In this document: piece after piece, positions 1-64,000 of the stretch
Position numbering within the stretch: the first letter of the stretch is position 1
Layout of the letters: the number at the start of each line of letters is the position of its first letter
Source: Thermococcus cleftensis
Lineage (GTDB): Archaea > Methanobacteriota_B > Thermococci > Thermococcales > Thermococcaceae
Reading direction: 5' to 3'
Assembly (NCBI RefSeq): GCF_000265525.1
Contig: NC_018015.1
Span: forward strand, 1,338,322 to 1,402,321
DNA length: 64,000 nt
The notes under the pieces: generated by a model
What the model saw: the letters and a program-made list of their open reading frames with translations, nothing else
The model's database searches: none
What the model was told of the DNA's origin: nothing
Made by a program: the position numbers and the translations under genes

Positions 1-1271
1 GTGAGTGTGAGGTTCCTTTTGAGTATTGAGGCGTAGTAAGCCCGGTTGGGTGCCCCTTCCTCTATATCAATGCGATACGTTGCGACTGATTGAGACGTTG
101 ATGAGTAGCTGAAAGTTATTGATAATGTTCCGATTCCGGGAAGTTTGCTCCAGAGCCAATTTGCCGCGGAACCCCCTAGGGGAGTAGAATAGAAGTTGTA
201 TCCGGAGCTCCCCTGGAAATCAAACACGAGGTTTGGATACGAACCACGGGAATCCGTTTTGGCCACTTTTATTTCTGCCTTGATGTTACTTGTTGGAAAG
301 TGAGAATTCGGGAGGTAATCCGTTAGTAAGTGGTTCCTGTTCAGGTCGCTTTCCCCGACGTTATATTCTCCGCTCATCATAACTTCCAAGGGATAAACTC
401 CGGCAATGGGGATGCTGGCGTATTCCTTCTTCCACTTGTCGTATACTGGAATGTTGTAAACAACGACCACGTACTTCAATGGGAGATTTAGGTATCTGTC
501 CAAATAACCGTTCTCAGTTTCTATTACGTGTTCTGGCGCATAGCTGACCTTCAGCGTTGAGCCTGAGTATGAATTTCCAAAGTCTAGGACAGGTATTCCG
601 TCTATGCTTAGACTCCACATTGAATTTGTACTTGTTGTTAATTGAATACCCCATGAAGCGCTGATGCTTCTTATTTCTTTATACCCTCCAGTTTTGACTT
701 TCAATCCCATGAAGGGGATCCATTCTGTGAAGGTTTTTGAGTCAGCGTAGTATGAGTCTTTAAGGTACTCCCAGTTTTCGATTATGCAGTATCTGTCATT
801 GAGTTCCTCATAGCCCCAAGGACAGGACGATGTGCCCAAAAGCGAGCGCAGTTTATATTTCAGTCTTGCCGTTATCGGGAGTCTCAGCCCCGGCTTGGTA
901 TAGGGTTCCGCAACTTCCTCGATTGGGAACATTCCCTTCAATTCGAGGGGTTTTCCGGGCTGAATGCTTTTTACTCCCACCTTTCCGTCCTTTGTGATGT
1001 ATATTGCGAGCGGGGTGGGTACAGCGTGTAGGTTTTCAGTAGTCTCGGCTTCGCGCCACTTTTTGCTTTCCGTCCTCAGAGTCACGAGACCGCTGAGGTG
1101 TCCCTGCTTGAGGAGTTTTACCCCTCCCTCGGGGGAGGGTTGGAATATGAAGACCTTAGCGCCTCCCTGGAGGTAAGTTCTTTCGACACTCAGAAAGTCC
1201 GTTGCCGTCATGCCAAGGGTGGAGGTTAACAGTAGGGTCAGCAACAAGACTCCCACGATTTTGAGTTTCAT
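1..1271 (-). CDS. Secreted protein of unknown function (5' part, truncated by window edge)
   Basis: An uninterrupted frame runs on the minus strand from an ATG at 1271 to base 1, at least 423 codons without a stop, so the 3' end lies outside the window. The first ~22 residues (MKLKIVGVLLLTLLL and on) form a typical signal peptide. The rest is rich in Tyr, Ser, Thr and Asn and looks like a beta-rich extracellular protein. I recognise no family. Only four Cys-free stretches and no membrane segments beyond the leader are apparent. A+T is visibly higher than in the housekeeping genes nearby. It could be a surface or exported protein; function unknown. Confidence 0.75.
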   Translation of the reverse strand, partial: MKLKIVGVLLLTLLLTSTLGMTATDFLSVERTYLQGGAKVFIFQPSPEGGVKLLKQGHLSGLVTLRTESKKWREAETTENLHAVPTPLAIYITKDGKVGVKSIQPGKPLELKGMFPIEEVAEPYTKPGLRLPITARLKYKLRSLLGTSSCPWGYEELNDRYCIIENWEYLKDSYYADSKTFTEWIPFMGLKVKTGGYKEIRSISASWGIQLTTSTNSMWSLSIDGIPVLDFGNSYSGSTLKVSYAPEHVIETENGYLDRYLNLPLKYVVVVYNIPVYDKWKKEYASIPIAGVYPLEVMMSGEYNVGESDLNRNHLLTDYLPNSHFPTSNIKAEIKVAKTDSRGSYPNLVFDFQGSSGYNFYSTPLGGSAANWLWSKLPGIGTLSITFSYSSTSQSVATYRIDIEEGAPNRAYYASILKRNLTL

Positions 1272-1400
1272 AGCATCGCCCTGTAGAGTTTTCAATCAAT
1301 TTTTCAAATTCATTTTTTATAAACTTTACTGCATAAAGTTGTTTAATTGCTTGCCAACATATGGATAATCGATGATGGACTACAGTGCCTCTACGTCACA

Positions 1401-1440
1401 TTTCTCTTGAAAGCCTCGCCCTTCAGGGCGGAAAGTCAGG
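1401..1440. mobile_element. Orphan IS200/IS605-type end (hairpin remnant)
   Basis: The stretch contains GCCTCGCCCTTCAGGGCGG, in which GCCC-TTCA-GGGC folds into a small hairpin. A second copy lies in inverted orientation at 10262-10312. GCCC-TTCA-GGGC hairpins of this kind are, as I recall, typical of right ends of IS200/IS605-family (TnpB-coding) elements in archaea. No transposase reading frame is next to it, so it is a solo end or short non-autonomous derivative. The family assignment is from memory. Confidence 0.45.
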
Positions 1441-1461
1441 AAATCAGTGGTCAGAAGAAGT

Positions 1462-2523
1462 TCAGACCCTCCTCACGCGCACTCCATCGCTCGGGCTGAC
1501 GAGGTGGTAGTCAGGCTCCCAGTTGAAGTGCCTGACGTATTCATCGGTGATCCTCATGGCCACGTCCAGTACCAGCTCCTCCGGAACTATGGCCACCGCC
1601 GAGCCGCCGAAGCCGGCGCCGGTCAGCTTGGCCCCGTAGGCACCGAATTCGACCGCCTTCCTTACAAAGAAGTCCAGCTCCTCGCTCGAGACGTCGTAGT
1701 TCCTCGCCAGGTCCCAGTGCGAGGCAGTCATCAGCTCGCCGAATCTCTGGAGGTCGCCGCTCTTCAGGGCGTCCCTGGCCTCAAGGACGCGCCGGTTCTC
1801 CCTGACGATGTACCCGAAGAATCGCCGGTAAAGGGAGGGGAGGTTCCTGAGCTCCCGCTCCTCGACCTCCTTGGAGGTTCTCTTTCCAAGGAGCCTGAGC
1901 GTCTCCTCGGCGACCTTCCTCCTCTCTGCGTAGGCGGAGGAGGACAGCTCCCGTTTAACCCCTGTGTAGAACACGAGAATCTGAACGTCGCCGGGGAACC
2001 TGATGTACTCGTGCCTCAGCGTGTCCGTGTCGAGGAATATGACGTGCTCTTTCTTTCCGTGGACGACCGCGAACTGGTCGAGTATCCCGCAGGGGACTCC
2101 GACAAAGTCGTTCTCCGCCTTCTGGGCGAGAAGGGCCATCTCTATTGGGAGGAGGTCCAGCCCGTAGGCCCCGTTGAGGAAAGCCAAAACAGCAATCTCT
2201 ATGCTCGCCGAGGAACCCAGGCCCGAACCGATCGGTAGATCGCCCCCAAGGATTCCCCTCATTCCGCCAACTTTGTACCCCTCCACCCTCAGAACCCAGA
2301 AGATCCCCCTAACGTAGTCAGCCCAATCGTTGGCCTTTTTGATGTCCTCTAGGTCGAACTCCTTCACCTCCCGGAAAATCTGGGAGTAAACCCTGGCTTT
2401 TTCGTCCTTTTGGGCGTGGAGAACGGTGTAGAGGTTTATTGCCACGGGCATGACGTATCCGAGGGCGTAGTCGGTGTGGTCCCCTATCAGGTTCACCCTG
2501 CCGGGAGAATCAACGCGGTACAT
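1462..2523 (-). CDS. galK: Galactokinase
   Basis: Phosphorylates galactose to galactose 1-phosphate with ATP, first step of the Leloir route, in the cytoplasm. The 353-residue product is the usual length for the Pyrococcus enzyme. It has the galactokinase signature GRVNLIGDHTDY (residues 8-19), the GHMP ATP-binding motif PIGSGLGSSAS (97-107) and a C-terminal GHMP motif TGAGFGGSA. The ATG at 2523 follows GGGGAAG. A TATA-like cttaaatat on the minus strand near 2560 gives it its own promoter, separate from the upstream proline genes. No other galactose gene is nearby. Confidence 0.95.
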   Translation of the reverse strand: MYRVDSPGRVNLIGDHTDYALGYVMPVAINLYTVLHAQKDEKARVYSQIFREVKEFDLEDIKKANDWADYVRGIFWVLRVEGYKVGGMRGILGGDLPIGSGLGSSASIEIAVLAFLNGAYGLDLLPIEMALLAQKAENDFVGVPCGILDQFAVVHGKKEHVIFLDTDTLRHEYIRFPGDVQILVFYTGVKRELSSSAYAERRKVAEETLRLLGKRTSKEVEERELRNLPSLYRRFFGYIVRENRRVLEARDALKSGDLQRFGELMTASHWDLARNYDVSSEELDFFVRKAVEFGAYGAKLTGAGFGGSAVAIVPEELVLDVAMRITDEYVRHFNWEPDYHLVSPSDGVRVRRV

Positions 2524-2582
2524 GAACTTCCCCTATGGAAGTTGGGCTCGAAAATATTTAAGGGTGGCGAGAAAAGGAAAGC

Positions 2583-3743
2583 TCACCCCATCTGGAGGGC
2601 CTCTCCCCTGAGCTCTCCCCTCTCGAAGCGGTAGGGGTCGTACCACTCAACCGGGAGGGACGTTCTTCCCTTCGTCACTAGGTCAGCGACCATCTCCGCA
2701 ACAGCTGGCGCCATCATGAAGCCGTGGCCGGAGAAACCGGCGGCAATGTAGTAGTCGCTCAGCTCCTCGATTTTCCCGATTGCGGGATTGCTGTCGGGAG
2801 TTTTCGCGTAGTAACCCGCCCAGGTCCTCAGTATGAGGAGCTCCCTAAGGGCGGGGATAATCTTGGTGAAGTAGTAGCTAACCTCGCGGAGGAACTCGTA
2901 GGTCGGGTTGAGGTCGTAGGTCGGCCCGAGCTCGTAGCCGACTCCCCCGACTACGCCACCGTGGGCCGTCTGGGTCAGGTAAGCGTGGCCGTACTTGAAG
3001 GAGATGACCATCGGCCTTATTGCGCCTTTCTTTATGGGCTGAGTTATGACAGCCTGGTGCTTGTAGGGCTCTATCGGTATCTTGACGCTTATCCCGGCCA
3101 TCGCGTTGATGAGCTTTGCCCAGGCGTTGGTGGCGTTTATGACGGTGCCCGTCTTTATTGTTCCCCTGCTGGTCTTCAGGCCCTTTATCTCGCCGTTCTC
3201 GACGATGAAGTCCTTGACCTCGGTGTATTCAACCAGCCTGGCCCCGAAGCGCTCGGCGTTGAGGGCAAAGGCGGCCGTGGCGTAGAAGGGGTCGGCCTTT
3301 CCGTCGGTTGGGTTCCAGGAGGCAGCTATCACCTCGCTGATGTCCAGGAGCGGGACTATTTCCTTGGCTTCCTCCGGCGTTATGAGCCTCGTCGGGACGC
3401 CGAACCTGTTCTGAATCGCAATGTTCTGCTTGAACTCTTCCACCTCGTCATCGTCGTAGAGCAGGAAGAGGTAGCCCGTCTGCTCGAAGGAGAAGCCGTA
3501 CTCCTCACTGTACTTCTTCCACAGCTCGACGGAGCGCTTCATAACCTGGACGTTCGCTTCATCGTTGAACTGCTGCCTTATGCCGGTTCCACAGCGGAAG
3601 GTCGAGCCTGAACCTATGAAGCGCTTCTCTATGACGGTGACCTCCTCCCCTCGCTTCGCCAGCTCATGGGCGAGCGTTACCCCGACTATCCCGCCACCGA
3701 TGATGACGATATCGCTCCTCCCGGGGAGCTCTTTACTCGGCAT
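2583..3743 (-). CDS. Dye-linked L-proline dehydrogenase, beta subunit (FAD oxidoreductase)
   Basis: Catalytic FAD subunit of an archaeal dye-linked L-proline dehydrogenase, oxidising proline to pyrroline-5-carboxylate. The 386 residues start with a Rossmann FAD motif (IVIIGGGIVGVTLAHEL) and belong to the DAO/sarcosine oxidase beta-like family; a C-terminal GFSGHGFMMAP motif also contacts FAD in this family. The ATG at 3743 follows GGTGGAGGAG and overlaps the alpha gene by 11 bp, so the two are co-translated. Two adjacent large subunits without gamma and delta genes fit the alpha4-beta4 PDH1 type known from Pyrococcus horikoshii. A glycine or sarcosine oxidase relative is the alternative; the PutP-type neighbour argues for proline. 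Confidence 0.82.
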   Translation of the reverse strand: MPSKELPGRSDIVIIGGGIVGVTLAHELAKRGEEVTVIEKRFIGSGSTFRCGTGIRQQFNDEANVQVMKRSVELWKKYSEEYGFSFEQTGYLFLLYDDDEVEEFKQNIAIQNRFGVPTRLITPEEAKEIVPLLDISEVIAASWNPTDGKADPFYATAAFALNAERFGARLVEYTEVKDFIVENGEIKGLKTSRGTIKTGTVINATNAWAKLINAMAGISVKIPIEPYKHQAVITQPIKKGAIRPMVISFKYGHAYLTQTAHGGVVGGVGYELGPTYDLNPTYEFLREVSYYFTKIIPALRELLILRTWAGYYAKTPDSNPAIGKIEELSDYYIAAGFSGHGFMMAPAVAEMVADLVTKGRTSLPVEWYDPYRFERGELRGEALQMG

Positions 3744-5238
3744 ACTCCTCCACCCCCTCGGCGGTGACCTTCATTCTAATGTTCTTAAGGGGCGGTCTCG
3801 CGACGGGTATGTCGAGCCTGTCCATCGGCGTTCCAGTCCTCTGCGAAACAACAACCGCGCCGTTGAAGAGGCAGAAGCGGCCCTGGCAGAAGCCCATCGC
3901 TAAATGCGTTAGGCGCTTGATTATCTGCAGGTCGGTTATGCCTGACTTCACGACGTTGTCCACCTTTCCGAGCGAGACGTCGCAACCGCATATCTGGACA
4001 TCATCGCCGTTGAACTCGTCGAGTGGGAGTTTGTGAACGGGAACCGCCACCGGCTCGTAGTCCTTCAGCCTCTCCTCGTAGGTGCAGGGTTCCGCCTCGA
4101 AGCCGAACTCCCTTAGAATGTACGCCCCGACGAGCCTGCCCTCGAGGTAGTTGGCATAGTGGGGTTTTATCGAGACCGCGCTTCCCGCCACGTAAATGCC
4201 GTCGCGTATCCTGTGCTGGGAGTCAAGCACCGGAACGTAGTAGCCGCGCTTGAACTTCAGCTTTCCACCTGCCTGGGTGATGGGGTTTATGTCCGGCCTT
4301 CTCCCGTCGGAAACTATCACCGCATCGACCTCGTAGGAGTGCCCGTTCATGTCAATGAGCCTTTCGACCTTCTCCCTCCCCTCGACGCGCTTCGGATTGG
4401 GGACGACTACGTATTCTATCCCCCAGCGGTCGAGCTCGACGGTGATCTCCTCGGGGAAGGCACCGACCACCGCCACCTTTCTTCCCGGGGCGATTCCCCA
4501 GACGTTGATAACCTCCAGGGCGTCGCTCCTCCTGAAAACTCCGGGATAATCGTTGTTCTCGAAGAGCAGTATGTTATCCACGGCACCGACGGCCAGAACG
4601 ACGCGCTTCGCCATTATCTCGATGAGCTGGTTCTGTCCAGTGACTATCGGCACGAGGAAGTACTCGCCCTTGTCGAAGACCCCGAGGGCTATCGTGCCCT
4701 TGAAAACCCGGACGTTCTCGTTGAATTTCCCGACAAGCTCATTAACGACCTCCTGGGGCTTCTTCTCTCCAAAACCCTCCTGCGGAAGGCCCTTAAGCCA
4801 GAGGTCGCCGCCGAGCCAGCCCTTCTCCTCTATTATGGCGACGGTGAGGTGTTCCTGGACCTCCAGGACAGTCCCTATTCCCGCCGGGCCGCCGCCGATG
4901 ACGGCCACATCTACGACCAGTCTTCCAACCGGCTTGCCCTCGTCGATCTCAACGGTCTCCTGGAAGTCCCCGTAGCCCTGCCTCTCCAGCCTCATGCCGT
5001 CACGAACCTTGGTCTTGCGCGCGTTGATGTTCTTGATCCCGTTCACCACCATTGGCACCGGACCGAAGGTGAAGGCCCCCCTTTTCCGTCCCTCCGTGCT
5101 GGTGGTGAGCCAGTAAATTCCGTTGGCGAGAAGGGCGACGGTAATCTTTTCCCCCTCATAGGCCTCGTAGGGTTTTCCTTCAAAGTAGATGGTGACCTTT
5201 CTAGAATGTTCCTTCTCAGTAAGGTCGAGCGGTCTCAT
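3733..5238 (-). CDS. Dye-linked L-proline dehydrogenase, alpha subunit
   Basis: Partner of the beta subunit; passes electrons from proline oxidation toward acceptors. In order, the 501 residues show an N-terminal ferredoxin-like domain of the sarcosine oxidase alpha type (to about 100), an FAD/NAD(P)-binding oxidoreductase domain beginning VDVAVIGGGPAGIG (about 108), and a C-terminal Cys region with CGCDVS and FCQGRFC of the BFD-like [2Fe-2S] type. The ATG at 5238 follows GGTGGGAG. It is the first gene of the dehydrogenase pair; PutP and its small partner lie upstream on the same strand. A TATA box at 5288-5296 and a SurR-type motif at 5317-5333 lie upstream. Confidence 0.82.
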   Translation of the reverse strand: MRPLDLTEKEHSRKVTIYFEGKPYEAYEGEKITVALLANGIYWLTTSTEGRKRGAFTFGPVPMVVNGIKNINARKTKVRDGMRLERQGYGDFQETVEIDEGKPVGRLVVDVAVIGGGPAGIGTVLEVQEHLTVAIIEEKGWLGGDLWLKGLPQEGFGEKKPQEVVNELVGKFNENVRVFKGTIALGVFDKGEYFLVPIVTGQNQLIEIMAKRVVLAVGAVDNILLFENNDYPGVFRRSDALEVINVWGIAPGRKVAVVGAFPEEITVELDRWGIEYVVVPNPKRVEGREKVERLIDMNGHSYEVDAVIVSDGRRPDINPITQAGGKLKFKRGYYVPVLDSQHRIRDGIYVAGSAVSIKPHYANYLEGRLVGAYILREFGFEAEPCTYEERLKDYEPVAVPVHKLPLDEFNGDDVQICGCDVSLGKVDNVVKSGITDLQIIKRLTHLAMGFCQGRFCLFNGAVVVSQRTGTPMDRLDIPVARPPLKNIRMKVTAEGVEEYAE

Positions 5239-5287
5239 GCTCCCACCCCGAGGATTTTACAATCGGCGCTCTCCTTTATACACCAGT

Positions 5288-5333
5288 GCTTATAAACGTT
5301 AGGCTGACCAAAAATGGTTTAAAACCAAAGGTT
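5288..5333 (-). promoter_or_regulatory. Promoter of proline dehydrogenase genes with SurR-type motif
   Basis: On the minus strand a TATA box (tttataagc, 5288-5296) lies 50-58 bases upstream of the alpha-subunit ATG. On the plus strand GTT-TAA-AAC-CAAAG-GTT (5317-5333) matches exactly the GTTn3AACn5GTT consensus of SurR, the sulfur-response regulator of Thermococcales. The motif sits about 20 bp upstream of the TATA box, a position suited to activation. Binding itself is inferred. Confidence 0.5.
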
Positions 5334-5390
5334 GGGCGATTCAGCGTTCCGGGGGCGGAACGTCATGCTCCAAATGAAAAATAGAGGGAC

Positions 5391-7007
5391 TCAGGCAAGG
5401 CCCCTAGTGAGGACGAACTCAGCCACGTTCTCGACCTGGCTCTTGGCTCTGGTCTCGGTGATGCTCTTCTTCCCCGCCTCGATGGGAACCTTCCTGAATA
5501 TCTCCTCGTGGAGCCTGACGACGTCCTCGGGCGGCTTGGTGAAGAGGCTGACGAGGATTATGATGAACAGCGTCACGAAGAAGTTGATGAAGAACACCGG
5601 TATGCCGTTGAACCATGAACCGATCGTGCCGAAGAATCCCGGGGCGTCGGGGTTGAAGGCCCAGCCGTATACCTTCGCCTCGAGGATAACTTCGCTGACC
5701 AGACCGTAAGCCATTCCGGCTATTCCGCCCTCCTTGGTTACGCCCTTCCACCAGAGGCTCAGCGTGAGTATCGGTCCGAATCCCACGGCCAGTCCTCCCC
5801 AGGCAGTCGCGACCATCTCGTAGACGACCTTGTTGCCGGTCAGCGCGAACCAGAGGCCGACGAGGGCGACGCCAGCGACTACGAGCCTCGAGATGTTCAC
5901 CATCTGCCTCTTGCCGACCTCCTTTCCGAGCACCTTGTGGTAGAAGTCCCTGGCTATGGCGGAGGAAGCCACGAGGAGCTGTGAATCGGCGGTGCTCATG
6001 ACGGCCGAGATTATCCCGGCTATGACAAATCCTGCGAGCCAGCCGGGCATCAGCTCGACGGCCATGGCGGGAATGACCTTCTCCGGGTCGCTGACCTGGA
6101 GCATTCCAGCCTGGTACATCGCGAAGCCAAGAAAGCCCGCGAAGAAGGCGCCCCAGAGAACGAGTATCGTCCACGTTCCACTGATGAAGATTCCGGGCCT
6201 CCTGAGCTTCCTCGGGTCCTCGACGCTCATGTAGCGCGTGACTATGTGCGGCTGTCCGAGGTAGCCAACTATCCAGCTGGCGTAGCCTATCGCGAAGACT
6301 ATCGCCGCCAGACCGGTCGCGCCGCCGAACGGGTCGAGCTTCGTCGGGTCGGCCTGGGCTATTATCTGCGTCGCCTTGTCCAGGCCGCCTATCTCCGCCA
6401 GCGCCAGGAAGGGAACGATTATCAGGGTCAGCAGCATGAACATTGCCTGAACGACGTCGGTCCAGACGACGGCGAAGAAGCCACCGGTGATGACGTAGGC
6501 GGTGAGGATTATGACGGTTATGATTATTCCGGTGTTGTCGCTTATGCCGAAGCCCTCGGCGAAGGTCTTTCCTCCGGCCGTGAACTGCGCCGCAACGTAG
6601 GCCGTCATGAATATCAGGATTATCAGCGCGCTCAGGATTCTTATCAGCTTGGTGTCGTCCTTCAGGCGGGCCTCAAGGTAGTCCGGAACCGTTATGGCCC
6701 TGAACTTACCGGCGTAGATTCTGAGCCTCGGCCCGATGAGGACGTAGTCTGCCAGCGTTCCGAAGAGACAGCCGATTCCTGCCCAGAAAGCACCTAGGCC
6801 TGCCTTGAAGGCGCTCCCAGGATAGCCTAGCATCAGCCAGCCTGAGAAGTCACTCGCCTTGTCTGATAGGGTCGCCGCCAAAACGTGGACCTTCCTGCCG
6901 CCGACGAAGTACTGATCCTCGGTCTTGGTGTACCTGTTGGCCCACCAGCCGATGTAGGCCAGAAGGGCGAGGTAGAACAGGAAACCGAGGAGTATCTCCG
7001 TGTTCAT
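5391..7007 (-). CDS. putP: Sodium/proline symporter (SSS family, PutP-like)
   Basis: Sodium-coupled solute importer in the cytoplasmic membrane, very likely for proline. The 538-residue product has the many hydrophobic segments of the SSS fold; SDKASDFSGWLMLGYPG (near residue 50) matches the PutP region that contributes to Na+ and proline binding, and GNKVVYEMVATAWGG and the GYLGQPH motif are also typical. The ATG at 7007 follows GAGGAGGG and overlaps the stop of the small upstream gene by 4 bp. It lies upstream of and on the same strand as the proline dehydrogenase genes, so uptake and oxidation are clustered. Another neutral amino acid as substrate is possible. Confidence 0.88.
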   Translation of the reverse strand: MNTEILLGFLFYLALLAYIGWWANRYTKTEDQYFVGGRKVHVLAATLSDKASDFSGWLMLGYPGSAFKAGLGAFWAGIGCLFGTLADYVLIGPRLRIYAGKFRAITVPDYLEARLKDDTKLIRILSALIILIFMTAYVAAQFTAGGKTFAEGFGISDNTGIIITVIILTAYVITGGFFAVVWTDVVQAMFMLLTLIIVPFLALAEIGGLDKATQIIAQADPTKLDPFGGATGLAAIVFAIGYASWIVGYLGQPHIVTRYMSVEDPRKLRRPGIFISGTWTILVLWGAFFAGFLGFAMYQAGMLQVSDPEKVIPAMAVELMPGWLAGFVIAGIISAVMSTADSQLLVASSAIARDFYHKVLGKEVGKRQMVNISRLVVAGVALVGLWFALTGNKVVYEMVATAWGGLAVGFGPILTLSLWWKGVTKEGGIAGMAYGLVSEVILEAKVYGWAFNPDAPGFFGTIGSWFNGIPVFFINFFVTLFIIILVSLFTKPPEDVVRLHEEIFRKVPIEAGKKSITETRAKSQVENVAEFVLTRGLA

Positions 7008-7183
7008 GCCTTACCCTCCTCCTCAAGGGTTTTCATCAGGTCCTCATCGTAGGCCAGGATCTCGTCGTCCACGTAGTACTCCTTGCCGGTTATTTTGTCC
7101 CAGAAGCCGTAGAGAAGCATCGTTGCGATGCCCAAAAAAGTCGGAACCAGCAGGGTTGCCCAGGCTTCACCACTCAGCCCCAT
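7004..7183 (-). CDS. Small membrane protein, probable symporter accessory subunit
   Basis: A 59-residue protein with one hydrophobic segment (WATLLVPTFLGIATMLLYGFW) followed by an acidic cytoplasmic tail. I chose the ATG at 7183 because GAGGTGG ends a few bases upstream; a TTG at 7198 would include that site. It overlaps putP by 4 bp. Small one-segment proteins next to SSS symporters are common and are thought to help assembly or activity; that role is inferred here. Confidence 0.72.
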   Translation of the reverse strand: MGLSGEAWATLLVPTFLGIATMLLYGFWDKITGKEYYVDDEILAYDEDLMKTLEEEGKA

Positions 7184-7361
7184 TTTACACCACCTCAATA
7201 CATCGATGTCCTATAGAGGACATCAAACACCTCATACGCATTTTGCAAATATAAATGTGTTGGTTGAATTATTCCAAAGTCGAGATGGAATATTCGGGGA
7301 ATGAAACAAAACCTGCGCAACCGTTAATAAGGCCCTCGCGTTACATTTATTGGTGTGTCAG

Positions 7362-7844
7362 ATGAGAGTTAAAGTCATGAGGCCGATATTCAAGCCAGAG
7401 CATTCAAACCCTGACTTCGTGCTCTATCCATACCACATCTTCCACCTGCGGCTCTTCTACAGGCGCCTCGGTAAAAGCGACAGGGTGCTGGATTACTTCG
7501 CCTACGTGGATCTCTACCGCCTCGGGGCCGAGAGGGGAGACGGATTCATAGAGCTCTACGAGTGGGACGTAGAGGGGAACAAGGTAATGGAGCCGCTGGT
7601 TGGTTACGACGAGGCCGAGAAGAAGGCCTTAGAGAGCGCGATAACCTGGGGGAACTCGAGGGTAATCTCCTGGTGGCTTCCAAGGATAGAGGTGGTGCGC
7701 CACGAGAGGGCCTACAAGGTCTTCTGGATTTTCGAGAGGGACGGTGAAAACTTGATAATGGACAGCCTCGACGGGAAGGAGTTCAGGCTGGATTCCCTAG
7801 TCGGAAAAGACGGGAGGAAGTGCAGGGGGCCGTTCTGTCGCTAA
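7362..7844 (+). CDS. Conserved hypothetical protein
   Basis: A soluble 160-residue protein rich in Trp, Tyr and Arg, with no signal peptide or membrane segment. It ends in KDGRKCRGPFCR with two Cys. I do not recognise the family. The start is uncertain: a TATA-like cgttaataagg near 7322-7331 predicts initiation of transcription around 7353, so the ATG at 7362 would have a very short leader; TTG at 7350, GTG at 7353 and ATG at 7377 are alternatives. The 3' end overlaps the convergent DRG gene by 4 bp. It stands alone between the putP group and the GTPase. Confidence 0.7.
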   Translation: MRVKVMRPIFKPEHSNPDFVLYPYHIFHLRLFYRRLGKSDRVLDYFAYVDLYRLGAERGDGFIELYEWDVEGNKVMEPLVGYDEAEKKALESAITWGNSRVISWWLPRIEVVRHERAYKVFWIFERDGENLIMDSLDGKEFRLDSLVGKDGRKCRGPFCR

Positions 7845-9007
7845 CGGGCGTGAATCTCCACGATATCACCGTCTTCAAGAACGTGGTCGGCCCCAACGCG
7901 CTGGCCGGGGAACTTGACGCTCTTGCCCCACACGCGAGCGTAGCGGAAGTTCTTGGCGAAGTCCTTGTGGATCCTTTCGGCCAGGTCCATAACGGTCGAG
8001 CCCTTCTTCAGCGGCACCGGTGGATAGGCCGGCTCCTCGCCGGGGCTCTTGGTGAAGACGCGGATTATACCGGCCAGCTCGTATAGCTCGTCCTTCAGCT
8101 TGTCGAGGTTTATCTTCTTTCTCGCGGAGACAGGGATTATCTTAAAGCGGTCCCCGTAGGCCTCAACGAGCTTCTCATAGTTCTCCTTGCTTCCCGGGGC
8201 GTCGCCCTTGTTGGCGATGATTATCGCCCTCCTCCAGACGAGGCTTTCATCGAGCGCGTCGGCGAACTCCTCAAGCGTTACGGGCTCCTTGACGGTTATC
8301 TCTGCCGAGTGGATTCTCTCCTCGCGGAGCATCTTCATGACCTCGCTTATGTCGCCCTTGATGTTCTCCTGGCCATTGATGACTATCCCACCCATCGCGG
8401 TTCTCTTTATCTCAACCCTCGGGCGGCGCTTGTTGAGCTTTATCCCCGCCCTCTCGAACTCCCTGAGAAGGGTCTCCATCTGCTTCACCGGGTCCTGGGA
8501 GAGGTCAACGACTATCGCTATCGCGTCGGCGTTTCTGATAACGCTCAGCAGCTGCGGTCCCATGCCCTTTCCGAGGGCAGCTCCCTCAACGAGGCCAGGA
8601 ACCTCGACGAGCTGTATCTGAACGTCTCTGTGATGCATCATGCCCGGAATCGGCTCGACGGTCGTGAAGGCGTAGTCGGCAACGTCGGCATCGACGTTGG
8701 TTAGGGCCTTCATGAGTGAGCTCTTGCCCACGTTGGGGAGGCCCGCGAGAACTATCTGTGCCGCGCCCTCCTTTCGGACGGCCATCGAGGGCCCGCCGCC
8801 GCCCTTCTTCATCTGCCTCTGCTTCTCCAGCTCTTTCCTGAGCTCGGCCAGCTTGCGTTTTATCTGGAGGCGGAGCTTCTCAGTCCCCTTGTGCTTTGGC
8901 ACGGTGGCGTACATCTTTTCGAGGGCGCGTATCTTCTCAGGGATAGTCTTTGCGTTTCTGTACTCCTCCTCCGCCGCCAGGTATTCCGCTGTCACGTTCG
9001 TTGGCAT
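7841..9007 (-). CDS. drg: DRG-family GTP-binding protein with TGS domain
   Basis: Developmentally regulated GTP-binding protein family of archaea and eukaryotes, ribosome-associated translation GTPase. The 388 residues show a helical, basic N-terminal region (1-75), a G domain with G1 AGLPNVGKSS (88-97), G3 within the VPGLVEG stretch and G4 NKGD, then a C-terminal TGS domain (about 310-388, ending VLEDGDIVEIHAR). ATG at 9007 is preceded by GGGGGG. A TATA box at 9049-9058 lies back to back with that of the divergent Lrp-type regulator. Confidence 0.95.
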   Translation of the reverse strand: MPTNVTAEYLAAEEEYRNAKTIPEKIRALEKMYATVPKHKGTEKLRLQIKRKLAELRKELEKQRQMKKGGGGPSMAVRKEGAAQIVLAGLPNVGKSSLMKALTNVDADVADYAFTTVEPIPGMMHHRDVQIQLVEVPGLVEGAALGKGMGPQLLSVIRNADAIAIVVDLSQDPVKQMETLLREFERAGIKLNKRRPRVEIKRTAMGGIVINGQENIKGDISEVMKMLREERIHSAEITVKEPVTLEEFADALDESLVWRRAIIIANKGDAPGSKENYEKLVEAYGDRFKIIPVSARKKINLDKLKDELYELAGIIRVFTKSPGEEPAYPPVPLKKGSTVMDLAERIHKDFAKNFRYARVWGKSVKFPGQRVGADHVLEDGDIVEIHAR

Positions 9008-9048
9008 CGCTGACCCCCCAGAAGCTCTGAATTAAGAGGCGAGGGGCG

Positions 9049-9090
9049 TTTTATAAACGCTGTGGTTTTGAAATCGGCAAATTTATATAA
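9049..9090. promoter_or_regulatory. Divergent promoters of drg and the Lrp-type regulator
   Basis: Two TATA boxes face apart: ttttataaac at 9049-9058 serves the minus-strand GTPase gene, and atttatataa at 9081-9090 serves the plus-strand regulator. Both are 30-45 bases from the start codons. The closeness suggests that a regulator binding here could affect both genes. Confidence 0.6.
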
Positions 9091-9123
9091 TCTCTCGAAA
9101 ATTTTTTACTGGCGGTGATGCTC

Positions 9124-9576
9124 ATGCGAACCGGTTTGGACGAGACTGATAGGAAGATACTCGCGATACTCCAGAAGAACAGCCGGACGCCCCTGAGGGA
9201 GATATCCAAGGAGGTGGGTCTGGCCGAATCTACGGTCTACGAGAGGATAAAGAAGCTCAAGGACAGGGGCATAATACGAAAGTTCACGGTTATCCTTGAT
9301 CCGGAATCACTGGGCTTTAAGATACTGGCTTTTATACTCATCAAATCCAAGGCTGGAATGTACTCGCACGTGGCAAACGAGCTGAAGCAGTACCCCCAGA
9401 TAGTTGAGATCTACGAGACCACAGGCGACTACGACATGCTGGTGAAGATAAGGACGTCGGGAAGCGACGAGCTCAACGAGTTCCTCGACACCATTGGTGA
9501 GATAGATGGCGTCGTCGCCACCCACACGATGGTGGCGCTTAAGATACACAAGGAGACAACCGAGCTACCTCTCTGA
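9124..9576 (+). CDS. Lrp/AsnC-family transcriptional regulator (FL11-like)
   Basis: Feast/famine-type DNA-binding regulator. The 150 residues comprise an N-terminal winged HTH (about 1-60, with REISKEVGLAESTVYERI as recognition region) and a C-terminal RAM/effector domain (about 65-145; GDYDMLVKIRT is the ligand-pocket motif). Overall it resembles FL11 of Pyrococcus horikoshii, including the KETTELP tail. I chose ATG 9124 because GGTGAT ends five bases upstream; ATG 9118 and GTG 9115 overlap that site. FL11 represses many genes when lysine is available; the same role here is inferred. Confidence 0.9.
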   Translation: MRTGLDETDRKILAILQKNSRTPLREISKEVGLAESTVYERIKKLKDRGIIRKFTVILDPESLGFKILAFILIKSKAGMYSHVANELKQYPQIVEIYETTGDYDMLVKIRTSGSDELNEFLDTIGEIDGVVATHTMVALKIHKETTELPL

Positions 9577-9647
9577 CCATTTTTGCCCAAAAATCCTTAT
9601 AAGCACCTTTTCCATTCCCCTCTGAACGTTATAACTGGGGTGGTCAT

Positions 9648-10148
9648 ATGAAGGTGCTGTTTCTGAGCGCCGACGGGTTCGAGGACGTTGAGCTTATCTA
9701 TCCCCTCCACAGAATAAAGGAGGAGGGCCATGAGGTCTACATAGCCAGCTTCGAGCGCGGGAGGATAACTGGAAAGCACGGCTATTCCGTTGAAGTCCAG
9801 CTGAGCTTTGACGAGGTCGATCCCGATGAGTTCGACGCCCTCGTTCTCCCTGGTGGAAAGGCTCCAGAAATAGTCAGGCTCAACGAGAAGGCCATCGAGA
9901 TAACCAGGAAGATGTTCGAGGCCGGAAAGCCAGTAGCTAGCATCTGCCACGGGCCGCAAATACTCATCTCAGCCGGCGTGCTGAGGGGGAGGAAGGGAAC
10001 GAGCACGATAACCATTAGAGACGACGTTAGGAACGCCGGCGCCGAGTGGGTGAACGAGGAAGTCGTCGTCGATGGCAACTGGGTCAGCTCAAGGCACCCC
10101 GGCGACCTGCACGCCTGGATGAGGGAGTTTGTGAAGCTCCTCAGGTGA
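9648..10148 (+). CDS. pfpI: PfpI intracellular protease (DJ-1/PfpI family)
   Basis: Intracellular cysteine peptidase or glyoxalase-like enzyme of the PfpI family. At 166 residues it has exactly the length of the Pyrococcus protein. The nucleophile elbow ASICHGPQ places the catalytic pair at Cys100-His101. It assembles as a hexameric ring in known members. A TATA-like ccttataag near 9596-9604 and a GGGGTGG site upstream of ATG 9648 support expression as a single gene. It lies in the same direction as the FL11-like regulator. Confidence 0.95.
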   Translation: MKVLFLSADGFEDVELIYPLHRIKEEGHEVYIASFERGRITGKHGYSVEVQLSFDEVDPDEFDALVLPGGKAPEIVRLNEKAIEITRKMFEAGKPVASICHGPQILISAGVLRGRKGTSTITIRDDVRNAGAEWVNEEVVVDGNWVSSRHPGDLHAWMREFVKLLR

Positions 10149-10261
10149 TGTTTGTTCCTTTTTCATTCCCTCGAGTTCCATTAGGAGCCGACTGATCACT
10201 TTTCCTAATTAGGTCGATGACGATGCGACTCGGGTACCGAGGGAGGGCGTGGTTGGCGACC

Positions 10262-10312
10262 TGACCTCCTCCCCGTCCTGAAGGGCGAGGCTTGAAAAGA
10301 GAAAAGTCAGGG
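10262..10312. mobile_element. Orphan IS200/IS605-type end, inverted copy
   Basis: Read on the minus strand this matches 1401-1440: both have tttctctt, then AAGCCTCGCCCTTCAGG followed by a CGG, then gtcagg. This copy keeps a fuller GGGGAGGAGGTCAG part, whereas the copy at 1401 seems to have lost about six bases. No transposase is adjacent. The flanking 10149-10350 holds no gene. The link to IS200/IS605 right ends is from memory. Confidence 0.45.
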
Positions 10313-10359
10313 GGAATGTCTTTTAAGCCTCTGGAACCTTTCCTTTTTGGGTGAGAGAG

Positions 10360-10791
10360 ATGGCGGGAAAACTCGTGAGGTCAAAACGCAGCAGGATTCT
10401 CCTCGGCGTCCTCGGGGGCATAGCCGAGCACCTCGAGCTGGACCCGACCCTCGTCAGGCTGCTCTTTGTCGTGCTCCTCGTCTTCAACCCGGTTGCGATG
10501 ACGCTCCTCTACTTTATAGCGGCCCTGGTGATTCCTGAGGAGGGGGAAGAGGGAGAGAAGCCCCTCTCCGACAGGGTAAATGAGCTGGTCGATGAGACCG
10601 GGAAGAAACTGGAGGAGGTCTTTTCAGGTGATGATAACTCGAAGGCGATAGCGATTATCCTCATAGTCCTCGGCGCGGTGCTTTTAGCTGGGCCTTTTAT
10701 GCCCGTCCTCCTTCCGGCCCTTGACATCAGGACGCTCATGGCCGTTACCTTCCTTGTGATAGGCCTCGTCCTGCTCCTGAGGGGTGATTGA
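10360..10791 (+). CDS. PspC-domain membrane protein
   Basis: A 143-residue membrane protein. Residues about 5-60 form a PspC domain (LVRSKRSRILLGVLGGIAEHLELDPTLVR pattern, followed by a membrane segment with FNPVAMTLLYFIAALVIP). A charged linker follows, then two more hydrophobic segments at the C-terminus. PspC domains belong to envelope stress systems in bacteria; the role in archaea is not known. The ATG at 10360 is preceded by GTGAGAG; the GTG at 10351 would be the site itself. It is followed after 1 base by a second small membrane gene, so an operon of at least three genes is likely. Confidence 0.85.
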   Translation: MAGKLVRSKRSRILLGVLGGIAEHLELDPTLVRLLFVVLLVFNPVAMTLLYFIAALVIPEEGEEGEKPLSDRVNELVDETGKKLEEVFSGDDNSKAIAIILIVLGAVLLAGPFMPVLLPALDIRTLMAVTFLVIGLVLLLRGD

Positions 10792-10792
10792 T

Positions 10793-11020
10793 ATGAGAAC
10801 CTTTGGCTTGATTCTGGTTTTCCTTGGCTTCCTCCTGCTCCTCAAGGAATTTCAGCCGGCCTTCCTCGACTGGCTCAGGCCGTACGCACCTTACATAAAG
10901 GACGCCTTCTGGGGCGTTACGCTCATAGCCTTTGGACTCTACATGATGACCAGGAAAGCCGCCCGCAGAGTGGTGCTGCTCCTCTACCTCATCTACCTGC
11001 TCCTCTACCTGGTGGTGTGA
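10793..11020 (+). CDS. Small membrane protein
   Basis: A 75-residue protein with three hydrophobic stretches (FGLILVFLGFLLLL, AFWGVTLIAFGLYMM, VVLLLYLIYLLLYLVV) separated by a short Arg-rich loop. I do not recognise it with certainty; the arrangement resembles the LiaI/LiaF-type membrane modules found beside PspC proteins. ATG 10793 follows GGGGTGATTGAT, one base after the PspC stop. The next gene starts directly at its stop codon, which argues for cotranscription. Confidence 0.75.
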   Translation: MRTFGLILVFLGFLLLLKEFQPAFLDWLRPYAPYIKDAFWGVTLIAFGLYMMTRKAARRVVLLLYLIYLLLYLVV

Positions 11021-11947
11021 ATGGACCGGTGGAAGATCGTCAGGGCCTTCACCCTCGGGCCCCTGCTCGAGGCTGTCGTTCCCAAACCCGGCAACGTGAA
11101 CCGCTTTGAGGATTTCGAGGATCTGACCCTCTACCACTTCCTCTTCGCCGACACGGCCGTCGCGGGAATCTACTATGAGGCCGTCAAGAGGGCCGAGCTG
11201 ATGAAACGGGGAACGCTCGGACTTAACGAGGCTGGCATAGGCGAGCTGATAAAGCGCGCCGTTCAGGTCTCCCGCGAGGCCCAGGACGCCAACCCAAACT
11301 TCGGGGTAATCGTTCTCTCCGTTCCGCTCGTCATGGGCCTTGCCCTCGGGAGGAACATGCTCGACGCCAGGGAGAAGGCCAGGCTCCTCATCGACGAATC
11401 AACGGTTCGGGACACGATGGAGCTTTACAGGGCGATAAGGATAGCGAACCCCAAGGGAATCCCCAGCGGTGTGAAGTACGACGTTTACAGCGATGAGTCC
11501 TTCAGGGAACTCTTCAGGGACGGAATCAACCTCTCCCGGCTCGCGGAGATGAGCTGTGGGCGGGAGCTTGTGTTCTGCGAGTGGCTGAACGGCTACGAAC
11601 TCAGCTATGCCACCTTTGAATGGCTGTATGAGCTGGTAAAAAAGCTCCCCTTGGAGGAGGCGGTCGTGAGGGCCTTCATCGAACTTTTGGCCGGGAACAT
11701 CGACACGCTGATAGTCAGGAAGGCCGGCATCGAAGAGGCGAGGCTCGTTCAGGAGAACGCCGGGAAAGTCCTTGAGGGAAAGATGGGCATCGAAGAGTTC
11801 GATGCGTTCATGCGGGAGAAGGGAGACCTGAGGAACCCCGGCAGTTTGGCCGATATAATGGCCGTCTCGCTCAGCCTTCTCGTCCTGAGGGGGCTGAGGG
11901 TGGAAATGAGAAACGGGAAGGTCTGGGGAGTTATAGGACGACCCTAA
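11021..11947 (+). CDS. CitG/MdcB-like protein (triphosphoribosyl-dephospho-CoA synthase family), archaeal type
   Basis: A 308-residue helical protein. VPKPGNVNRFEDFED near residue 21 matches the TPKPGLVD motif of CitG/MdcB enzymes, which make the prosthetic-group precursor of citrate lyase or malonate decarboxylase. The downstream motif is DANPNFGVIVLSVPL instead of the bacterial G.NTH.G type, so the archaeal subgroup may act on another substrate. No citrate lyase or malonate decarboxylase gene is seen here. ATG 11021 follows GGTGGTGTGA and abuts the previous stop. The 3' end overlaps the convergent encapsulin-like gene by 17 bp. Function in archaea is open. Confidence 0.75.
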   Translation: MDRWKIVRAFTLGPLLEAVVPKPGNVNRFEDFEDLTLYHFLFADTAVAGIYYEAVKRAELMKRGTLGLNEAGIGELIKRAVQVSREAQDANPNFGVIVLSVPLVMGLALGRNMLDAREKARLLIDESTVRDTMELYRAIRIANPKGIPSGVKYDVYSDESFRELFRDGINLSRLAEMSCGRELVFCEWLNGYELSYATFEWLYELVKKLPLEEAVVRAFIELLAGNIDTLIVRKAGIEEARLVQENAGKVLEGKMGIEEFDAFMREKGDLRNPGSLADIMAVSLSLLVLRGLRVEMRNGKVWGVIGRP

Positions 11948-12212
11948 ACCTCTTCGCCCCGCCGGGACCGAGGCCGAGTGCCTTGCTGTCGATGACAACT
12001 GCATCCCCTCCGAGCTCGTCGAGCATGCGTATCTTAAGGCCCGAGAGCTCGAAAACCTCCTCCTCGTCGCCGAACTCCTCGTTTATCTGCTCCCTTATGA
12101 ACTCGTAGGCTTCCCTTCCCAGGAGGACAACGTCCGGCTCGTAGCCGTCGAGCTTCAGCTCGTTGGCCTTCTCCTCAACTGAGCTGAGAACACGAATCAG
12201 GTCTCCGCGCAT
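11931..12212 (-). CDS. Family 4 encapsulin-like protein (HK97 A-domain, DUF1884)
   Basis: A 93-residue protein closely resembling the Pyrococcus furiosus DUF1884 protein of known structure: RGDLIRVL at the N-terminus, then ELKLDGYEPDVVLLGREAY, and LDELGGDAVVIDSKALGLGPG near the C-terminus. As I recall, this family is proposed to be a truncated HK97 capsid fold (A-domain only) and is called family 4 encapsulin, found in hyperthermophilic archaea. ATG 12212 follows CGGTG; a GTG nine bases upstream (12221) would bury that site. It lies 54 bases downstream of, and on the same strand as, the 289-residue membrane-anchored protein, and convergent with the CitG-like gene. Cargo is not evident. Assembly into shells is inferred. 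Confidence 0.75.
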   Translation of the reverse strand: MRGDLIRVLSSVEEKANELKLDGYEPDVVLLGREAYEFIREQINEEFGDEEEVFELSGLKIRMLDELGGDAVVIDSKALGLGPGGAKRFRVVL

Positions 12213-12266
12213 TTTCAACACCGTGAAAAGTTGAACCTCCGGCTAAAAAATGTGCCGGTGGGAGCA

Positions 12267-13136
12267 TCACCCTTCTCCGATGCTTCCCGCCGTGAAGGCC
12301 TCTGCGTAAGCCTTGACCGTCTCCTCGTCGCCCATTATCATGAGGACTCTCACCAGATCCATGCCCTTGACCTCAGAGAATTCGACGTAGAGGTAATCGC
12401 CGCCTCTGCGGTAGAGTTTTGCACTCAACGGCCTGAAGTACTCGTTCTCGGTGGGTTTTTTATCCAGGATTCTCTCCTCAAATCCCTCCGCCTTTATGGC
12501 CTCGTCGAGCTGGGCGATTACCGCTTCAATGGGGCAGGTGCAGGCCCCGGTGAGCTCTGTCCTCCTTCTCTCCGAGATGCCGCCGCTCATCAGGAAGTCC
12601 GTCCCGTTCGAGTTCGCAAGGTTTTCCGTTACCTCCCAGGTGGTGTTCTTCGTGGGTATCACGTAGTGGGCGAAGTAAACGTTCCCCGCGGGCAGTTCGA
12701 TGTCCTGCCTTTTTATCTCTCCCCTGTTTCCGGCAACTACCGGGTAGTACATTCCCCTCGCGATGTCGTTGTTCTCGAAGAAGACGGCACTGCCAGCCAG
12801 CGTGCACTCAGGCAGTATTCCCATCTCCGCCGGCCAGTTCTCCGCGTGCAGGTAACCGCTGCTCGTTCCTTCACTCAGCGATACCTTTGGAACGAACTCC
12901 AGAAAATCGCTGAACTCCATCATGCGGTTGTCCACAAGTTCCCTGACGCTCCAGCCGGTCCAGGCGTTTGCGTGGGTGAATCCGGGCTCGGTCTCAAGCG
13001 TGCAGGTTACGGTGGAATAGTCCACCCCGTCGCTGGAGTCCTTGCTTGGTAGCTGGTTCCCTGATATGTAGTAACCCAGCGTGAGAACCACAACAACGGA
13101 AATAATCAGGACAGCAACCTTCACATTCTTATCCAT
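12267..13136 (-). CDS. Membrane-anchored protein of unknown function, paralogue family member 1
   Basis: 289 residues with an N-terminal hydrophobic segment (VAVLIISVVVVLTLGYYI) acting as anchor or signal, then an extracytoplasmic domain with five to six Cys. The C-terminal ~45 residues (YLYVEFSEVKGMDLVRVLMIMGDEE and AYAEAFTAG) are almost identical in two further genes at 18644-19567 and 19631-20590. A mid-region LPAGNVYFAHYVIPTKNTTWE also matches the others. I do not recognise the family. ATG 13136 follows GGGGAG. The promoter element at 13172-13226 recurs upstream of the second locus. Probably a lineage-specific expansion. Confidence 0.8.
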   Translation of the reverse strand: MDKNVKVAVLIISVVVVLTLGYYISGNQLPSKDSSDGVDYSTVTCTLETEPGFTHANAWTGWSVRELVDNRMMEFSDFLEFVPKVSLSEGTSSGYLHAENWPAEMGILPECTLAGSAVFFENNDIARGMYYPVVAGNRGEIKRQDIELPAGNVYFAHYVIPTKNTTWEVTENLANSNGTDFLMSGGISERRRTELTGACTCPIEAVIAQLDEAIKAEGFEERILDKKPTENEYFRPLSAKLYRRGGDYLYVEFSEVKGMDLVRVLMIMGDEETVKAYAEAFTAGSIGEG

Positions 13137-13171
13137 TTTGGAGCTCCCCTATTACACGGTGGGCTATTCTT

Positions 13172-13226
13172 CTATTTAATCCTTTCCTATCACCAAAAGT
13201 GAAAACCTGGCCAAAACCAAGTTATA
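13172..13226 (-). promoter_or_regulatory. Conserved promoter element, copy A
   Basis: On the minus strand AAAGGATTAAATAG is a BRE/TATA box about 40 bases from the ATG at 13136. Upstream of it the block TATAACTTGGTTTTGGCC and TTTCACTT-TGGTGATAG is repeated nearly base for base at 20860-20913, upstream of the other two family members. Conservation extends about 40 bp beyond the TATA box, which suggests a regulator site rather than only a core promoter. Confidence 0.65.
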
Positions 13227-13261
13227 AAAATTTAAGTCCCGGGCAATAAAACCGTGAAACG

Positions 13262-13903
13262 CTAAAGCCCGAACGCCCCCTTGATGCCGTTGATTATCAT
13301 CTGAACCGCCATAGACGTTAGTATGAGACCCATCATTCTCGTCATAACCTTTATTCCTACCCTGCCAAGCTTCCTCTGTATCCTGTTGGAGGAGCAGAGG
13401 ATCAGCCAGACGGTCAGGCCTATCGCGAGAATGCTCGCTATCACCGTCGCCTTCTCCGGAACGGAAGTGCTCTTTGCCATGTAGAGCATGACCGTGGTTA
13501 TCGCACCGGGTCCCGAGATTAGGGGTATCGCCAGGGGTATTATGGCAACCTCCTCCAGCGTGACCACTTCCTCGCTGAACTCCTCAGTCTCCTCTTTGCT
13601 TATCTTGACCGTCGAGAGCCTGCCAGAGAGCATGTCCATAGCCATCTTGAAGAGGAGTATTCCACCCGCTATCGCGAAGGCATCTATGCTGGATCCGAAG
13701 AACTTGAATATCCACTCCCCTATGAGGGCGAAGATGACGAGGGTTGCAACGACCGTTAGAGCCGTTTTGGTCGCTATCTCCCTCCTCTGGCTCCAGGAGA
13801 GGTCGTGAGTGACGCTCAGGAAGACCGGAACGGCTCCGACAGGGTTGGTTATCGCGAAGAGGCCTCCGTAGAGTATGACGAAGTACTTCAGGTACTCGAG
13901 CAA
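13262..13903 (-). CDS. snatA: MarC/SnatA-family membrane transporter
   Basis: 213-residue polytopic membrane protein of the MarC (UPF0056) family; the Thermococcus member SnatA (about 216 residues) transports small neutral amino acids such as glycine and alanine with protons. Six hydrophobic segments are visible. The family motifs are FAITNPVGAVPVFLSVT near the N-terminus and PLAIPLISGPGAIT in the middle. TTG 13903 was chosen because GGTGGT lies just upstream and the resulting length fits; a longer frame from 13972 would overlap the OsmC gene. It forms an operon with the OsmC-family gene upstream. Confidence 0.85.
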   Translation of the reverse strand: MLEYLKYFVILYGGLFAITNPVGAVPVFLSVTHDLSWSQRREIATKTALTVVATLVIFALIGEWIFKFFGSSIDAFAIAGGILLFKMAMDMLSGRLSTVKISKEETEEFSEEVVTLEEVAIIPLAIPLISGPGAITTVMLYMAKSTSVPEKATVIASILAIGLTVWLILCSSNRIQRKLGRVGIKVMTRMMGLILTSMAVQMIINGIKGAFGL

Positions 13904-13949
13904 GCTACCACCCTTCCGGGCCGGAGAAGAGGGGGTTAAAAAGTTAATC

Positions 13950-14360
13950 CTATCCTCCGCGGATAATCTCAAAGGAGTACGTAAGCTCGGCCCCGCTGAG
14001 CTTCATATGGGCAGAGGCGGAGCAGTACTTGTCCTGGCTCAGCTCTATCGCCCTCTTGGCCTTCTCCTCCCTCACGTTTCCGTGGATTCTGTAGTGGAGG
14101 TGGACTTTCCTGTATATCTTCGGGTGCTCCTCCTTCCTCTCGCCCGAAATCTCGACCTCCAGACCTTCAATCGGCTCGCGCATCTTCTGGAGTATCATGA
14201 CCACGTCGTAGGCCGTACAGCCCGCGACGCTCAGGAGGAGGAGCTTCATGGGGCTTATTCCTCCCTCCCCGAGAATGACGGAGCACTTGTCGCTCTCTAT
14301 CCTGCCGATGAACTGGTAATCCTTGAACCATTCAACCTTTCCCTTAACCGGTTCACTCAC
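13950..14360 (-). CDS. OsmC-family protein
   Basis: 136-residue OsmC/Ohr-like protein, a family of thiol peroxidases acting on organic hydroperoxides. The two redox Cys are present in SVAGCTAYDV and DKYCSAS, and the conserved Glu lies in GLEVEISGE. The GTG at 14360 follows AAGGTGGTG; an upstream frame reaches 14480 but crosses the promoter of the divergent radical SAM gene, so I use the shorter form. Downstream is snatA, 46 bp away on the same strand. A role in oxidative stress defence is the family inference. Confidence 0.88.
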   Translation of the reverse strand: MSEPVKGKVEWFKDYQFIGRIESDKCSVILGEGGISPMKLLLLSVAGCTAYDVVMILQKMREPIEGLEVEISGERKEEHPKIYRKVHLHYRIHGNVREEKAKRAIELSQDKYCSASAHMKLSGAELTYSFEIIRGG

Positions 14361-14418
14361 TGCCACCACCTTTTCAACCTCGGGCAAGGGATTTAAAGGG
14401 TTTCTGAAACCTCCGATT

Positions 14419-15261
14419 ATGTACATACGGCCCTTCGATCCCTGGAAGGCGAAGCTCTGCACGTGCCCCTTCAAGTACACCCTTAACGTCTACACCGGCT
14501 GCGACCACGCGTGCGTCTACTGCTACATAACCTCCTACATTCCCAACGCCTTCCGCGTGAGGACCAAGGAGGGCCTGCTCCCCAGGCTCGAGCGGGAGCT
14601 CAGGAAGTTCGATAAACGCTACATCATAGCACTCTCCTACTCATCGGACCCCTATCCAACCATTGAGCGCGAACTGGGTATAACGCGGAAGGTTCTGGAG
14701 CTGTTCAAACGCCATAATGTCCGCTGTCTGCTCCTCACGAAGTCAGATATCTTCGAGCGCGACCTGGATCTCCTGAGTGAACTTCGCTGCGCCGTCGGGA
14801 TAACAGTCACGACCGTTGATGAGAGAAAGGCCAAGCTCCTCGAACCTAACGCGCCCTCCCCTAAGGCCAGGATAAGGGTCCTCAAGAAGGCCAAGAAAGC
14901 GGGGATTCCGGTTTACGCAAGGATAGACCCGATAATCCCATTCTACACCTGGGAAGACTTCGATAAAACTCTAGATGCTCTGAGCTTCGTGAGCCACATC
15001 ACCGTTTCGACGCTCAAGCTCAGGCCCGACTCCAAGAAGAGAATGTTCGCTAAGTTTCCAGAGCTAATGGAAAAGCTCTGGCCCCTCTACGAGAGGGGTG
15101 AAAAAATCGGCGGCTATCACTACCTCCCCAGGGAGCTCCGCCTTGAAATCCTCAGCGATGCCGAGGAAAAGATGGCCTCTAGGGGGATCACGTTTGGCTC
15201 GTGTCGTGAAGGCTATCGCTCGTTTCCGAGCTGCGATGGCTCTCACCTTGTTCCTCTCTAA
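14419..15261 (+). CDS. Radical SAM protein (SPL/photolyase-like, COG1533)
   Basis: 280 residues with the radical SAM cluster motif CDHACVYC (Cx3Cx2C) near residue 31, which binds a [4Fe-4S] cluster and S-adenosylmethionine. The flanking KYTLNVYTGCDHACVYCY and the ALSYSSDPYPTIE segment are typical of the spore photoproduct lyase-like COG1533 group, whose archaeal members have no proven substrate. A TATA-like tttaaa at 14391-14396 sits about 25 bases before the ATG at 14419, so the mRNA is probably leaderless. The 3' end overlaps the convergent amidotransferase gene by 74 bp. Confidence 0.85.
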   Translation: MYIRPFDPWKAKLCTCPFKYTLNVYTGCDHACVYCYITSYIPNAFRVRTKEGLLPRLERELRKFDKRYIIALSYSSDPYPTIERELGITRKVLELFKRHNVRCLLLTKSDIFERDLDLLSELRCAVGITVTTVDERKAKLLEPNAPSPKARIRVLKKAKKAGIPVYARIDPIIPFYTWEDFDKTLDALSFVSHITVSTLKLRPDSKKRMFAKFPELMEKLWPLYERGEKIGGYHYLPRELRLEILSDAEEKMASRGITFGSCREGYRSFPSCDGSHLVPL

Positions 15262-16054
15262 TGTCGCCTTCCAGTTTCTCCCTCACCCTGGCCTCGATTT
15301 CTATCTCTTCAAGCTCCATCTTCCTCGCCCTGTAGTTGGCCGCCGCCATGACAAAGGCCTCGTAGAGCCGCCGCATCTCCGGGAGGTACTCGGGCTGCCA
15401 CTGGACGCCCAGAATGAAGCCTTCGTACTCCCCCGTGCCCTCTATGGCCTCTATCAGCCCATCGACCGCGTATGCGACCGGTCTTATTCCCTCGCCCACT
15501 CGCTTGACGGCCTGATGGTGGAAGCTGTTTACCCTCACGTGGACCTCATTGGTGCCCTCAACGTTCAGCTCGTCCTTGAGTATTTCGTAGAGCCTTGAGT
15601 TCATCTTTATCCTGACCCCATGAACGCGCTGGCTTGGCCCTATGAGTTTGAGCTCCCAGTCGTGCTTTATCGCCTTGGGTATCTCGTTGATGTCCTGATA
15701 GAGGGTTCCTCCCAGGGCCACGTTTATGACCTGCATTCCCCTGCAGACCCCGAAAACTGGAATCCCCTTTTCCACAGCCCTTTTCACCAGCTCTATCTCG
15801 AGCTCGTCTCTCTCAACGTCCACGTACTTGATGGAGCTCGAGGGATCCTCGCCGTAGAAGTGTGGGTGAACGTCGGGGCCCTCTATGAGCAGTATCCCGT
15901 CCACGTGCTCAAGGACTTCCTCCGGCGATGAGTCAGCGTTGAAGACTGCCGGAACGCCTCCCGCCGCGGCGACATTCTCAACGTGGGTCCTGTCGAGAAA
16001 GAGCCTGTTCCGCGGGTGGTCGCTCTGGCCGATTATACCGATTAAAGGTTTCAT
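15188..16054 (-). CDS. Class I glutamine amidotransferase-like protein (peptidase C26, PuuD-like)
   Basis: 288 residues of the gamma-glutamyl-GABA hydrolase/PuuD family. VFGVCRGMQVINVALGG carries the nucleophile Cys, and FHHQAVKRVG with the downstream GVQWQPEY provides His and the family WHPE-like motif. ATG 16054 follows GAGGTGATG. The C-terminal ~30 residues are Ser/Glu-rich and overlap the convergent radical SAM gene by 74 bp, so they may be a late extension. Substrate unknown; hydrolysis of gamma-glutamyl compounds is the family function. Confidence 0.85.
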   Translation of the reverse strand: MKPLIGIIGQSDHPRNRLFLDRTHVENVAAAGGVPAVFNADSSPEEVLEHVDGILLIEGPDVHPHFYGEDPSSSIKYVDVERDELEIELVKRAVEKGIPVFGVCRGMQVINVALGGTLYQDINEIPKAIKHDWELKLIGPSQRVHGVRIKMNSRLYEILKDELNVEGTNEVHVRVNSFHHQAVKRVGEGIRPVAYAVDGLIEAIEGTGEYEGFILGVQWQPEYLPEMRRLYEAFVMAAANYRARKMELEEIEIEARVREKLEGDIREEQGESHRSSETSDSLHDTSQT

Positions 16055-16125
16055 AACCATCACCTCAGTGGAAGTCTCAGGAAAGGGTAAAAAACTTTGT
16101 GAATGATGAAATGTGGAAGAAAAAC

Positions 16126-17367
16126 TCAGCCTCTAAGGGCCTTTATCTCCTCTTCTATGACCTCGGCGAGCCGTTTAACGCCCTCCCTGATGGTCTCCTC
16201 TGGCACGTAGGTGAAGTTGAGCCTCATCGTATTCTTGACGTCGCGGTGGGCGAAGAATGCCTCACCGGGCACGTAGGCGACACCCTTCGCGACGGCCTTC
16301 TCCATCATCATCTTGGTGTCGATGCCCTCAGGAAGTGTGACCCATATGAACATTCCGCCCTCTGGCCTTGTCCACCTGACACCCTCGGGCATGTACTCCT
16401 CGAGGGCCTCGAGCATTGCATCGCGCCTCGGCTTGTAGAACTCGATTATCTTGGGTATGTGCTCGTCGAGGTGGCCCTCCTCCACGAACTTCCAGGCTAT
16501 GGCCTGGGCGAGTGTGTTGGCGCACAGATCAACGGCCTGCTTGGCTATCTCCATCTTCCTTATGAAGTGCGGGTGCGCGGCGACCCAGCCGAGGCGGAAG
16601 CCCGGTGCGAGTATCTTCGAGAAGGTCCCGAGGTAGAGAACGCGCCCCTCGTCGTCAAAGTGCTTTATCGGCGGTATCGGCTCACCGGAGTAGCGGAGCT
16701 CCGCGTAGGGGCTGTCCTCGACAATCAGGAAGTCGTATTCACTGGCCAGCTCCACCAGCCTCTTCCTCCTGTCGAGGCTCATGGTGACTCCCATCGGGTT
16801 CTGGAAGGTCGAGACGGTGTAGACGAACTTGATCTTCTTCCCCTCAGCGGCGAGCTTCTTGAGCTTGTCCTCGAGGAGGTCGACCATCATTCCGTTGTCG
16901 TCCATTGGAATGCTTATGAACTCGGGATCGTAGTACTTGAAGGCGTTTAAAGCGGCAAGGTACGTCGGCCCCTCGACGACAACGAGGTCGCCGGGATTGA
17001 TGAAGGTCCTCCCTATGAGGTCGAGGGCCTGCTGGCTGCCGGCCACCATCATTATCTCGACCTTGCTCGTGGGAATGTCGTAGCGCTTCTCCATCCAGTC
17101 AGCCAGCGCGAGGCGGAGCGGAGTGAAGCCCTTGGTGGTTCCGTACTGGAGGGCCTTGTCGGCGTGGTGGGTGAGGACTTCCTGGGATATCTCCTTTATC
17201 TTCTCCACCGGGAAGGTTTCGGGCGCCGGAAGGCCGCCAGCGAGGCTTATGACGTCGCTCGTTTCGACGAGCTTGAGAAGCTCCCTGATCTCCGAGGCCT
17301 TCATCTCCCTCGCCTTGTCTGAAAAGTATGACTCGAAGTCCAGTGACCCTGAGCTTAGCTTCCTCAT
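16126..17367 (-). CDS. PLP-dependent class I aminotransferase (aminoadipate/aromatic type)
   Basis: 413-residue fold-type I aminotransferase. The PLP Lys lies in GTFSKILAPGFRLGW, and the substrate/PLP Asp region is IVEDSPYAELRYSG. The N-terminal SEIRELLKLVETSDVISLAGGLPAPETFP matches the archaeal group that includes kynurenine/2-aminoadipate and aromatic aminotransferases of Pyrococcus. ATG 17367 follows GTGGAGG; the GTG 15 bases further up contains that site. It probably produces 2-oxoacids for the ferredoxin oxidoreductases, including the IorAB encoded in this window. Exact substrate not determined. Confidence 0.88.
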   Translation of the reverse strand: MRKLSSGSLDFESYFSDKAREMKASEIRELLKLVETSDVISLAGGLPAPETFPVEKIKEISQEVLTHHADKALQYGTTKGFTPLRLALADWMEKRYDIPTSKVEIMMVAGSQQALDLIGRTFINPGDLVVVEGPTYLAALNAFKYYDPEFISIPMDDNGMMVDLLEDKLKKLAAEGKKIKFVYTVSTFQNPMGVTMSLDRRKRLVELASEYDFLIVEDSPYAELRYSGEPIPPIKHFDDEGRVLYLGTFSKILAPGFRLGWVAAHPHFIRKMEIAKQAVDLCANTLAQAIAWKFVEEGHLDEHIPKIIEFYKPRRDAMLEALEEYMPEGVRWTRPEGGMFIWVTLPEGIDTKMMMEKAVAKGVAYVPGEAFFAHRDVKNTMRLNFTYVPEETIREGVKRLAEVIEEEIKALRG

Positions 17368-17610
17368 GAGTTTTTCCTCCACTTCCTTTCCCCCCCATTT
17401 GAATGAACACTTTTGAGCACATCACCAATTCTATACACGTGGGATTAGCGGCGATTGGTTATAAATCTTTCTGCAATGGTCGTTAGGGCGATTTACAAAT
17501 GTAAACTAAACCCTGCGGGTTCTTTTCAGAACATCAACGAACCTAAACCTCCACCAGTGAACACAAAAACATCTATAAACCCTCCCACCATAATGTGTGG
17601 TTACCAGTAA

Positions 17611-18591
<981 letters not shown>

Positions 18592-18643
18592 GGCTCTTCT
18601 TCCCTTTATTCCCCGTCTTGTCGATGGTGAAAAGTGAAAGGCT

Positions 18644-19567
18644 TTAGCCTTCGACGTTTCCCGCGCTGAAGGCTTCCGCGTAGGCCTTCACGACTCCCTC
18701 GTCCTCGCCGAGTACCATGAGGACCCTGACCAGGTCCAGACCCTTCACCCGGGCGAACTCCACATAGAGGTACTCGTCGCCCCTGCGGTAGAGCTTGATG
18801 CTGAGCGGCTTGAAGCAGTCGTTTTCCCTGGGTACGGTCCAGAGTTCGGTCTCTTCGAAGCCCTGGGCTTTAATGGAAGCCTCAAACCTCTCGATCAGCG
18901 TTTCTATCGGGCAGATGCAGGTGGCTTCAAGCTCCACCGGGGTCTCGAAGAAGATGTGGTAGTCCCTGAAGTCCGTCCAGGTTCTGGTCGGCGTCAGGAC
19001 GGTGAGTTTCCAGGTTGCGTTGGCCGTTGGAATGTACTGAACCGCGAAGTAGGCCTTTCCCGGCGGCAGTTCCAGCCACCGCCCGTTCCCTTCTCCCCAG
19101 CAGTCCCTCGCGTGTTTTGTAGGGGTTTCGTTCCTTAAAACCGCCTGGTAGAAGGATTGCCCGCTCTCCCTGCCCACAAGGGCCATTGTAAAGCCGCCCA
19201 TGGAGCACGGCACAGTCAGGTTGAACTTCTCCGGCCAGTGGATTAAGTAGGCGTTCCAGCCCTCCGGCGGGGAGGTGAGGTTCATGTTGGGGTAAACGAC
19301 GAACCAGTCGTCCAGTGTAAGCTCGGAGCCGTTGGTCACTTCGGTGATTCTTTTGTCTATCCACCCGCCGATTAGGGCGTTTTCTGGCTGCTTTGAATGG
19401 ATAGTAAGCCTGCATTCCTGGCCGCATTCCTGGGGGCCTAACGTCTGGTTGTTGTATATGGGTGTTCCCTTTTCCCTGAAGTAGAGAATACTCAGCGTAG
19501 CGACCACTACCAGGGCTATCAGCAGAAAGATGAAAAAATGGAGCTTGGGTTTCTTGGAGCCTTTCAT
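18644..19567 (-). CDS. Membrane-anchored protein of unknown function, paralogue family member 2
   Basis: 307 residues; N-terminal basic stretch then a hydrophobic anchor (FFIFLLIALVVVATLSILYF). The extracytoplasmic part has several Cys. The C-terminus (YLYVEFARVKGLDLVRVLMVLG and AYAEAFSAGNVEG) and the LPPGKAYFAVQYIPTANATWK segment align with the family members at 12267 and 19631. ATG 19567 lies after GGAGGGTG; GTG 19579 is within the site. It is 63 bases downstream of member 3, probably in one transcript. Function unknown. Confidence 0.8.
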   Translation of the reverse strand: MKGSKKPKLHFFIFLLIALVVVATLSILYFREKGTPIYNNQTLGPQECGQECRLTIHSKQPENALIGGWIDKRITEVTNGSELTLDDWFVVYPNMNLTSPPEGWNAYLIHWPEKFNLTVPCSMGGFTMALVGRESGQSFYQAVLRNETPTKHARDCWGEGNGRWLELPPGKAYFAVQYIPTANATWKLTVLTPTRTWTDFRDYHIFFETPVELEATCICPIETLIERFEASIKAQGFEETELWTVPRENDCFKPLSIKLYRRGDEYLYVEFARVKGLDLVRVLMVLGEDEGVVKAYAEAFSAGNVEG

Positions 19568-19630
19568 AGTGGCCTTCACCCTCCGTAGATGGGTTGACTA
19601 TGGTCAATATCTGTTGGTTACGTCTCAAGC

Positions 19631-20590
19631 TTAATTTTGGGAGACCAGCGTTCCAGCACTGAACGCCTGTGCATAGGCTTTCACGACTTTCTCATCGCCC
19701 ATTATCATGAGAACTCTAACCAAATCCATGCCCTTGACTTTGGCGAATTCCACGTAGAGGTATTCGTCGCCTTTGCGATATATGTATATCTCTATTTGTG
19801 AAAATATTTCGTTGGGGGTACTCTTTTCACTAGATACCATCGTGCTAAAACCCGCCTCGGCTATTCCGTCCAAAACCTTTTTGACAATTGTGTGGCTGTT
19901 GCAGTAACAGGGGCTCGTAAAGTTCTTCACCCACAGTTCTGGATGGCCACAGACACTTAGATAGTCGATTACTCCACTGCAATAAACATGATCCCATTTG
20001 TCCCAACTAGTATTAGCCAGTGGAATGGCATATGTTGCCATATGCACCCTTCCGGGTGGCAGTTCTGATTCATAGTTTACGGTTTTTAGAAATATGCATC
20101 TCTCGTTTGTAAGGTCGATCTGGGAAGAGGTTGATACGCATAGGCCCAAATCGTGAAAACCCTTACTTGTAGAGTTGTTGTCCAGGGTAGCTTCTCCTCC
20201 CTGGATGTAACATGGAACGGTTATCCCAATTTCATGAGTCCAGTTTTGAAGGTACATCTTTCCTGCTGTTATGGATTTATTTAGGTCTGTCTTTGGAATT
20301 ATTATTATGTTTTCATTAAATCTTACAGCTGAATTATTGGGAAGTCTCTCTGATACAATAATGTTCCCAAAAGAGTTTAATCCTGGGATAGTGTTCACAT
20401 TATTTTTGCATTGATTTTCCATCAGATAGTGCTTCTCACTCTGATGGCCTTGACTTTGGGAAACATTAACCTGGCCTGACAGACTACCATGACTGGAGAC
20501 GTTATCGTTACTCGCTTCGTGATCTGCGTAAGTAATAGTCAGAATGAAAATAACAAAAAGCACTGAAATAATATAAAGGGTCTTATTCAT
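19631..20590 (-). CDS. Membrane-anchored protein of unknown function, paralogue family member 3
   Basis: 319 residues starting with a hydrophobic segment (MNKTLYIISVLFVIFILTI), then a polar, Ser/Asn/His-rich linker and a Cys-containing domain. The C-terminus (YLYVEFAKVKGMDLVRVLMIMGDEK, AYAQAFSAGT) and LPPGRVHMATYAIPLANTSWD align with members 1 and 2. It is clearly more A+T-rich than its neighbours. ATG 20590 follows GGAGGAGGTG and overlaps, as ATGA, the stop of a decayed reading frame. Member 2 follows downstream. Function unknown. Confidence 0.78.
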   Translation of the reverse strand: MNKTLYIISVLFVIFILTITYADHEASNDNVSSHGSLSGQVNVSQSQGHQSEKHYLMENQCKNNVNTIPGLNSFGNIIVSERLPNNSAVRFNENIIIIPKTDLNKSITAGKMYLQNWTHEIGITVPCYIQGGEATLDNNSTSKGFHDLGLCVSTSSQIDLTNERCIFLKTVNYESELPPGRVHMATYAIPLANTSWDKWDHVYCSGVIDYLSVCGHPELWVKNFTSPCYCNSHTIVKKVLDGIAEAGFSTMVSSEKSTPNEIFSQIEIYIYRKGDEYLYVEFAKVKGMDLVRVLMIMGDEKVVKAYAQAFSAGTLVSQN

Positions 20591-20790
20591 TTTCGGGGCA
20601 CCTCCTCCAGTGAAGTTGGGCATATTCCTGATGGACGGGAATTTGGTTTGACAGTAACTATTGTTGCTCCCGGTAGGCTGTCAACGATCACCCAGTCGGA
20701 AGTTGGTCTGCCATTAAGCCACGGTGCCCGTGTAGTATGGACGTAAATATGACGGGTGCCATCACTGTACTCACGGTCCTGTAAGTAATA
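20587..20790 (-). pseudogene. Remnant reading frame upstream of family member 3
   Basis: A 67-codon open stretch ends in TGA at 20587, overlapping the ATG of the next gene as ATGA. It reads like real protein (for example GRPTSDWVIVDSLPGAT and IVTVKPNSRPSG) but has no start codon and is preceded by a TAG. Another frame just upstream (about 20780-20865) reads AYFVIPFPTGSADYGPE, so a frameshift seems to split one former gene. It lies between the family promoter and member 3. The original protein is unknown. Confidence 0.4.
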
Positions 20791-20859
20791 CTACCGCGGC
20801 TTTCCGGCCCATAATCTGCGCTTCCAGTGGGGAATGGTATTACAAAATATGCCGTTGGA

Positions 20860-20913
20860 CTATTTAACCCTTTCTATCACCAGAAGTGAAATTTCGGCCA
20901 AAACCAAGTTATA
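20860..20913 (-). promoter_or_regulatory. Conserved promoter element, copy B
   Basis: Minus strand: AAAGGGTTAAATAG as BRE/TATA, preceded by TTTCACTTCTGGTGATAG and TATAACTTGGTTTTGGCC. Aligned with copy A (13172-13226) it differs by about six bases and one indel over some 54 positions. Here the distance to the first intact ATG (20590) is about 270 bases, the interval being filled by the decayed reading frame. Confidence 0.6.
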
Positions 20914-21085
20914 TTATGGCAAACCCCATACAATTTTAAACCCCTACACAGGTTCTTAAAACTCTCAAGCTAACGGTGCTCATTGACTGTTGGGGGTCTC
21001 AACGGAAGTTGATGCAAAACACACAAGGGTTTAAAACGCCTAACCCTTTTATACTCCGGAAACAAAAACCGAGAGGGTGATGATG
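20914..21085 (+). promoter_or_regulatory. Non-coding stretch with nop5 promoter
   Basis: No gene is visible between copy B and the Nop5 gene. A TATA-like ccttttatact at 21045-21055 lies about 30-40 bases before ATG 21086, and GAGGGTGATG is the ribosome binding site. The rest is A+T-rich without clear repeats. Confidence 0.5.
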
Positions 21086-22360
21086 ATGAAAGCTTACATA
21101 GCGGAGAACGTCAGGGGCGTCTATGCCTTTGACGAGAGCGGTAATCTCATCGACCAGAGGGTCTTCTCCGGAAGGCCGGAGGCGAGCCTCGACAAGCTCC
21201 TCAAGGGCGAGCCGAGCGATGAGCTTTTGGCCTTCCTCGACGAGCTGAGCGGGGAGGGCTACGACGAGTTCGTGGTTGAGGACTCGGAGCTTAGCAGGAA
21301 GCTCAAGGAGCTCGGCTACAACGCCACCGCCGAGTTCCCGAACGTGGCAGGAGAAAAGCTCCGCTCAAGCCCCGGGGAGTTCCTCGGCGAGAACTGGTTC
21401 GACGAGTACTTCAACGTCGGCGTCGCTCTCACCAGGCTCCGCATACAGGAGCAGAGCGGCGCGCGCGACAAGATGATTATACAGGCCATCGAAGCCTTAG
21501 ACGACATTGACAAGGTCATAAACCTCCTCGTCTCCAGGCTGAGGGAGTGGTACGGCCTCCACTTCCCTGAGCTGGACGAGATACTGCCCAAGCACGAGCA
21601 GTACGTGGCCTTCGTCAAGGAAGTTGGCCCGAGGGAGAACGCCACGGAGGAAAGGCTCAAGAAGCTCGGCCTCCCCGAGGGCAAGATTGGGAAGATACTG
21701 AACGCGGCCGAGAAGTCGATGGGAGCACCGCTCGGCAAGTTCGACGCAGACATCATCGTCAAGCTCGCCAGCGAGATAGATGACCTCTACAAGCTCAGGC
21801 GCCAGATAGAGGACTACCTTGAGACCGCGATGGACGAGGTCGCCCCGAACCTGAAAGCTTTAGTCGGTGCCAAGCTGGCCGCGAGGCTCCTCAGCCTGGC
21901 CGGCGGGTTGAGGGAGCTGGCTATGATGCCTGCCTCCACCATACAGGTCCTTGGAGCCGAGAAGGCCCTCTTTAGGCACCTCAGAACCGGGGCGAAGCCG
22001 CCCAAGCACGGTGTCATCTTCCAGTACCCCGCGATAAACCGCTCACCCTGGTGGCAGAGGGGTAAGATCGCGAGAGCTCTGGCCGGAAAGCTCGCCATAG
22101 CGGCGCGTGTTGATTACTTCTCCGGCGAATACATAGCCGAGGAGCTGAAGCAGGAGCTCGAGGGCAGGATTCAGGAGATAAAGCAGAAGTACCCGAACCC
22201 GCCCAAGAGGAAGGCCAAGCCGGCCAAGAGAAAGAAGGAAAAGGCAAAGGGCAAGAAGAAAGGAAAGGGCGAGAAGGGCAGGAAGTTCGAGAAGAAGGAG
22301 AAGATGAAGGGGAAGAAGGACAAAAAGAAAAAGAAGAAGGGTAAGGGCGGCAAGAGGTGA
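21086..22360 (+). CDS. nop5: Nop5/Nop56-58 C/D box snoRNP protein
   Basis: Scaffold of the archaeal C/D box RNP that directs 2'-O-methylation of rRNA and tRNA; binds L7Ae-bound guide RNA and fibrillarin. 424 residues: N-terminal fibrillarin-binding domain (1-120), coiled-coil (about 125-240), Nop domain with GAKLAARLLSLAGGLRELAMMPASTIQVLGAEKALFRHL in three parts (about 280-320), and a Lys-rich tail of about 55 residues at the end. ATG 21086 follows GAGGGTGATG; three upstream in-frame starts fall in the site. Fibrillarin follows after 5 bases. Confidence 0.96.
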   Translation: MKAYIAENVRGVYAFDESGNLIDQRVFSGRPEASLDKLLKGEPSDELLAFLDELSGEGYDEFVVEDSELSRKLKELGYNATAEFPNVAGEKLRSSPGEFLGENWFDEYFNVGVALTRLRIQEQSGARDKMIIQAIEALDDIDKVINLLVSRLREWYGLHFPELDEILPKHEQYVAFVKEVGPRENATEERLKKLGLPEGKIGKILNAAEKSMGAPLGKFDADIIVKLASEIDDLYKLRRQIEDYLETAMDEVAPNLKALVGAKLAARLLSLAGGLRELAMMPASTIQVLGAEKALFRHLRTGAKPPKHGVIFQYPAINRSPWWQRGKIARALAGKLAIAARVDYFSGEYIAEELKQELEGRIQEIKQKYPNPPKRKAKPAKRKKEKAKGKKKGKGEKGRKFEKKEKMKGKKDKKKKKKGKGGKR

Positions 22361-22365
22361 GGTAG

Positions 22366-23046
22366 ATGAGGATTAAGAAGCACAAGTTCCCGGGCGTTTA
22401 CGTCTTCATCGACGAGGACGGTAGCGAGAAGATAGCAACGAAGAACCTCGTTCCGGGCCAGAGGGTCTACGGCGAGAGGCTGATAAAGTTCGAGGGCGAG
22501 GAGTACAGGGTGTGGAACCCCAGCCGCTCCAAGCTCGGCGCGGCCATACTCAAGGGACTCAAGCACTTCCCGATAAGGCCCGGCTCGACCGTCCTCTACC
22601 TCGGAGTGGCAAGCGGAACGACTGCCAGCCACGTCAGCGACATCGTCGGCTGGGAGGGCAAGGTCTTCGGTGTCGAGTTTTCCCCGAGGGTTCTCAGGGA
22701 GCTGGTCCCTCTGGTTGAGGAGAGGAGGAACCTCGTCCCCATACTCGGCGACGCCACCAAGCCGGAAGGCTACCGCGCGCTCGTCCCTAAGGTCGATGTC
22801 ATCTTCGAGGACGTCGCCCAGCCGACCCAGGCGAAAATCCTGATAGACAACGCAAGGGTCTTCCTCAAGAGCGGCGGCTACGCCATGATTTCCGTCAAGA
22901 GCAGGAGCATCGACGTCACCAAGGAGCCGGAGCAGGTGTTCGACGAGGTGGAGAAGGAGCTTTCCGAGTACTTCAAGGTCGTCGAGAGGCTTTCCCTTGA
23001 GCCCTACGAGAAGGACCACGCGCTCTTCGTTGTCAGAAAACCGTGA
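22366..23046 (+). CDS. flpA: Fibrillarin-like rRNA/tRNA 2'-O-methyltransferase
   Basis: Catalytic subunit of the C/D box RNP. The 226 residues include a small N-terminal beta domain and a Rossmann methyltransferase domain with [19 protein letters not shown] as SAM-binding motif, and downstream [18 protein letters not shown] and [15 protein letters not shown] 22366 follows GGTGAGGTAG, 5 bases after the nop5 stop, so the two are made in stoichiometric amounts. Confidence 0.97.
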
Positions 23047-23107
23047 TCTTCTTTATCCTTTTCTGCCCCCTTTCTTCGCCAATTGTCGAAAAAGCCTTTT
23101 ACTTTCA

Positions 23108-23148
23108 CCGAAAGGCTTTTATAACTCGCTCTTGAACCTTAGGCGAGT
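23108..23148 (+). promoter_or_regulatory. Mevalonate operon promoter with inverted repeat
   Basis: CCGAAAGG and cttttata (23108-23123) form BRE and TATA box. Directly downstream, ACTCGC (23124-23129) and GCGAGT (23143-23148) form an inverted repeat spaced by 13 bases that ends at the predicted transcription start, a place suited to repression. Start codon of the HMG-CoA synthase is at 23177. Confidence 0.45.
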
Positions 23149-23176
23149 CACGTTCAGCTTTTGTGGGTGATGCACC

Positions 23177-24229
23177 ATGAAAAAGCTCCTGAAGCCGAGG
23201 CGCGAAGTCGGCATCGTCGGCTACGGTGCCTACGTTCCAATGTATAGAATCAAGGCCGAGGAGATAGGAAGGGTCTGGGGAGTTTCCAGCTTCCCCATTG
23301 AGGAGAAGGCCGTTCCGGGCCTTGACGAGGACGCGCTCACCATAGGAATCGAGGCCGCGAGAAACGCACTGAGAAGGGCCAGGATCGATCCCAAGCTCAT
23401 AAGAGCGGTCTGGTTCGGCTCGGAGAGCAAGCCCTACGCTGTCAAGCCCACCGGAACTGTAATAGCCGAAGCCATCGGCGCAACTCCCGATGTGAGCACC
23501 GCTGACTTCGAGTTCGCCTGTAAGGCTGGAACCGAGGCTTTGCAGACCGCGATAGGCTTCGTCGGCTCTGAGATGGCGGACTACGCGATGGCCATTGGAG
23601 CCGACACCGCCCAGGGAAGGCCCGGCGACCACCTCGAGTTCACCGCCGGAGCAGGTGGAGCGGCCTTCATAGTCGGGCCAAAGAGCTCCGAGACCGTTGC
23701 CTACTTCGAGGGTAGCTACTCCTACGTCACCGACACTCCGGACTTCTGGAGGAGACAGCACGAGCACTACCCGAGGCACGGTAACAGGTTCACCGGCGAG
23801 CCTGCCTACTTCCACCACGTCATCAGCGCGGCCAAGACGCTCATGGAGGAGCTCGGCCTTACGGTGAACGACTTCGACTACGCGGTCTTCCACCAGCCCA
23901 ACGTCAAGTTCCCGCTCACCGCCGGCAAGATTCTTGGAATCCCGAAGGAGAAGATCCTCCCTGGACTGCTCACTGGAATCATCGGAAACACCTACAGCGG
24001 CGCCACGATGGTCGGCGTCTCTGCAGTTCTCGACATCGCCAAGCCGGGCGACAGGATCCTGTGGGTTTCCTTCGGTTCCGGCGCTGGAAGCGACGCCTTC
24101 AGCATCGTCGTTCAGGACGCCATCGAGGAGAAGCGCGACCTCGCTCCAAAGACCATAGACTACGTGAACAGGAAGAAGTACATCGACTACGCCCTCTACG
24201 CGAAGGCGAGGAGAAAGTTCATCATGTGA
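23177..24229 (+). CDS. Hydroxymethylglutaryl-CoA synthase
   Basis: Condenses acetyl-CoA with acetoacetyl-CoA to HMG-CoA for isoprenoid lipid synthesis. 350 residues of the archaeal thiolase-fold type; the nucleophile is Cys115 in [11 protein letters not shown], with FHQPNVKFP as the His motif. ATG 23177 follows GGGTGATG. The thiolase and DUF35 genes follow within a few bases. In archaea the three proteins form a complex in which the intermediate is passed on through a shared CoA site. Confidence 0.96.
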
Positions 24230-24239
24230 GGTGGTTGAG

Positions 24240-25400
24240 ATGAGGAAGGCAGTCATAATAGGTGCCGGTATGACCCCCGTTGGCGAGCACTGGAGGCTCG
24301 GCCTCCGCGATTTGGCGGTCGAGGCTCTCCTCAAGGCTATGGACGATGCCGGAATAGAGAAGGTGGATTCCCTCTACGTCGGCAATATGATCTCAGGCCC
24401 CTTCGTCGAGCAGGAGAACCTCGGCGCGCTCATAGCCGACTGGGCCGGTCTTGGAAACATTCCTGCCGTTAAAATCGAGGCCGCCTGCGCCAGCGGAGGC
24501 GCCGCCCTTCAAGAGGGAGTCAAGGCAGTAATGAGCGGGCTGGAAGATGTCGTTGCTGTCGTTGGCGTCGAGAAGATGACGGACGCGTGGCCGAGCGACG
24601 CGACGCGCTACCTCGCTTACGCGGCCGACGCCGAGTGGGAGCTCTTCCACGGTGCCAGCTTCGTGGCTTTGAACGCCCTGGTAATGCGCTACTACATGAA
24701 GACCTACGGCTACACCGAGGAGGATCTGGCCCTCTTCGCAGTCAATGCCCACGCCAACGGCGCCAAGAACCCCTACGCGATGTTCAAGCGCCCGATTAAG
24801 GTCGAAACTGTTCTCAAGAGCCCCTACATTGCAGACCCGCTCAAGCTCTTCGACGCCTCGCCTGTCTGCGATGGCTCTGCGGCGGTCATAATCACCACGC
24901 CGGAGAAGGCGAAGGAGCTCGGGGTTCCGAAGGAGAAGTGGGTCGAGGTAGCTGGAATGGGGCGCGCTGTGGACACCATAAGCCTGGCCAGCAGGGAGGA
25001 TCTCCTAACGCTCAAGGCGGCGAAGATAGCCGCTGAGAGGGCATACAAGATGGCAGGCGTTGAGGCGAGGGACATAGACTTCTTCGAGGTTCACGACGCC
25101 TTCACCGTGATGGCGGCGCTAAGCCTCGAGGCCCTCGGCGTTGCGAAGAAGGGTGAGGGTGCGAAGCTCGCCAGGGAGGGACAGATAGCGATAGACGCCG
25201 ACTATCCTATACAGACCATGGGAGGCCTTAAGGCGAGGGGTCACCCTGTTGGAGCCACCGGAATGTACCAGACCGTCGAAGCTGTCCTCCAGCTCCGCGG
25301 AGAGGCCCCGAACCAGGTGCCGGACGCTGAGATAGGCCTCACCCAGAACATAGGTGGAACCGGCTCGAACATAACGGTTAGCATATTCAGGAGGGTTTGA
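24240..25400 (+). CDS. Acetyl-CoA C-acetyltransferase (archaeal thiolase)
   Basis: Makes acetoacetyl-CoA from two acetyl-CoA for the mevalonate pathway. 386 residues, thiolase fold: nucleophile Cys83 in EAACASGGAAL, HDAFTVM and ARGHPVGATG as the His motifs. ATG 24240 follows GAGGTGG; the GTG at 24231 is in the site. It lies 10 bases after HMG-CoA synthase. The archaeal group lacks the typical C-terminal Cys-Gly motif of bacterial thiolases and depends on the partner proteins. Confidence 0.94.
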   Translation: MRKAVIIGAGMTPVGEHWRLGLRDLAVEALLKAMDDAGIEKVDSLYVGNMISGPFVEQENLGALIADWAGLGNIPAVKIEAACASGGAALQEGVKAVMSGLEDVVAVVGVEKMTDAWPSDATRYLAYAADAEWELFHGASFVALNALVMRYYMKTYGYTEEDLALFAVNAHANGAKNPYAMFKRPIKVETVLKSPYIADPLKLFDASPVCDGSAAVIITTPEKAKELGVPKEKWVEVAGMGRAVDTISLASREDLLTLKAAKIAAERAYKMAGVEARDIDFFEVHDAFTVMAALSLEALGVAKKGEGAKLAREGQIAIDADYPIQTMGGLKARGHPVGATGMYQTVEAVLQLRGEAPNQVPDAEIGLTQNIGGTGSNITVSIFRRV

Positions 25401-25402
25401 AG

Positions 25403-25807
25403 ATGGCTCGCCCGATGCAGGTTTCCCGCTACTGGAGGCACTTCCGTGAGAAGTACCGGCTCATGGGCGGAAAGTGCGAGAACGGTCACGTTCACTTCCC
25501 GAAGAGGCCGGTCTGCCCGGTCTGCGGTTCGAGGAACATCGAGGAGGTTGAGCTGAGCGGAAAGGGCAAGGTCATCAGCTGGACCATAGTTAGAAACCCT
25601 CCGAGCGGCTTCGAGTACTACAAGCCGTTCCCGCTGGCCCTAATAGAGCTTGAAGAGGGCCCGGTGGTCCTGGCTCAGCTCACCGACGTCGATCCCGAGG
25701 AGATAGACTTCGGCATGGAGGTCGAGGTCGTCACCAAGAAGATAAGGGAGTTCGAGGAGGACGGAATAATCCTCTACGGCTACAAGTTCAGGCCGCCTGT
25801 GAAGTGA
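25403..25807 (+). CDS. DUF35 Zn-ribbon/OB-fold acyl-CoA-binding protein
   Basis: 134-residue scaffold of the thiolase-HMG-CoA synthase complex. The N-terminal zinc ribbon has CENGHVHFP and CPVCGS; an OB-fold follows (SGKGKVISWTIV and onward). ATG 25403 is preceded by AGGAGGG, two bases after the thiolase stop. In the archaeal complex it bridges the two enzymes and forms part of the common CoA-binding site. Confidence 0.93.
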   Translation: MARPMQVSRYWRHFREKYRLMGGKCENGHVHFPKRPVCPVCGSRNIEEVELSGKGKVISWTIVRNPPSGFEYYKPFPLALIELEEGPVVLAQLTDVDPEEIDFGMEVEVVTKKIREFEEDGIILYGYKFRPPVK

Positions 25808-25842
25808 AGCATTTTCTACTTCCTTTTTATGTCCGCTGTGGC

Positions 25843-26145
25843 TCAGGCCCGCTCAATCCTCATCTTGTCCCCGTTCTCGAACTCGAGCTCAAGCTTTCCT
25901 CGCTTGGCCGTAATTCTGACCCCGTCGACGACGGCCTCTATCCTCCCGTTCTCGACCTTGACGCCAAGCATCTCCGCTATCTCATTAACGCTCTTTAGCG
26001 AACCGTTCACGGTGGTCTTAATGACCTCTCCGTTGCTCTCTATCGTCACCTTCAGCTTCCCATTTCCTTCTCTTATGAAGCTTTCTTCCCTCAAGTTCCT
26101 CACCTTCTCCGGGCTTGGAGGGTCTATGCAGGGCACTCCCGCCAC
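25843..26145 (-). CDS. Small protein of unknown function, possibly fused to the upstream acetyltransferase
   Basis: Up to 100 residues, beta-rich and charged (KLKVTIESNGEVIKTTVNGS, IEAVVDGVRITAKRGKLELEF), probably a small all-beta domain. No family recognised. The start is unclear: GTG 26145 directly follows a run of six G, GTG 26136 is an alternative. It overlaps the acetyltransferase frame by 128 bases on the same strand, one base out of phase; loss of one G in the run would join the two into one protein. Either a translationally coupled small gene or the second half of a frameshifted fusion. Confidence 0.55.
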   Translation of the reverse strand: MAGVPCIDPPSPEKVRNLREESFIREGNGKLKVTIESNGEVIKTTVNGSLKSVNEIAEMLGVKVENGRIEAVVDGVRITAKRGKLELEFENGDKMRIERA

Positions 26146-26623
26146 CCCCCTTCAAATCCTTCACCATTCTAACCCATATCCCGCTCTGGCCGACTTTCTT
26201 AAAGCCGTAGCCTTCGTAGAATCTGATGGCGCCCTCGTTCTTCTCCCCGACCCACAGCTCAATCCTATCGTTGTGCTTCCCCAGGTACTCCAGGCACTTC
26301 TCCATGAGCCTCCTCCCTATCCCGTGCCCCTGGTAGTTCTTGTCCACCACGAACTCGTGGATCGCCCCGACGGTTCTTCCCTCGTACTTGCTGTACCAGT
26401 CGTCGTCGCAGACTATGAAGCCCACTATCTCATCGCCGATCTTGGCGACGAAGAAACCGTCCCTGGCATTGTTCCAGCACCAGCGGAGGTATCTTTTCGC
26501 ATAGCTCTCACCCTCACCGCCGTACTCGCGCATTCCCTCGTAGCCCCTCATGTATATCTCGATGAGCCTCTCGAGCGTCCCCTGGTCAAGTTCCCTGAGC
26601 CTCTCTACCTTCACTTCCGCCAT
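26018..26623 (-). CDS. GNAT-family N-acetyltransferase
   Basis: 201 residues as read. The GNAT core is clear: FVVDKNYQGHGIGRRLMEKCLEYL (acetyl-CoA pyrophosphate loop QGHGIG) and AIRFYEGYGFKKVG near residue 145. The catalytic domain ends near KDLKG; the final ~45 residues (Arg/Glu/His-rich) are a read-through of the overlapping gene's sequence in another frame. ATG 26623 lies about 25 bases from the TATA box at 26645-26650, so the mRNA is probably leaderless. Substrate unknown. A frameshift at the G run near 26140 is possible. Confidence 0.75.
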   Translation of the reverse strand: MAEVKVERLRELDQGTLERLIEIYMRGYEGMREYGGEGESYAKRYLRWCWNNARDGFFVAKIGDEIVGFIVCDDDWYSKYEGRTVGAIHEFVVDKNYQGHGIGRRLMEKCLEYLGKHNDRIELWVGEKNEGAIRFYEGYGFKKVGQSGIWVRMVKDLKGGGGSALHRPSKPGEGEELEGRKLHKRRKWEAEGDDREQRRGH

Positions 26624-26644
26624 CGGTATAAGCTCATCGTGGGG

Positions 26645-26650
26645 TTTAAA
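26645..26650. promoter_or_regulatory. Shared palindromic TATA box between acetyltransferase and MBF1 genes
   Basis: GTTTAAAAAG contains the self-complementary TTTAAA. It is 22-27 bases from the minus-strand ATG (26623) and 44-49 bases from the plus-strand ATG (26694). No second TATA-like sequence is seen in the 70-bp gap, so one element may drive both directions. Confidence 0.4.
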
Positions 26651-26693
26651 AAGCCTGACTCCGAGCCTTATGTGGAGCAAGAAGGTGGTTGAG

Positions 26694-27227
26694 ATGGGGA
26701 AGGCCAAGCCGAAGTACTGCGAGATTTGTGGCGCCCCGATAAGGGGGCCGGGGCACAGGATAAGGCTCGAGGGTGCTGAAGTTCTCGTCTGTGACCGCTG
26801 TTACGAGAAATACGGCGGTAAAAAGCCCGGAACCTTCAGCATAATGCCAACGGGCAGGCAGAGGCGCGTTTCCAGACCCGCCCCGAGGCCCAAGAGGGAG
26901 CCGAAGCCCTACCGCGAGAAGCCTCTCTACACCGAGGAGATAGTCGAGGACTACGCCGAGAGGGTGTACAAGGCAATACAGAGGAGTGGCAAGAGCTACG
27001 AGCAGCTCTCCCACGAGATAGGCCTTTCGATGAACGACCTCCGCGCGATAGCCCACGGCCACCGCGAGCCCACCATAAAGGAGGCCAGGAAGCTTGAGAA
27101 GTACTTCAAGATAAAGCTCATTGAAACAAGTGGAGAGGAGATGATTGAGAAGAGGACGATTCCCAGGGACTACGAGCCGACCCTCGGCGACATCGCTAAC
27201 ATCAGGATACGAAAGAGAAAGAAGTGA
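26694..27227 (+). CDS. Archaeal multiprotein bridging factor 1 (aMBF1)
   Basis: 177 residues: N-terminal zinc ribbon with Cys9, Cys12, Cys33 and Cys36 (YCEICGAPI, VCDRCYEKY), a basic Pro/Arg linker, and a C-terminal Cro-type HTH (about 80-140, SYEQLSHEIGLSMNDLRAIAHG). MBF1 is a transcription coactivator in eukaryotes; archaeal MBF1 is linked to translation through ribosome binding. ATG 26694 follows GAAGGTGG. The neighbouring TBP supports a basal gene-expression setting. Confidence 0.95.
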   Translation: MGKAKPKYCEICGAPIRGPGHRIRLEGAEVLVCDRCYEKYGGKKPGTFSIMPTGRQRRVSRPAPRPKREPKPYREKPLYTEEIVEDYAERVYKAIQRSGKSYEQLSHEIGLSMNDLRAIAHGHREPTIKEARKLEKYFKIKLIETSGEEMIEKRTIPRDYEPTLGDIANIRIRKRKK

Positions 27228-27647
27228 TCAAAACTCCTCGAACTCCCACTCCTCCTCTTCCTTCTCCTTCTTCCTCAGCTCCTCTGCCTTGGTCATCTTC
27301 GGCGGGTGAAAACCGCGGAGCTTTTCAAAGCTTCCCCAGAGACGTATCAGCTCCTCCCAGATCTCTGTGTCGGGCGGTATCACAAGGATATGTGCCGGGG
27401 GGTGAATGTCCATCAGCCTGCCTATCGCCTTCCTTGGGGGGAGGTCTATCTGAGCAACCACATGAGCCCTGAAGCGCTTCCTAGGCCTCTCGCCGCTTAT
27501 CTTCTCGAAGGCCCAGTCCGAGAGGGCAGGGGGGATTATCCTGGGATCACCGCGAATCCTCATTCCTCCGTAGCGCACGAGGTCAGCCAAGGCTATGCTG
27601 GCTTTCTGGAAGTTGTCGGTTCTCACTAACACCATCGTGTTCCTCAT
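27228..27647 (-). CDS. DUF356-like conserved archaeal protein
   Basis: 139 residues beginning MRNTMVLVRTDNFQKASIAL. An alpha/beta protein with a very acidic, Glu-rich C-terminal tail. I assign it to the archaeal DUF356 group from overall appearance, with moderate certainty; no function is known. ATG 27647 follows GGTGGTGG. It is convergent with, and directly abuts, the MBF1 gene (stop codons adjacent). Confidence 0.75.
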   Translation of the reverse strand: MRNTMVLVRTDNFQKASIALADLVRYGGMRIRGDPRIIPPALSDWAFEKISGERPRKRFRAHVVAQIDLPPRKAIGRLMDIHPPAHILVIPPDTEIWEELIRLWGSFEKLRGFHPPKMTKAEELRKKEKEEEEWEFEEF

Positions 27648-27763
27648 CTCCACCACCTGCCCCACCTGCTTTCCTCACCTTTTAAACCTTACCCATTTTT
27701 ATTCACCGAAAGTTTTAAAAAATTCTGGTTAGAAAAATGTCTGGCAACAGCGGAGGTGATGAT

Positions 27764-29467
27764 ATGTACCTGAAGAGGAGGCACCTGGAGATACTCAGGG
27801 AGATGAAGAAAACCGAGAGTCAGGCCGAGATCGAGGCCAAACTGCCCGAGGAGTTCCAGATTAGGGCGATAGAGCTCTACATACTTGGCTTCGCCGAGCT
27901 TGAGGGAGGAAAGATTAAGCTCACAGAGGCCGGAAGGAAGCTTCTTGAAATCACCGACTCGCTCAACCTTGAGGAACTCCCCGACCTTATAGCCGACACC
28001 GAGATAGTGAAGATGCTGGAGCTCCTGGAGGAGACCGGTAAAATCCCCGGGGACTGGCTTGAGAAGCTTAAGGAGAGGAAGCTGGCCGACGAGAACGGCC
28101 TCACCGAGTTCGGAAGGGCGCTCCTCCAAATTTACCGCGAGACGCACCCGGTCGTTTACCTCACGCCTGAGATAGTCTCGTTCCTCAGGGGAATGCCAAA
28201 GCTCGGAACCCTCGACGAGCTCGTCACCTTCAAGAACTCCCGGCTCTACGGCGACAACATAGTCAACGCCCTCCAGGCCATGCGCCTGCTCCTGATTTCA
28301 CCGCCGACAGAGAAGGGCAGGGCCTTCGCGACCACTCCGGCTGCAAGGCTCGCGCTCAAAGCGATAAGCATGATACCAGTGTTTGCAAGGGCCATAGTTC
28401 TGAGAAAGGAGGACTTCGAGGCGTTGAAGGCGGGTAGGGGCAACGCAGAGCTGGAGAGCATGGGGCTCAGCGACGAGAAGGGAACGACGGAGTTCGGAAA
28501 AGCCATGATGGAGACCTACGAGGCGATGGGCAGGATCGAGGAGAAGGTCCTCCCGATCTACCTGCTCGACGATGAGCTCGCCGTCCTCAGGGCCATCAAG
28601 GAAATAGAGGAGAAGCACGAGACCAACCCCGAGATACTGCCGACAGGGAAGGAGATCGCCAGGCGCGTCGAAGTCGAAGACCTCGGGGCGATACTCCACC
28701 TCCTTGAGAGCAAGGAGCTCGTCGAGAGGAGGCTCGTTAAGAACAAGGACACCTACTGGCTCACCGAGTGGGGCAGGGGGGCCATAGAGTTCGGAACCGT
28801 CAGTCCCGATGCCATGAAGGCCGTAACCTACGCGGAGAGCGGCGACGTTCCCATAGCGGAGTGGGTTCTGAAGGCCCAGGAGGAGGGGGTTGTAAAGGCC
28901 GGCGTCACCGACAAGGGCAGGTTCTACCTCAGGCTGAGCCGCTCGATAAGGAGGAGGCCCTTCATAACGCGCTACGACGCGGCCATACTCGCAAAGACCC
29001 CCAGAAGGAAGTACGTCCACCGCGACGAGCTGGTTGAACTGGTCAGGGACTACGTCGGCGGCGACGAGAAAGAGATAACCAGGGCAATCGGTGAGGCCGA
29101 GGCCAAGGGCTTCGTCGTCGAGCTCCAGAACGGCATGGTCAAGCTCACTGAGCTTGGAGAGGGGGTCAAGACGGTCCTCGAGAACGCGAAGCTCCAGGAG
29201 GTAGTCAGGGTCAAGTTCAGCGTCACCCCGACCCTCTACAACGTGCTGAAGGTTATCCACGACAACCTTGAGACCTTCAACAGAATCTGGAAGGAGAAGG
29301 GCGAGGCCAGGGGCTACAAGGTGGAGGAAGTGGACGTCATAAGGAAGCACCTCAGCCTGAGCGACGACGAGATAAAGAAAGCTTTGACGATGCTCCGCGA
29401 GCTGGGCTTCCTCGGGAGCAAGAGCCTCACCGAGGCGGGCAAAGTCCTAGTTGAGGCCTACCCCTGA
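27764..29467 (+). CDS. DUF505-family protein with repeated winged-helix units
   Basis: 567 residues of the archaeal DUF505 family. The sequence is a chain of winged-helix-like units: LTEAGRKLL, LTEFGRALL, TTEFGKAMM, LTEWGRGAI, LTELGEGV and LTEAGKVLV recur as the wing/terminal helix of each. No catalytic motif. No membrane segment. ATG 27764 follows GGAGGTGAT; TATA gttttaaaaaa near 27712. It could be a large DNA- or RNA-binding protein; function is not known. It stands upstream of TBP with its own terminator-like T-rich end. Confidence 0.85.
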   Translation: MYLKRRHLEILREMKKTESQAEIEAKLPEEFQIRAIELYILGFAELEGGKIKLTEAGRKLLEITDSLNLEELPDLIADTEIVKMLELLEETGKIPGDWLEKLKERKLADENGLTEFGRALLQIYRETHPVVYLTPEIVSFLRGMPKLGTLDELVTFKNSRLYGDNIVNALQAMRLLLISPPTEKGRAFATTPAARLALKAISMIPVFARAIVLRKEDFEALKAGRGNAELESMGLSDEKGTTEFGKAMMETYEAMGRIEEKVLPIYLLDDELAVLRAIKEIEEKHETNPEILPTGKEIARRVEVEDLGAILHLLESKELVERRLVKNKDTYWLTEWGRGAIEFGTVSPDAMKAVTYAESGDVPIAEWVLKAQEEGVVKAGVTDKGRFYLRLSRSIRRRPFITRYDAAILAKTPRRKYVHRDELVELVRDYVGGDEKEITRAIGEAEAKGFVVELQNGMVKLTELGEGVKTVLENAKLQEVVRVKFSVTPTLYNVLKVIHDNLETFNRIWKEKGEARGYKVEEVDVIRKHLSLSDDEIKKALTMLRELGFLGSKSLTEAGKVLVEAYP

Positions 29468-29538
29468 TTCCCTTCCGTTCTTTTTCTAGTCTGATGTCCT
29501 CTTTTGGACGTAAACCTTTAAAAGCTCAAGCGGCTTCA

Positions 29539-29560
29539 TTTATAAAGGGTTTTTAAACCC
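29539..29560 (+). promoter_or_regulatory. Promoter of tbp with GGGTTT-TT-AAACCC dyad
   Basis: tttataaa (29539-29546) is a TATA box 35-42 bases from the start codon. It is followed at once by GGGTTTTTAAACCC (29547-29560), an inverted repeat with a two-base centre which itself contains a TATA-like core. The dyad would lie between TATA and transcription start. Confidence 0.45.
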
Positions 29561-29580
29561 ACCATCTGGAGGTGTAAGCC

Positions 29581-30153
29581 TTGGTAGATATGAGCAATGT
29601 AAAGCTCAGGATCGAGAACATCGTCGCTTCTGTGGACTTGTTCACGCAGCTCAACCTTGAGAAGGTCATTGAGATATGCCCCAACTCCAAGTACAACCCA
29701 GAGGAGTTCCCCGGCATAATCTGCCGCTTCGAAGAGCCAAAGGTTGCCCTCCTGATATTCAGTTCGGGCAAGCTCGTCGTCACCGGCGCCAAGAGCGTCG
29801 AGGATATTGAGCGGGCCGTCAATAAGCTCATTCAAATGCTCAAGAAGATAGGGGCCAAGTTCGGCCGCGCTCCGCAGATAGACATACAGAACATGGTCTT
29901 CAGCGGCGACATAGGTATGGAGTTCAACCTCGATGCCGTTGCTTTGAGCCTTCCCAACTGTGAGTACGAGCCCGAGCAGTTCCCCGGCGTTATCTACCGC
30001 GTCAAGGAGCCGAGGGCGGTGATACTGCTCTTCTCCTCCGGAAAGATAGTCTGCTCCGGAGCGAAGAGCGAGCACGACGCATGGGAGGCCGTCAGAAAGC
30101 TCCTCCGCGAGCTGGAGAAGTACGGCCTCATCGAGGAAGAGGAGGAGTGGTGA
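29581..30153 (+). CDS. tbp: TATA-box-binding protein
   Basis: General transcription factor that binds the TATA box and recruits TFB and RNA polymerase. 190 residues with the two direct repeats (about 8-95 and 98-185): [22 protein letters not shown] and [22 protein letters not shown] show the repeat. An acidic EEEEEW tail ends the protein. The TTG at 29581 gives [17 protein letters not shown], the start seen in Thermococcus and Pyrococcus TBPs, and GGAGGTG lies six bases upstream; ATG 29590 is less well placed. The next gene overlaps the stop. Confidence 0.98.
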
Positions 30154-31157
30154 AGGCTTTGGCCTTCTCCGTTATCTATTCCCCCGTTTTCTTGGAGCAC
30201 AAGCCTGAAAACTATCACCCTGAGAATCCCGAGAGGCTTTTGAGGGCAGTTCAGGCTCTGAAAAACCTGGGACTTTGGGATCCCATCGAACCCCAGCCCG
30301 TTCCCGAGGAGGAGCTCCTCAGGGTTCACTCGAAGGAGTACGTCGAGCTCGTCAGGGGGAGGGGCGGCGCGTTCTCGTACCTCGACCCCGACACCTACGT
30401 CTCGCCAGGAACCTGGGAGGCCGCTTTAACGGCCTTTGGAGCTTCTCGCCTCGCCGTCGAGCTCACCCTCGAAAGGAAAGGCCTCTACCTTGCCCTCGTC
30501 AGACCACCAGGACACCACGCGGGGAAATCTGGAAGGGCCTTCAACGCTCCCACCCTTGGCTTCTGCATCTTCAACAACGCCACCTACGCGGCGAAGGTGG
30601 CTGAGGAGCTTTCAGGGAAGGTTCTCGTCATAGACTTCGACGCCCACCACGGCAACGGCACTCAGGAGATACTCTGGGACGATCCCAATGCCGTCCACAT
30701 AGACCTGCACGAGCACGACATCTACCCCTGGAGCGGCTACGAGCACGAGGTCGGCGGGAAAGGGGCCGAGGGTACAAAAATCAATGTCCCGATGCCCCAC
30801 TACTCCGGCGACGACTTCATCTACGCCTGGAACGAGGTCGTTCTGCCGGTTCTCGCGGAGTTCAAGCCAAGGCTCGTTGTCGTTTCGGCCGGCTTTGACG
30901 GCTTCCTGGGTGAGAACCTGACGACCCTCAGGCTGAGCGAGCTTTTCTTCGCCTATGCCGGCTCGACCCTCTCCCGCTATCCGCTCGCGGTGATCTTCGA
31001 GGGCGGTTACTCCGTTGGCCTTGAAAAGGGGCTTCCCGCGTTCATCAAGGGCTATCTGAGCGGAGAAATTAGAGAGGTTCCGGTTAGCCCCTCCTACGAG
31101 GCACTGAGAACCGTCACGAGGGTGAGGGAGGTAATCGGGCAGTGGTGGGACATTTAG
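30150..31157 (+). CDS. Histone deacetylase-family protein (acetoin utilisation/polyamine deacetylase type)
   Basis: 335 residues of the arginase-deacetylase fold. Zinc and catalytic motifs are present: [10 protein letters not shown] (tandem His), [15 protein letters not shown] (Asp/His zinc ligands) and SAGFDGF (third ligand). It may remove acetyl groups from protein lysines or from acetylated polyamines. GTG 30150 overlaps the tbp stop as GTGA, preceded by GAGGAG within the TBP acidic tail codons, so translation is coupled to TBP. The CPA1 antiporter downstream has its own promoter. Confidence 0.92.
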
Positions 31158-31265
31158 TTGGACAGTTCTGGGTAGCGATTCCGCCTGAGGTTGTGGGGTG
31201 AAATCTTTCGTTCAGGAACTTTAAAAAACCCTATATCTTACCGCTTCAAAAACGGAGGCGAGAGC

Positions 31266-32585
31266 ATGGTTCCGGTGGATCTAGTAGCGAAGCTCCTGGT
31301 TGCGATTCTCATGCTGGGCGTTCTCGCGATGGTCGTGAGTAGGAAGTCTGGAATATCATACGTTCCCCTCTTTATTCTCCTGGGGGTTCTTATTGGGCCG
31401 CTGACCTCCTTTGTGCCCCGTTCCCTTTCCCACGAGCTCTTCGAGTACGTGAGGGTTTTTGGCCTCGTGGTTATACTCTTTACCGAAGGTCACAATCTGA
31501 GCTGGAAGCTCCTCAAAAGAAACTCAACCACCATTCTCCTCCTTGACACCATTGGGGTTCTTGTAACGGCTTTTCTCGCGGGTTGGTTCTTCTCCTGGCT
31601 CTTTGGCGCCCCGCTCCTGGTCGGGTTCCTCTTCGGCGCGATAGTGAGTGCCACAGACCCGGCCACGCTGATTCCCCTCTTCAGGCAGTACCGGGTTGAG
31701 CAGGACGTGGAGACCACCATAGTGGCCGAGTCGATATTCAACGATCCTCTGGGCATAGTCTTAACGACGGTGGCCGTGGCGATGCTCTACCCCAACGCCG
31801 TCTCGGAAGTTTTCTCGGCCTTTTCCGGTCACGTGGGTATCTACGGCGCCAGCGTTCTCTACTTCCTCTACGAGGTAATCGTCTCTGCCCTGGTCGGCGT
31901 GGCCATGGGCTTCTTTGGCTACTGGTTCATCAAGAAGGCTGAGATCTTTGAGTTCCCCGAGATCGAGATATTCGCCCTGGGACTGGCTTTCCTGACCTTT
32001 CTGGTAGGAGACAGCATCGATGCCTCCGGCTACCTTGCCGCCACCGTTGCCGGCCTGGTGCTCGGGAACTTCAAGGTGCTCGGAAAGTTCCGCAGCATCG
32101 GCGTTATGGAGAGGGTTCTCAAGGCCATAAGCCTCGAGGTGAGATTCAACGAGAACCTTTCTGCCATAGCGACTCTCTTCATCTTCTTCCTCCTCGGTGC
32201 AAGCCTTGAACTCGGCATATTCGCCGGCAACCTAGTGAAGGGCCTGCTGGTGGCTTACTTCCTCATGCTCGTTGCCAGGCCTCTCGCGGCCCTGCCGATA
32301 GCAAGGCGCTGGGGCTTCAGGAGGTACCTCTTCATATCGCTCGAGGGGCCCAGGGGTATAGTCCCGGCCGCCCTGGCTTCCCTTCCCCTTGCCCTGGTGA
32401 ACAAGTACGGCGAGGGGACGCTGACCCTGCACTGGGCGGAGGTCATACTGGCGGTCACCGTCATCACTGTCTTCGCGTCCATCGTCACGGAGACCCTGTG
32501 GCTCCCGCTCCTCAAGAAGGCCCTCCTCGGTACTGAGACCGTTGAGGAGAGGGTCAGAAAGCTCCAGGCCGCCAAGAGGGCTTAG
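31266..32585 (+). CDS. NhaP-type Na+(K+)/H+ antiporter (CPA1)
   Basis: 439-residue membrane protein with about 12-13 hydrophobic segments. The ion-binding motif FNDPLGIV and the ATDPATLIPLF segment are characteristic of CPA1 antiporters. ATG 31266 follows GGAGGCGAG. A TATA-like ctttaaaaaa near 31219 indicates its own promoter. It exchanges sodium or potassium for protons; direction and ion are not decided by sequence. Ends in a charged cytoplasmic tail. Confidence 0.92.
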   Translation: MVPVDLVAKLLVAILMLGVLAMVVSRKSGISYVPLFILLGVLIGPLTSFVPRSLSHELFEYVRVFGLVVILFTEGHNLSWKLLKRNSTTILLLDTIGVLVTAFLAGWFFSWLFGAPLLVGFLFGAIVSATDPATLIPLFRQYRVEQDVETTIVAESIFNDPLGIVLTTVAVAMLYPNAVSEVFSAFSGHVGIYGASVLYFLYEVIVSALVGVAMGFFGYWFIKKAEIFEFPEIEIFALGLAFLTFLVGDSIDASGYLAATVAGLVLGNFKVLGKFRSIGVMERVLKAISLEVRFNENLSAIATLFIFFLLGASLELGIFAGNLVKGLLVAYFLMLVARPLAALPIARRWGFRRYLFISLEGPRGIVPAALASLPLALVNKYGEGTLTLHWAEVILAVTVITVFASIVTETLWLPLLKKALLGTETVEERVRKLQAAKRA

Positions 32586-32627
32586 CACTTTCTTATCTTC
32601 GAGAACGGAAAAATCCTAAAGGGGGCA

Positions 32628-33236
32628 TCAGAGCCCCAGCATTTCCTTCGCCGCCTGGACTCCGAGGTCGAAGGCTTTCATGTTCACATCGACGGCTTTC
32701 GGAGGAACGCTGACGCGGATAACTTCCTTGACGTGCTCCGCCGAGAGCGGAAAGCCTGGCGTCTGGGTAAGCGCTCCGATGAGGACGACGTTGGTGGTGA
32801 TGACGTTGCCGGCCTTCACGGCGAGCTCTTCGGCGTCGAAGGCCATGAACTTGCCCTTGAAGTCCTCTTCCACGACCTTCTTAATTTCCTCAAGGCTCGG
32901 GTAGCTGGCCAGGCCCATGGAGACCTGAACCGGCGGTATCGGCCTGGCGTTGGTGAAAACTAGGCCTCCCTTCTTGAGGTAGTTGATGTACCTCAAAGCC
33001 TCAACCGGCTCGAAGCTTAGTATGACGTCGGCCTTTCCTTCCGGAACCATCGCGCCGTACACGTCCTCTCCAAAGCGGACGTACGCTATGACGCTACCGA
33101 AGCGCTGGCTCATTCCGTGGACCTCTCCCATTCTGACCTTGTATCCAGCGCGGAGGGCGGCCCAGCCGAGGAGGTTGGCGGCGGTGAGAATACCCTGGCC
33201 GCCAACTCCGGTGATAACGATGTTGTACTCCCTCAT
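32628..33236 (-). CDS. iorB: Indolepyruvate ferredoxin oxidoreductase, beta subunit
   Basis: 202 residues; the gamma-type domain of 2-oxoacid:ferredoxin oxidoreductases, starting [21 protein letters not shown]. With IorA it oxidises aryl pyruvates (from Phe, Tyr, Trp) to aryl-acetyl-CoA and reduces ferredoxin. ATG 33236 overlaps the iorA stop by 4 bases (ATGA) and follows GGGAGGGAG. Third gene of the acdA-iorA-iorB operon. Confidence 0.96.
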
Positions 33237-35179
33237 ATCTCTCCCTCCCTGACCTTCTCAAAGGCATCGAACGGACAGACCTGGGCACAGCCGCCGCAGC
33301 CCCAGCACATGAGCTCATCGACCTTGGCCTTGCCGGTCTCAGCGTCCCAGTAGATGGCCGGACAGCCGTAGGCGTTGATACATATCTTACAGCCGGTACA
33401 CTTCTCCTCGTTCACCTGGTAGATTGGCCACTGTACCTTGGCCTTCCTGAGCTGGCCTATCCTGTGGAGGGCACAGACGCGCCTGGTGACTACGACGCTA
33501 ACTCCTTCAACCTGGAGGGCCCTCTTTATGGTCTCGGTGGTGGCCTTTATGTCGTATGGATCGACGACCTCGACGAAGTCCGCGCCGAGGGCCCTTGCAA
33601 CTTCCTCTATCTTAATCTGCTTTCCTGGCCCGTGCGGGGTGTCACCGGTTCCCGGGTTCGGTTGGTCGCCGGTCATAGCTGTAACAAGGTTGTCCACGAC
33701 TACTATGAGGACGTTGGAGCGGTTGTAGATGGCGTTAGCGAGGGCCGGAAGTCCGGTATGGAAGAACGTCGAGTCGCCGATGGTGGCAACGATGACCTTC
33801 TTCTCCTTGCCGGTCTTGCGCTCCTCCTCGGCTATGCTTCCGTTGAGGGCTATGCTCAGACCGTGGGCGATGCCTATCGAACCGCCCATCGCGACGGTCG
33901 TGTCTACGGCCTTGAGCGGTGGAAGAACACCGAGGGTGTAACAGCCTATGTCGCTCGGGAAGATTGCCCTCGGAGTGGCGGCCTTCTTTATGGCGTAGAA
34001 TGTGTTCCTGTGCGGGCAGGCGGGGCACAGTGAGGGAGGCCTCGGCGGGACCATCTTGCTGACCTTCTCGTACTTCCTATCTATCTCCTCGAAGTTCACG
34101 GGGGTCTCAAGTCCGAGGAACTTGGCTATCACTTCGACCGCCCTCCTGGTGGTCATCTCGTATATCCTTGGCACGAGGTCCTTGCCGTGGATCGGAATCC
34201 TGAGTCCCCTGTCGTAGGCCCAGGTCTTGACCTGCTCCTCGACCACCGGCTCGAGCTCCTCAACGATGAGAACCTTCTCAAGGCCGTCGAGGAACTTCTC
34301 AAGAAGGCCGTATGGGACGGGGAACGGGGTTCCGAGCTTGAGAACCTTTACGTTCTCGACTCCGAGCCAGTTGAGGGCCTCCTTGACGTATGCGTAGCTC
34401 AGGCCAGGCGCAATGATGCCAACCTTTGCGTTCTCGTCGCCCTCAATCCAGTTGAAGGGGCAGTTGTTGAGCTCCTCGCGGATCCTCTCGATCTTTTCGA
34501 GAATCTGCGGGTGGAACTTTCTTGCGTTGGCAGGTATGTCCACGAACCTGCTCGGGTCCTTCTTGAAGTTCCCGAACTTCCTCTTGGCCCCCTTTATTTC
34601 CTCAGGAAGCTCTCCAAGAACGACGTCTCCCCTCGCGTGGGAGCTTCTCGTGGTGGTTCTGAGGATAACGAAGTGCTTGAACTTCTCGCTCAGCTCGAAG
34701 GCGTACTTCGTCATCTCTTTGGCTTCCATCGGGTCGCTGGGCTCGAGGACGGGCACGTTGGCGAACTTTGCGTAAACCCTTGTGTCCTGCTCGTTCTGGC
34801 TGCTCCACATGCTTGGGTCATCTGCCACCATTATGACGAAGCCGCCCTCCACTCCCATTCCGACGGCGCTGAGGAAAGTGTCGGCCGCAACGTTAAGACC
34901 CACGTGCTTCATGGCCGTCATGGCCCTCAGACCGCTCCACGCGGCGCTTAGAGCTGTCTCGAAGGCGACCTTCTCGTTGGTGGAGTACTCCATGTAGACA
35001 CCGGCCTTCTTGGCAACCATCGCCATCGTATCGGTGAGCTCCGAGCTGGGCGTTCCGGGGTAGGCGGCGAAAACGGCTATGTTGGCCTCGAGGGCTCCCC
35101 TCGCTATCGCCTGGTTGCCGAGGAGGATAACCTTCTCCCCTGGCTTGTCCCACAACACTATGTCGGTAACCTTCGCCAT
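33233..35179 (-). CDS. iorA: Indolepyruvate ferredoxin oxidoreductase, alpha subunit
   Basis: 648 residues: pyrimidine-binding domain at the N-terminus, central domain, TPP-binding domain with [12 protein letters not shown] and [12 protein letters not shown] (the GDS..N motif), and two C-terminal ferredoxin motifs [14 protein letters not shown] and [12 protein letters not shown] that bind [4Fe-4S] clusters. The first cluster motif is CxxCxxCx4-5C and complete. ATG 35179 follows GAGGTGATTG, 11 bases after acdA. Key enzyme of aromatic amino acid fermentation. Confidence 0.97.
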
Positions 35180-35190
35180 CTACAATCACC

Positions 35191-36570
35191 TCACTCCTCT
35201 TCCTCCAAAACTCCCCTGGCCTTTGCGAACTCGACCAGGGCGTAAGCGGCCGCGGCAACGTCTTCCGGCCTCTCGTAGCTTGGAATGCCCGCCTTCTCGA
35301 GAACCTCCTTCGCCCTCTCACTGACGTAGCCGGCCATGAAGAGGCCAAGAACCGGCTTGCCGTTGTTTACCTCCCTGACCGCTCTGACCACGCCCTCGGC
35401 GTGCTCGGTCGGTGTCATTCCTGCGAAGGTCGGGACTACGCAGATGCTTATGAGCATGTCCACGTTCGGGTCCTTGAGGAGGGCCTTGGCCGTTTTGTAG
35501 TAGTCCTCTCCGCGAGCGCTCGCTATCATATCCACTGGGTTCTTAACTGCAGCCATCGGCGGCAGGAATGAGCGCAGCTCCTCCACCGTCTTCTCCTCGA
35601 GGTTGGCAAGCTTCAGCCCGAGCTTGTCTATTGCATCTGCGGTGAGAACCCCGGGACCACCTGCGTTGGTCATTATGGCGACCCTCTTGCCCCTCGGGAG
35701 TGGCTGTGTAAAGGCCCTCGCCATGCTGAGCATGTCGTCTATTGTTTCGGCGATTATGACCCCACTCTGCTTGAACGCCGCCTCGTAAATCTTCCAGCTT
35801 CCAGCGAGCGAACCTGTGTGGCTTGATGCAGCCCTTGCCCCGCTCTCGCTCCTTCCGGCCTTGAGGACTATGACCGGCTTCTTCTTGGTCACGCGCTTGG
35901 CTATCTCCATGAACCTCCTTCCGTCCTTGAGCCCCTCGATGTAGAGCGCTATGGCCTTGTCCTCCTCCGTATCGGCCAGGTACTCTATGAACTCGGCGAA
36001 GTCCACATCGGCCATGTTGCCTATGCTCACGAACTTGGAAAAGCCGATTCCTTCCTTGACGGTCTTGTAGATGATCCCTGCTCCCAAAGCTCCGCTCTGG
36101 CTGATGAAAGCGATGTCCCCCTTCTTCGCGTCCATCACGAAGGTGGCGTTCATATCGTTGTGGGTGTTCATTATTCCGACGCAGTTCGGGCCGACTATCC
36201 TCATACCGTACCTGTGGGCTATCTCAACAAGTTCCTTCTCCTCCCGCTTGCCCTCCTCGCCGACCTCACCGAAGCCTGCCGTGATGAGGATTATCCCCTT
36301 GACGCCCTTCTCGCCGCAGTCGATTATCGTCTGCTTCACGAACCTCTTTGGAACCACCACCACCGCCAAGTCCACATCGTCGGGAATGTCCTTTACGTTC
36401 TTGTATGCCTTGATCCCCTGAACCTCCTCGTCCTTGACGTTCACAGGGTAAACCCTGCCGTCCCTGTACTTCTTAAGGTTCTTGAAGACTTCGTAGCCGA
36501 GCTTGAGGGGGTCGTTCGATGCCCCGATAACAGCTATTGCCCTCGGCTTGAAGAAGTAGTCAAACGTCAT
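35191..36570 (-). CDS. acdA: ADP-forming acetyl-CoA synthetase, alpha subunit
   Basis: Alpha subunit of acyl-CoA synthetase (ADP-forming), which turns acyl-CoA, ADP and phosphate into acid, CoA and ATP. 459 residues: CoA-binding domain starting with AIAVIGASNDPLKLG, then two CoA-ligase-like domains with the phospho-His in ASSHTGSLAGS. ATG 36570 follows GCGGTGAG. Promoter at 36603-36617. It is first in an operon with iorA and iorB, the same order as in Pyrococcus, which points to aryl-acetyl-CoA as substrate. The beta subunit (ATP-grasp) is not in the window. Confidence 0.94.
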   Translation of the reverse strand: MTFDYFFKPRAIAVIGASNDPLKLGYEVFKNLKKYRDGRVYPVNVKDEEVQGIKAYKNVKDIPDDVDLAVVVVPKRFVKQTIIDCGEKGVKGIILITAGFGEVGEEGKREEKELVEIAHRYGMRIVGPNCVGIMNTHNDMNATFVMDAKKGDIAFISQSGALGAGIIYKTVKEGIGFSKFVSIGNMADVDFAEFIEYLADTEEDKAIALYIEGLKDGRRFMEIAKRVTKKKPVIVLKAGRSESGARAASSHTGSLAGSWKIYEAAFKQSGVIIAETIDDMLSMARAFTQPLPRGKRVAIMTNAGGPGVLTADAIDKLGLKLANLEEKTVEELRSFLPPMAAVKNPVDMIASARGEDYYKTAKALLKDPNVDMLISICVVPTFAGMTPTEHAEGVVRAVREVNNGKPVLGLFMAGYVSERAKEVLEKAGIPSYERPEDVAAAAYALVEFAKARGVLEEEE

Positions 36571-36602
36571 CTGCAACTCACCGCTTAAATCTCGGTGGAA
36601 TT

Positions 36603-36617
36603 GTATATAAGCTTTCC
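36603..36617 (-). promoter_or_regulatory. Promoter of acdA-iorA-iorB operon
   Basis: On the minus strand GGGAAAGCTTATATAC gives a BRE followed by a good TATA box (36603-36612), placing the transcription start near 36588 and a leader of about 18 bases with GGTGAG before ATG 36570. Confidence 0.6.
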
Positions 36618-36755
36618 CAAAAAGGACAGTGAGGCATTTATGGGCAGGAGGGAGGAAAAACAAAGCGCTGATGGGCTGAAACGGACATCATTGACCATAT
36701 TCCTCGCCCGAAAGATTTAAGTTAGTCCAGGTTATTATATCCTGTGGTGATGCCA

Positions 36756-37430
36756 ATGGTGAAGGTGAAGTTTCTGGGCCACGCGGCCTTCCTGATAGAG
36801 GGGAGTAAGAAAATCCTGATAGACCCGTTCCTAACCGGTAATCCACAGGCCGCAGCCAAGCCTGAGGAGCTAGATGCTGACTTAATACTAATAACGCACG
36901 CCCACGGGGACCACATTGGCGATGCCGTCGATATAGCCAGGAGAACCGGGGCCAAGATAGTGGCGATGTACGATATCGCCAACTACCTCGTCGAGGGCAA
37001 CGAGGGCATAACCACTATCGGCATGAACTACGGCCCGACCGAGGTCGAGGGTGTTAAAATAGTCCAGGTTCCGGCCTGGCACTCCAGCAGCGACGGCAAG
37101 TACGGCATAGGGAACGCCTGTGGTTACATAATCGAGCTAGACGGCGTCAAGATTTACCACGCCGGCGACACATTCGTCTTCAGGGATATGGAGCTCTTCG
37201 CCGAGCTTTATGGGCCGATAGACCTTGCGCTCCTTCCGATAGGTGGCCACTTCACTATGGGGCCGAGGGAAGCTGCTAAGGCCGTTGAGTTCCTCAGGCC
37301 TAGGAAGGTCGTTCCGATGCATTACAACACCTGGCCGCCGATCTCCGCCGACCCGGAGGAGTTCAGGGGGCTCGTTGGGGAGAAGGCCGAGGTGGTAATT
37401 CTCAAGCCTGGCGAGGAGATTGAGCTTTGA
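36756..37430 (+). CDS. Metal-dependent hydrolase (UPF0173, metallo-beta-lactamase superfamily)
   Basis: 224 residues. THAHGDHIGD is the HxHxDH zinc motif, and PAWHSSSDG, HAGDTFVF and PMHYNTWPP complete the metal ligands. It belongs to the UPF0173 group of unknown substrate. ATG 36756 follows GGTGATG (36747 and 36750 starts overlap it). CGAAAGATTTAAG near 36709-36721 is its promoter. Divergent from the acdA operon. Confidence 0.9.
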   Translation: MVKVKFLGHAAFLIEGSKKILIDPFLTGNPQAAAKPEELDADLILITHAHGDHIGDAVDIARRTGAKIVAMYDIANYLVEGNEGITTIGMNYGPTEVEGVKIVQVPAWHSSSDGKYGIGNACGYIIELDGVKIYHAGDTFVFRDMELFAELYGPIDLALLPIGGHFTMGPREAAKAVEFLRPRKVVPMHYNTWPPISADPEEFRGLVGEKAEVVILKPGEEIEL

Positions 37431-37475
37431 AAAACCTTTTAAGGGCCTTTTCCCACCCCCTTTTTAGGTGGTGAA

Positions 37476-38480
37476 ATGGTTAAAAGGGCCGCTGCTCTGG
37501 CGCTGATCCTGCTGGTGTTCTCGTCCTTCCTCCTGCCTCTTTCCTCCGCCCAGGAGAGGGAAGATAGGCCGAAGTACGACCTCATAATCGTGAGAAACGA
37601 CGATTTAATCGACTACATAGTGGCCCTTCCCTACGCCAAGATGCTCGACGTCCCTATTCTTCCCGTCAATCCCAAGGAGCTCGATCCTGGAACCATAGCC
37701 CAGCTCCAGAGCTACGCCCAGTTCGGCTGGAACCACGTGCTCATAATAGGCGACTCCCAGGCGGTCAGCGATAAGGTTCAGGACGAGCTCCTCAACATGG
37801 GATTCGTGGTGGAGAGGATCGGCGGGGCGGTTAGGACCGAAACTGCCGCAAAGCTGGCTCTCCACTTCTATCCAAACGGTGCCGAGACCGTCGTGGTCGC
37901 CAGCTCCAGCGACTATGGCTCCGCTTTAGCAGCCGCCAGGTGGGCGATGATATACGGCTTTCCCCTCCTGCTGACTCAGGAAGATGCCCTTTCTGACTCC
38001 ACGGCCAACGCTATAAAGAAGCTCAACCCTGACCTGGTGGAGCTGATGGGTGCTGGAATGTCCAAGGACGTGCAGAAGAAGATAGAGGAGATGGGCTACC
38101 AGACCTACTGGGTCAAGGAGAACCTGGAGATAAAGCTTCCGCCCCAGGAGAAGGAGACAAACTGGGTGATGATAGCTGCCGCGGTCCTGCTCTCACTGGC
38201 CGTGGCGGTTCCGGTCTCGCTCTACTACGCTAAGAAGAAGTGGTCTGCCAACAGGGTTCCCATCGAGGTTCTGACCGAGAAGGAGCGCATAGTTGTGAAC
38301 GCGATACTCCAGAGGGGCGGCACGGTGAAGCAGGAGGAGCTACCCGAGCTAACGGGCTATTCAAGGCCCACGATAAGTAGAATTATCCAGGAGCTGGAGA
38401 AGAAGCAACTGGTTGAGAGGGAGAAAGTGGGGAAGACCTTCATAGTCAGGCTGACGAAGGAGATAATAATCCGAGACTAG
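37476..38480 (+). CDS. Membrane-spanning regulator: CWB2-like ectodomain plus cytoplasmic winged helix
   Basis: 334 residues in four parts: signal peptide (1-25, cut near SSAQ), an extracellular domain (about 30-205) with cell-wall-binding-repeat-2 features (HVLIIGDSQAVSD, ERIGGAVRTETAAKLA), one membrane segment (about 228-250, WVMIAAAVLLSLAVAVPVSLYY), and a cytoplasmic MarR/IclR-like winged HTH (about 265-334, GYSRPTISRIIQELEKKQLV). This layout suggests a one-component sensor that reads the cell surface and acts on DNA directly. ATG 37476 follows GGTGGTG; TATA ccttttaagg near 37435. Target genes unknown. Confidence 0.85.
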   Translation: MVKRAAALALILLVFSSFLLPLSSAQEREDRPKYDLIIVRNDDLIDYIVALPYAKMLDVPILPVNPKELDPGTIAQLQSYAQFGWNHVLIIGDSQAVSDKVQDELLNMGFVVERIGGAVRTETAAKLALHFYPNGAETVVVASSSDYGSALAAARWAMIYGFPLLLTQEDALSDSTANAIKKLNPDLVELMGAGMSKDVQKKIEEMGYQTYWVKENLEIKLPPQEKETNWVMIAAAVLLSLAVAVPVSLYYAKKKWSANRVPIEVLTEKERIVVNAILQRGGTVKQEELPELTGYSRPTISRIIQELEKKQLVEREKVGKTFIVRLTKEIIIRD

Positions 38481-38557
38481 CGGTCGGCAAGCCCGAAACC
38501 GCTCATCACTTCTTTTCAGCCCTGGCCGTTCTCCTCATTCCGTAAATGAAAAGGGAA

Positions 38558-38701
38558 TCACTTCCGGAACAGGTGCCCGTGGGCCCTGTTCACGTGCCTC
38601 GTGTACTCCTTGGAGTCCCTGAAGAGCATTCCGCAGCGCGGGCAGCGGTAGTAGCGGGTGCCGTCGCGGTCGTAGAATATAACCGCCTTCAGCTCCGCCA
38701 C
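38558..38701 (-). CDS. 47-residue C2H2 zinc-finger protein
   Basis: A small gene with a full C2H2 finger: Cys20 and Cys23 (YRCPRCG), His36 and His41 (RHVNRAH), that is C-x2-C-x12-H-x4-H, the classic eukaryote-like spacing, with Phe27 and Tyr33 as core residues. The GTG start at 38701 lies six bases after GGAGGTG; GTG 38707 is an alternative. A TATA-like attttaaaat (38736-38745) is at the right distance. Short C2H2 proteins are known in archaea and their viruses, usually as DNA-binding regulators; here the role is unknown. Confidence 0.8.
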
Positions 38702-38757
38702 TGCCACCACCTCCGGGCTAAGGTGAGAAAGGTCATTTTAAAATTTTACGGAGAGGC

Positions 38758-39573
38758 TTAGACCCATATCCTGTTGCCCTTCACCTTGAGGTAGCCGAGC
38801 GTCTGGAGTTCCTTCAGGAAGTCTTCTATGGCGTCCTCGTCGAAGTAGATGTTCACCCTCCCGTGCTCCTCCTCCACCACGATGGGTTCCCTTTCCATTA
38901 TCGCCTCGATGAGCTCGTTCTTGCGCCTGTGCCTCTCTGCCAGCTCGAGTATGACGTTCGCTAGGACGGAGCGGGCTATCCCCTCGAAGGTTGCATTGAC
39001 GAGGCTCTCCTCCGTGGCGTACTCCTCGGCTATCTCCAGCGCGGCCTCGATGAGCTCCCCTTCGACCTCCATTACCTCCACGAAGTACCTCTTCTCCAGA
39101 GTGTACTCAGTGACCATTCCGACCTCAAAGCGCTTCTCCAGCTCCTCCAGGTACTCCTCGACGTCCTCTATTGGGAAGCGGAGCTCGACCCTGAGAACCT
39201 CTAGGGGTACCTTTTCTCTCAGCACGAGCTTTCCGTCCTTCTCCTCGACCGCGCCGGCCTCGATGAGGGCGGTGACTGCCACCAGCTTTCCGAGGTTGGA
39301 CTCGTCGAAGAGTTCCTCAAGGTTCCTCTCCTCGCCCACCTCCCATTTTCCGAGCATCTCGTCGTAGGCAAACCTGAGCTCCTCTAGCGCCTCCTCGATG
39401 GGTTCCATTCCCTCGGCTCTCTCGAGAAGCTCCGCGTAGGTGCCATCTACCGTGACGTAGTGCGATATCCTGGAAGAAATCTCCTCCTTTGTTCGGTTCA
39501 TTATTCCTGCCCTGCTCAGCTCCCTAGATAGGGCGTTCATATCCTCCCTGCTCAGAACCTCCAGCCTCAAGAC
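38758..39573 (-). CDS. Conserved hypothetical acidic protein
   Basis: 271 residues, very rich in Glu and Leu, almost entirely helical with a winged-helix-like C-terminus (AIEDFLKELQTLGYLKVKGNRIWV). No family recognised. Start uncertain: TTG 39573 follows GGTGAG; GTG 39582 is at the transcription start predicted from the TATA box aaaatatataac (39602-39612) and would be leaderless. It is downstream of the coiled-coil membrane protein gene on the same strand. Confidence 0.7.
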   Translation of the reverse strand, partial: VLRLEVLSREDMNALSRELSRAGIMNRTKEEISSRISHYVTVDGTYAELLERAEGMEPIEEALEELRFAYDEMLGKWEVGEERNLEELFDESNLGKLVAVTALIEAGAVEEKDGKLVLREKVPLEVLRVELRFPIEDVEEYLEELEKRFEVGMVTEYTLEKRYFVEVMEVEGELIEAALEIAEEYATEESLVNATFEGIARSVLANVILELAERHRRKNELIEAIMEREPIVVEEEHGRVNIYFDEDAIEDFLKELQTLGYLKVKGNRIWV

Positions 39574-39628
39574 TCTCACCAAGGTAAAAACGGCGGTGGG
39601 AGTTATATATTTTCCCCCGAAAAACCGA

Positions 39629-40267
39629 TTAGCTCTCCACCAGCTCCGACAGGAGCGCCCTGAGGGGCCTGTTGCCCAGCCTTTCGAGGGTTCCCCTCAC
39701 CTCGTCCTCGAGTTCCGGAGAGTAGCTCGCGTAGAGGTAGAGGGCGTAGGCCATGAGCTTCGGCTCACCCTCGGCCATCTTTTCCACTGCGTTGGCTAGG
39801 ACAGGGTTGTTCAGGAGCTCTTCCGCTATCGCCTTAATCTTTCCCCTGTCGTCCTTCTCAACCGCCTCTCGGAGGGGGCGGTAGAAGAGGGCCAGCACCT
39901 CCCTGGCGAGTCTCTCCCGCTCCTCCAGCTCCTCCATGGGAGTTCCGGTCTTCTCTCCCCTGCTCAACAGGAGGTAAAGCAGCGGTGCGGCCAGGATAAC
40001 GATGGATATCAGGAGGTAGGGGAGCAGGGGGACGTTGAAATAGGGAACGCGGCCCCTTATGAGGATAAGGGCCAGAGTGCCAGCGAGCATCCAGACCCCC
40101 ATGAAGACGAGGTAGTAAATGGTGTAGTCCTTCCTCTGGAGGGCGCGGTACTTCGAGGGCGCCCCTATCTCCTCTAGGTACTTCAGCCTTTCCTCTGCCA
40201 TTTGAATTTCCGCTTCCAGGCGTTTGATGCGCCGGTCTATCTCCTTCAAGACCTCGTCCTTCCCCAT
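39629..40267 (-). CDS. Membrane protein with N-terminal coiled coil, unknown function
   Basis: 212 residues. Residues 1-38 form a coiled coil (EIDRRIKRLEAEIQMAEERLKYLEEI), followed by two hydrophobic segments (YLVFMGVWMLAGTLALILI and LLPYLLISIVILAAPLLYLLL) and a helical cytoplasmic domain of about 100 residues. I do not recognise it. ATG 40267 lies in GGTGGCTGAGATG; GTG 40276 overlaps the site. It follows the glycosyltransferase gene by 23 bases on the same strand, likely the same transcript. Confidence 0.78.
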   Translation of the reverse strand: MGKDEVLKEIDRRIKRLEAEIQMAEERLKYLEEIGAPSKYRALQRKDYTIYYLVFMGVWMLAGTLALILIRGRVPYFNVPLLPYLLISIVILAAPLLYLLLSRGEKTGTPMEELEERERLAREVLALFYRPLREAVEKDDRGKIKAIAEELLNNPVLANAVEKMAEGEPKLMAYALYLYASYSPELEDEVRGTLERLGNRPLRALLSELVES

Positions 40268-40290
40268 CTCAGCCACCGCTCTATCTCTGC

Positions 40291-41445
40291 CTAGATGTTT
40301 CTCATCGTTTCCTCATAAGCCTTTTCTATCTCCCCGCTCACCCTTCTCCAGGAGTAGTGCTTCTCGACCGCCCTCCTTCCGTTGCTCCCGAACCACTTGG
40401 CCAGTTTCTCGTCGCTGAGGAGCTTTTGAATTGCCTCCTCAAGGGCGGGTTCGTTTCCAGGAGGAACCAGGAAGCCGCTCTCGCTCTCCCCCACTATCTC
40501 CGGAATTCCGCCGACGTCAGTTGCTACCACTGGGATTCCCGAGGCCATAGCTTCGAGGATAACTATCCCAAAGGCCTCCGCAGTCGTCGATGGAAGGACG
40601 AAAACGTCCGCCGCCCCGAAGAGGCGCGGCAGAGTGGCGTCGTCCACGTAGCCGAGGAACCTGACCCTGTCCTCGATCTTCAGGAACTTCGCCTGTGCCT
40701 TCAGGAAGGGGAGCATCTCGCCGGAGCCAACCAACACGAGGGTGACGTCTTCCGTCCTCTTCGCCACGCCCTGGAAGGCGTTGAGGAGCACGTGTGGTCC
40801 CTTCCTCGGCGACATTCTGCTGACGTAGAGCACGACCCTTCCCTCGATGCCCAACTCCTCCCTCACTCTCCTTTTGTCCGCCTCACCCAGCGGTCGGAAC
40901 CTCTCGTCGTCCACCCCGTTGGGTATCACCCTGACTGGAACGTCGGTGAAGTGCCTTATGAACGCCTCCGCCGCGCGGCTTACGGCTATTATCTCGTGGG
41001 GGTAGCGGAGGTAGCGGCTGAAGAGGGGCATGGTTAGGCCCAGGGCCTGCCAGAGGCGGGACTCGTGGGAAAATGAGATGCTGTGGGTGGTCAGCAGGGT
41101 CGCCTTCCCCAGCTCCCTGCCCGCCTTGACGGCTTTGAGGGCCAGTGGGGTGAAGGCGTGGTGGGAGTGGACCACATCGTAGTCCTTGAGGAATTCCTCG
41201 AGTTCCCTGCTGGAGGCGAGGGAGTAGCTCATGTTTATCCCGAATATCGGGCTAGTTCTACCTGGAATCTTCACCAGCTCTATCCCGAGGCTCTCCAGCT
41301 CCCCTTCCCTCCCAGTTTCGAGGTCGTTGGTGATTATCGCGACCTCGTGGCCCCTTTCACTGAGCTTCAGTGCCAGACTGTGCATGTGGCTCGCGACGCC
41401 GCCCACTTTGGGGTAGTACCAGTCACTCACCAGCGCTATCCGCAA
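40291..41445 (-). CDS. GT4-family glycosyltransferase
   Basis: 384-residue GT-B fold enzyme. N-terminal acceptor domain begins IALVSDWYYPKVGGVASHM; the C-terminal donor domain has YVSRMSPRKGPHVLLNAF and EAFGIVILEAMASGIPVVATDVGG with the EX7E motif of GT4. It resembles mannosyltransferases of PimA type. TTG 41445 directly follows the UbiA stop codon, with GGGGTGGT as site, so the two genes are coupled. Together they suggest modification of a prenyl or membrane lipid; this is inferred. Confidence 0.88.
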   Translation of the reverse strand: MRIALVSDWYYPKVGGVASHMHSLALKLSERGHEVAIITNDLETGREGELESLGIELVKIPGRTSPIFGINMSYSLASSRELEEFLKDYDVVHSHHAFTPLALKAVKAGRELGKATLLTTHSISFSHESRLWQALGLTMPLFSRYLRYPHEIIAVSRAAEAFIRHFTDVPVRVIPNGVDDERFRPLGEADKRRVREELGIEGRVVLYVSRMSPRKGPHVLLNAFQGVAKRTEDVTLVLVGSGEMLPFLKAQAKFLKIEDRVRFLGYVDDATLPRLFGAADVFVLPSTTAEAFGIVILEAMASGIPVVATDVGGIPEIVGESESGFLVPPGNEPALEEAIQKLLSDEKLAKWFGSNGRRAVEKHYSWRRVSGEIEKAYEETMRNI

Positions 41446-42231
41446 TCAGACCACCCCTGATGCCCTGAAAATCAGGACCGCGGCCATCGCAGCGTCCATC
41501 AGCCTGTAGTTGGTGCGGAGACCGTAAATTGTGGCCCCGAGCAGACCCAGGGTTGGTTGGACTCCCGCGAGGGCCAGACCTACCGCCCCGGCCGAAAATG
41601 CGATGACGAGGGTTTCGGAGAGCCCTTTGCCGATGACTATCGGCGTCGTCCTGAGGCCGGCTTTGAGGTCGCTCTCGTAGTCCTCAAGGTGGTTCCTCAG
41701 CTCAAGGGCGAGTGAGTAGAGGAACACCGCCGCGGCGATGCCCCACTCCTCCACGGTGATTGAGCCGTCGAAGTAGGCCCCGTAGAGGAAGGGCAGGGCC
41801 CCGAAGAATGCCCCGTGGGAGAGGACGTCCACCACCGGCCGCGCCTTGAGCCTCGGTGGGGCCGAGTAAGCGGTTGCCAGCAGGATCATCGATGCGTACA
41901 CCACCAGATCTCCCGCCCCCAGCCTGCCGGCAAGCCCCAGTCCCAGCAGCGCCATGGCGAGGGAAGAGGCAATCCCCGCCCCAAAGCTCAGCTCTCCGCT
42001 GGCCACGGGGTTTTTCTCCCTCTTTCTCGGGTTTATCGAGTCGGTATCCGCGTCAAAGCAGTTGTTTATCGCGAAGGCATAGGCCACGTAGAGGACGAGC
42101 GAAATCAGGAACATGACCAAACGGGTGTAATCGGGGCTGTTCTCCAGACTGAACGTGAGTCCCAGGAGCCCCATGCCTACGAACGCCCGCCCATCGGGGA
42201 TTCGAGCGTTTCTGATAACCGCGCGGAGCAT
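41446..42231 (-). CDS. UbiA-family prenyltransferase
   Basis: 261-residue membrane protein with about eight to nine hydrophobic segments. NNCFDADTDS (first Asp-rich motif) and a second motif in NHLEDYESDLKAG match intramembrane aromatic/lipid prenyltransferases. It differs from the well-known geranylgeranylglyceryl phosphate prenyltransferase of Thermococcales, so the acceptor may be another molecule. ATG 42231 follows GGAGGTAC. The glycosyltransferase gene starts right at its stop. The aminopropyltransferase gene lies upstream, 33 bases away. Confidence 0.85.
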   Translation of the reverse strand: MLRAVIRNARIPDGRAFVGMGLLGLTFSLENSPDYTRLVMFLISLVLYVAYAFAINNCFDADTDSINPRKREKNPVASGELSFGAGIASSLAMALLGLGLAGRLGAGDLVVYASMILLATAYSAPPRLKARPVVDVLSHGAFFGALPFLYGAYFDGSITVEEWGIAAAVFLYSLALELRNHLEDYESDLKAGLRTTPIVIGKGLSETLVIAFSAGAVGLALAGVQPTLGLLGATIYGLRTNYRLMDAAMAAVLIFRASGVV

Positions 42232-42264
42232 GGTTGTACCTCCAAAAAGGTTTTAGAAAAGCCG

Positions 42265-43131
42265 TCAGGCCCTCTCAAGGAGGTCCCTGACGTACTTCGG
42301 CATCTGGAAGAGCGTCTCGTGCCTCTCCGGGTCGTAGTAGTAGAGGCCGAGCTTTTCTGCCCGCCTGGTGTCTACCTTTCTGAAATCGATGTCGCCCTTG
42401 ACCCCCACCAGGAAGCTCCAGGGTGAGGCGTAGCCTATCACCGGGAAGCTGAAGTAGTAAACCCTATCGAAGACCCTCTTCATCGCCCTGTAAGCGTCGA
42501 GGAGCTCGTTGGTGAAGAGGTAAACGCTCCCGGCCTGGGTGATGTAGAGCCCTTTCTCGTTGAGCTTTTCGTAGGCCGAGCGGTAGAACTCCTCGCTGAA
42601 CAGGAGCTTCGCAGGACCAACGGGGTCGGTGGAGTCCACTATTATGACGTCGAAGCGCTCGTCGCTCTCCCGCAGGTACTTCACGCCGTCGCCGATTATG
42701 AGCTCGGCCCTCGGCTCCTCCCCCTTCAGGAGCCTGTCGAGGAGGTCCTTCGCCACGTCGAGGTATATGTAGGAAGCCTCCACCACGCCGTCGTCTATCT
42801 CAACCATCGTAGCCTTCTCCACCGTCCCGTGCTTGAGGACCTCCCTCAGCGTGCCCCCGTCGCCGCCGCCTATGACGAGCACCCTCCTCGGGTTCGGGTG
42901 CGCGAGCATGACCGGGTGAACGAGAACCTCGTGGTAGCTCTCCTCGCCGACCTCAACGAGCTGAACCGTCCCGTCGAGGACGAGCAGTTTGCCAAATCCT
43001 TCAGTCTCATAGATTTCAAGCCTCTGGTACTTCGTCTGGGTCTCAAAGAGCCTCTCCCTGACTTTGAAGCCGACGCCGTAGCCCCTTGGATACCACTCGA
43101 TGAAAGCTCTCTCCTGCTCGTTGTATCCCAT
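42265..43131 (-). CDS. speE: Polyamine aminopropyltransferase (agmatine/spermidine synthase type)
   Basis: Transfers aminopropyl groups from decarboxylated SAM, in Thermococcales mainly to agmatine, giving N1-aminopropylagmatine on the way to spermidine and long polyamines. 288 residues: [17 protein letters not shown] and the [14 protein letters not shown] motif with the catalytic Asp. ATG 43131 follows GGCGGTGAG. The arginine decarboxylase that makes agmatine is encoded 0.6 kb away at 43717-44190. Confidence 0.93.
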
Positions 43132-43229
43132 GAGTCTCACCGCCCTTAGGTAGGGCACGGGGTTTTAAAGCTTAAGGTTCTTCTGGCCCTGGGAAATTTT
43201 TATAAGCGTCCTCGGGTAGTATCGCGGTG

Positions 43230-43712
43230 ATGAATACCGGAACCCGGCGGGAACTGGCGAGAAAGCTTGGGCTTGTGGAAGAGGAGATTGCTGAGGGCTT
43301 TAAATATGGAATTCCCCACATCGTTGGGGAGATCCTTGAGGACGGTTCGGTTTTTCTCTCGGTGGTGGTCTTTGAGAGCGCAAGGCACAGCTTCCTTCTC
43401 CGAGAGAACGACAGGGTTTTCTTTCTCTATCCTGCGGAGGAACGGAACCGCAGGAGGCTCTTCTTCAAGCTCTGGCGCTTTCTAGACGGCCGAGAGGAGG
43501 ACGGGGCTTTCGTCCCCGGGAAGCGCATCGGGGGGATACTGAAGAACGCCCTCAGGCGGGAGGGCTTCGACGTGCTCTGGATAAACGTCCGTCCGGCTGG
43601 AGATGGCGAGTACATAGACGTCTGGGCGGTGAAGGACGGAACCCGCTACAACCTACTCTTCGAGAAGATCGCCCAGGGCGAGTACGTTCTCCTTGAAATG
43701 GAAAAGGTATGA
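43230..43712 (+). CDS. Conserved hypothetical protein
   Basis: 160 residues, alpha/beta, no Cys, no membrane segment. It contains LARKLGLVEEEIAEGFKYG at the N-terminus, which could be a short helix pair, and a basic middle (ERNRRRLFFKLWRFL). No family recognised. TATA tttataag (43199-43206) lies about 25 bases from ATG 43230, so the mRNA is leaderless or nearly so. It sits alone between the two polyamine genes in the opposite direction; it is convergent with the arginine decarboxylase, 4 bases apart. Confidence 0.72.
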   Translation: MNTGTRRELARKLGLVEEEIAEGFKYGIPHIVGEILEDGSVFLSVVVFESARHSFLLRENDRVFFLYPAEERNRRRLFFKLWRFLDGREEDGAFVPGKRIGGILKNALRREGFDVLWINVRPAGDGEYIDVWAVKDGTRYNLLFEKIAQGEYVLLEMEKV

Positions 43713-43716
43713 AGAA

Positions 43717-44190
43717 TCAGTAGGGGAACATCACCACTACGGCTATAGCGGCGGCGGGCTTGTCCTTAACGGTTATGCTCGCGCTGGCGACCTTGAACTC
43801 CGCCAGCTTCCAGCCCCTCTGCTCAAAGCCCTCCTCGACCATCTTCCTAACCATCTCTTCGGCTTCTTCCTTGGTGCAGTAGCCGCTGTACTCGTAGATC
43901 AAGCCACCCTCGTTGTTCTCGCTGATTCCTATGCCCAGGGCCGCGCTTATGGTCATTCCCGGCTCGTCGCTCTCGATGTGCGCGTAGACGGTAGGAAGGA
44001 GCATTCCTATCGGGACGTCGTGAACCTCCTCTATCCACTCGATGTGCGCGGGAATGACGCTGCTCAGCTTGACGAGATTGACGTTTCCTATGCCCAACTT
44101 GAGGAGGGCGTTGTCGAAGGCGTTGAGTTTGGTTCCGCCCTCAGCGGCGGCGGCACCTATGAAAGCCCTCTTTGGCGTCGTCCAGCTCAT
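43717..44190 (-). CDS. pdaD: Pyruvoyl-dependent arginine decarboxylase
   Basis: Makes agmatine from arginine, first step of archaeal polyamine synthesis. The 157-residue proenzyme cleaves itself between Ser43 and Ser44 (VKLSSVIP) to give the pyruvoyl group. GTKLNAFDNALLKLGIGNVN and NEGGLIYEYSG are further family motifs. ATG 44190 follows GGAGGAAG. Works with the aminopropyltransferase at 42265-43131. Confidence 0.95.
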   Translation of the reverse strand: MSWTTPKRAFIGAAAAEGGTKLNAFDNALLKLGIGNVNLVKLSSVIPAHIEWIEEVHDVPIGMLLPTVYAHIESDEPGMTISAALGIGISENNEGGLIYEYSGYCTKEEAEEMVRKMVEEGFEQRGWKLAEFKVASASITVKDKPAAAIAVVVMFPY

Positions 44191-44301
44191 CTCGGCTTCC
44201 TCCTTTCTTTTCTCACCTATTAGACGATTATAGTTGAAAGCAACGGTTCGCTTACTCGCTAATTTGCGGGCGGCTTAAAAACGTTTCGCTACATCTAAAA
44301 G

Positions 44302-44357
44302 AAAGCCCGAGGGGTGGGCTTTGCTCCCGTAACGCCTTGTTGGGGGAGGTACGGGAG
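44302..44357 (-). terminator. Double hairpin with T-run after the CPA2 antiporter gene
   Basis: Directly after the antiporter stop, the minus strand carries CTCCCGTA and TACGGGAG (8-bp stem, 18-base loop), then two bases later AAAGCCC-acccctc-GGGCTTT (7-bp stem) followed by CTTTT. The second hairpin with its T-run looks like an intrinsic terminator; the first could stabilise the 3' end or be a separate small RNA. Confidence 0.55.
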
Positions 44358-45506
44358 TTAGACGGTGCCGCTTGGCTTCTCTGCTTTATAATGGTTTATG
44401 ACCCTCCCTAACGTGGCCGAGGTGAAGATCCCCAGCACGCTCGCGAGGGAGGCCATGGCGTACATGTGCTCGCTCAGTGCTCCCGACACGAAGCTTATTT
44501 CTCCCATGAGCAGGCCCAGGACGCCGAAGCTGGCTATCCCGGCCCCTCTTACAAGGCTCGTTGATAGATCTGTCTTCCTAACTATCAGGGACGACAGAGT
44601 CAGTCTGACAAGGTATATCGCAATGAAGAACTCAATGACGACGAGGGAAAGCTCGGTCTCGAAGTTAAGTCCGCGCCAGGCGAAGAATATCGGGGCGAAG
44701 ATGCCGTAGGTGACCCCGCTGACTATCGTGGTCAGCCTGTCGTACTGCTTGGTGCCGACGAGGTCGCTGTGCATCATTAACCCAGCGAGGAAACCGCCTA
44801 TGCTGAAGTGCATTCCTATCTCCTCGCTGATGAAGGCGAGCGATGTGGAGAACACCATAAAGAGGCCGAACACCGCCTCGTCGCTCTTGAGCCTGCGGAG
44901 GAAGCGTATTATGCGGACCTTCTGCTTTATGCCGAGGAGGTAGTTGATGTAGAGCAGGGTGCCCACGAAGATGAAGTCCTTCAGTATGCTTGACAATATG
45001 GGCCCGTAGTCACCTGGGTTCTCATGAAACCTTATCGTCATGTACACTATAAACAGACCGAATATCTCACTTATCACAGCGTATGAGAGGGCCACGTGGA
45101 GGAAGTCGCTTCCGAAGAACCTCTTGAGGCGAAGCACTATCGGGGCGGAGGCCGTTGATAGTATCGCTGCCGAGATGATGTTGTCCGAGCCGACGGTCCA
45201 GCCGGTGAAGGGGAGCGTGACTAGGAACATCGCGGTGTACGTTAGCGCGTAGAGGGGCAGGGTGATCTTTCCGGCGTAGTGGAGCTCCTCGGGCGTCACC
45301 TCAAGGCCTGCTGAAATCATCAGGAAGAACAGGCCCAGCTCCGCCAGCAGCTCCATCTGGTCCCTGGGCATGTCGAGAAGGAGGGCGCTCAGTATCATTC
45401 CCGCCGTAATCTCACCCAGGAATCCTGGATAGCCCAGCCTCTCAAACCCCTCCGCCAGGAGCCTTGCAAAGGCTATGATTATGAAGACGTACCCGATGAT
45501 TTCCAT
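44358..45506 (-). CDS. CPA2-type cation:proton antiporter (Kef/NapA family)
   Basis: 382-residue membrane protein with about 12 hydrophobic segments. PGFLGEITAGMILSALLL and the FSIGGFLAGLMM segment are typical of the CPA2 family; SAAILSTASAPIVLRL replaces the Asp-pair motif with a less charged version. ATG 45506 is 20-31 bases downstream of AATTTTAAAAAT, so the mRNA is probably leaderless. No TrkA-N domain. It exports Na+ or K+ in exchange for protons; ion unknown. Divergent from the ACT-domain gene. Confidence 0.88.
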   Translation of the reverse strand: MEIIGYVFIIIAFARLLAEGFERLGYPGFLGEITAGMILSALLLDMPRDQMELLAELGLFFLMISAGLEVTPEELHYAGKITLPLYALTYTAMFLVTLPFTGWTVGSDNIISAAILSTASAPIVLRLKRFFGSDFLHVALSYAVISEIFGLFIVYMTIRFHENPGDYGPILSSILKDFIFVGTLLYINYLLGIKQKVRIIRFLRRLKSDEAVFGLFMVFSTSLAFISEEIGMHFSIGGFLAGLMMHSDLVGTKQYDRLTTIVSGVTYGIFAPIFFAWRGLNFETELSLVVIEFFIAIYLVRLTLSSLIVRKTDLSTSLVRGAGIASFGVLGLLMGEISFVSGALSEHMYAMASLASVLGIFTSATLGRVINHYKAEKPSGTV

Positions 45507-45525
45507 GGTTCCCGTATGGGCGGCG

Positions 45526-45537
45526 AATTTTAAAAAT
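45526..45537. promoter_or_regulatory. Shared TATA element between CPA2 antiporter and ACT-domain genes
   Basis: AATTTTAAAAAT is almost self-complementary. It lies about 26 bases from the minus-strand ATG (45506) and about 36 bases from the plus-strand ATG (45568). It is the only clear TATA box in the 61-bp gap. Confidence 0.4.
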
Positions 45538-45567
45538 CCTTTTATTGTCCCGTGCGAACTGGCTATC

Positions 45568-45972
45568 ATGAGGCACTACGAGATAGTCAAGATAAAGAGG
45601 GACGGGGCTGTTGAGATCCCCATGGACTACGCCTACGAGCTGGGCCTCCTTGAGGGCGCCTACTTCCTCATCGAGGTGGACACGGACCTCAACGAGATTC
45701 ACATGGAGCGGATAGCTCTCCCAGGGAAGAGGTTGGCCGAGGTGGAGCTTGTCGTTGAGGACAGGCCCGGTGTGCTGGCGAAGATAAGCGGCCTCTTCGG
45801 CAGGCACGGCGTGAACATACTCTTCAGCGAGTCCGAGGAGCTCTCCGCCATAGGCCTCGCAGGCATCGTCGCGGTCGTTGACATCGGTGGGGTGGGGAAC
45901 CTCGACGACCTGAGGCGCGAGCTGGAAAGCCTTCCAGAGGTGAGGGAGGTCTACCTAAACCCCCTGGATTAG
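45568..45972 (+). CDS. ACT-domain protein
   Basis: 134 residues. The N-terminal ~50 residues (IVKIKRDGAVEIPMDYAYELGL) look like an AbrB/SpoVT-type beta unit, and the rest is an ACT domain (VELVVEDRPGVLAKISGLFGRHGVNI), a small amino-acid-binding regulatory fold. Stand-alone ACT proteins often bind amino acids and regulate partners. The 3' end overlaps the convergent mnhD gene by 18 bp. Ligand unknown. Confidence 0.85.
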   Translation: MRHYEIVKIKRDGAVEIPMDYAYELGLLEGAYFLIEVDTDLNEIHMERIALPGKRLAEVELVVEDRPGVLAKISGLFGRHGVNILFSESEELSAIGLAGIVAVVDIGGVGNLDDLRRELESLPEVREVYLNPLD

Positions 45973-47457
45973 TGTCAATAGCAGAATGAAAGCGACCATC
46001 ACGGCAGTCAGGCGGTTCACCTCCTCCCCCACTTCGCCCCCTCCGGGGGAGGGACTCTTCTCGAAGACTCCGGCCCTCTTGAGGAGCTGGAAGATGAGAA
46101 AGGCCGCGGAGAGGTAGAGGAGGTCCTTGGGATTCAATCCTAAGCCCAGGTAAAGGCCCCCGGCGAGCGCGGTCAGGGCCAGTCCGAGAACCGGGAGCTT
46201 CCACGATGCCGGTAACTTCACGCCCCTGCCCATCGCCAGGTATGAGTTGAGCTTGGTGAAGGAAACCAGGGTCCCCACGCTCCCCAGAGGCACCGCCAGC
46301 TTCCAGGGCCAGGAAAGGTTGGAGTAGATGAGTCCCTTCCCGTAGGCGCCGATGAGAGGTGAGACCCCGCCTATCGCCAGGCTGAGAGCGATGACGGAAG
46401 CCATCATCACAGCGTCCCCGCGGTACCCGAAGGTTCCGAGCTCCCTGCTCTTCCTCCCCATGGAGCCGATGCCCAGGAAAAGGCCCCCCTTGAAAATCGA
46501 GTGCGCCATCGCGTAGTAGGCCGCGCCGAGGAAGTTGAGGCTCGCTATTCCAAGGAGCACGTAGCCCATCTGGGAGACGGTGTGATAAGCAAGGAGTCTC
46601 TTGGCGTCCTTCTGCAGGAGGGCCATCGCTATTCCGAAGAAGATTGACACCACCGCGACCGCGAGCAGGGCGAGCCTGAGGGGTTCCCCAGCGGGCAGGG
46701 CCGGGAGGAGCAGGATCATTCCATAAGCGGGTGCCTTGACCACGGCACCGCTCAGGAGGGCGCTGACGGGGGTCGGGGCCTTGGAGTGGGCATCTGGAAG
46801 CCAGCCGTGGAGGGGAAAGATTCCCGCCTTGAGGACAAGCGCCGAGAGGGCTACGCCGAGGGCGACCTGGAGCTCCCTGCTATCCCTGGCGTTTTCAGTT
46901 ATTAGCCCGACGTTCAGGTAGCCGGTTTCCATGTACACAAGGCCCACCGCGAAGACGAAGAGGTAGGAAGCAAGGAGCGAGAGCATCAGGTACTTGAAGG
47001 CCGCCCTTTTGGCCCCCTTCTCATCTGAGAACGCCACCAGCGAGAAGGCCGAGACCGAGGCTATCTCCATGTAGATGTAGAAGTTGAAGAGGTCCCTCGC
47101 TACGAACGCTCCCATCAGGCCCGCGTGGAGAAGGAGGAGAAGGGCGAGGACTTTTCTGGTTTTGCCGTCCTTCAGGTTGAAGTAAGCGAGGGAGTAGAAC
47201 GCCACGAAGGCGAAGAGAACTATCTCCCCCACGAGGAAGGGCATGTTGAGCCGGGTAACGGCCACCTCTATTCCCGCTTCCCTGGGCCAGCCCCCAACAA
47301 CCTCCGAACCCACACCGACAAAGAGGAAAACCGGCGCTGGCAGGAGTGCGCCGATGAGAAATACCCCCTTCAAAACGGCCTCCCTAACGCGGAGCGTGTC
47401 GAGGAGGACCAGGAGGAAGGCGCAGAGCAGGGCAATGGCGACGGGAATGGGTATCAA
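45955..47457 (-). CDS. mnhD: Mrp-type Na+/H+ antiporter subunit D (proton-pumping NuoN/MrpD-like)
   Basis: 500 residues with about 14 membrane segments, family of MrpD/NuoL-M-N antiporter subunits. Conserved features include LVLKAGIFPLHGWLPDAHSKAPTPVSALLSG (in parts, about 215-245, with the Lys and HGWLPDAH motif) and AYHTVSQMGYVLLGIASL. It is the last gene of the operon, overlapping mnhC by 4 bp. In the whole complex it carries an ion channel for H+. Confidence 0.93.
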   Translation of the reverse strand: MIPIPVAIALLCAFLLVLLDTLRVREAVLKGVFLIGALLPAPVFLFVGVGSEVVGGWPREAGIEVAVTRLNMPFLVGEIVLFAFVAFYSLAYFNLKDGKTRKVLALLLLLHAGLMGAFVARDLFNFYIYMEIASVSAFSLVAFSDEKGAKRAAFKYLMLSLLASYLFVFAVGLVYMETGYLNVGLITENARDSRELQVALGVALSALVLKAGIFPLHGWLPDAHSKAPTPVSALLSGAVVKAPAYGMILLLPALPAGEPLRLALLAVAVVSIFFGIAMALLQKDAKRLLAYHTVSQMGYVLLGIASLNFLGAAYYAMAHSIFKGGLFLGIGSMGRKSRELGTFGYRGDAVMMASVIALSLAIGGVSPLIGAYGKGLIYSNLSWPWKLAVPLGSVGTLVSFTKLNSYLAMGRGVKLPASWKLPVLGLALTALAGGLYLGLGLNPKDLLYLSAAFLIFQLLKRAGVFEKSPSPGGGEVGEEVNRLTAVMVAFILLLTLIQGV

Positions 47458-47744
47458 TTGCCTTCACCCCTCATTCTGATTATCATCGCCAGGGCGAGGG
47501 ACGTTATGGCCACATCGACCACGAGGGTAGTCAGCATCAGCGTGGCCGGGAGCGGGTCCACGGGCTCGGCTGGCATCACGGGGACGTCCCTTCCGGGCGA
47601 GTAAGCCAGCCCGATGAAAAACAGCACTAACCCTAGGGAGACAACGTTTATGGAGAGCACCAGCTTTATCGGCTCCCTCTTAGCCATCAGCCCATAGATT
47701 CCGACCAGCATTATTGCTATCCCAGCCTGCTCCGGGCTAATCAC
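47454..47744 (-). CDS. mnhC: Mrp-type antiporter subunit C (NuoK-like)
   Basis: 96 residues with three membrane segments, like NuoK/MrpC. VLSINVVSLGLVLFFIGL is the second segment. LVVDVAITSLALAMII near the end contains the family's conserved VxxVAxxAxxLA pattern. ATG 47744 overlaps mnhB by 8 bp; mnhD overlaps its stop by 4 bp. Confidence 0.9.
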   Translation of the reverse strand: MISPEQAGIAIMLVGIYGLMAKREPIKLVLSINVVSLGLVLFFIGLAYSPGRDVPVMPAEPVDPLPATLMLTTLVVDVAITSLALAMIIRMRGEGN

Positions 47745-48132
47745 TTTCCACCCACCTCAGCAGTATGTAGAATACGAAGGTGAAACCCGCCCCAACCTCA
47801 AGACCGACGATGACGTTGAAGGGCAGGATTATCCCCCCTTCCGTGGGAAGGAAGTTTGAGTAGAAAGCCCCGAAGGCCAGCCCCGCCAGCCCTAGGAGCA
47901 CGAGCATGGCCCCGGCAGAGCTTTCTATCAGGCTGGCCCAGTTGAAGTGGAACCTCCTCCTCACCTTCCGGTAGCCGTGGGAGGTTATGAGCAGTATCAC
48001 CGCCACCGCCAGGATTACCCCTCCCTGGAAGCCGCCGCCGGGGCTCAGGTGCCCGTACAGCATCAGGTAGGCGGCGTAGGTGACGAGGAAGGGGCTCACC
48101 ATCTTGGTGGTGGTTCTGACGACGACGCTCAT
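47737..48132 (-). CDS. mnhB: Mrp-type antiporter subunit B
   Basis: 131 residues with four membrane segments. YGHLSPGGGFQGGVILA is the MnhB signature. ATG 48132 is used; GTG 48138 overlaps the previous stop as GTGA and is equally possible. It corresponds to MbhF/MrpB in the membrane hydrogenase antiporter module. Confidence 0.9.
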   Translation of the reverse strand: MSVVVRTTTKMVSPFLVTYAAYLMLYGHLSPGGGFQGGVILAVAVILLITSHGYRKVRRRFHFNWASLIESSAGAMLVLLGLAGLAFGAFYSNFLPTEGGIILPFNVIVGLEVGAGFTFVFYILLRWVESD

Positions 48133-48134
48133 CT

Positions 48135-48377
48135 TCACTTCTTCTTCCCCCCGAGGAGGACGTAGAAACCAACAACTGCCGTGAAGAGCAAACTGGCCTC
48201 GCCGAGGCTGTCGTAGGCCCTCCAGCCGGCCAAGATGGCTGAGACCAGGTTGGGGACGCCGATTTCTTCCCAGCGGGTCACGTAGTAGGCGAAGCTTCCC
48301 CCAGATGGGAAGTGATAATCCAGGGAAAGGAGCAGGGTCGCGAGAGCGAGGGTGAGCGTGATGGCTATGGCTCTCAC
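48135..48377 (-). CDS. Mrp-module small membrane subunit (MbhE-like)
   Basis: 80 residues: one N-terminal and one C-terminal hydrophobic stretch around a soluble loop (EEIGVPNLVSAILAGWRAYDSLGEA). The LRAYDTLGE-like motif is the one seen in MbhE and in the C-terminal part of large MrpA. GTG 48377 overlaps the previous stop as GTGA. Confidence 0.8.
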   Translation of the reverse strand: MRAIAITLTLALATLLLSLDYHFPSGGSFAYYVTRWEEIGVPNLVSAILAGWRAYDSLGEASLLFTAVVGFYVLLGGKKK

Positions 48378-48604
48378 TTCCTCACCTCCTCAACCGTGAA
48401 GAGAAACACGCCTATGACCACCGCCCCGACCACTATCGCCGAGAGCGCAACGTCCGGGGCGTTCAGCTCGAACAGGGCTAGGATAAAGAGAAGGCTCAGG
48501 AGGGAGTACTTGACGATGGCCGTCACCAGGTTTCCCTCCTCCACGACGGCGATGGCCAGGATTATCATCGTGACGAAGAGCACGTCAAGGATTGTCCCAA
48601 GCAT
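48374..48604 (-). CDS. Mrp-module subunit with DUF4040 (MbhD-like)
   Basis: 76 residues with three membrane segments. NAPDVALSAIVVGAVVIG matches the DUF4040/MbhD motif (PDVA-TEA-VG type), homologous to the C-terminal domain of MrpA. ATG 48604 lies after GTGGTGG and overlaps mnhG by 20 bases. Confidence 0.85.
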   Translation of the reverse strand: MLGTILDVLFVTMIILAIAVVEEGNLVTAIVKYSLLSLLFILALFELNAPDVALSAIVVGAVVIGVFLFTVEEVRK

Positions 48605-48905
48605 ACATGTCCACCACCACTTCCGGCTTCACGCCGTACCTGTAGGCCCCCCTCGCGAGGGCGTGGCTGACCATCGGGTTTATCATCGCTATGAGGAACG
48701 CCAGCACGAGGAACTTGGCCTTGACGATTCCGGGGGCGTCCATCGTGAGCACTAGGTACAGGATTATGCTCATGGCTCCACCTGTGTCGCACTTGCTGGC
48801 CGCGTGGAGGCGCGTGTAAACGTCGGGGAAGCGGAGTATCCCCAGGGCTCCAAAGAGCATGACCGCCTCGCCGAAGAGGAGGAGCACCTCAAGCACCGCC
48901 GGCAC
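48585..48905 (-). CDS. mnhG: Mrp-type antiporter subunit G
   Basis: 106 residues with three membrane segments. GALGILRFPDVYTRLHAASKCDTGG is split by the MnhG signature RFPDVYTRLHAASK. GTG 48905 is used, GTG 48896 is possible. It overlaps mnhF by 17 bases and the DUF4040 gene by 20. Confidence 0.9.
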   Translation of the reverse strand: MPAVLEVLLLFGEAVMLFGALGILRFPDVYTRLHAASKCDTGGAMSIILYLVLTMDAPGIVKAKFLVLAFLIAMINPMVSHALARGAYRYGVKPEVVVDMYAWDNP

Positions 48906-49137
48906 GCTCCATGTACTTTGCCAGTATCAGCCCACCAACGGAGTTCACCATCAGCAGGACTATGGCCAGGTCGATCAGGTAGTACTCCCCCCTCATCACG
49001 GCGACTATGGCTATTATCACCACCACCTTCGTCGTTATGGTGTTAAGGCCGACCACCCTGTCCGGCAGGGTCGGTCCTCTAAGCACGCGGTATGTTATCA
49101 GCATAGCCGTGAAGACGAGAAGGTAGAAGGCGCTCAC
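48889..49137 (-). CDS. mnhF: Mrp-type antiporter subunit F
   Basis: 82 residues with three membrane segments. YRVLRGPTLPDRVVGLNTI is the MnhF signature. GTG 49137 overlaps the mnhE stop as GTGA with GAAGGT upstream; ATG 49158 would add seven residues and a 25-base overlap. Confidence 0.88.
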   Translation of the reverse strand: MSAFYLLVFTAMLITYRVLRGPTLPDRVVGLNTITTKVVVIIAIVAVMRGEYYLIDLAIVLLMVNSVGGLILAKYMERAGGA

Positions 49138-49739
49138 CAGAAGACCTTCTTGAGCCATTCCTCGATGTCCCCCTTTATCTTCTCTCCCGCCTTCTCTCTG
49201 TTCAGGGTCTCGACCTCTATCCAGTGGACGTAGAGGTAGGTTTCCCCGAGCTTCTTCTTGACGTCGAGCGTTAGGGTGCCCGGGGTGAGGGTTATCGAGT
49301 TTGCCAGTATCGTCACCCCCGTGTCGGAGTGGAGGTCGGTCTTTACCTTGACTATGCCGGGTTTGATGTCCATGAAAATCACGTTCTTCGCCACCTTCAG
49401 GTTGCTCTCCAGCAGACGGAAGGCCATTATCACGAGGTACTGCGGGAGGTATATCAGAGCGAAGTAGAGGATTTTCTCAGCGATGTGGCCGCTCCGCCTT
49501 ATGTCCTCGGTCAGGAGGTCGCGCATGAAGAGGGCCACGATGAGCGTGACCACCGCGCCCGAGACAACGCTGGCCGGCTCGAGGCTCGAGGTTATGACCA
49601 CCCAGAAGGCCAGGAGGGTGAACCACGTCAGCAGTACCCTCTCCCATGTCGGAAGCTTCGACGCCTCGAACCTCTCGGCGAGAACCCTCTCGTTGAGGGC
49701 CTCCAGCCTATCCCGGAGGTAGAAGGGGACCCGGCTCAT
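49134..49739 (-). CDS. mnhE: Mrp-type antiporter subunit E
   Basis: 201 residues: a soluble N-terminus, two to three membrane segments and a C-terminal soluble domain with VTILANSITLTPGTLTLDV, the MnhE signature. First gene of the eight-gene operon. TATA gttataac at 49765-49772 lies 26-33 bases upstream of ATG 49739; a short leader with GGTACC precedes it. Confidence 0.92.
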   Translation of the reverse strand: MSRVPFYLRDRLEALNERVLAERFEASKLPTWERVLLTWFTLLAFWVVITSSLEPASVVSGAVVTLIVALFMRDLLTEDIRRSGHIAEKILYFALIYLPQYLVIMAFRLLESNLKVAKNVIFMDIKPGIVKVKTDLHSDTGVTILANSITLTPGTLTLDVKKKLGETYLYVHWIEVETLNREKAGEKIKGDIEEWLKKVFW

Positions 49740-49933
49740 GTGGTACCTTACGGCGCCGGGGGTTATAACGGTTTTGCACTATGACAAGAGACTTCCCAAA
49801 ACTGTGAAATCCGTTCGGTGTTGGGCCGAAAATCTCGAACGTACTGCCGGCCGTGGCCCGAAGGCAGATGCAAAAGCCTTCACTCATGGAAAGGTTTAAA
49901 TCCCTGCCTGCGTAGAGAAGGGCGGTGATGTTC

Positions 49934-50338
49934 ATGATTGAAGTCGGTGAATACAAGGTCAAGGAGGGCCTCTACTACACGAAGGACCACGAGTGGGTTC
50001 AGGTCCTTGAGGACGGGACTGTTCTCGTGGGCATAAGCGACTACGCCCAGAAGGAGCTAGGTGACCTCGCCTACGTCGAGCTTCCCGAGGTCGGTAAGGA
50101 GATCAGCAAGGGCGACGTCCTCTGCGAGCTGGAGAGCGTTAAAGCTGTCAGCGAGGTTTACGCCCCGGTCAGCGGCGAGGTCATAGAGGTCAACGAGGAG
50201 CTCGAGGATTCACCTGAGGTCCTCAACGAAGACCCCTACGAGCACTGGATTGCCAAGCTCAGGCCAAGCAACCTCGACGAGGAGCTCAAGGAGCTCATGG
50301 ACGCCGAAGCTTATGCCAGGTACCTCGAGAGCCTCTGA
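49934..50338 (+). CDS. gcvH: Glycine cleavage system H protein
   Basis: Lipoyl carrier of the glycine cleavage system, moving the aminomethyl group between P, T and L proteins. 134 residues; Lys70 in LESVKAVSEV is the lipoylation site. ATG 49934 follows GGCGGTGATG. GcvP and GcvT are not in the window. The gene stands alone with its own promoter (aaaggtttaaatcc near 49890). Confidence 0.96.
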   Translation: MIEVGEYKVKEGLYYTKDHEWVQVLEDGTVLVGISDYAQKELGDLAYVELPEVGKEISKGDVLCELESVKAVSEVYAPVSGEVIEVNEELEDSPEVLNEDPYEHWIAKLRPSNLDEELKELMDAEAYARYLESL

Positions 50339-50383
50339 GCAAGGCTTTAATACCTTTCTGCCCTATTCTTTTCGGTGTTCGCC

Positions 50384-50722
50384 ATGAAGGTTCTGAAGGA
50401 ATGGGACGTTAAGGTAAAGCTCGTGAAAACCAAGAGGGGCGCGATCCTCCACATGATTGAGCTCGAGCCGGGCCACTTCTACCTCGAGCAGAACCCGCTT
50501 AAGGACTCGAAATACGGTGTCGCCTACAGGAAGATCAAGGAGAACTTCCCGGAGTTCTACATGTTCTGGGAGATAAAGAACAACCGCTACACCGGGAAGC
50601 TCTTAGCTGGAGCCTTCCTTGAGAAGAGGGAGATAGACGAGTTCGTAACACTCCTTGCAAAGAGCGAGGACTTCAAGAAGTTCGAGGAGATCCTCGAAGA
50701 AATCGAGGAGATGGAGGAGTGA
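50384..50722 (+). CDS. Conserved hypothetical protein
   Basis: 112 residues, charged alpha/beta protein ending in an acidic helix (EEILEEIEEMEE). No known family. ATG 50384 follows GGTG with a spacing of five. TATA ggctttaatacc near 50341-50352. Codon use resembles the neighbours. The stop at 50722 overlaps the end of the candidate C/D box RNA on the other strand by two bases. Confidence 0.75.
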   Translation: MKVLKEWDVKVKLVKTKRGAILHMIELEPGHFYLEQNPLKDSKYGVAYRKIKENFPEFYMFWEIKNNRYTGKLLAGAFLEKREIDEFVTLLAKSEDFKKFEEILEEIEEMEE

Positions 50723-50776
50723 GCTCAGGCTTTGACCATCATCACCGTTCAGATACCCTAGAGGTCTTCATCGCTC
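50721..50776 (-). ncRNA. Candidate C/D box sRNA
   Basis: On the minus strand the boxes occur in order: C-like GCGATGA (50768-50774, one mismatch to RTGATGA), 15-base spacer, D' CTGA (50749-50752), 3-base gap, C' GTGATGA (50739-50745, exact), 10-base spacer, D CTGA (50725-50728). GAGC (50773-50776) and GCTC (50721-50724) can close a terminal stem. The layout fits archaeal methylation guides. I could not assign rRNA targets with certainty. Confidence 0.4.
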
Positions 50777-50908
50777 GTTCAATCTTTTTTAGGGGAAGTT
50801 AAAAAGCCTAGCGGCTCGGCCAGTATGCCCCTCATCACGGGTCAGCTACCGTTAGGCTCGTCATCGCCGTACTGTTCTCTATCCTCACCTGATAAACTTC
50901 ACGAAACC

Positions 50909-50943
50909 CTTATAACTTCTGCCCCGGTAGTTAACTACTGGGG
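50909..50943 (+). promoter_or_regulatory. ATPase promoter with palindromic operator
   Basis: ccttataac (50909-50917) is the TATA box. GGTAGTTAACTACT lies inside CCCC...GGGG (50922-50943), a 22-bp palindrome with one mismatch pair, covering the predicted transcription start and abutting the ribosome binding site GGGTGGT. This is a typical position for a repressor, perhaps the encoded protein itself, whose C-terminus looks like a winged helix. Confidence 0.6.
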
Positions 50944-50951
50944 TGGTAGTT

Positions 50952-52046
50952 GTGTACTTTGACACCCGGCCGAAGAGACGGAGGGAGGACCTGTACGACA
51001 GGGAAGAGGAGCTTGCGGAGTTCGAGCGCTCAATCAGGTCCGGAAACCCCCTCACCGTAATAACAGGCATAAGGAGGCTCGGGAAGACTTCCCTTCTCGT
51101 GGTGGGCCTGAACGAGCTCGCGGTTCCGTACGTTCTCGTGGATTTCAGGGGGGTAAACCCGAACTCCCGAATGGACGTTTACCGGAGGATAGAGAGCTCG
51201 GTCAATGCCTTCCTTCGCGAAAACCGCGACCTCTGGGAGGAGCTCAGGAGAGACCTCAAGAACATAACGGGCCTCAGGGTTCTGAGCTTCGGGGTGAGCT
51301 TTTCCTGGAAGGACGAGAGAACCGACCTCATAGCGCTCTTCAGGGAACTGGAAAAATACGACGTCGTCCTGGCCTTCGATGAGGTTCAGTACCTCAGGGG
51401 GCCGGTGGGGAGTGAATTCGCGGGCATCATAGCCCATCTCTACGATTACTCCGACCTCAGAATGGTCATGACCGGCTCCGAGGTGGGCCTGCTCCACGAT
51501 TACCTGGGCCTCGATGACCCGAAGGCCCCCCTTTACGGCAGGTACTTCCATGAAATTTCCCTTCACAGGTTCTCACCGGAGCAGAGCAGGGAGTTCCTCA
51601 GGATAGGCTTTGAACAGGTAGGTTTAACTCCCTCCGAGGAGCTTATAGACCTTGCCGTGGAGAGGCTCGACGGCATAGTGGGGTGGCTCGTTCTCTTCGG
51701 CAGGAAGGCAATGGAAAAGGGGCTCACCGAGAACCTCGTGGATAATGTTTTCGAGGAGGCAAAGGCCCTCGCCATGGAGGAGTTCGAGAACTTCCTTTCG
51801 AAGAGACCCGCCGCTAGAAAACGGTACGTCGAGATAATGAGGGCCGTTGCCAGCGGCAGGAGAACGTGGGAGGGGATAAAGGAACACCTCGAGATGAGGG
51901 AGGGCAGGAGCATAGCCGACAGCGTGCTGGCGAGGCTTCTCAAGGCCCTTGTTGATTCCTCGTTCCTTGAGAAGAAGCGCGAGGGAAGAAACGTCCGCTA
52001 TAGCATTCCCGACCCGATACTCGAGGAGTGCTTCAAGGAAAAATGA
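50952..52046 (+). CDS. Archaeal ATPase (STAND/AAA-like, PF01637 type)
   Basis: 364 residues. LYDREEELAEFERSI leads to the Walker A TGIRRLGKTSLL (about 40) and Walker B VVLAFDEVQYL; a sensor-like MTGSEVGLL follows. The C-terminal ~90 residues form a winged helix (RSIADSVLARLLKALVDSSFLEKKREGRNVRYSIPDP in parts). GTG 50952 follows GGGTGGT; the earlier GTG at 50943 overlaps it. This family is expanded in Thermococcales, often as single genes with palindromic promoters; role unknown, possibly DNA-linked or toxin-like switching. Confidence 0.85.
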   Translation: MYFDTRPKRRREDLYDREEELAEFERSIRSGNPLTVITGIRRLGKTSLLVVGLNELAVPYVLVDFRGVNPNSRMDVYRRIESSVNAFLRENRDLWEELRRDLKNITGLRVLSFGVSFSWKDERTDLIALFRELEKYDVVLAFDEVQYLRGPVGSEFAGIIAHLYDYSDLRMVMTGSEVGLLHDYLGLDDPKAPLYGRYFHEISLHRFSPEQSREFLRIGFEQVGLTPSEELIDLAVERLDGIVGWLVLFGRKAMEKGLTENLVDNVFEEAKALAMEEFENFLSKRPAARKRYVEIMRAVASGRRTWEGIKEHLEMREGRSIADSVLARLLKALVDSSFLEKKREGRNVRYSIPDPILEECFKEK

Positions 52047-52055
52047 ATGAAAGGG

Positions 52056-54366
<2,311 letters not shown>

Positions 54367-54409
54367 AATGAACACCTCCGTACATGGGTTCAAACATGGT
54401 CATCTAAAG

Positions 54410-54454
54410 GTTTGCAACATGGAGTGTTTATAAAGATGTTGCCAACCAAAGGTT
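54410..54454 (-). promoter_or_regulatory. sudBA/nfn promoter with two SurR-type motifs
   Basis: TATA tttataaac at 54426-54434 on the minus strand. On the plus strand GTT-TGC-AAC (54410-54418) lies between the TATA box and gene, near the predicted start, and GTT-GCC-AAC-CAAAG-GTT (54438-54454), an exact match to the extended SurR consensus GTTn3AACn5GTT, abuts the TATA box upstream. The same 17-base pattern occurs at 5317-5333. Confidence 0.6.
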
Positions 54455-54531
54455 TACATCGCGGAAGGATCCTCGGAGGGGAAAGGGAAAGATTAAAAAA
54501 CTTCCGAAAAGAGGGCGATTGGGGAATGGCT

Positions 54532-54741
54532 ATGGCACGGCTCATCTACCGCATCTCAGTTGTGCTGACGGCCCTGGCCCTCTTCTGGCCTGTCGTGTAC
54601 GGCAACGTCCCGGTCCTGAGAATTCTCCCTGGAAACCCTCTGATTCACGCAGTCGCCGGGCTGGTGGTCTTTGGGGGTCTGGCGTATCTGACCTTTGGGG
54701 AAGAAGAAACAGGGGAGAAAAGCGGCTTCACAGCTTCCTGA
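54532..54741 (+). CDS. Small membrane protein
   Basis: 69 residues (71 from ATG 54526) with two hydrophobic segments: RISVVLTALALFWPVVYG and LIHAVAGLVVFGGLAYLTF, then an acidic tail. Not recognised. TATA-like gattaaaaaac near 54491-54501 supports it. ATG 54532 is preceded by GGGGAATGG. The 3' end overlaps the convergent trmI gene by 14 bp. Confidence 0.65.
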   Translation: MARLIYRISVVLTALALFWPVVYGNVPVLRILPGNPLIHAVAGLVVFGGLAYLTFGEEETGEKSGFTAS

Positions 54742-55489
54742 GAAATGTTATGTAGCCTGTATGAGCCAGCATCGTGGTTTTTGGCCTCATGCACTCCCTC
54801 TTAACTTCGTGTTCCCTAACAAGGACTTCCACAACCCTGGGCCGGTAGAAGTACTCCCTGTACTCCTGGAACGCCTGGAAGAAGCGGTGAACCTGGTTGG
54901 TGCAGGGAGTGTAGGCTACAAAGTAGCCGCCCGGTCTCAAAACCTCGACGGCATGAGGGAGTACGTTCTCCGGTTGTGGCAGGTCGAGGACTATGTGGTC
55001 GGCGTACTCTTCATCTATACCCTCGTAGATGTCCTTGAGCTTGATGGTGACCCTGTCGGAAAAGCCCGCCAGTTCAACGTTCTTTCTGGCTATCTCTGCG
55101 TGGTCCTCCCTTATCTCGTAGCTTATTATCCTTCCGTCCGGTCCCACTATGTTCGCCAGGAATATCGTCAGGGCGCCGCTCCCCACGCCGGCCTCGATGA
55201 CTGTGTCTCCTGGAGATATGCCCGCGTAGGCGACTATAATGCCGGCGTCCTTGGGGTGTATTATCTGTGGCCCGCGCCTCATCTTGGCTATGATGTCGTT
55301 GATGTCGGGCTTTATTACCCTGAACTCCTCGCCCTTGTGGCTGGTTATCCTGCTTCCATACTCCTTCCCTATCAGCTCGCTCAGCTTCAGTATTCCAAGG
55401 TCGGTGTGGAACTCCCTCTCGGAAACCGTCACGAGGTACCTCTTGCCCCGCTTGTCGATGAGGAGAACCTTATCCCCTTCCCGTATCAA
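54728..55489 (-). CDS. trmI: tRNA (adenine-N1)-methyltransferase TrmI
   Basis: Methylates N1 of A57/A58 in the T-loop of tRNA. 253 residues, the length of the characterised Pyrococcus abyssi enzyme, and starting MIREGDKVLLIDKRGKRYL as that one does when the TTG at 55489 is used (GGTGGG four bases upstream). SAM site VIEAGVGSGALTIFLANIVG, catalytic DLPQPENVLPH region. The upstream DUF257 gene overlaps its start by 20 bases. Confidence 0.95.
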   Translation of the reverse strand: MIREGDKVLLIDKRGKRYLVTVSEREFHTDLGILKLSELIGKEYGSRITSHKGEEFRVIKPDINDIIAKMRRGPQIIHPKDAGIIVAYAGISPGDTVIEAGVGSGALTIFLANIVGPDGRIISYEIREDHAEIARKNVELAGFSDRVTIKLKDIYEGIDEEYADHIVLDLPQPENVLPHAVEVLRPGGYFVAYTPCTNQVHRFFQAFQEYREYFYRPRVVEVLVREHEVKRECMRPKTTMLAHTGYITFLRKL

Positions 55490-56108
55490 TCGTCCCACCT
55501 TCCTTCCTGGCCTTTAGACCCTCCTCCGACACCTGAAAGACCATTGAGGCTATCTCCTCCAGCATCGCGAGGTGCTCCTTCCTCAGGACGTCCTTGTTTA
55601 TAAAGTGTATTCCAACCCAGTCCTCCATGGGAATCGTGCTGATACCAGTCAGTATGGACTTCATGGCCTCGTCCCCACCGAAATGAATGTAGTGACTCAG
55701 TCCAAAGGTCACGAAGTACTCCGGCTTGACAGGTGAGCGGCTCATCTTTCCGATAACGGCGTGGTAGTTCTTGAGGAACGTCTGGGGATCGTAGGCCGGG
55801 ACGACTTCCTCTATTACCTCACCGTAGCTGGCCGACCCGGGGCCGATTTTCACGACCTTTATCCTCTTGATAAGCTCTATAACCCGGGAGTACTCCCTCC
55901 CGGATATCCTCCTCGCGTAGTTCCTGAAGAGTATATCACCCACTCCGAAGAAGTCCGCCACGACGACGCCGTATCTCCCGGCAAGTGCGGGCAGAAGGAT
56001 TCCCCATGAGAAATCCTCGACGGGATAAGATGGCTTGTATTCAATCAAAATGGTGTCCCCCCTGTTGGCTCGGCCGAGGAGGTACTTTTCGAAGATTGGG
56101 GTGTCCAT
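55470..56108 (-). CDS. DUF257-family protein (KaiC/RecA-like fold)
   Basis: 212 residues of the Pyrococcus/Thermococcus DUF257 family, which looks like an inactive RecA/KaiC-type ATPase: GDTILIEYKPSYPVEDFSWG stands where a Walker A motif would be and lacks the GKT. No function known. ATG 56108 follows GGTGAG; TATA ggtttaaaag near 56144-56153. It overlaps trmI by 20 bases and shares the divergent region with SRP19. Confidence 0.8.
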   Translation of the reverse strand: MDTPIFEKYLLGRANRGDTILIEYKPSYPVEDFSWGILLPALAGRYGVVVADFFGVGDILFRNYARRISGREYSRVIELIKRIKVVKIGPGSASYGEVIEEVVPAYDPQTFLKNYHAVIGKMSRSPVKPEYFVTFGLSHYIHFGGDEAMKSILTGISTIPMEDWVGIHFINKDVLRKEHLAMLEEIASMVFQVSEEGLKARKEGGTIDTGRG

Positions 56109-56164
56109 CTGGCTCACCAAAAGGGTTTTTAACGGCGTTTCTTTTAAACCTTTCAGGTGGGACG

Positions 56165-56512
56165 ATGAGGAAGTTCGTGGTGTGGCCCAACGAGCTCGAC
56201 GCAAGGCTCAGCAGGCGCTATGGAAGGGCCGTAGGGAAGGAGTTCGCGGTCGATGCTCCCAAGGTTCAGGAGATAGCGGACGCCGCGGTGGCCCTTGGAA
56301 TGAAAGTCGTTGAGCTTGACCCTGAAAAGCTCAATCCCCGCTTGGCTGGCCTCGACGAGGAGTACAGGGTTAGGGGAATGCTCAGGCTGGAGAGCAAGCA
56401 CCCCAAAGGGAAGGCCCTGAGAATGCTGGGCCAGAAGATCAGGGAAATCCGGAAAACCCAGGCTAAAGCCAAGGGCAAGAAGAAACACAAATCCGGGAAG
56501 AAAAAGAGGTGA
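56165..56512 (+). CDS. srp19: Signal recognition particle 19 kDa protein
   Basis: Binds the SRP RNA (helices 6 and 8) and promotes SRP54 assembly. 115 residues; FVVWPNELDARLSRRYGRAVGKEFAVDAP in parts is the N-terminal motif, with SKHPKGKALRMLGQKIRE later, and a Lys-rich tail for RNA contact. ATG 56165 follows CAGGTGGG. Stop adjacent to that of the convergent RAM-domain gene. Confidence 0.96.
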   Translation: MRKFVVWPNELDARLSRRYGRAVGKEFAVDAPKVQEIADAAVALGMKVVELDPEKLNPRLAGLDEEYRVRGMLRLESKHPKGKALRMLGQKIREIRKTQAKAKGKKKHKSGKKKR

Positions 56513-56758
56513 TCACTCCTCCTCTTCCATTTCTACAACGATGGCGGTAGTGGTGTCGATAACGCCGTCGATGTTGTGAATGTCGTGGAGTATCTTTCTG
56601 GTGAGCTCGCCGAGGTCCTTCGCCTCGATGTGGACTATCGCATCGTACGGCCCAGTGACGGCGTCGGCCTTGGTGACGCCCGGAATCTGCTTGAGCGCCT
56701 CTATGACGCTCTCAACTTTTCCAATCTCAACGGTCAGTAAAACGTACGACCTAACCAT
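56513..56758 (-). CDS. Stand-alone Lrp/AsnC RAM-domain protein
   Basis: 81 residues forming only the RAM (ligand-binding) domain of Lrp/AsnC regulators: VLLTVEIGKVESVIEALKQIPGV, and DAVTGPYDAIVHIEAKD for the effector pocket. No HTH. Such stand-alone proteins form rings and bind amino acids. May modify the activity of full-length regulators such as the FL11-like protein in this window; inferred. Confidence 0.88.
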   Translation of the reverse strand: MVRSYVLLTVEIGKVESVIEALKQIPGVTKADAVTGPYDAIVHIEAKDLGELTRKILHDIHNIDGVIDTTTAIVVEMEEEE

Positions 56759-56874
56759 TTTTCACCACCGCGGAAAGGCTTTACGCCTTTATTTGACCCC
56801 CATCTCATTTAAGCTTTTCGTAGTTTTTTCGGGTACACGCCTGTGGTGCATTTCGCAGACGATGCATTATAGTA

Positions 56875-56934
56875 CCCAACCGTGCCTCCGTTGGGCTATT
56901 GAAGTACCAATTGGTGACATCGAAAGGTTTATTA
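56875..56934 (+). promoter_or_regulatory. Opp operon promoter with palindromes
   Basis: CGAAAGGTTTATTA (56921-56934) is the BRE/TATA box. Just upstream lie ACCAATTGGT (56906-56915), a perfect 10-bp palindrome, and CCCAAC (56875-56880) with GTTGGG (56890-56895), an inverted repeat. These places suit an activator or an Lrp-type regulator. ATG 56984 is about 50 bases downstream. Confidence 0.5.
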
Positions 56935-56983
56935 CTGCATCAACCTTAACATCTATGCCCTTAATGTACAGGGGTGGGTATTA

Positions 56984-59167
56984 ATGAAGGCTAGGACTAC
57001 AATAGCCCTGTTGGTTGTTTTTTTGGTGGCTTTTTCTGTTGTTGCCAGCGGCTGTATCGGCGGTAGCACGAGCCCAACGACCACCATCTCTCAGGGTACC
57101 TCTGAGAGCCCGAGTCAGACTACGACCTCCCAGTCGGGAACCTCCGGAGGAACCACCACCTCCAGCCAGTCGGAAACCCAGACTCAGACTCCAGCCGAGG
57201 TGAATCCGGGAATACTTGAGATGGGGGACGTGTACGTAATCGTCACTGATAAGAGCGTCGTCGTTGTCGGCCCGAAAGGTGCCAGCCCGACCGTTGAGAT
57301 ACCCAGCGACAGGAAGGTCATAAAGGTCGAGTACGAGGTCGATACTGAGAACACCCCCGACGTCCAGACCCTCATGGAGAAGGGTCAGGGGTTCGGTGCG
57401 ATTGACCCCGCATTCTTCCGCGACGAGCACGTTGATGCCCTCATCATAGCGGCAAGGCGCGAGACCGATCCGACGATTAGAACCGAGCTCTTCAAGGCCG
57501 TTTACATGCTCGGAAACAAGCTCGCCCCGGAGGTTATCCTCGGTCAGAACAAGCAGCTCCGCGTCTACTGGGACTGGGTCAAGGGCAGGTATTATCACCC
57601 GACCCTCGCGGAGCGCTACGACCTCCTGAGCGAGGACCAGAACGCTCCCTCCGTCAAGATAGGCATCAAGGACTACGAGAACGACCCCGAGACCTACACT
57701 ATCGCCACCATCGGCTGGCCGGAGAGCTTTGACCCGGCGATGACCTACGAGACCTTCGGCTGGGAGATCTGGCATGAGATAGGCGACACCCTCGTCACCT
57801 ACTGGAAGGAGAACACCGAGCAGGTCAGCCCGGACCTCGCGGTTGCGTGGGCTCACAACAAGGAGGGCACCGAGTGGTACTTCCTTATTCGCGGCGGCGT
57901 CAAGGCCTACGACCCGTGGAACGACAAGACCTACCCGATTGACGCCACAGACGTTGCCTTCACCTTCCTGCGCGTCGAGAGGCTCGGTCACTCCGTCAGC
58001 TGGATGGTCGATGGCTTCATGGACGTGAACGCCTCCCAGGCCCTCACCGAGGACGAGTTCGACCAGTACCTCAAGGAGCACCCGCTCATCGCCGAGTACA
58101 ACGGCAAGAGCACCGAGATAAAGAGCCTCGATGAGCTCAAGCAGTTCTTCGGCTACGACGGTGAGACCGCGGGAGTCTTCAAGCTCGTCCTCCCGGCACC
58201 CTACGCTCCCGTCCTCGGAATACTCGCCGACCCGTTCCTCAGCGTCGTCCCGATGGAGTACCTCCTCGGCGACAAGTACCAGGAGGCCCTCCAGGCGAGC
58301 GACAACGGCCACGACCCGAGCGCCTGGTGGAGCTACCTGAGCGAGGGCAAGAGCGACCCGACCCACCAGCTCATGCACAACAACCCGGTCGGAACCGGCC
58401 CGTTCTACGTCAAGGACTACCAGAAGGACGCCTACATAGTCCTTGAATACAACCCGTACTACTGGAACGCCACCGCCAACCCAGGCCACAAGAGGGTCAT
58501 CTACATCATAAACAGCGACGCCATGGCGAGGATAAACATCTTCAAGACCGGTACCGCCGATGTTGTCGCGATTCCGCCCGAGAAGATGGACACGGTTAAG
58601 GGCCTTGAGCTCCAGGGCTTCAAGTCAGTCGTTAAGACCGACATACTCCAGCCAATACTGACCTTCCTCGTCTTCAACACCCAGAAGGAGCCCTTCAACG
58701 ACCCGCTCGTTAGGGAGGCCCTCGCCTACGCGGTTCCGTACGACCAGATATCCCAGGTCGTTTACCAGGGGCTCCTCGAGAGGAACTACGGTCCGATACC
58801 GAAGCCGTGGCCGGGCTACACCGAGGAGGGAATAATCAAGTACACCTACAACCTCGCCAAGGCCAAGCAGCTCCTCAACCAGGCGGGCGTTGATCCGACC
58901 AAGTACAAGATAGAGCTCATCTACAACGAGGGCAACAGCGCCCGTGAGAAGATAATGACCCTCCTCCAGAACGTCTGGAGCCAGCTCGGCTTCCAGGTAA
59001 CGGTGAACAGCTACAACTGGCCGACCTACCTCGACAAGACCGAACACGGCGAGTACGACGTCTACATCGTCGGCTGGGTTCCGGACTACCTCGACTCCGA
59101 CAACTGGGTTGGCCCGTTCCTCTACGGCGCCACCGAGTTCAAGAGCCTTGAAGTCACAGTCGGCTGA
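56984..59167 (+). CDS. Opp/Dpp peptide ABC transporter substrate-binding lipoprotein, circularly permuted
   Basis: 727 residues: lipobox with Cys24 (VVASGCIGG), Ser/Thr/Gln-rich linker (about 28-70), a beta segment, then residues 143-217 (DALIIAARRETDPTIRTELF, RVYWDWVKGRYYHP) which in DppA/OppA is the C-terminal end. The canonical N-terminal start (TYTIATIGWPESFDPAM) follows at about 238, and the protein stops at 727 just after YIVGWVPDYLDSDNWVGPF, where the moved segment would normally continue. The order is thus a circular permutation. ATG 56984. It binds peptides outside the cell and delivers them to the permease encoded next. Confidence 0.9.
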   Translation: MKARTTIALLVVFLVAFSVVASGCIGGSTSPTTTISQGTSESPSQTTTSQSGTSGGTTTSSQSETQTQTPAEVNPGILEMGDVYVIVTDKSVVVVGPKGASPTVEIPSDRKVIKVEYEVDTENTPDVQTLMEKGQGFGAIDPAFFRDEHVDALIIAARRETDPTIRTELFKAVYMLGNKLAPEVILGQNKQLRVYWDWVKGRYYHPTLAERYDLLSEDQNAPSVKIGIKDYENDPETYTIATIGWPESFDPAMTYETFGWEIWHEIGDTLVTYWKENTEQVSPDLAVAWAHNKEGTEWYFLIRGGVKAYDPWNDKTYPIDATDVAFTFLRVERLGHSVSWMVDGFMDVNASQALTEDEFDQYLKEHPLIAEYNGKSTEIKSLDELKQFFGYDGETAGVFKLVLPAPYAPVLGILADPFLSVVPMEYLLGDKYQEALQASDNGHDPSAWWSYLSEGKSDPTHQLMHNNPVGTGPFYVKDYQKDAYIVLEYNPYYWNATANPGHKRVIYIINSDAMARINIFKTGTADVVAIPPEKMDTVKGLELQGFKSVVKTDILQPILTFLVFNTQKEPFNDPLVREALAYAVPYDQISQVVYQGLLERNYGPIPKPWPGYTEEGIIKYTYNLAKAKQLLNQAGVDPTKYKIELIYNEGNSAREKIMTLLQNVWSQLGFQVTVNSYNWPTYLDKTEHGEYDVYIVGWVPDYLDSDNWVGPFLYGATEFKSLEVTVG

Positions 59168-59175
59168 TTTTGGGC

Positions 59176-59187
59176 TTTCTTTTTTCT
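59176..59187 (+). terminator. T-rich stretch between substrate-binding protein and permease genes
   Basis: tttcttttttct just after the lipoprotein stop (59165-59167) is like a Thermococcus T-rich terminator. It could give partial termination, so that more binding protein than permease is made. No stem is needed in archaea. Confidence 0.4.
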
Positions 59188-59239
59188 CCTTCGCTTTTTG
59201 GCCGTTGAGAGAATGCCAAAAGAAGCAGGGGGGATTGGA

Positions 59240-60241
59240 TTGGCGAATCTGAGGAAGTTCCTAATAAGAAGGCTGCTCACCTTCATACCCACCCTAATTG
59301 GGGTTACACTCATCGTTTTCCTCATCGCCTACGTTATCCCCGCCGACGTCGCCAGGGCGTGGGCCGGTGGAGAGAAGGCCAGTCAGGCGTACATGGAGCA
59401 GATAAGGAAGGAGTACCATCTGGACGAGCCGTGGTACGACCAGTACTGGTTCCTGGTGAGCGGGCTGGCGAGGAACAGCATAGTGGATCCGAGAACGTCC
59501 AACTACGTCTTCGACGACATAAGCGAGAGGTTTCCCATAACGTTTGAGCTGGCGCTGATGGCGTTCTTCTTCATACTGATAATCGGCATACCTCTCGGTA
59601 TAATCTCCGCCCTCAAGAGGAACACCTGGGTGGATACCCTCATAAGGTTCTTTGCCCTCACGGGTGTTTCCATGCCCGTTTTCTGGCTCGGCTACCTCCT
59701 CATCTACGTGTTCTTCGTCAAGGTTCACTGGATAACGCTCGCCGGCTTCCCGGCTCCCCCGGAGCACCAGATAACTCACATACCTATGATAGACGCCCTG
59801 CTGACGGGCGACTTTGATACCTTCAGCCAGCACATTCACAGGCTCTGGCTCCCCGGATTCACGCTGGGCTTCATGGGAGCTGGTGTTCTGGCGAGGTTCG
59901 TCAGGAACAGCTTCCTTGAGGCCATAGGAAGCGACTACGTGGGATTCCTCAAGGCCAAGGGTGTTCCGAAGAGGGGCATCTACCGCCACGCCCTCAAGAA
60001 CGCGATGGTGCCGATAGTTACCGTTCTCGGCCTCCAGTTCGGCGGCCTCCTCGGCGGAACTCCGATCACCGAGACGGTGTTTGGCCTGCCCGGAATGGGT
60101 TCCTACGTCATCGAATCCATCAGGAACCTCGACTTCCCTGCGGTCGTGGCGATAACCATGGTCTTCGCCCTGATATTCCTCATAACGAACCTCGTCGTGG
60201 ACATACTCTACGCCCTGATAGACCCGAGGGTGAGGTACTAA
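59240..60241 (+). CDS. Peptide ABC transporter permease (OppB/DppB type)
   Basis: 333 residues with six membrane segments. N-terminal NLRKFLIRRLLTFIPTLIGVT is typical of DppB; the EAA loop EAIGSDYVGFLKAKGVPKRGIYRHALKN contacts the ATPases. TTG 59240 is chosen because GGGGGG lies six bases upstream; ATG 59213 would add nine residues without a good site. Followed by the second permease after 15 bases. Confidence 0.9.
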   Translation: MANLRKFLIRRLLTFIPTLIGVTLIVFLIAYVIPADVARAWAGGEKASQAYMEQIRKEYHLDEPWYDQYWFLVSGLARNSIVDPRTSNYVFDDISERFPITFELALMAFFFILIIGIPLGIISALKRNTWVDTLIRFFALTGVSMPVFWLGYLLIYVFFVKVHWITLAGFPAPPEHQITHIPMIDALLTGDFDTFSQHIHRLWLPGFTLGFMGAGVLARFVRNSFLEAIGSDYVGFLKAKGVPKRGIYRHALKNAMVPIVTVLGLQFGGLLGGTPITETVFGLPGMGSYVIESIRNLDFPAVVAITMVFALIFLITNLVVDILYALIDPRVRY

Positions 60242-60256
60242 CGCTGGGGTGGTAAA

Positions 60257-61432
60257 ATGGGAAGGGAAGAGTATAAGAAGAACGTTCTCGATAAGCTCTC
60301 CGATGCCTTTGTTGAGGCACTTGGTTCTTTCATCAGCCTCTTCAAGAAGGACTGGAAGAGGAAGAACCGCTCCAAGATGGAAGAGTGGAAGCTTATGCTC
60401 TACGCCCTGAACCGCTCGCCCCCCGGCCTTATAGGCCTCGCCCTCGTGCTGATGTTCGTGTTCCTCGGCCTCTTCGGCCCCAGCCTTGCGCCCTGGAGCT
60501 ACCGCTTCTTCCCGACCAACTACAACTTCGAAACCTACCTCGCCCCGCCGGGTTCAACATACACGCTCAACGTAACAGAGCTTAGGGGAGACGTTATCCT
60601 GCAGTACACCGCCACCATACACTACACCCTCGGTGCTGACCACTACGGAAGGGACCTCCTCAGCCTGATACTCTACGGAGCCAGGGTCTCGTTCGTTATC
60701 TCAATCATAGTCATAGCCCTCGGCGTTCCCTTGGGCATAATCCTGGGCCTCATAGCGGGCTACTACGGCGGCAAGGTGGACGAGCTGGTTATGCGCATCA
60801 CCGATGTCTTCCTGGCATTTCCGGCGCTCATACTGGCCATAGCGTTCTCCGCGGTGTTGCCGCAGAGACTGCAGAACTTCATATCCTCCCACGAGACCGT
60901 CCAGAGCTTCGTGCTGTGGCTCTTCGCGCTCGAACCCCAGGACGCTGGTAACCTCGGAAAGCTCCTCGCCGTCATACTGGCCATGATTATCGTCTGGTGG
61001 CCGGCCTATGCAAGAATCACGCGCGGTTCAACTCTCACCGAGAGGGAGAACCTCTACGTCGAGGCGGCGAGAGCGATAGGACTCAGCTCAAGGACGATAA
61101 TGTTCAAGCACATTCTCCCCAACATCATCGGCCCGATACTCGTCTACATCACCCTCGACTTCGGTGGAGTGATACTCATGGAAGCCGGCCTGAGCTTCCT
61201 CGGTCTCGGTGCCACTCCCCCGATAGCCGACTGGGGAAGGATAGTCTACGACGGCTCCCAGTACTTCCCGGAGAAGTGGTGGCTGGTCACCTTCTCAGGC
61301 CTGATGATTATGCTTGTCGCCCTCGGCTGGAACCTGCTCGGCGACACCATGAGGGACATCCTCGATCCGAAGACGAGGAGGAGCATAGAGTTCAAGGTCA
61401 AGAAGAGCAAGGAGGGTGAGAGCAATGCCTGA
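60257..61432 (+). CDS. Peptide ABC transporter permease (OppC/DppC type)
   Basis: 391 residues: longer cytoplasmic N-terminus (about 50 charged residues), then six membrane segments with an inserted extracellular loop. EAARAIGLSSRTIMFKHILPNI is the EAA loop. ADHYGRDLLSLILYGAR is the OppC signature. ATG 60257 follows GGGGTGG. It overlaps the first ATPase gene by 8 bases. Confidence 0.95.
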   Translation: MGREEYKKNVLDKLSDAFVEALGSFISLFKKDWKRKNRSKMEEWKLMLYALNRSPPGLIGLALVLMFVFLGLFGPSLAPWSYRFFPTNYNFETYLAPPGSTYTLNVTELRGDVILQYTATIHYTLGADHYGRDLLSLILYGARVSFVISIIVIALGVPLGIILGLIAGYYGGKVDELVMRITDVFLAFPALILAIAFSAVLPQRLQNFISSHETVQSFVLWLFALEPQDAGNLGKLLAVILAMIIVWWPAYARITRGSTLTERENLYVEAARAIGLSSRTIMFKHILPNIIGPILVYITLDFGGVILMEAGLSFLGLGATPPIADWGRIVYDGSQYFPEKWWLVTFSGLMIMLVALGWNLLGDTMRDILDPKTRRSIEFKVKKSKEGESNA

Positions 61433-62405
61433 TCCTATCCTTGAGGTTAGGGACTTGACAGTCCACTTCTACACTTACGCGGGCATAGTCAAGGCCATTG
61501 AGAGGGTTTCCTTCGACGTTTACCGCGGGGAAACCTTCGCCCTCGTCGGAGAAACCGGCTGTGGAAAGAGCGTCACCTCCAGGGCATTAACCCAGCTCAT
61601 CGAGAGTCCGGGAAGGATAGTCGAGGGAAGCGTGGTTTACCACCGTGAGGACGGCTCGACCGTGGACCTGCTGAAGCTCTCCCCTGAGGAGATACGCGAC
61701 ATTCGCGGCAAGGAGATAGCCTACATCTTTCAGGACCCCCACGCGTCGCTCGACCCGCTCTACACTGTCGGCTACCAGATAGCCGAGGCGATGGTCGTCC
61801 ACGACACCGTCAAGGACTGGAAGGAGGGCTTCAGAAGAGCGGTGGACATACTCAGGCGCGTCCTCATTCCAGACCCCGAGAACAGGGTGAAGAACTACCC
61901 CCACGAGATGAGCGGAGGAATGAAGCAGCGCGTTGTCATAGGAATAGGCGTCTCCAACAACCCCAAGATACTCATCGCCGACGAGCCGACCACCGCTTTA
62001 GACGTCACAGTCCAGGCCCAGATACTTGACCTCATGAACAAGCTCAAGGAGGAGTACAACACCACGGTCATACTCATCACCCACAACATGGGCGTCGTTG
62101 CGGAGATGGCCGACCGCGTTGCGGTCATGTACGCGGGCAAAATAGTCGAGATAGGCTCCGTCGAGCAGATATTCAAGAACCCGCTCCACCCTTACACCCA
62201 GGGCCTCCTCAGAGCTGTTCCAAACCCCCTCGGCAGAATAGACAGGCTGGAAACGATACCCGGAACGGTTCCGAACCTCATAGAGCCCCCAGGCGGCTGC
62301 CGCTTCCACCCGAGGTGCCCGAAGGCGAGGGGGATATGCAGGGAGAAGGTTCCCGAGCTGAAGGAGATTGAACCCGGCCACTTCGTGGCCTGCCACCTGT
62401 ACTGA
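61425..62405 (+). CDS. Peptide ABC transporter ATP-binding protein (OppD/DppD type)
   Basis: 326 residues: Walker A GETGCGKSV, signature MSGGMKQRV, Walker B ILIADEPTTAL, switch His in ITHNMG. The C-terminal oligopeptide/dipeptide extension carries [16 protein letters not shown] with Cys ligands of a [4Fe-4S]-like site as in other OppD proteins. ATG 61425 follows GAGGGTGAG, within the end of oppC. Confidence 0.96.
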   Translation: MPDPILEVRDLTVHFYTYAGIVKAIERVSFDVYRGETFALVGETGCGKSVTSRALTQLIESPGRIVEGSVVYHREDGSTVDLLKLSPEEIRDIRGKEIAYIFQDPHASLDPLYTVGYQIAEAMVVHDTVKDWKEGFRRAVDILRRVLIPDPENRVKNYPHEMSGGMKQRVVIGIGVSNNPKILIADEPTTALDVTVQAQILDLMNKLKEEYNTTVILITHNMGVVAEMADRVAVMYAGKIVEIGSVEQIFKNPLHPYTQGLLRAVPNPLGRIDRLETIPGTVPNLIEPPGGCRFHPRCPKARGICREKVPELKEIEPGHFVACHLY

Positions 62406-62414
62406 GGTGATAGC

Positions 62415-63395
62415 ATGAGCGAGCCGATACTCGAGGTTAAGAGCCTCAAGAAGTACTTCCCCATTAGGGGGCTCTTCAGAACAGAGGGCTACGTTAAAGC
62501 GGTCGATGACGTCAGCTTCACGATAAACCGGGGCGAAACCTTCGGTCTCGTTGGGGAGAGCGGCTGTGGCAAAACCACCACGGGAAGAACAATCCTCCGC
62601 CTCATAGAGCCGACCGACGGTCAAATCATCTTCCAGGGAAAGGACGTCACGAAGCTTAAGGGCGAGGAGATGAAGTGGTTCAGGCGAAAGGCCCAGATAA
62701 TGTTCCAGGATCCGTACTCTTCGCTCAACCCCAGGCAGACCGTCTTTGAGGTCATCATGGAGCCCGTCAAGTTCCACGGCATAGAGGTCGATGACCCTGA
62801 GGATTTCGTGATAAAACTCCTCGAGAGCGTCGGTCTCAACGAGATGCACCTCTACCGCTACCCCCACGAGTTCTCCGGCGGGCAGAGACAGCGCATAGCC
62901 CTGGCGAGGCTCCTCGCGCTCAGGCCGGAGTTCATAGTCCTCGACGAGCCGACCTCAGCGCTCGACGTCTCGGTTCAGGCCAACATTCTCAACACGCTGA
63001 AGGACCTCCAGAGGCAGTACGGCTTCACCTACCTCTTCATAAGCCACGACCTTGGAGTCGTTAAGTACATGAGCCACAGAATGGGAGTGATGTACCTCGG
63101 AAAGCTCGTGGAGGTCGGTCCGGCGGAGAAGATATTCGAGAATCCCCTCCACCCCTACACCAAGTTCCTGCTGTCGGCCATTCCCGTTCCCGACCCTGAC
63201 CTGGCCAGGGAGCTCAAGGAGGAGCGCATGAAGGTTGAAGGAGAGCCGCCAAGCCCGATAAATCCGCCCAGGGGCTGCCGCTTCCACCCGAGGTGCCCCT
63301 TCGCCAAGGCCGGCCTCTGCGACGCGAAGGAGCCTCCTCTCGTCGAGGTGGAGAGGGACCACTACGTCGCCTGCTGGCTCTACGCTAAGGCCTGA
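62415..63395 (+). CDS. Peptide ABC transporter ATP-binding protein (OppF/DppF type)
   Basis: 326 residues: Walker [10 protein letters not shown], signature [10 protein letters not shown], Walker [12 protein letters not shown], switch His ISHDLG, C-terminal [17 protein letters not shown] extension. ATG 62415 follows GAGGTGATAG, 9 bases after oppD. Last gene of the operon; its end overlaps the convergent gene by 11 bases. Confidence 0.96.
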
Positions 63396-63960
63396 GCCCT
63401 TTTTTCTCCTCTATTATCAGCCGGGATAGGGCCATAGCCGCGCCATAATCAACGCGGAAGAGCTCCCTGTAAACCGGGTCGCCCACTTCCCCACCCTTCA
63501 CCTCGAGTTCGAAAACCGCATAGCCGAGGGGGACTATTTTCGCTCCCTCCAACTCGGAGGGACCCTTCACCCCGAGCACCTTCCGCAGTATCGAGAGTGC
63601 AAGCAGGGCTTCCCTGTTCCTCTTCGCCAGCCGTTCATCGCGCTCGATGTGCCGCTGATGGCCAGTGGGTATTCCGATTATCCTCCAGATGTTCCAGCGT
63701 CTCATGTGCCTGGCCCTCTTGTTGAAGCTCTCGCCGCTCAATGCATAGAGGGTCTCGAAGAGCGCTCTGAGGTAGCCTTCCAGGGAATCCGTTTCCAGGA
63801 GGGCCAGGGGTGGCCTTTCATCAACGGGGCTCAAATCCTCAGCCTTCCTTATCAGGGTAGCCCGTCTTTCAACCCTCTCGACCCTCATGGAAAAGTACGC
63901 ATCTACCCCGTACCTTCCCGCCCTGGTCTCGAATAGCACGTACGGAACCCCGACCTTCAT
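63385..63960 (-). CDS. Conserved hypothetical protein
   Basis: 191 residues, no Cys, basic middle (RHMRRWNIWRIIGIP, RHIERDERLAKRNREAL), no membrane segment. No family recognised. ATG 63960 is used; a TTATATG-like TATA near 63990-63999 supports a promoter near the window edge. Convergent with oppF, overlapping by 11 bases. Confidence 0.72.
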   Translation of the reverse strand: MKVGVPYVLFETRAGRYGVDAYFSMRVERVERRATLIRKAEDLSPVDERPPLALLETDSLEGYLRALFETLYALSGESFNKRARHMRRWNIWRIIGIPTGHQRHIERDERLAKRNREALLALSILRKVLGVKGPSELEGAKIVPLGYAVFELEVKGGEVGDPVYRELFRVDYGAAMALSRLIIEEKKGLRP

Positions 63961-64000
63961 AACCGACCCCAGGGTAGTTGGTGGGATAAGCATATAAAAC

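Follow-up and report, generated by a model that had tools for sequence, protein, structure and literature searches.

Family 4 is the least understood of the encapsulin families, and functional hypotheses about it came from the genes that lie next to its members. A gene of family 4A is present in the stretch of Thermococcus cleftensis DNA analysed here (64,000 nucleotides, referred to as the window), and it raises the question of what its product associates with, and whether its gene neighbours can tell us. Andreas and Giessen (2021; PMC8346489) defined families 4A, 4B and 4C, reported that both 4A and 4B occur throughout Pyrococcus and Thermococcus, and named four operon types for family 4, those of 4A being with a [NiFe] sulfhydrogenase or with OsmC, the latter often accompanied by MarC. 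Such an enzyme-operon arrangement is usual for 4A and not strictly defining; the authors also list orphans (PMC8346489). The features of the window that bear on the question are as follows.

11021..11947, + strand: CitG-like (PF01874) gene, convergent with 4A and overlapping its 3' end by 17 bp (Pfam match; syntenic neighbour)
11931..12212, − strand: family 4A A-domain (HK97 A-domain) protein, 93 aa (PF08967, NF041190 and 2pk8 matches; AlphaFold model; structural matches)
12219..12222, − strand: GGTG ribosome-binding site of 4A, 10 nt before the ATG
12244..12250, − strand: TATA-like box TTTTTTA, predicted own promoter of 4A, at −38 to −32 of the start codon, position conserved across loci
12251-12256, − strand: BRE-like stretch directly upstream of the TATA-like box
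12267..13136, − strand: membrane-anchored protein of a variable, multi-copy Thermococcales family, between MarC and 4A (paralogues, alignment, model)
13262..13972, − strand: MarC/NAAT-family membrane protein (PF01914, TIGR00427; homologous region starts near 13897)
13950..14480, − strand: OsmC-like protein (listed ORF; conserved part about 14360-13953; PF02566, E 1e-16)

The 4A reading frame runs from an ATG at 12212 to 11931 on the minus strand, stop codon included, and encodes 93 residues. A GTG at 12221 provides an alternative start that would give a product of 96 residues, and the ATG was favoured because the GGTG ribosome site lies 10 nt before it; this motif is present in nearly all 4A loci outside the Pyrococcus-like genus, and is missing from L038 and L074. 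The protein matched the Pfam family PF08967 (E 4e-32; 110.5 bits, cut-off 31.4), the NCBIfam model NF041190 (encap_f4a, "family 4A encapsulin nanocompartment shell protein"; 164.1 bits, cut-off 90) and, in a sequence search, P. furiosus PF0899, PDB 2pk8 (E 2e-30; 55% identity), and with scores this strong the identification is not due to chance. A phmmer match to KtrA (E 0.48) was discarded as chance. Comparison with orthologues gave a median dN/dS of about 0.07, which shows purifying selection on the gene.

The structure predicted by AlphaFold from a 46-sequence alignment (pLDDT 90.9, pTM 0.81) returned 2pk8 as the top Foldseek match (E 3e-11, TM 0.96). Among the VIA-align matches listed, rows 2-50 were all HK97-fold proteins, nearly all of them named as phage capsids or encapsulins, with 81-92 residues aligned at Z scores of 7.4-9.4, where a Z below 8 may mean a mere common arrangement and where about 38 rows reached at least 8, with no unrelated fold among them; row 2 was 3bjq, titled phage-related protein. 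The aligned regions correspond to residues of about 250-383 of HK97 gp5 and 146-267 of the T. maritima encapsulin. The HK97 A-domain fold is thus confirmed at the level of the predicted model. With both model cut-offs passed and this fold present, the protein belongs to family 4A, and it resembles PF0899 (2PK8) in sequence family, length and fold. The sequence-only reading had recognised a family 4 A-domain protein closely similar to the P. furiosus DUF1884 protein, and it was right on both counts; the fold search that it proposed as a check placed the protein inside the HK97 A-domains. The family itself is not new; it was described by Andreas and Giessen (2021; PMC8346489).

An encapsulin in the strict sense has all of the HK97 fold, including the N-terminal region, the E-loop and the P-domain, assembles by itself into a closed shell and has a dedicated cargo that bears a targeting signal; the 93 residues found here comprise the A-domain alone. 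Family 1 encapsulins (PF04454) share the A-domain fold with 4A, but they are full-length shell proteins that have all HK97 domains and load cargo; none was found in the T. cleftensis genome. When sequence profiles of 4A and of Thermococcales family 1 encapsulins were compared, no link was detected (probability 4.5% and 0.3%), so the fold is the sole basis for their kinship. HK97 shells use the N-arm, E-loop and P-domain spine for closure, and these parts make the two- and three-fold contacts. Because 4A lacks them, a conventional closed shell is unlikely, and the protein is probably a soluble dimer or small ring. In the predicted structure, helix 1 spans residues 3-21 and carries the charged residues E13, E14, K15 and E18, which are invariant in the 46-sequence alignment; some of them would point away from the hydrophobic side of the helix, and it is a reasonable guess that they form a protein-contact face.

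Next to 4A, the sequence-only reading had described a same-strand membrane-anchored protein and a convergent CitG-like gene overlapping by 17 bp, and both descriptions were confirmed: the protein encoded at 12267-13136 is anchored at its N-terminus and matches no Pfam or NCBIfam model, and the overlap is real in the window and is exactly 17 bp in 37 of the 52 loci that have CitG in range. Its view that no cargo was evident needs qualification, and its choice of these two neighbours as the only nearby candidates did not hold, since further upstream on the same strand lie MarC (two genes from 4A) and OsmC (three genes), which together constitute the published OsmC-type candidate; the OsmC-like protein matched NF008009 under the model cut-off. 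Orthologues of 4A occur across Thermococcales, and the window thus has the OsmC and MarC genes for which the OsmC type was named, but it differs from the published type in that a gene for a variable membrane protein splits OsmC/MarC from 4A, and in that a promoter-like element lies just before 4A. Both differences make a two-component 4A operon doubtful.

The intervening membrane protein was rejected as an obvious cargo, since its gene is one of several copies of a variable family and sits at what looks like an insertion hot spot. Members of the family are encoded at 12267-13136, 18647-19579 and 19634-20623 of the window, all on the minus strand, and at G000:C1:649839-651389; these proteins vary in the middle, whereas roughly the final 45 residues are strongly conserved. 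A PDB fold search with its predicted structure (pLDDT 86) gave no significant match (best E 0.007, TM below 0.25 over the model), which is not proof of a new fold.

We surveyed 60 further Thermococcales 4A loci from six genera, 52 of them outside the Pyrococcus-like genus and 8 within. Near the 52 genes of the first group, CitG was kept in every case, PspC in 43, a 78-aa membrane protein in 41, MarC in 40, and OsmC and a radical-SAM gene in 39 each, so that OsmC is linked to 4A only as often as the radical-SAM gene, a presumably unrelated member of the block. At 8 loci MarC was present without OsmC nearby, and at 13 neither gene was. The distance between MarC and 4A was 47-62 bp in 19 loci and exceeded 250 bp, reaching about 2.5 kb, in 14, where the gap was filled with copies of the membrane-protein family or with CRISPR-like arrays, and the junction looks like an insertion hot spot. 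The arrays were seen in L066 and L076, where they were recognised by the repeated peptides that appear in the ORF lists. In genera g4-g6, OsmC itself lies 46-78 bp upstream of 4A. Within the Pyrococcus-like genus, CitG and 4A are unlinked, and the hydrogenase is directly upstream of 4A in 6 of the 8 loci. L081 encodes a 4A protein nearly the same as PF0899, and here 4A is separated from the hydrogenase by three antisense ORFs, one of them an ABC-transporter ATPase by Pfam. At L084 (genome G012), 4A adjoins a divergent radical-SAM-like gene upstream, and its surroundings include genes that, judged by eye, resemble those for dihydropteroate synthase and beta-RFAP synthase.

When the 4A loci were aligned at their start codons, a sharp A/T block was evident at about −38 to −32, or at −30 to −24 where the locus came from the Pyrococcus-like genus; the GGTG was usually at −10. 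A match of at least 6 of 7 positions to a TATA-like pattern was scored at seven fixed offsets, with positions further upstream as controls. By this measure, 55 of the 60 4A loci contained a match, compared with 382 of 8100 control positions (4.7%), and the Fisher p of 2e-65 overstates independence because the loci are related; at aligned 4B starts, the corresponding count was 2 of 41. The block remained constant whether a hydrogenase, OsmC, MarC, a CRISPR array, a divergent gene or a large unrelated ORF was upstream. A TATA at about −38 together with the GGTG site is consistent with the spacing of TATA boxes, the short leaders and the ribosome sites (GGDGRD) measured in T. onnurineus (PMC5316973). 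We infer that a promoter in the short spacer before the start codon most likely drives transcription of 4A, independently of the upstream gene. Such a promoter may also be compatible with read-through from OsmC and MarC, and the distance to OsmC in g4-g6, which is the spacing expected of an operon, counts against independent transcription.

Among 74 high-quality Thermococcales genomes, PF08967 was found in all 74, each having a match of 4A length that was taken as the 4A copy, and CitG was likewise found in all 74. OsmC was detected in 72, 4A being kept throughout; in searches of the tblastn type it was not found in the near-complete G011 or in the draft G065, assemblies that may miss a region. 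A homologue of the sulfhydrogenase (hydrogenase α) was detected in 70 and not found in the other 4, which include the single-contig G018. Therefore, neither published partner of 4A is always present. Rate co-variation was evaluated as partial correlation of pairwise distances in the 27 loci that hold six genes of the block. The distances of 4A did not co-vary with those of OsmC (−0.06), co-varied modestly with those of MarC, radical-SAM and PspC (0.18-0.26), and gave the highest value with CitG (0.51), while the adjacent and presumably unrelated pair CitG-PspC gave 0.42. OsmC distances barely followed those of the other block genes, because two forms of its N-terminus exist: in genus g1, residues 1-45 are either 56-67% or 80-96% identical to the window protein, with residues 46-136 fairly uniform. 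The N-terminal form does not track 4A. These two forms (window 13953-14360, minus strand) occur across Thermococcus and suggest local gene exchange.

On these grounds, we infer that 4A does not form a dedicated two-gene operon with OsmC or with the hydrogenase. On balance we lean towards a free-standing 4A gene that has its own promoter and no dedicated operon of either type, and whose product, a dimer or small ring, docks on enzymes, the partner probably being encoded elsewhere. One or more housekeeping enzymes could be the docking targets of the helix 1 face that has E13, E14, K15 and E18, and 4A could stabilise or tether them in this way, by analogy with its paralogue 4B, for which binding to GAPDH has been reported in P. 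furiosus (PMC8346489). The partner would probably not be readable from gene order: 4A appears to have its own promoter, OsmC is linked to it as the radical-SAM gene is, and OsmC and the sulfhydrogenase are each missing from some genomes, so gene order does not identify the partner. A broader version, in which 4A is an autonomously expressed, capsid-derived and general enzyme-binding dimer or ring, that is, a domesticated capsid domain with a non-compartment role, is put forward only tentatively, as the less probable claim.

The proposal of Andreas and Giessen (2021; PMC8346489) would instead make OsmC, MarC and 4A one transcription unit, with the A-domain protein coating or enclosing OsmC. We consider this unlikely: the three genes do share a strand in the window, and OsmC is directly upstream at 46-78 bp in g4-g6, but 4A is preceded by its own TATA-like box, insertions of up to about 2.5 kb, CRISPR arrays included, separate it from MarC, OsmC is linked to it no better than an unrelated gene is, the rates of the two do not co-vary and the two OsmC N-terminal alleles are independent of 4A, and G011 keeps 4A where OsmC was not found. 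The CitG-like enzyme, which the sequence-only reading had suggested as a partner, is universal in the 74 genomes, in range of 4A at all 52 loci outside the Pyrococcus-like genus, where it is the most constant neighbour, and highest in rate correlation. Nevertheless, two convergent genes that overlap do not readily come apart, and the overlap alone would hold the pair together; co-inheritance of linked genes gives the same signal, as the CitG-PspC value illustrates, and in the Pyrococcus-like genus the genes are apart. With its linkage explained by the overlap, CitG was rejected as an obvious cargo, and we regard it as a highly improbable partner.

It is also conceivable that 4A encloses a cargo, encoded at some other site in the genome, in a closed mini-shell whose contacts differ from those of complete HK97 proteins. 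The A-domain builds the five-fold rings of HK97 shells, and the authors of the family have proposed pentameric facets (PMC8346489), but 4A consists of that domain without the parts that make the two- and three-fold contacts, and its only crystal structure, 2PK8, is a dimer, which Andreas and Giessen suspect to be a tag artefact (PMC8346489). We judge such a shell to be quite unlikely, and the preferred reading remains the free-standing dimer or small ring. What is new here is that the assignment of 4A cargo from neighbours looks weak, and this is directly testable. Provided that 4A is expressed from a promoter of its own and that the genes upstream change from locus to locus, these genes are poor evidence of cargo, and a search for the partner should not presuppose OsmC or the hydrogenase. 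Encapsulin, DUF1884 and OsmC all go unmentioned in the main text of a 2025 interactome study of T. kodakarensis.

The T. cleftensis genome contains one further copy besides 4A, a member of family 4B (L002; NF041191), which is found downstream of deoC or GAPDH; the two belong to the same fold family, and their profiles align with 98.9% probability. The start of 4B overlaps the end of deoC in T. cleftensis, and an overlap of a few bases is seen at most of the Thermococcus loci examined, which suggests translational coupling, whereas 4A shows no such coupling to an enzyme gene. In the Pyrococcus-like genus, 4B follows GAPDH by some tens of bases. Among the PF08967 copies, 4A is apparently the more constant. 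Five high-quality genomes (G073, G076, G078, G087 and G093) have a single PF08967 match, of 4A length, and are apparently without 4B.

A capsid domain that lacks the rest of the capsid fold and is kept in 74 of 74 high-quality Thermococcales genomes bears on the cellular takeover of virus proteins. Among the listed genomes of the phylum, those outside Thermococcales had no PF08967 match, and no relatives of 4A were found in viral contigs. Weak structural matches in BFVD were to short, uncharacterised phage and haloarchaeal-virus proteins (A0A127AW84, 128 aa; A0A068EMQ5, 82 aa; A0A410N6Q3, 76 aa), which may be stand-alone A-domain-like proteins in viruses.

Follow-up and report, generated by a model that had tools for sequence, protein, structure and literature searches.

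Most natural circular permutations are inferred from single events in the distant past, which makes it hard to test how they arise and whether they are selected. The nearest conceptual precedent for the protein described here is Tp0684 (TpMglB-2) of Treponema pallidum, a circularly permuted glucose-binding lipoprotein whose authors also proposed a link to tethering (PMC4990184). TpMglB-2 is bacterial, has a Type I (cluster B) sugar-binding fold, and was reported as a single permuted subclass. DNA methyltransferases also present one fold in several cyclic orders, in classes that are old and diverged. E. coli DppA and OppA are family-5 (cluster C, PF00496) solute-binding proteins, and the structure of an archaeal OppA is available as PDB 7fi3 (Yokoyama et al. 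2022, cited in PMC12136057), which we take to be from Thermococcus kodakarensis. The literature we searched, mostly open-access, contained no report of permuted family-5/cluster C binding proteins in archaea or of repeated permutation of archaeal receptors, although such absence remains unproven.

We analyzed a stretch of 64,000 nucleotides from Thermococcus cleftensis (NC_018015.1, positions 1,338,322 to 1,402,321; hereafter the window), which contains a complete gene for a putative peptide-binding lipoprotein (56984-59167, plus strand, supported by its ORF, Pfam and relatives) that is a natural circular permutant of the DppA/OppA family-5 solute-binding fold. In its 727-residue translation an ASGC lipobox and a Ser/Thr-rich linker precede a long globular region; all coordinates that follow are on the plus strand unless stated. 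The signal peptide and lipobox, a predicted lipid anchor, occupy residues 1-24 (56984-57055) and the Ser/Thr-rich linker residues 25-79 (57056-57220). An insert recognized by comparison with relatives (residues 80-136; 57221-57391) begins the moved block, and is followed by the canonical C-terminal segment of the fold, identified by hhalign and now at the front (residues 143-217; 57410-57634). A linker from the old C-terminus to the old N-terminus (residues 218-235; 57635-57688), evident in the sequence and in the rotated alignment, leads into the canonical N-terminal part (residues 236-497; 57689-58474), with DppA residue 28 onward aligning from residue 235. Residues 498-501 (58475-58486) mark the site at which some relatives are cut, and the middle, lobe II part defined by relatives and the rotated alignment (residues 502-727; 58487-59164) completes the protein, whose chain stops where the moved segment would come next.

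The transporter genes downstream are those of an ordinary Dpp/Opp importer operon: two permeases, DppB/OppB-like (59198-60241; Pfam BPD_transp_1 and BPD_transp_1_N; the listed TTG start is uncertain) and DppC/OppC-like (60257-61432; BPD_transp_1 and OppC_N), and two ATPases, DppD/OppD-like (61416-62405) and DppF/OppF-like (62415-63395), both with ABC_tran and oligo_HPY domains. This set is kept in relatives, and a conserved upstream neighbor encoding an Lrp/AsnC ligand-binding-domain protein (56513-56758, minus strand; Pfam AsnC_trans_reg) serves as a synteny marker. From family and operon, and without binding data, the gene product is predicted to be the lipid-anchored peptide receptor of this ABC importer, which would capture peptides and pass them to the transporter. 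A 502-codon open frame also runs antisense to the gene (56981-58489, minus strand); it resembles a by-product of codon usage, and we have no evidence that it is a gene.

Linear searches see the fold only in pieces. The Pfam SBP_bac_5 (PF00496) match is strong (232.6 bits against a curated cut-off of 32.4) and spans only residues 281-716, while phmmer against the PDB places residues 238-331 on DppA 31-125, 461-710 on 200-445, and 152-218 on 469-535, with the order of the pieces swapped. The last of these matches is weak taken alone, at 3.8 bits with phmmer and 9.6 bits with a 29-sequence profile, and would be expected if the protein were not permuted at all and had instead lost the C-terminal segment while acquiring an unrelated domain at its N-terminus. 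Because single-sequence phmmer was too weak for the moved segment in both native and rotated form, we turned to profiles, aligning non-redundant relatives over residues 80-218 (62 rows before gap filtering) to a canonical profile of 31 sequences comprising E. coli DppA and OppA and 29 Thermococcales DppA-like proteins. The 80-218 profile aligned to the canonical C-terminal columns over 79 columns (hhalign score 64.5, E 9.5e-9), and 200 column-shuffled versions of it scored no more than 30.4. This shuffle-controlled match at the right place, together with relatives that carry residues 80-136 and the moved segment after residue 726, all but excludes loss plus gain.

Rotation to canonical order restores a single alignment. 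In native order the family gives two separate matches to the canonical profile; once rotated it gives one match of 473-490 columns, the score rising from 468 to 545, and is collinear with DppA 28-533 in one alignment of 490 columns at 28% identity. In this alignment D436 of DppA, which contacts the dipeptide in the E. coli protein (PMC12136057), falls on D701 of the window protein; the equivalent of DppA R383 lies in an unaligned loop. A whole-genome search for a second copy of the C-terminal segment found none, with weak matches only to the signal and linker region. The window protein therefore lacks the canonical N-to-C segment order of family-5 proteins and has the properties of a natural circular permutant, with both parts homologous, their order swapped, and no duplicate remnant; we class it as a permuted homolog of family-5 solute-binding proteins and not as a canonical member. 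An assembly or annotation artifact is likewise all but excluded, as uninterrupted ORFs of the same order occur in dozens of independent genomes, many of them single-contig chromosomes, and we found nothing in support of one.

Predicted structures agree with the alignments. AlphaFold models of the window protein (pLDDT 91.4, pTM 0.84) and of a relative cut elsewhere, the order-B ortholog L113 described below (pLDDT 91.3, pTM 0.87), have the same DSSP secondary structure at 95% of positions in cyclic register; within the moved block agreement is 93.5%, against at most 44% in shifted registers. Against DppA, Foldseek aligns about 490-516 columns of the window model with E 1.1e-25 and TMt 0.5-0.68; it matches the order-B model to DppA-type structures over about 370 columns. 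Coverage is partial because Foldseek is a sequential aligner, which also means that it cannot by itself demonstrate permutation.

An earlier sequence-only reading had proposed that this lipoprotein is circularly permuted, and its central claims held: the permutation is supported by the profile alignment and shuffles, by re-ordered orthologs at up to 83% identity after rotation, by synteny, and by the two AlphaFold models. Its assignments of residues 143-217 to bases 57410-57634 and of residues 236-727 to bases 57689-59164 were exact, alignment confirmed 143-217 as the canonical C-terminus, and the claim that no leftover C-terminal copy follows position 59167 extends to the whole genome. The moved block is larger than that reading claimed, beginning at about residue 80, because in relatives the 57-residue insert 80-136 sits between residues 726 and 137. 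Its further proposals, that the termini lie close together in lobe I and that the lipid anchor is shifted, remain inference, since the three-dimensional place of the moved segment was judged only from sequence, DSSP strings and Foldseek, without coordinate superposition.

Compared with E. coli DppA and OppA, the window protein has the same fold and operon context and can be aligned over its whole length after rotation, but its chain is cyclically re-ordered, it carries the insert 80-136, and its lipobox and Ser/Thr linker attach at a different point. It resembles TpMglB-2 in being a natural permutant of a membrane-tethered ABC solute-binding protein. It does not share the Type I fold of TpMglB-2, being of cluster C by Pfam and Foldseek, and its family, in contrast to the bacterial one, is archaeal, with several cuts and with differing orders at one orthologous locus.

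Those several cuts became apparent from 96 full-length relatives, drawn from Thermococcales, Thermoproteia and one Thermoplasmata bin. All 96 share one cyclic order of segments and differ only in where the chain starts, a result shown directly by their sequences; non-cyclic orders were not seen among them. Most (61) have the order of the window protein, A, in which the chain ends at residue 726 in window numbering; 28 have order B, starting at 502 and ending at 497; six have order C, starting at about 137 with the 75-105 hairpin carried at the chain end; and a single protein, B2, is cut at 545/546. The canonical cut position is unused among the family members that we found. The 29 Thermococcales DppA-like proteins served as an internal control, and all were collinear with E. 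coli DppA. The B2 protein (L010) is a Thermococcales-like member of the family with a unique cut, on a contig binned as Thermoplasmata, and it is possible that this bin is contaminated.

The ring closes in relatives that are cut elsewhere. When an order-B protein was doubled to close its ring, the rotated window protein matched it at 1030 bits at best, compared with 568 for the single copy, and an order-A protein and an order-B protein of another genus are 83% identical after rotation. In order B, residue 726 continues through a short joint into residue 80, and residues 80-136 therefore belong after 726 in the ring; they are joined to 726 in relatives cut elsewhere, and the order-C cut falls inside them. 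The Ser/Thr-rich linker is found in every cut form irrespective of the core segment that follows it, and order-B cores of a sister genus are preceded by the signal peptide type of the window protein. The joint helix is C-terminal in Thermoproteia A proteins and N-terminal in one Thermococcus A group (L115, L117), a difference suggesting more than one origin of the A cut. Apparently broken copies of the window gene, with in-frame stops or a split frame, occur in three other Thermococcales genomes (G028, C1:410994-411826; G078, C1:841293-841844; G015, C1:884848-886859).

Order B occupies the orthologous operon position in three genomes of the sister genus (G001-G003), among them a single-contig chromosome. 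Two have full flanks with the same neighbors as in the window, namely trmI-like, DUF257, a small protein and Lrp on one side, and permeases B and C, ATPases D and F and the ortholog of the gene at 63385 on the other; the third matches in gene order up to its contig end. The synteny of differently ordered receptors is thus shown. In quick trees built from rotated sequences the sister-genus B proteins nest among Thermococcales A proteins; a grouping of 13 A proteins without them is rejected (AU p 0.005), as are A and B as single clades (AU p 3e-41 and 2e-77, respectively), and the family needs at least five order changes. Close relatives are rotated differently, even at one locus, and permutation, usually regarded as a rare event, has therefore been repeated in this protein family: it is recurrent and not one event.

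One alternative is that one or two old permutations occurred and that the orders were then mixed as the ancient A and B lineages recombined or passed genes laterally. Orders A and B each occur in both Thermoproteia and Thermococcales, and sister-genus B proteins have a joint helix like the one in Thermoproteia B proteins, both as this alternative would have it. We consider it unlikely, as the sister-genus B genes lie at the orthologous locus and nest in Thermococcales A across the whole core, so that an imported B gene would have needed full conversion to the local sequence with its order kept; moreover B2 and C are further cuts, and a second family has a cut set of its own. Recurrent permutation remains our reading, with the direction of each order change unsettled. 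When canonical outgroups are included, B falls as a grade at the base of the A/B group, but the root is unsure because the outgroup branches are long, and the joint-helix likeness leaves retention of B with repeated gain of A a possibility.

The second family is represented in this genome by its sole other family-5 protein found, L019 (C1:880409-882823, minus strand, 805 residues), a relative of 7fi3, which is itself a canonical-order member. L019 matches 7fi3 in two swapped pieces (498 bits in total), is cut at a site, T1, different from that of the window protein, and ends in a C-terminal hydrophobic helix or membrane anchor. Across Thermococcales this family shows the canonical order and four other cuts (T1-T4), with T1 proteins 76% identical to T2 and 74% identical to T3 after rotation. 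It requires at least seven order changes, and T1, T2 and T3 are each rejected as clades, although some branches are long; T1 and T2 paralogs are both present in one genome (G014). The T3 cut maps by profile alignment to window residue 498, the B cut, and one site has therefore been used in both families. The likeness of the A cut to the T2 cut rests on motif only, as the profile alignment stops short of T2. The survey thus carries the sequence-only reading further, to recurrent permutation with several cut sites in two families.

We suggest that these are ordinary Dpp/Opp peptide receptors that have repeatedly been re-cut, an explanation we regard as very likely as a whole, with permutation and recurrence shown and the mechanism inferred. 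In the window protein the old C-terminal block (residues 80-217) comes first, then a short linker and the normal N-terminus, with the chain ending at the lobe II to lobe I crossing. The family acts like a closed ring opened in evolution at A, B, B2 and C, with the signal peptide, linker and transporter genes fixed while the core rotated. The likely route, which is inferred only, is that the core was duplicated in tandem and fused in frame, after which one copy lost its front and the other its back; this would explain why the orders are strictly cyclic and why the signal peptide stays in place. A precedent for duplication and fusion exists, but in the second family: L132 (2403-8633), an ORF of 2077 residues with two in-frame fused cores that are 59% identical and further C-terminal domains, is possibly a protein at the duplication stage. 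In the family of the window protein itself we found neither a duplicated nor a half-truncated intermediate.

A rival route, which remains possible, is intragenic rearrangement or segmental cut-and-paste, for instance by recombination between signal or linker repeats, without duplication and truncation of the whole core. In its favor, the signal peptide and the repetitive Thr/Pro/Ser codons of the linker are kept while the core rotates, and in the second family L126 (1222-3651) has a T2 core flanked by a T1-type signal peptide and C-terminal anchor. Against it, an in-frame fused double copy exists in the second family, and cut-and-paste predicts non-cyclic orders as well, none of which was seen, while strict cyclicity is the outcome of duplication and truncation. 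Duplication followed by truncation therefore remains our preferred route.

Rotation would leave the lobes intact and peptide binding retained, although this unchanged function is inferred. Its main consequence, also inferred, is likely that the membrane tether exits the receptor elsewhere: judged from general placement on the DppA fold, order A would put the exit close to where the chain crosses from lobe II to lobe I, and order B close to the crossing from lobe I to lobe II. A bolder reading, toward which the balance tilts slightly, is that genes for archaeal family-5 receptors evolve by permutation often and still do so, possibly under selection for shifting the membrane tether relative to the transporter; it rests on at least 12 order changes (minima of 5 and 7 on quick trees) across two families that share genomes, some of them at a shared structural site.

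Several orders of one surface receptor thus coexist, at 75-83% identity, in contrast to the old and diverged classes of DNA methyltransferases, with different orders at an orthologous locus and a double copy in the sister family. This natural series allows direct tests of the duplication-truncation route, of cut-site choice, and of tether position in ABC import. It also indicates that linear profile searches under-annotate permuted receptors, of which Pfam detects only the middle part. Among members of the second family, L144, L124 and L125 have extra C-terminal domains ending in GDTSGFSAGDxIxIVA. Giant Thermococcales ORFs (L134, 2875 residues; L137, at least 2090 residues) hold diverged family-5 cores among other domains.
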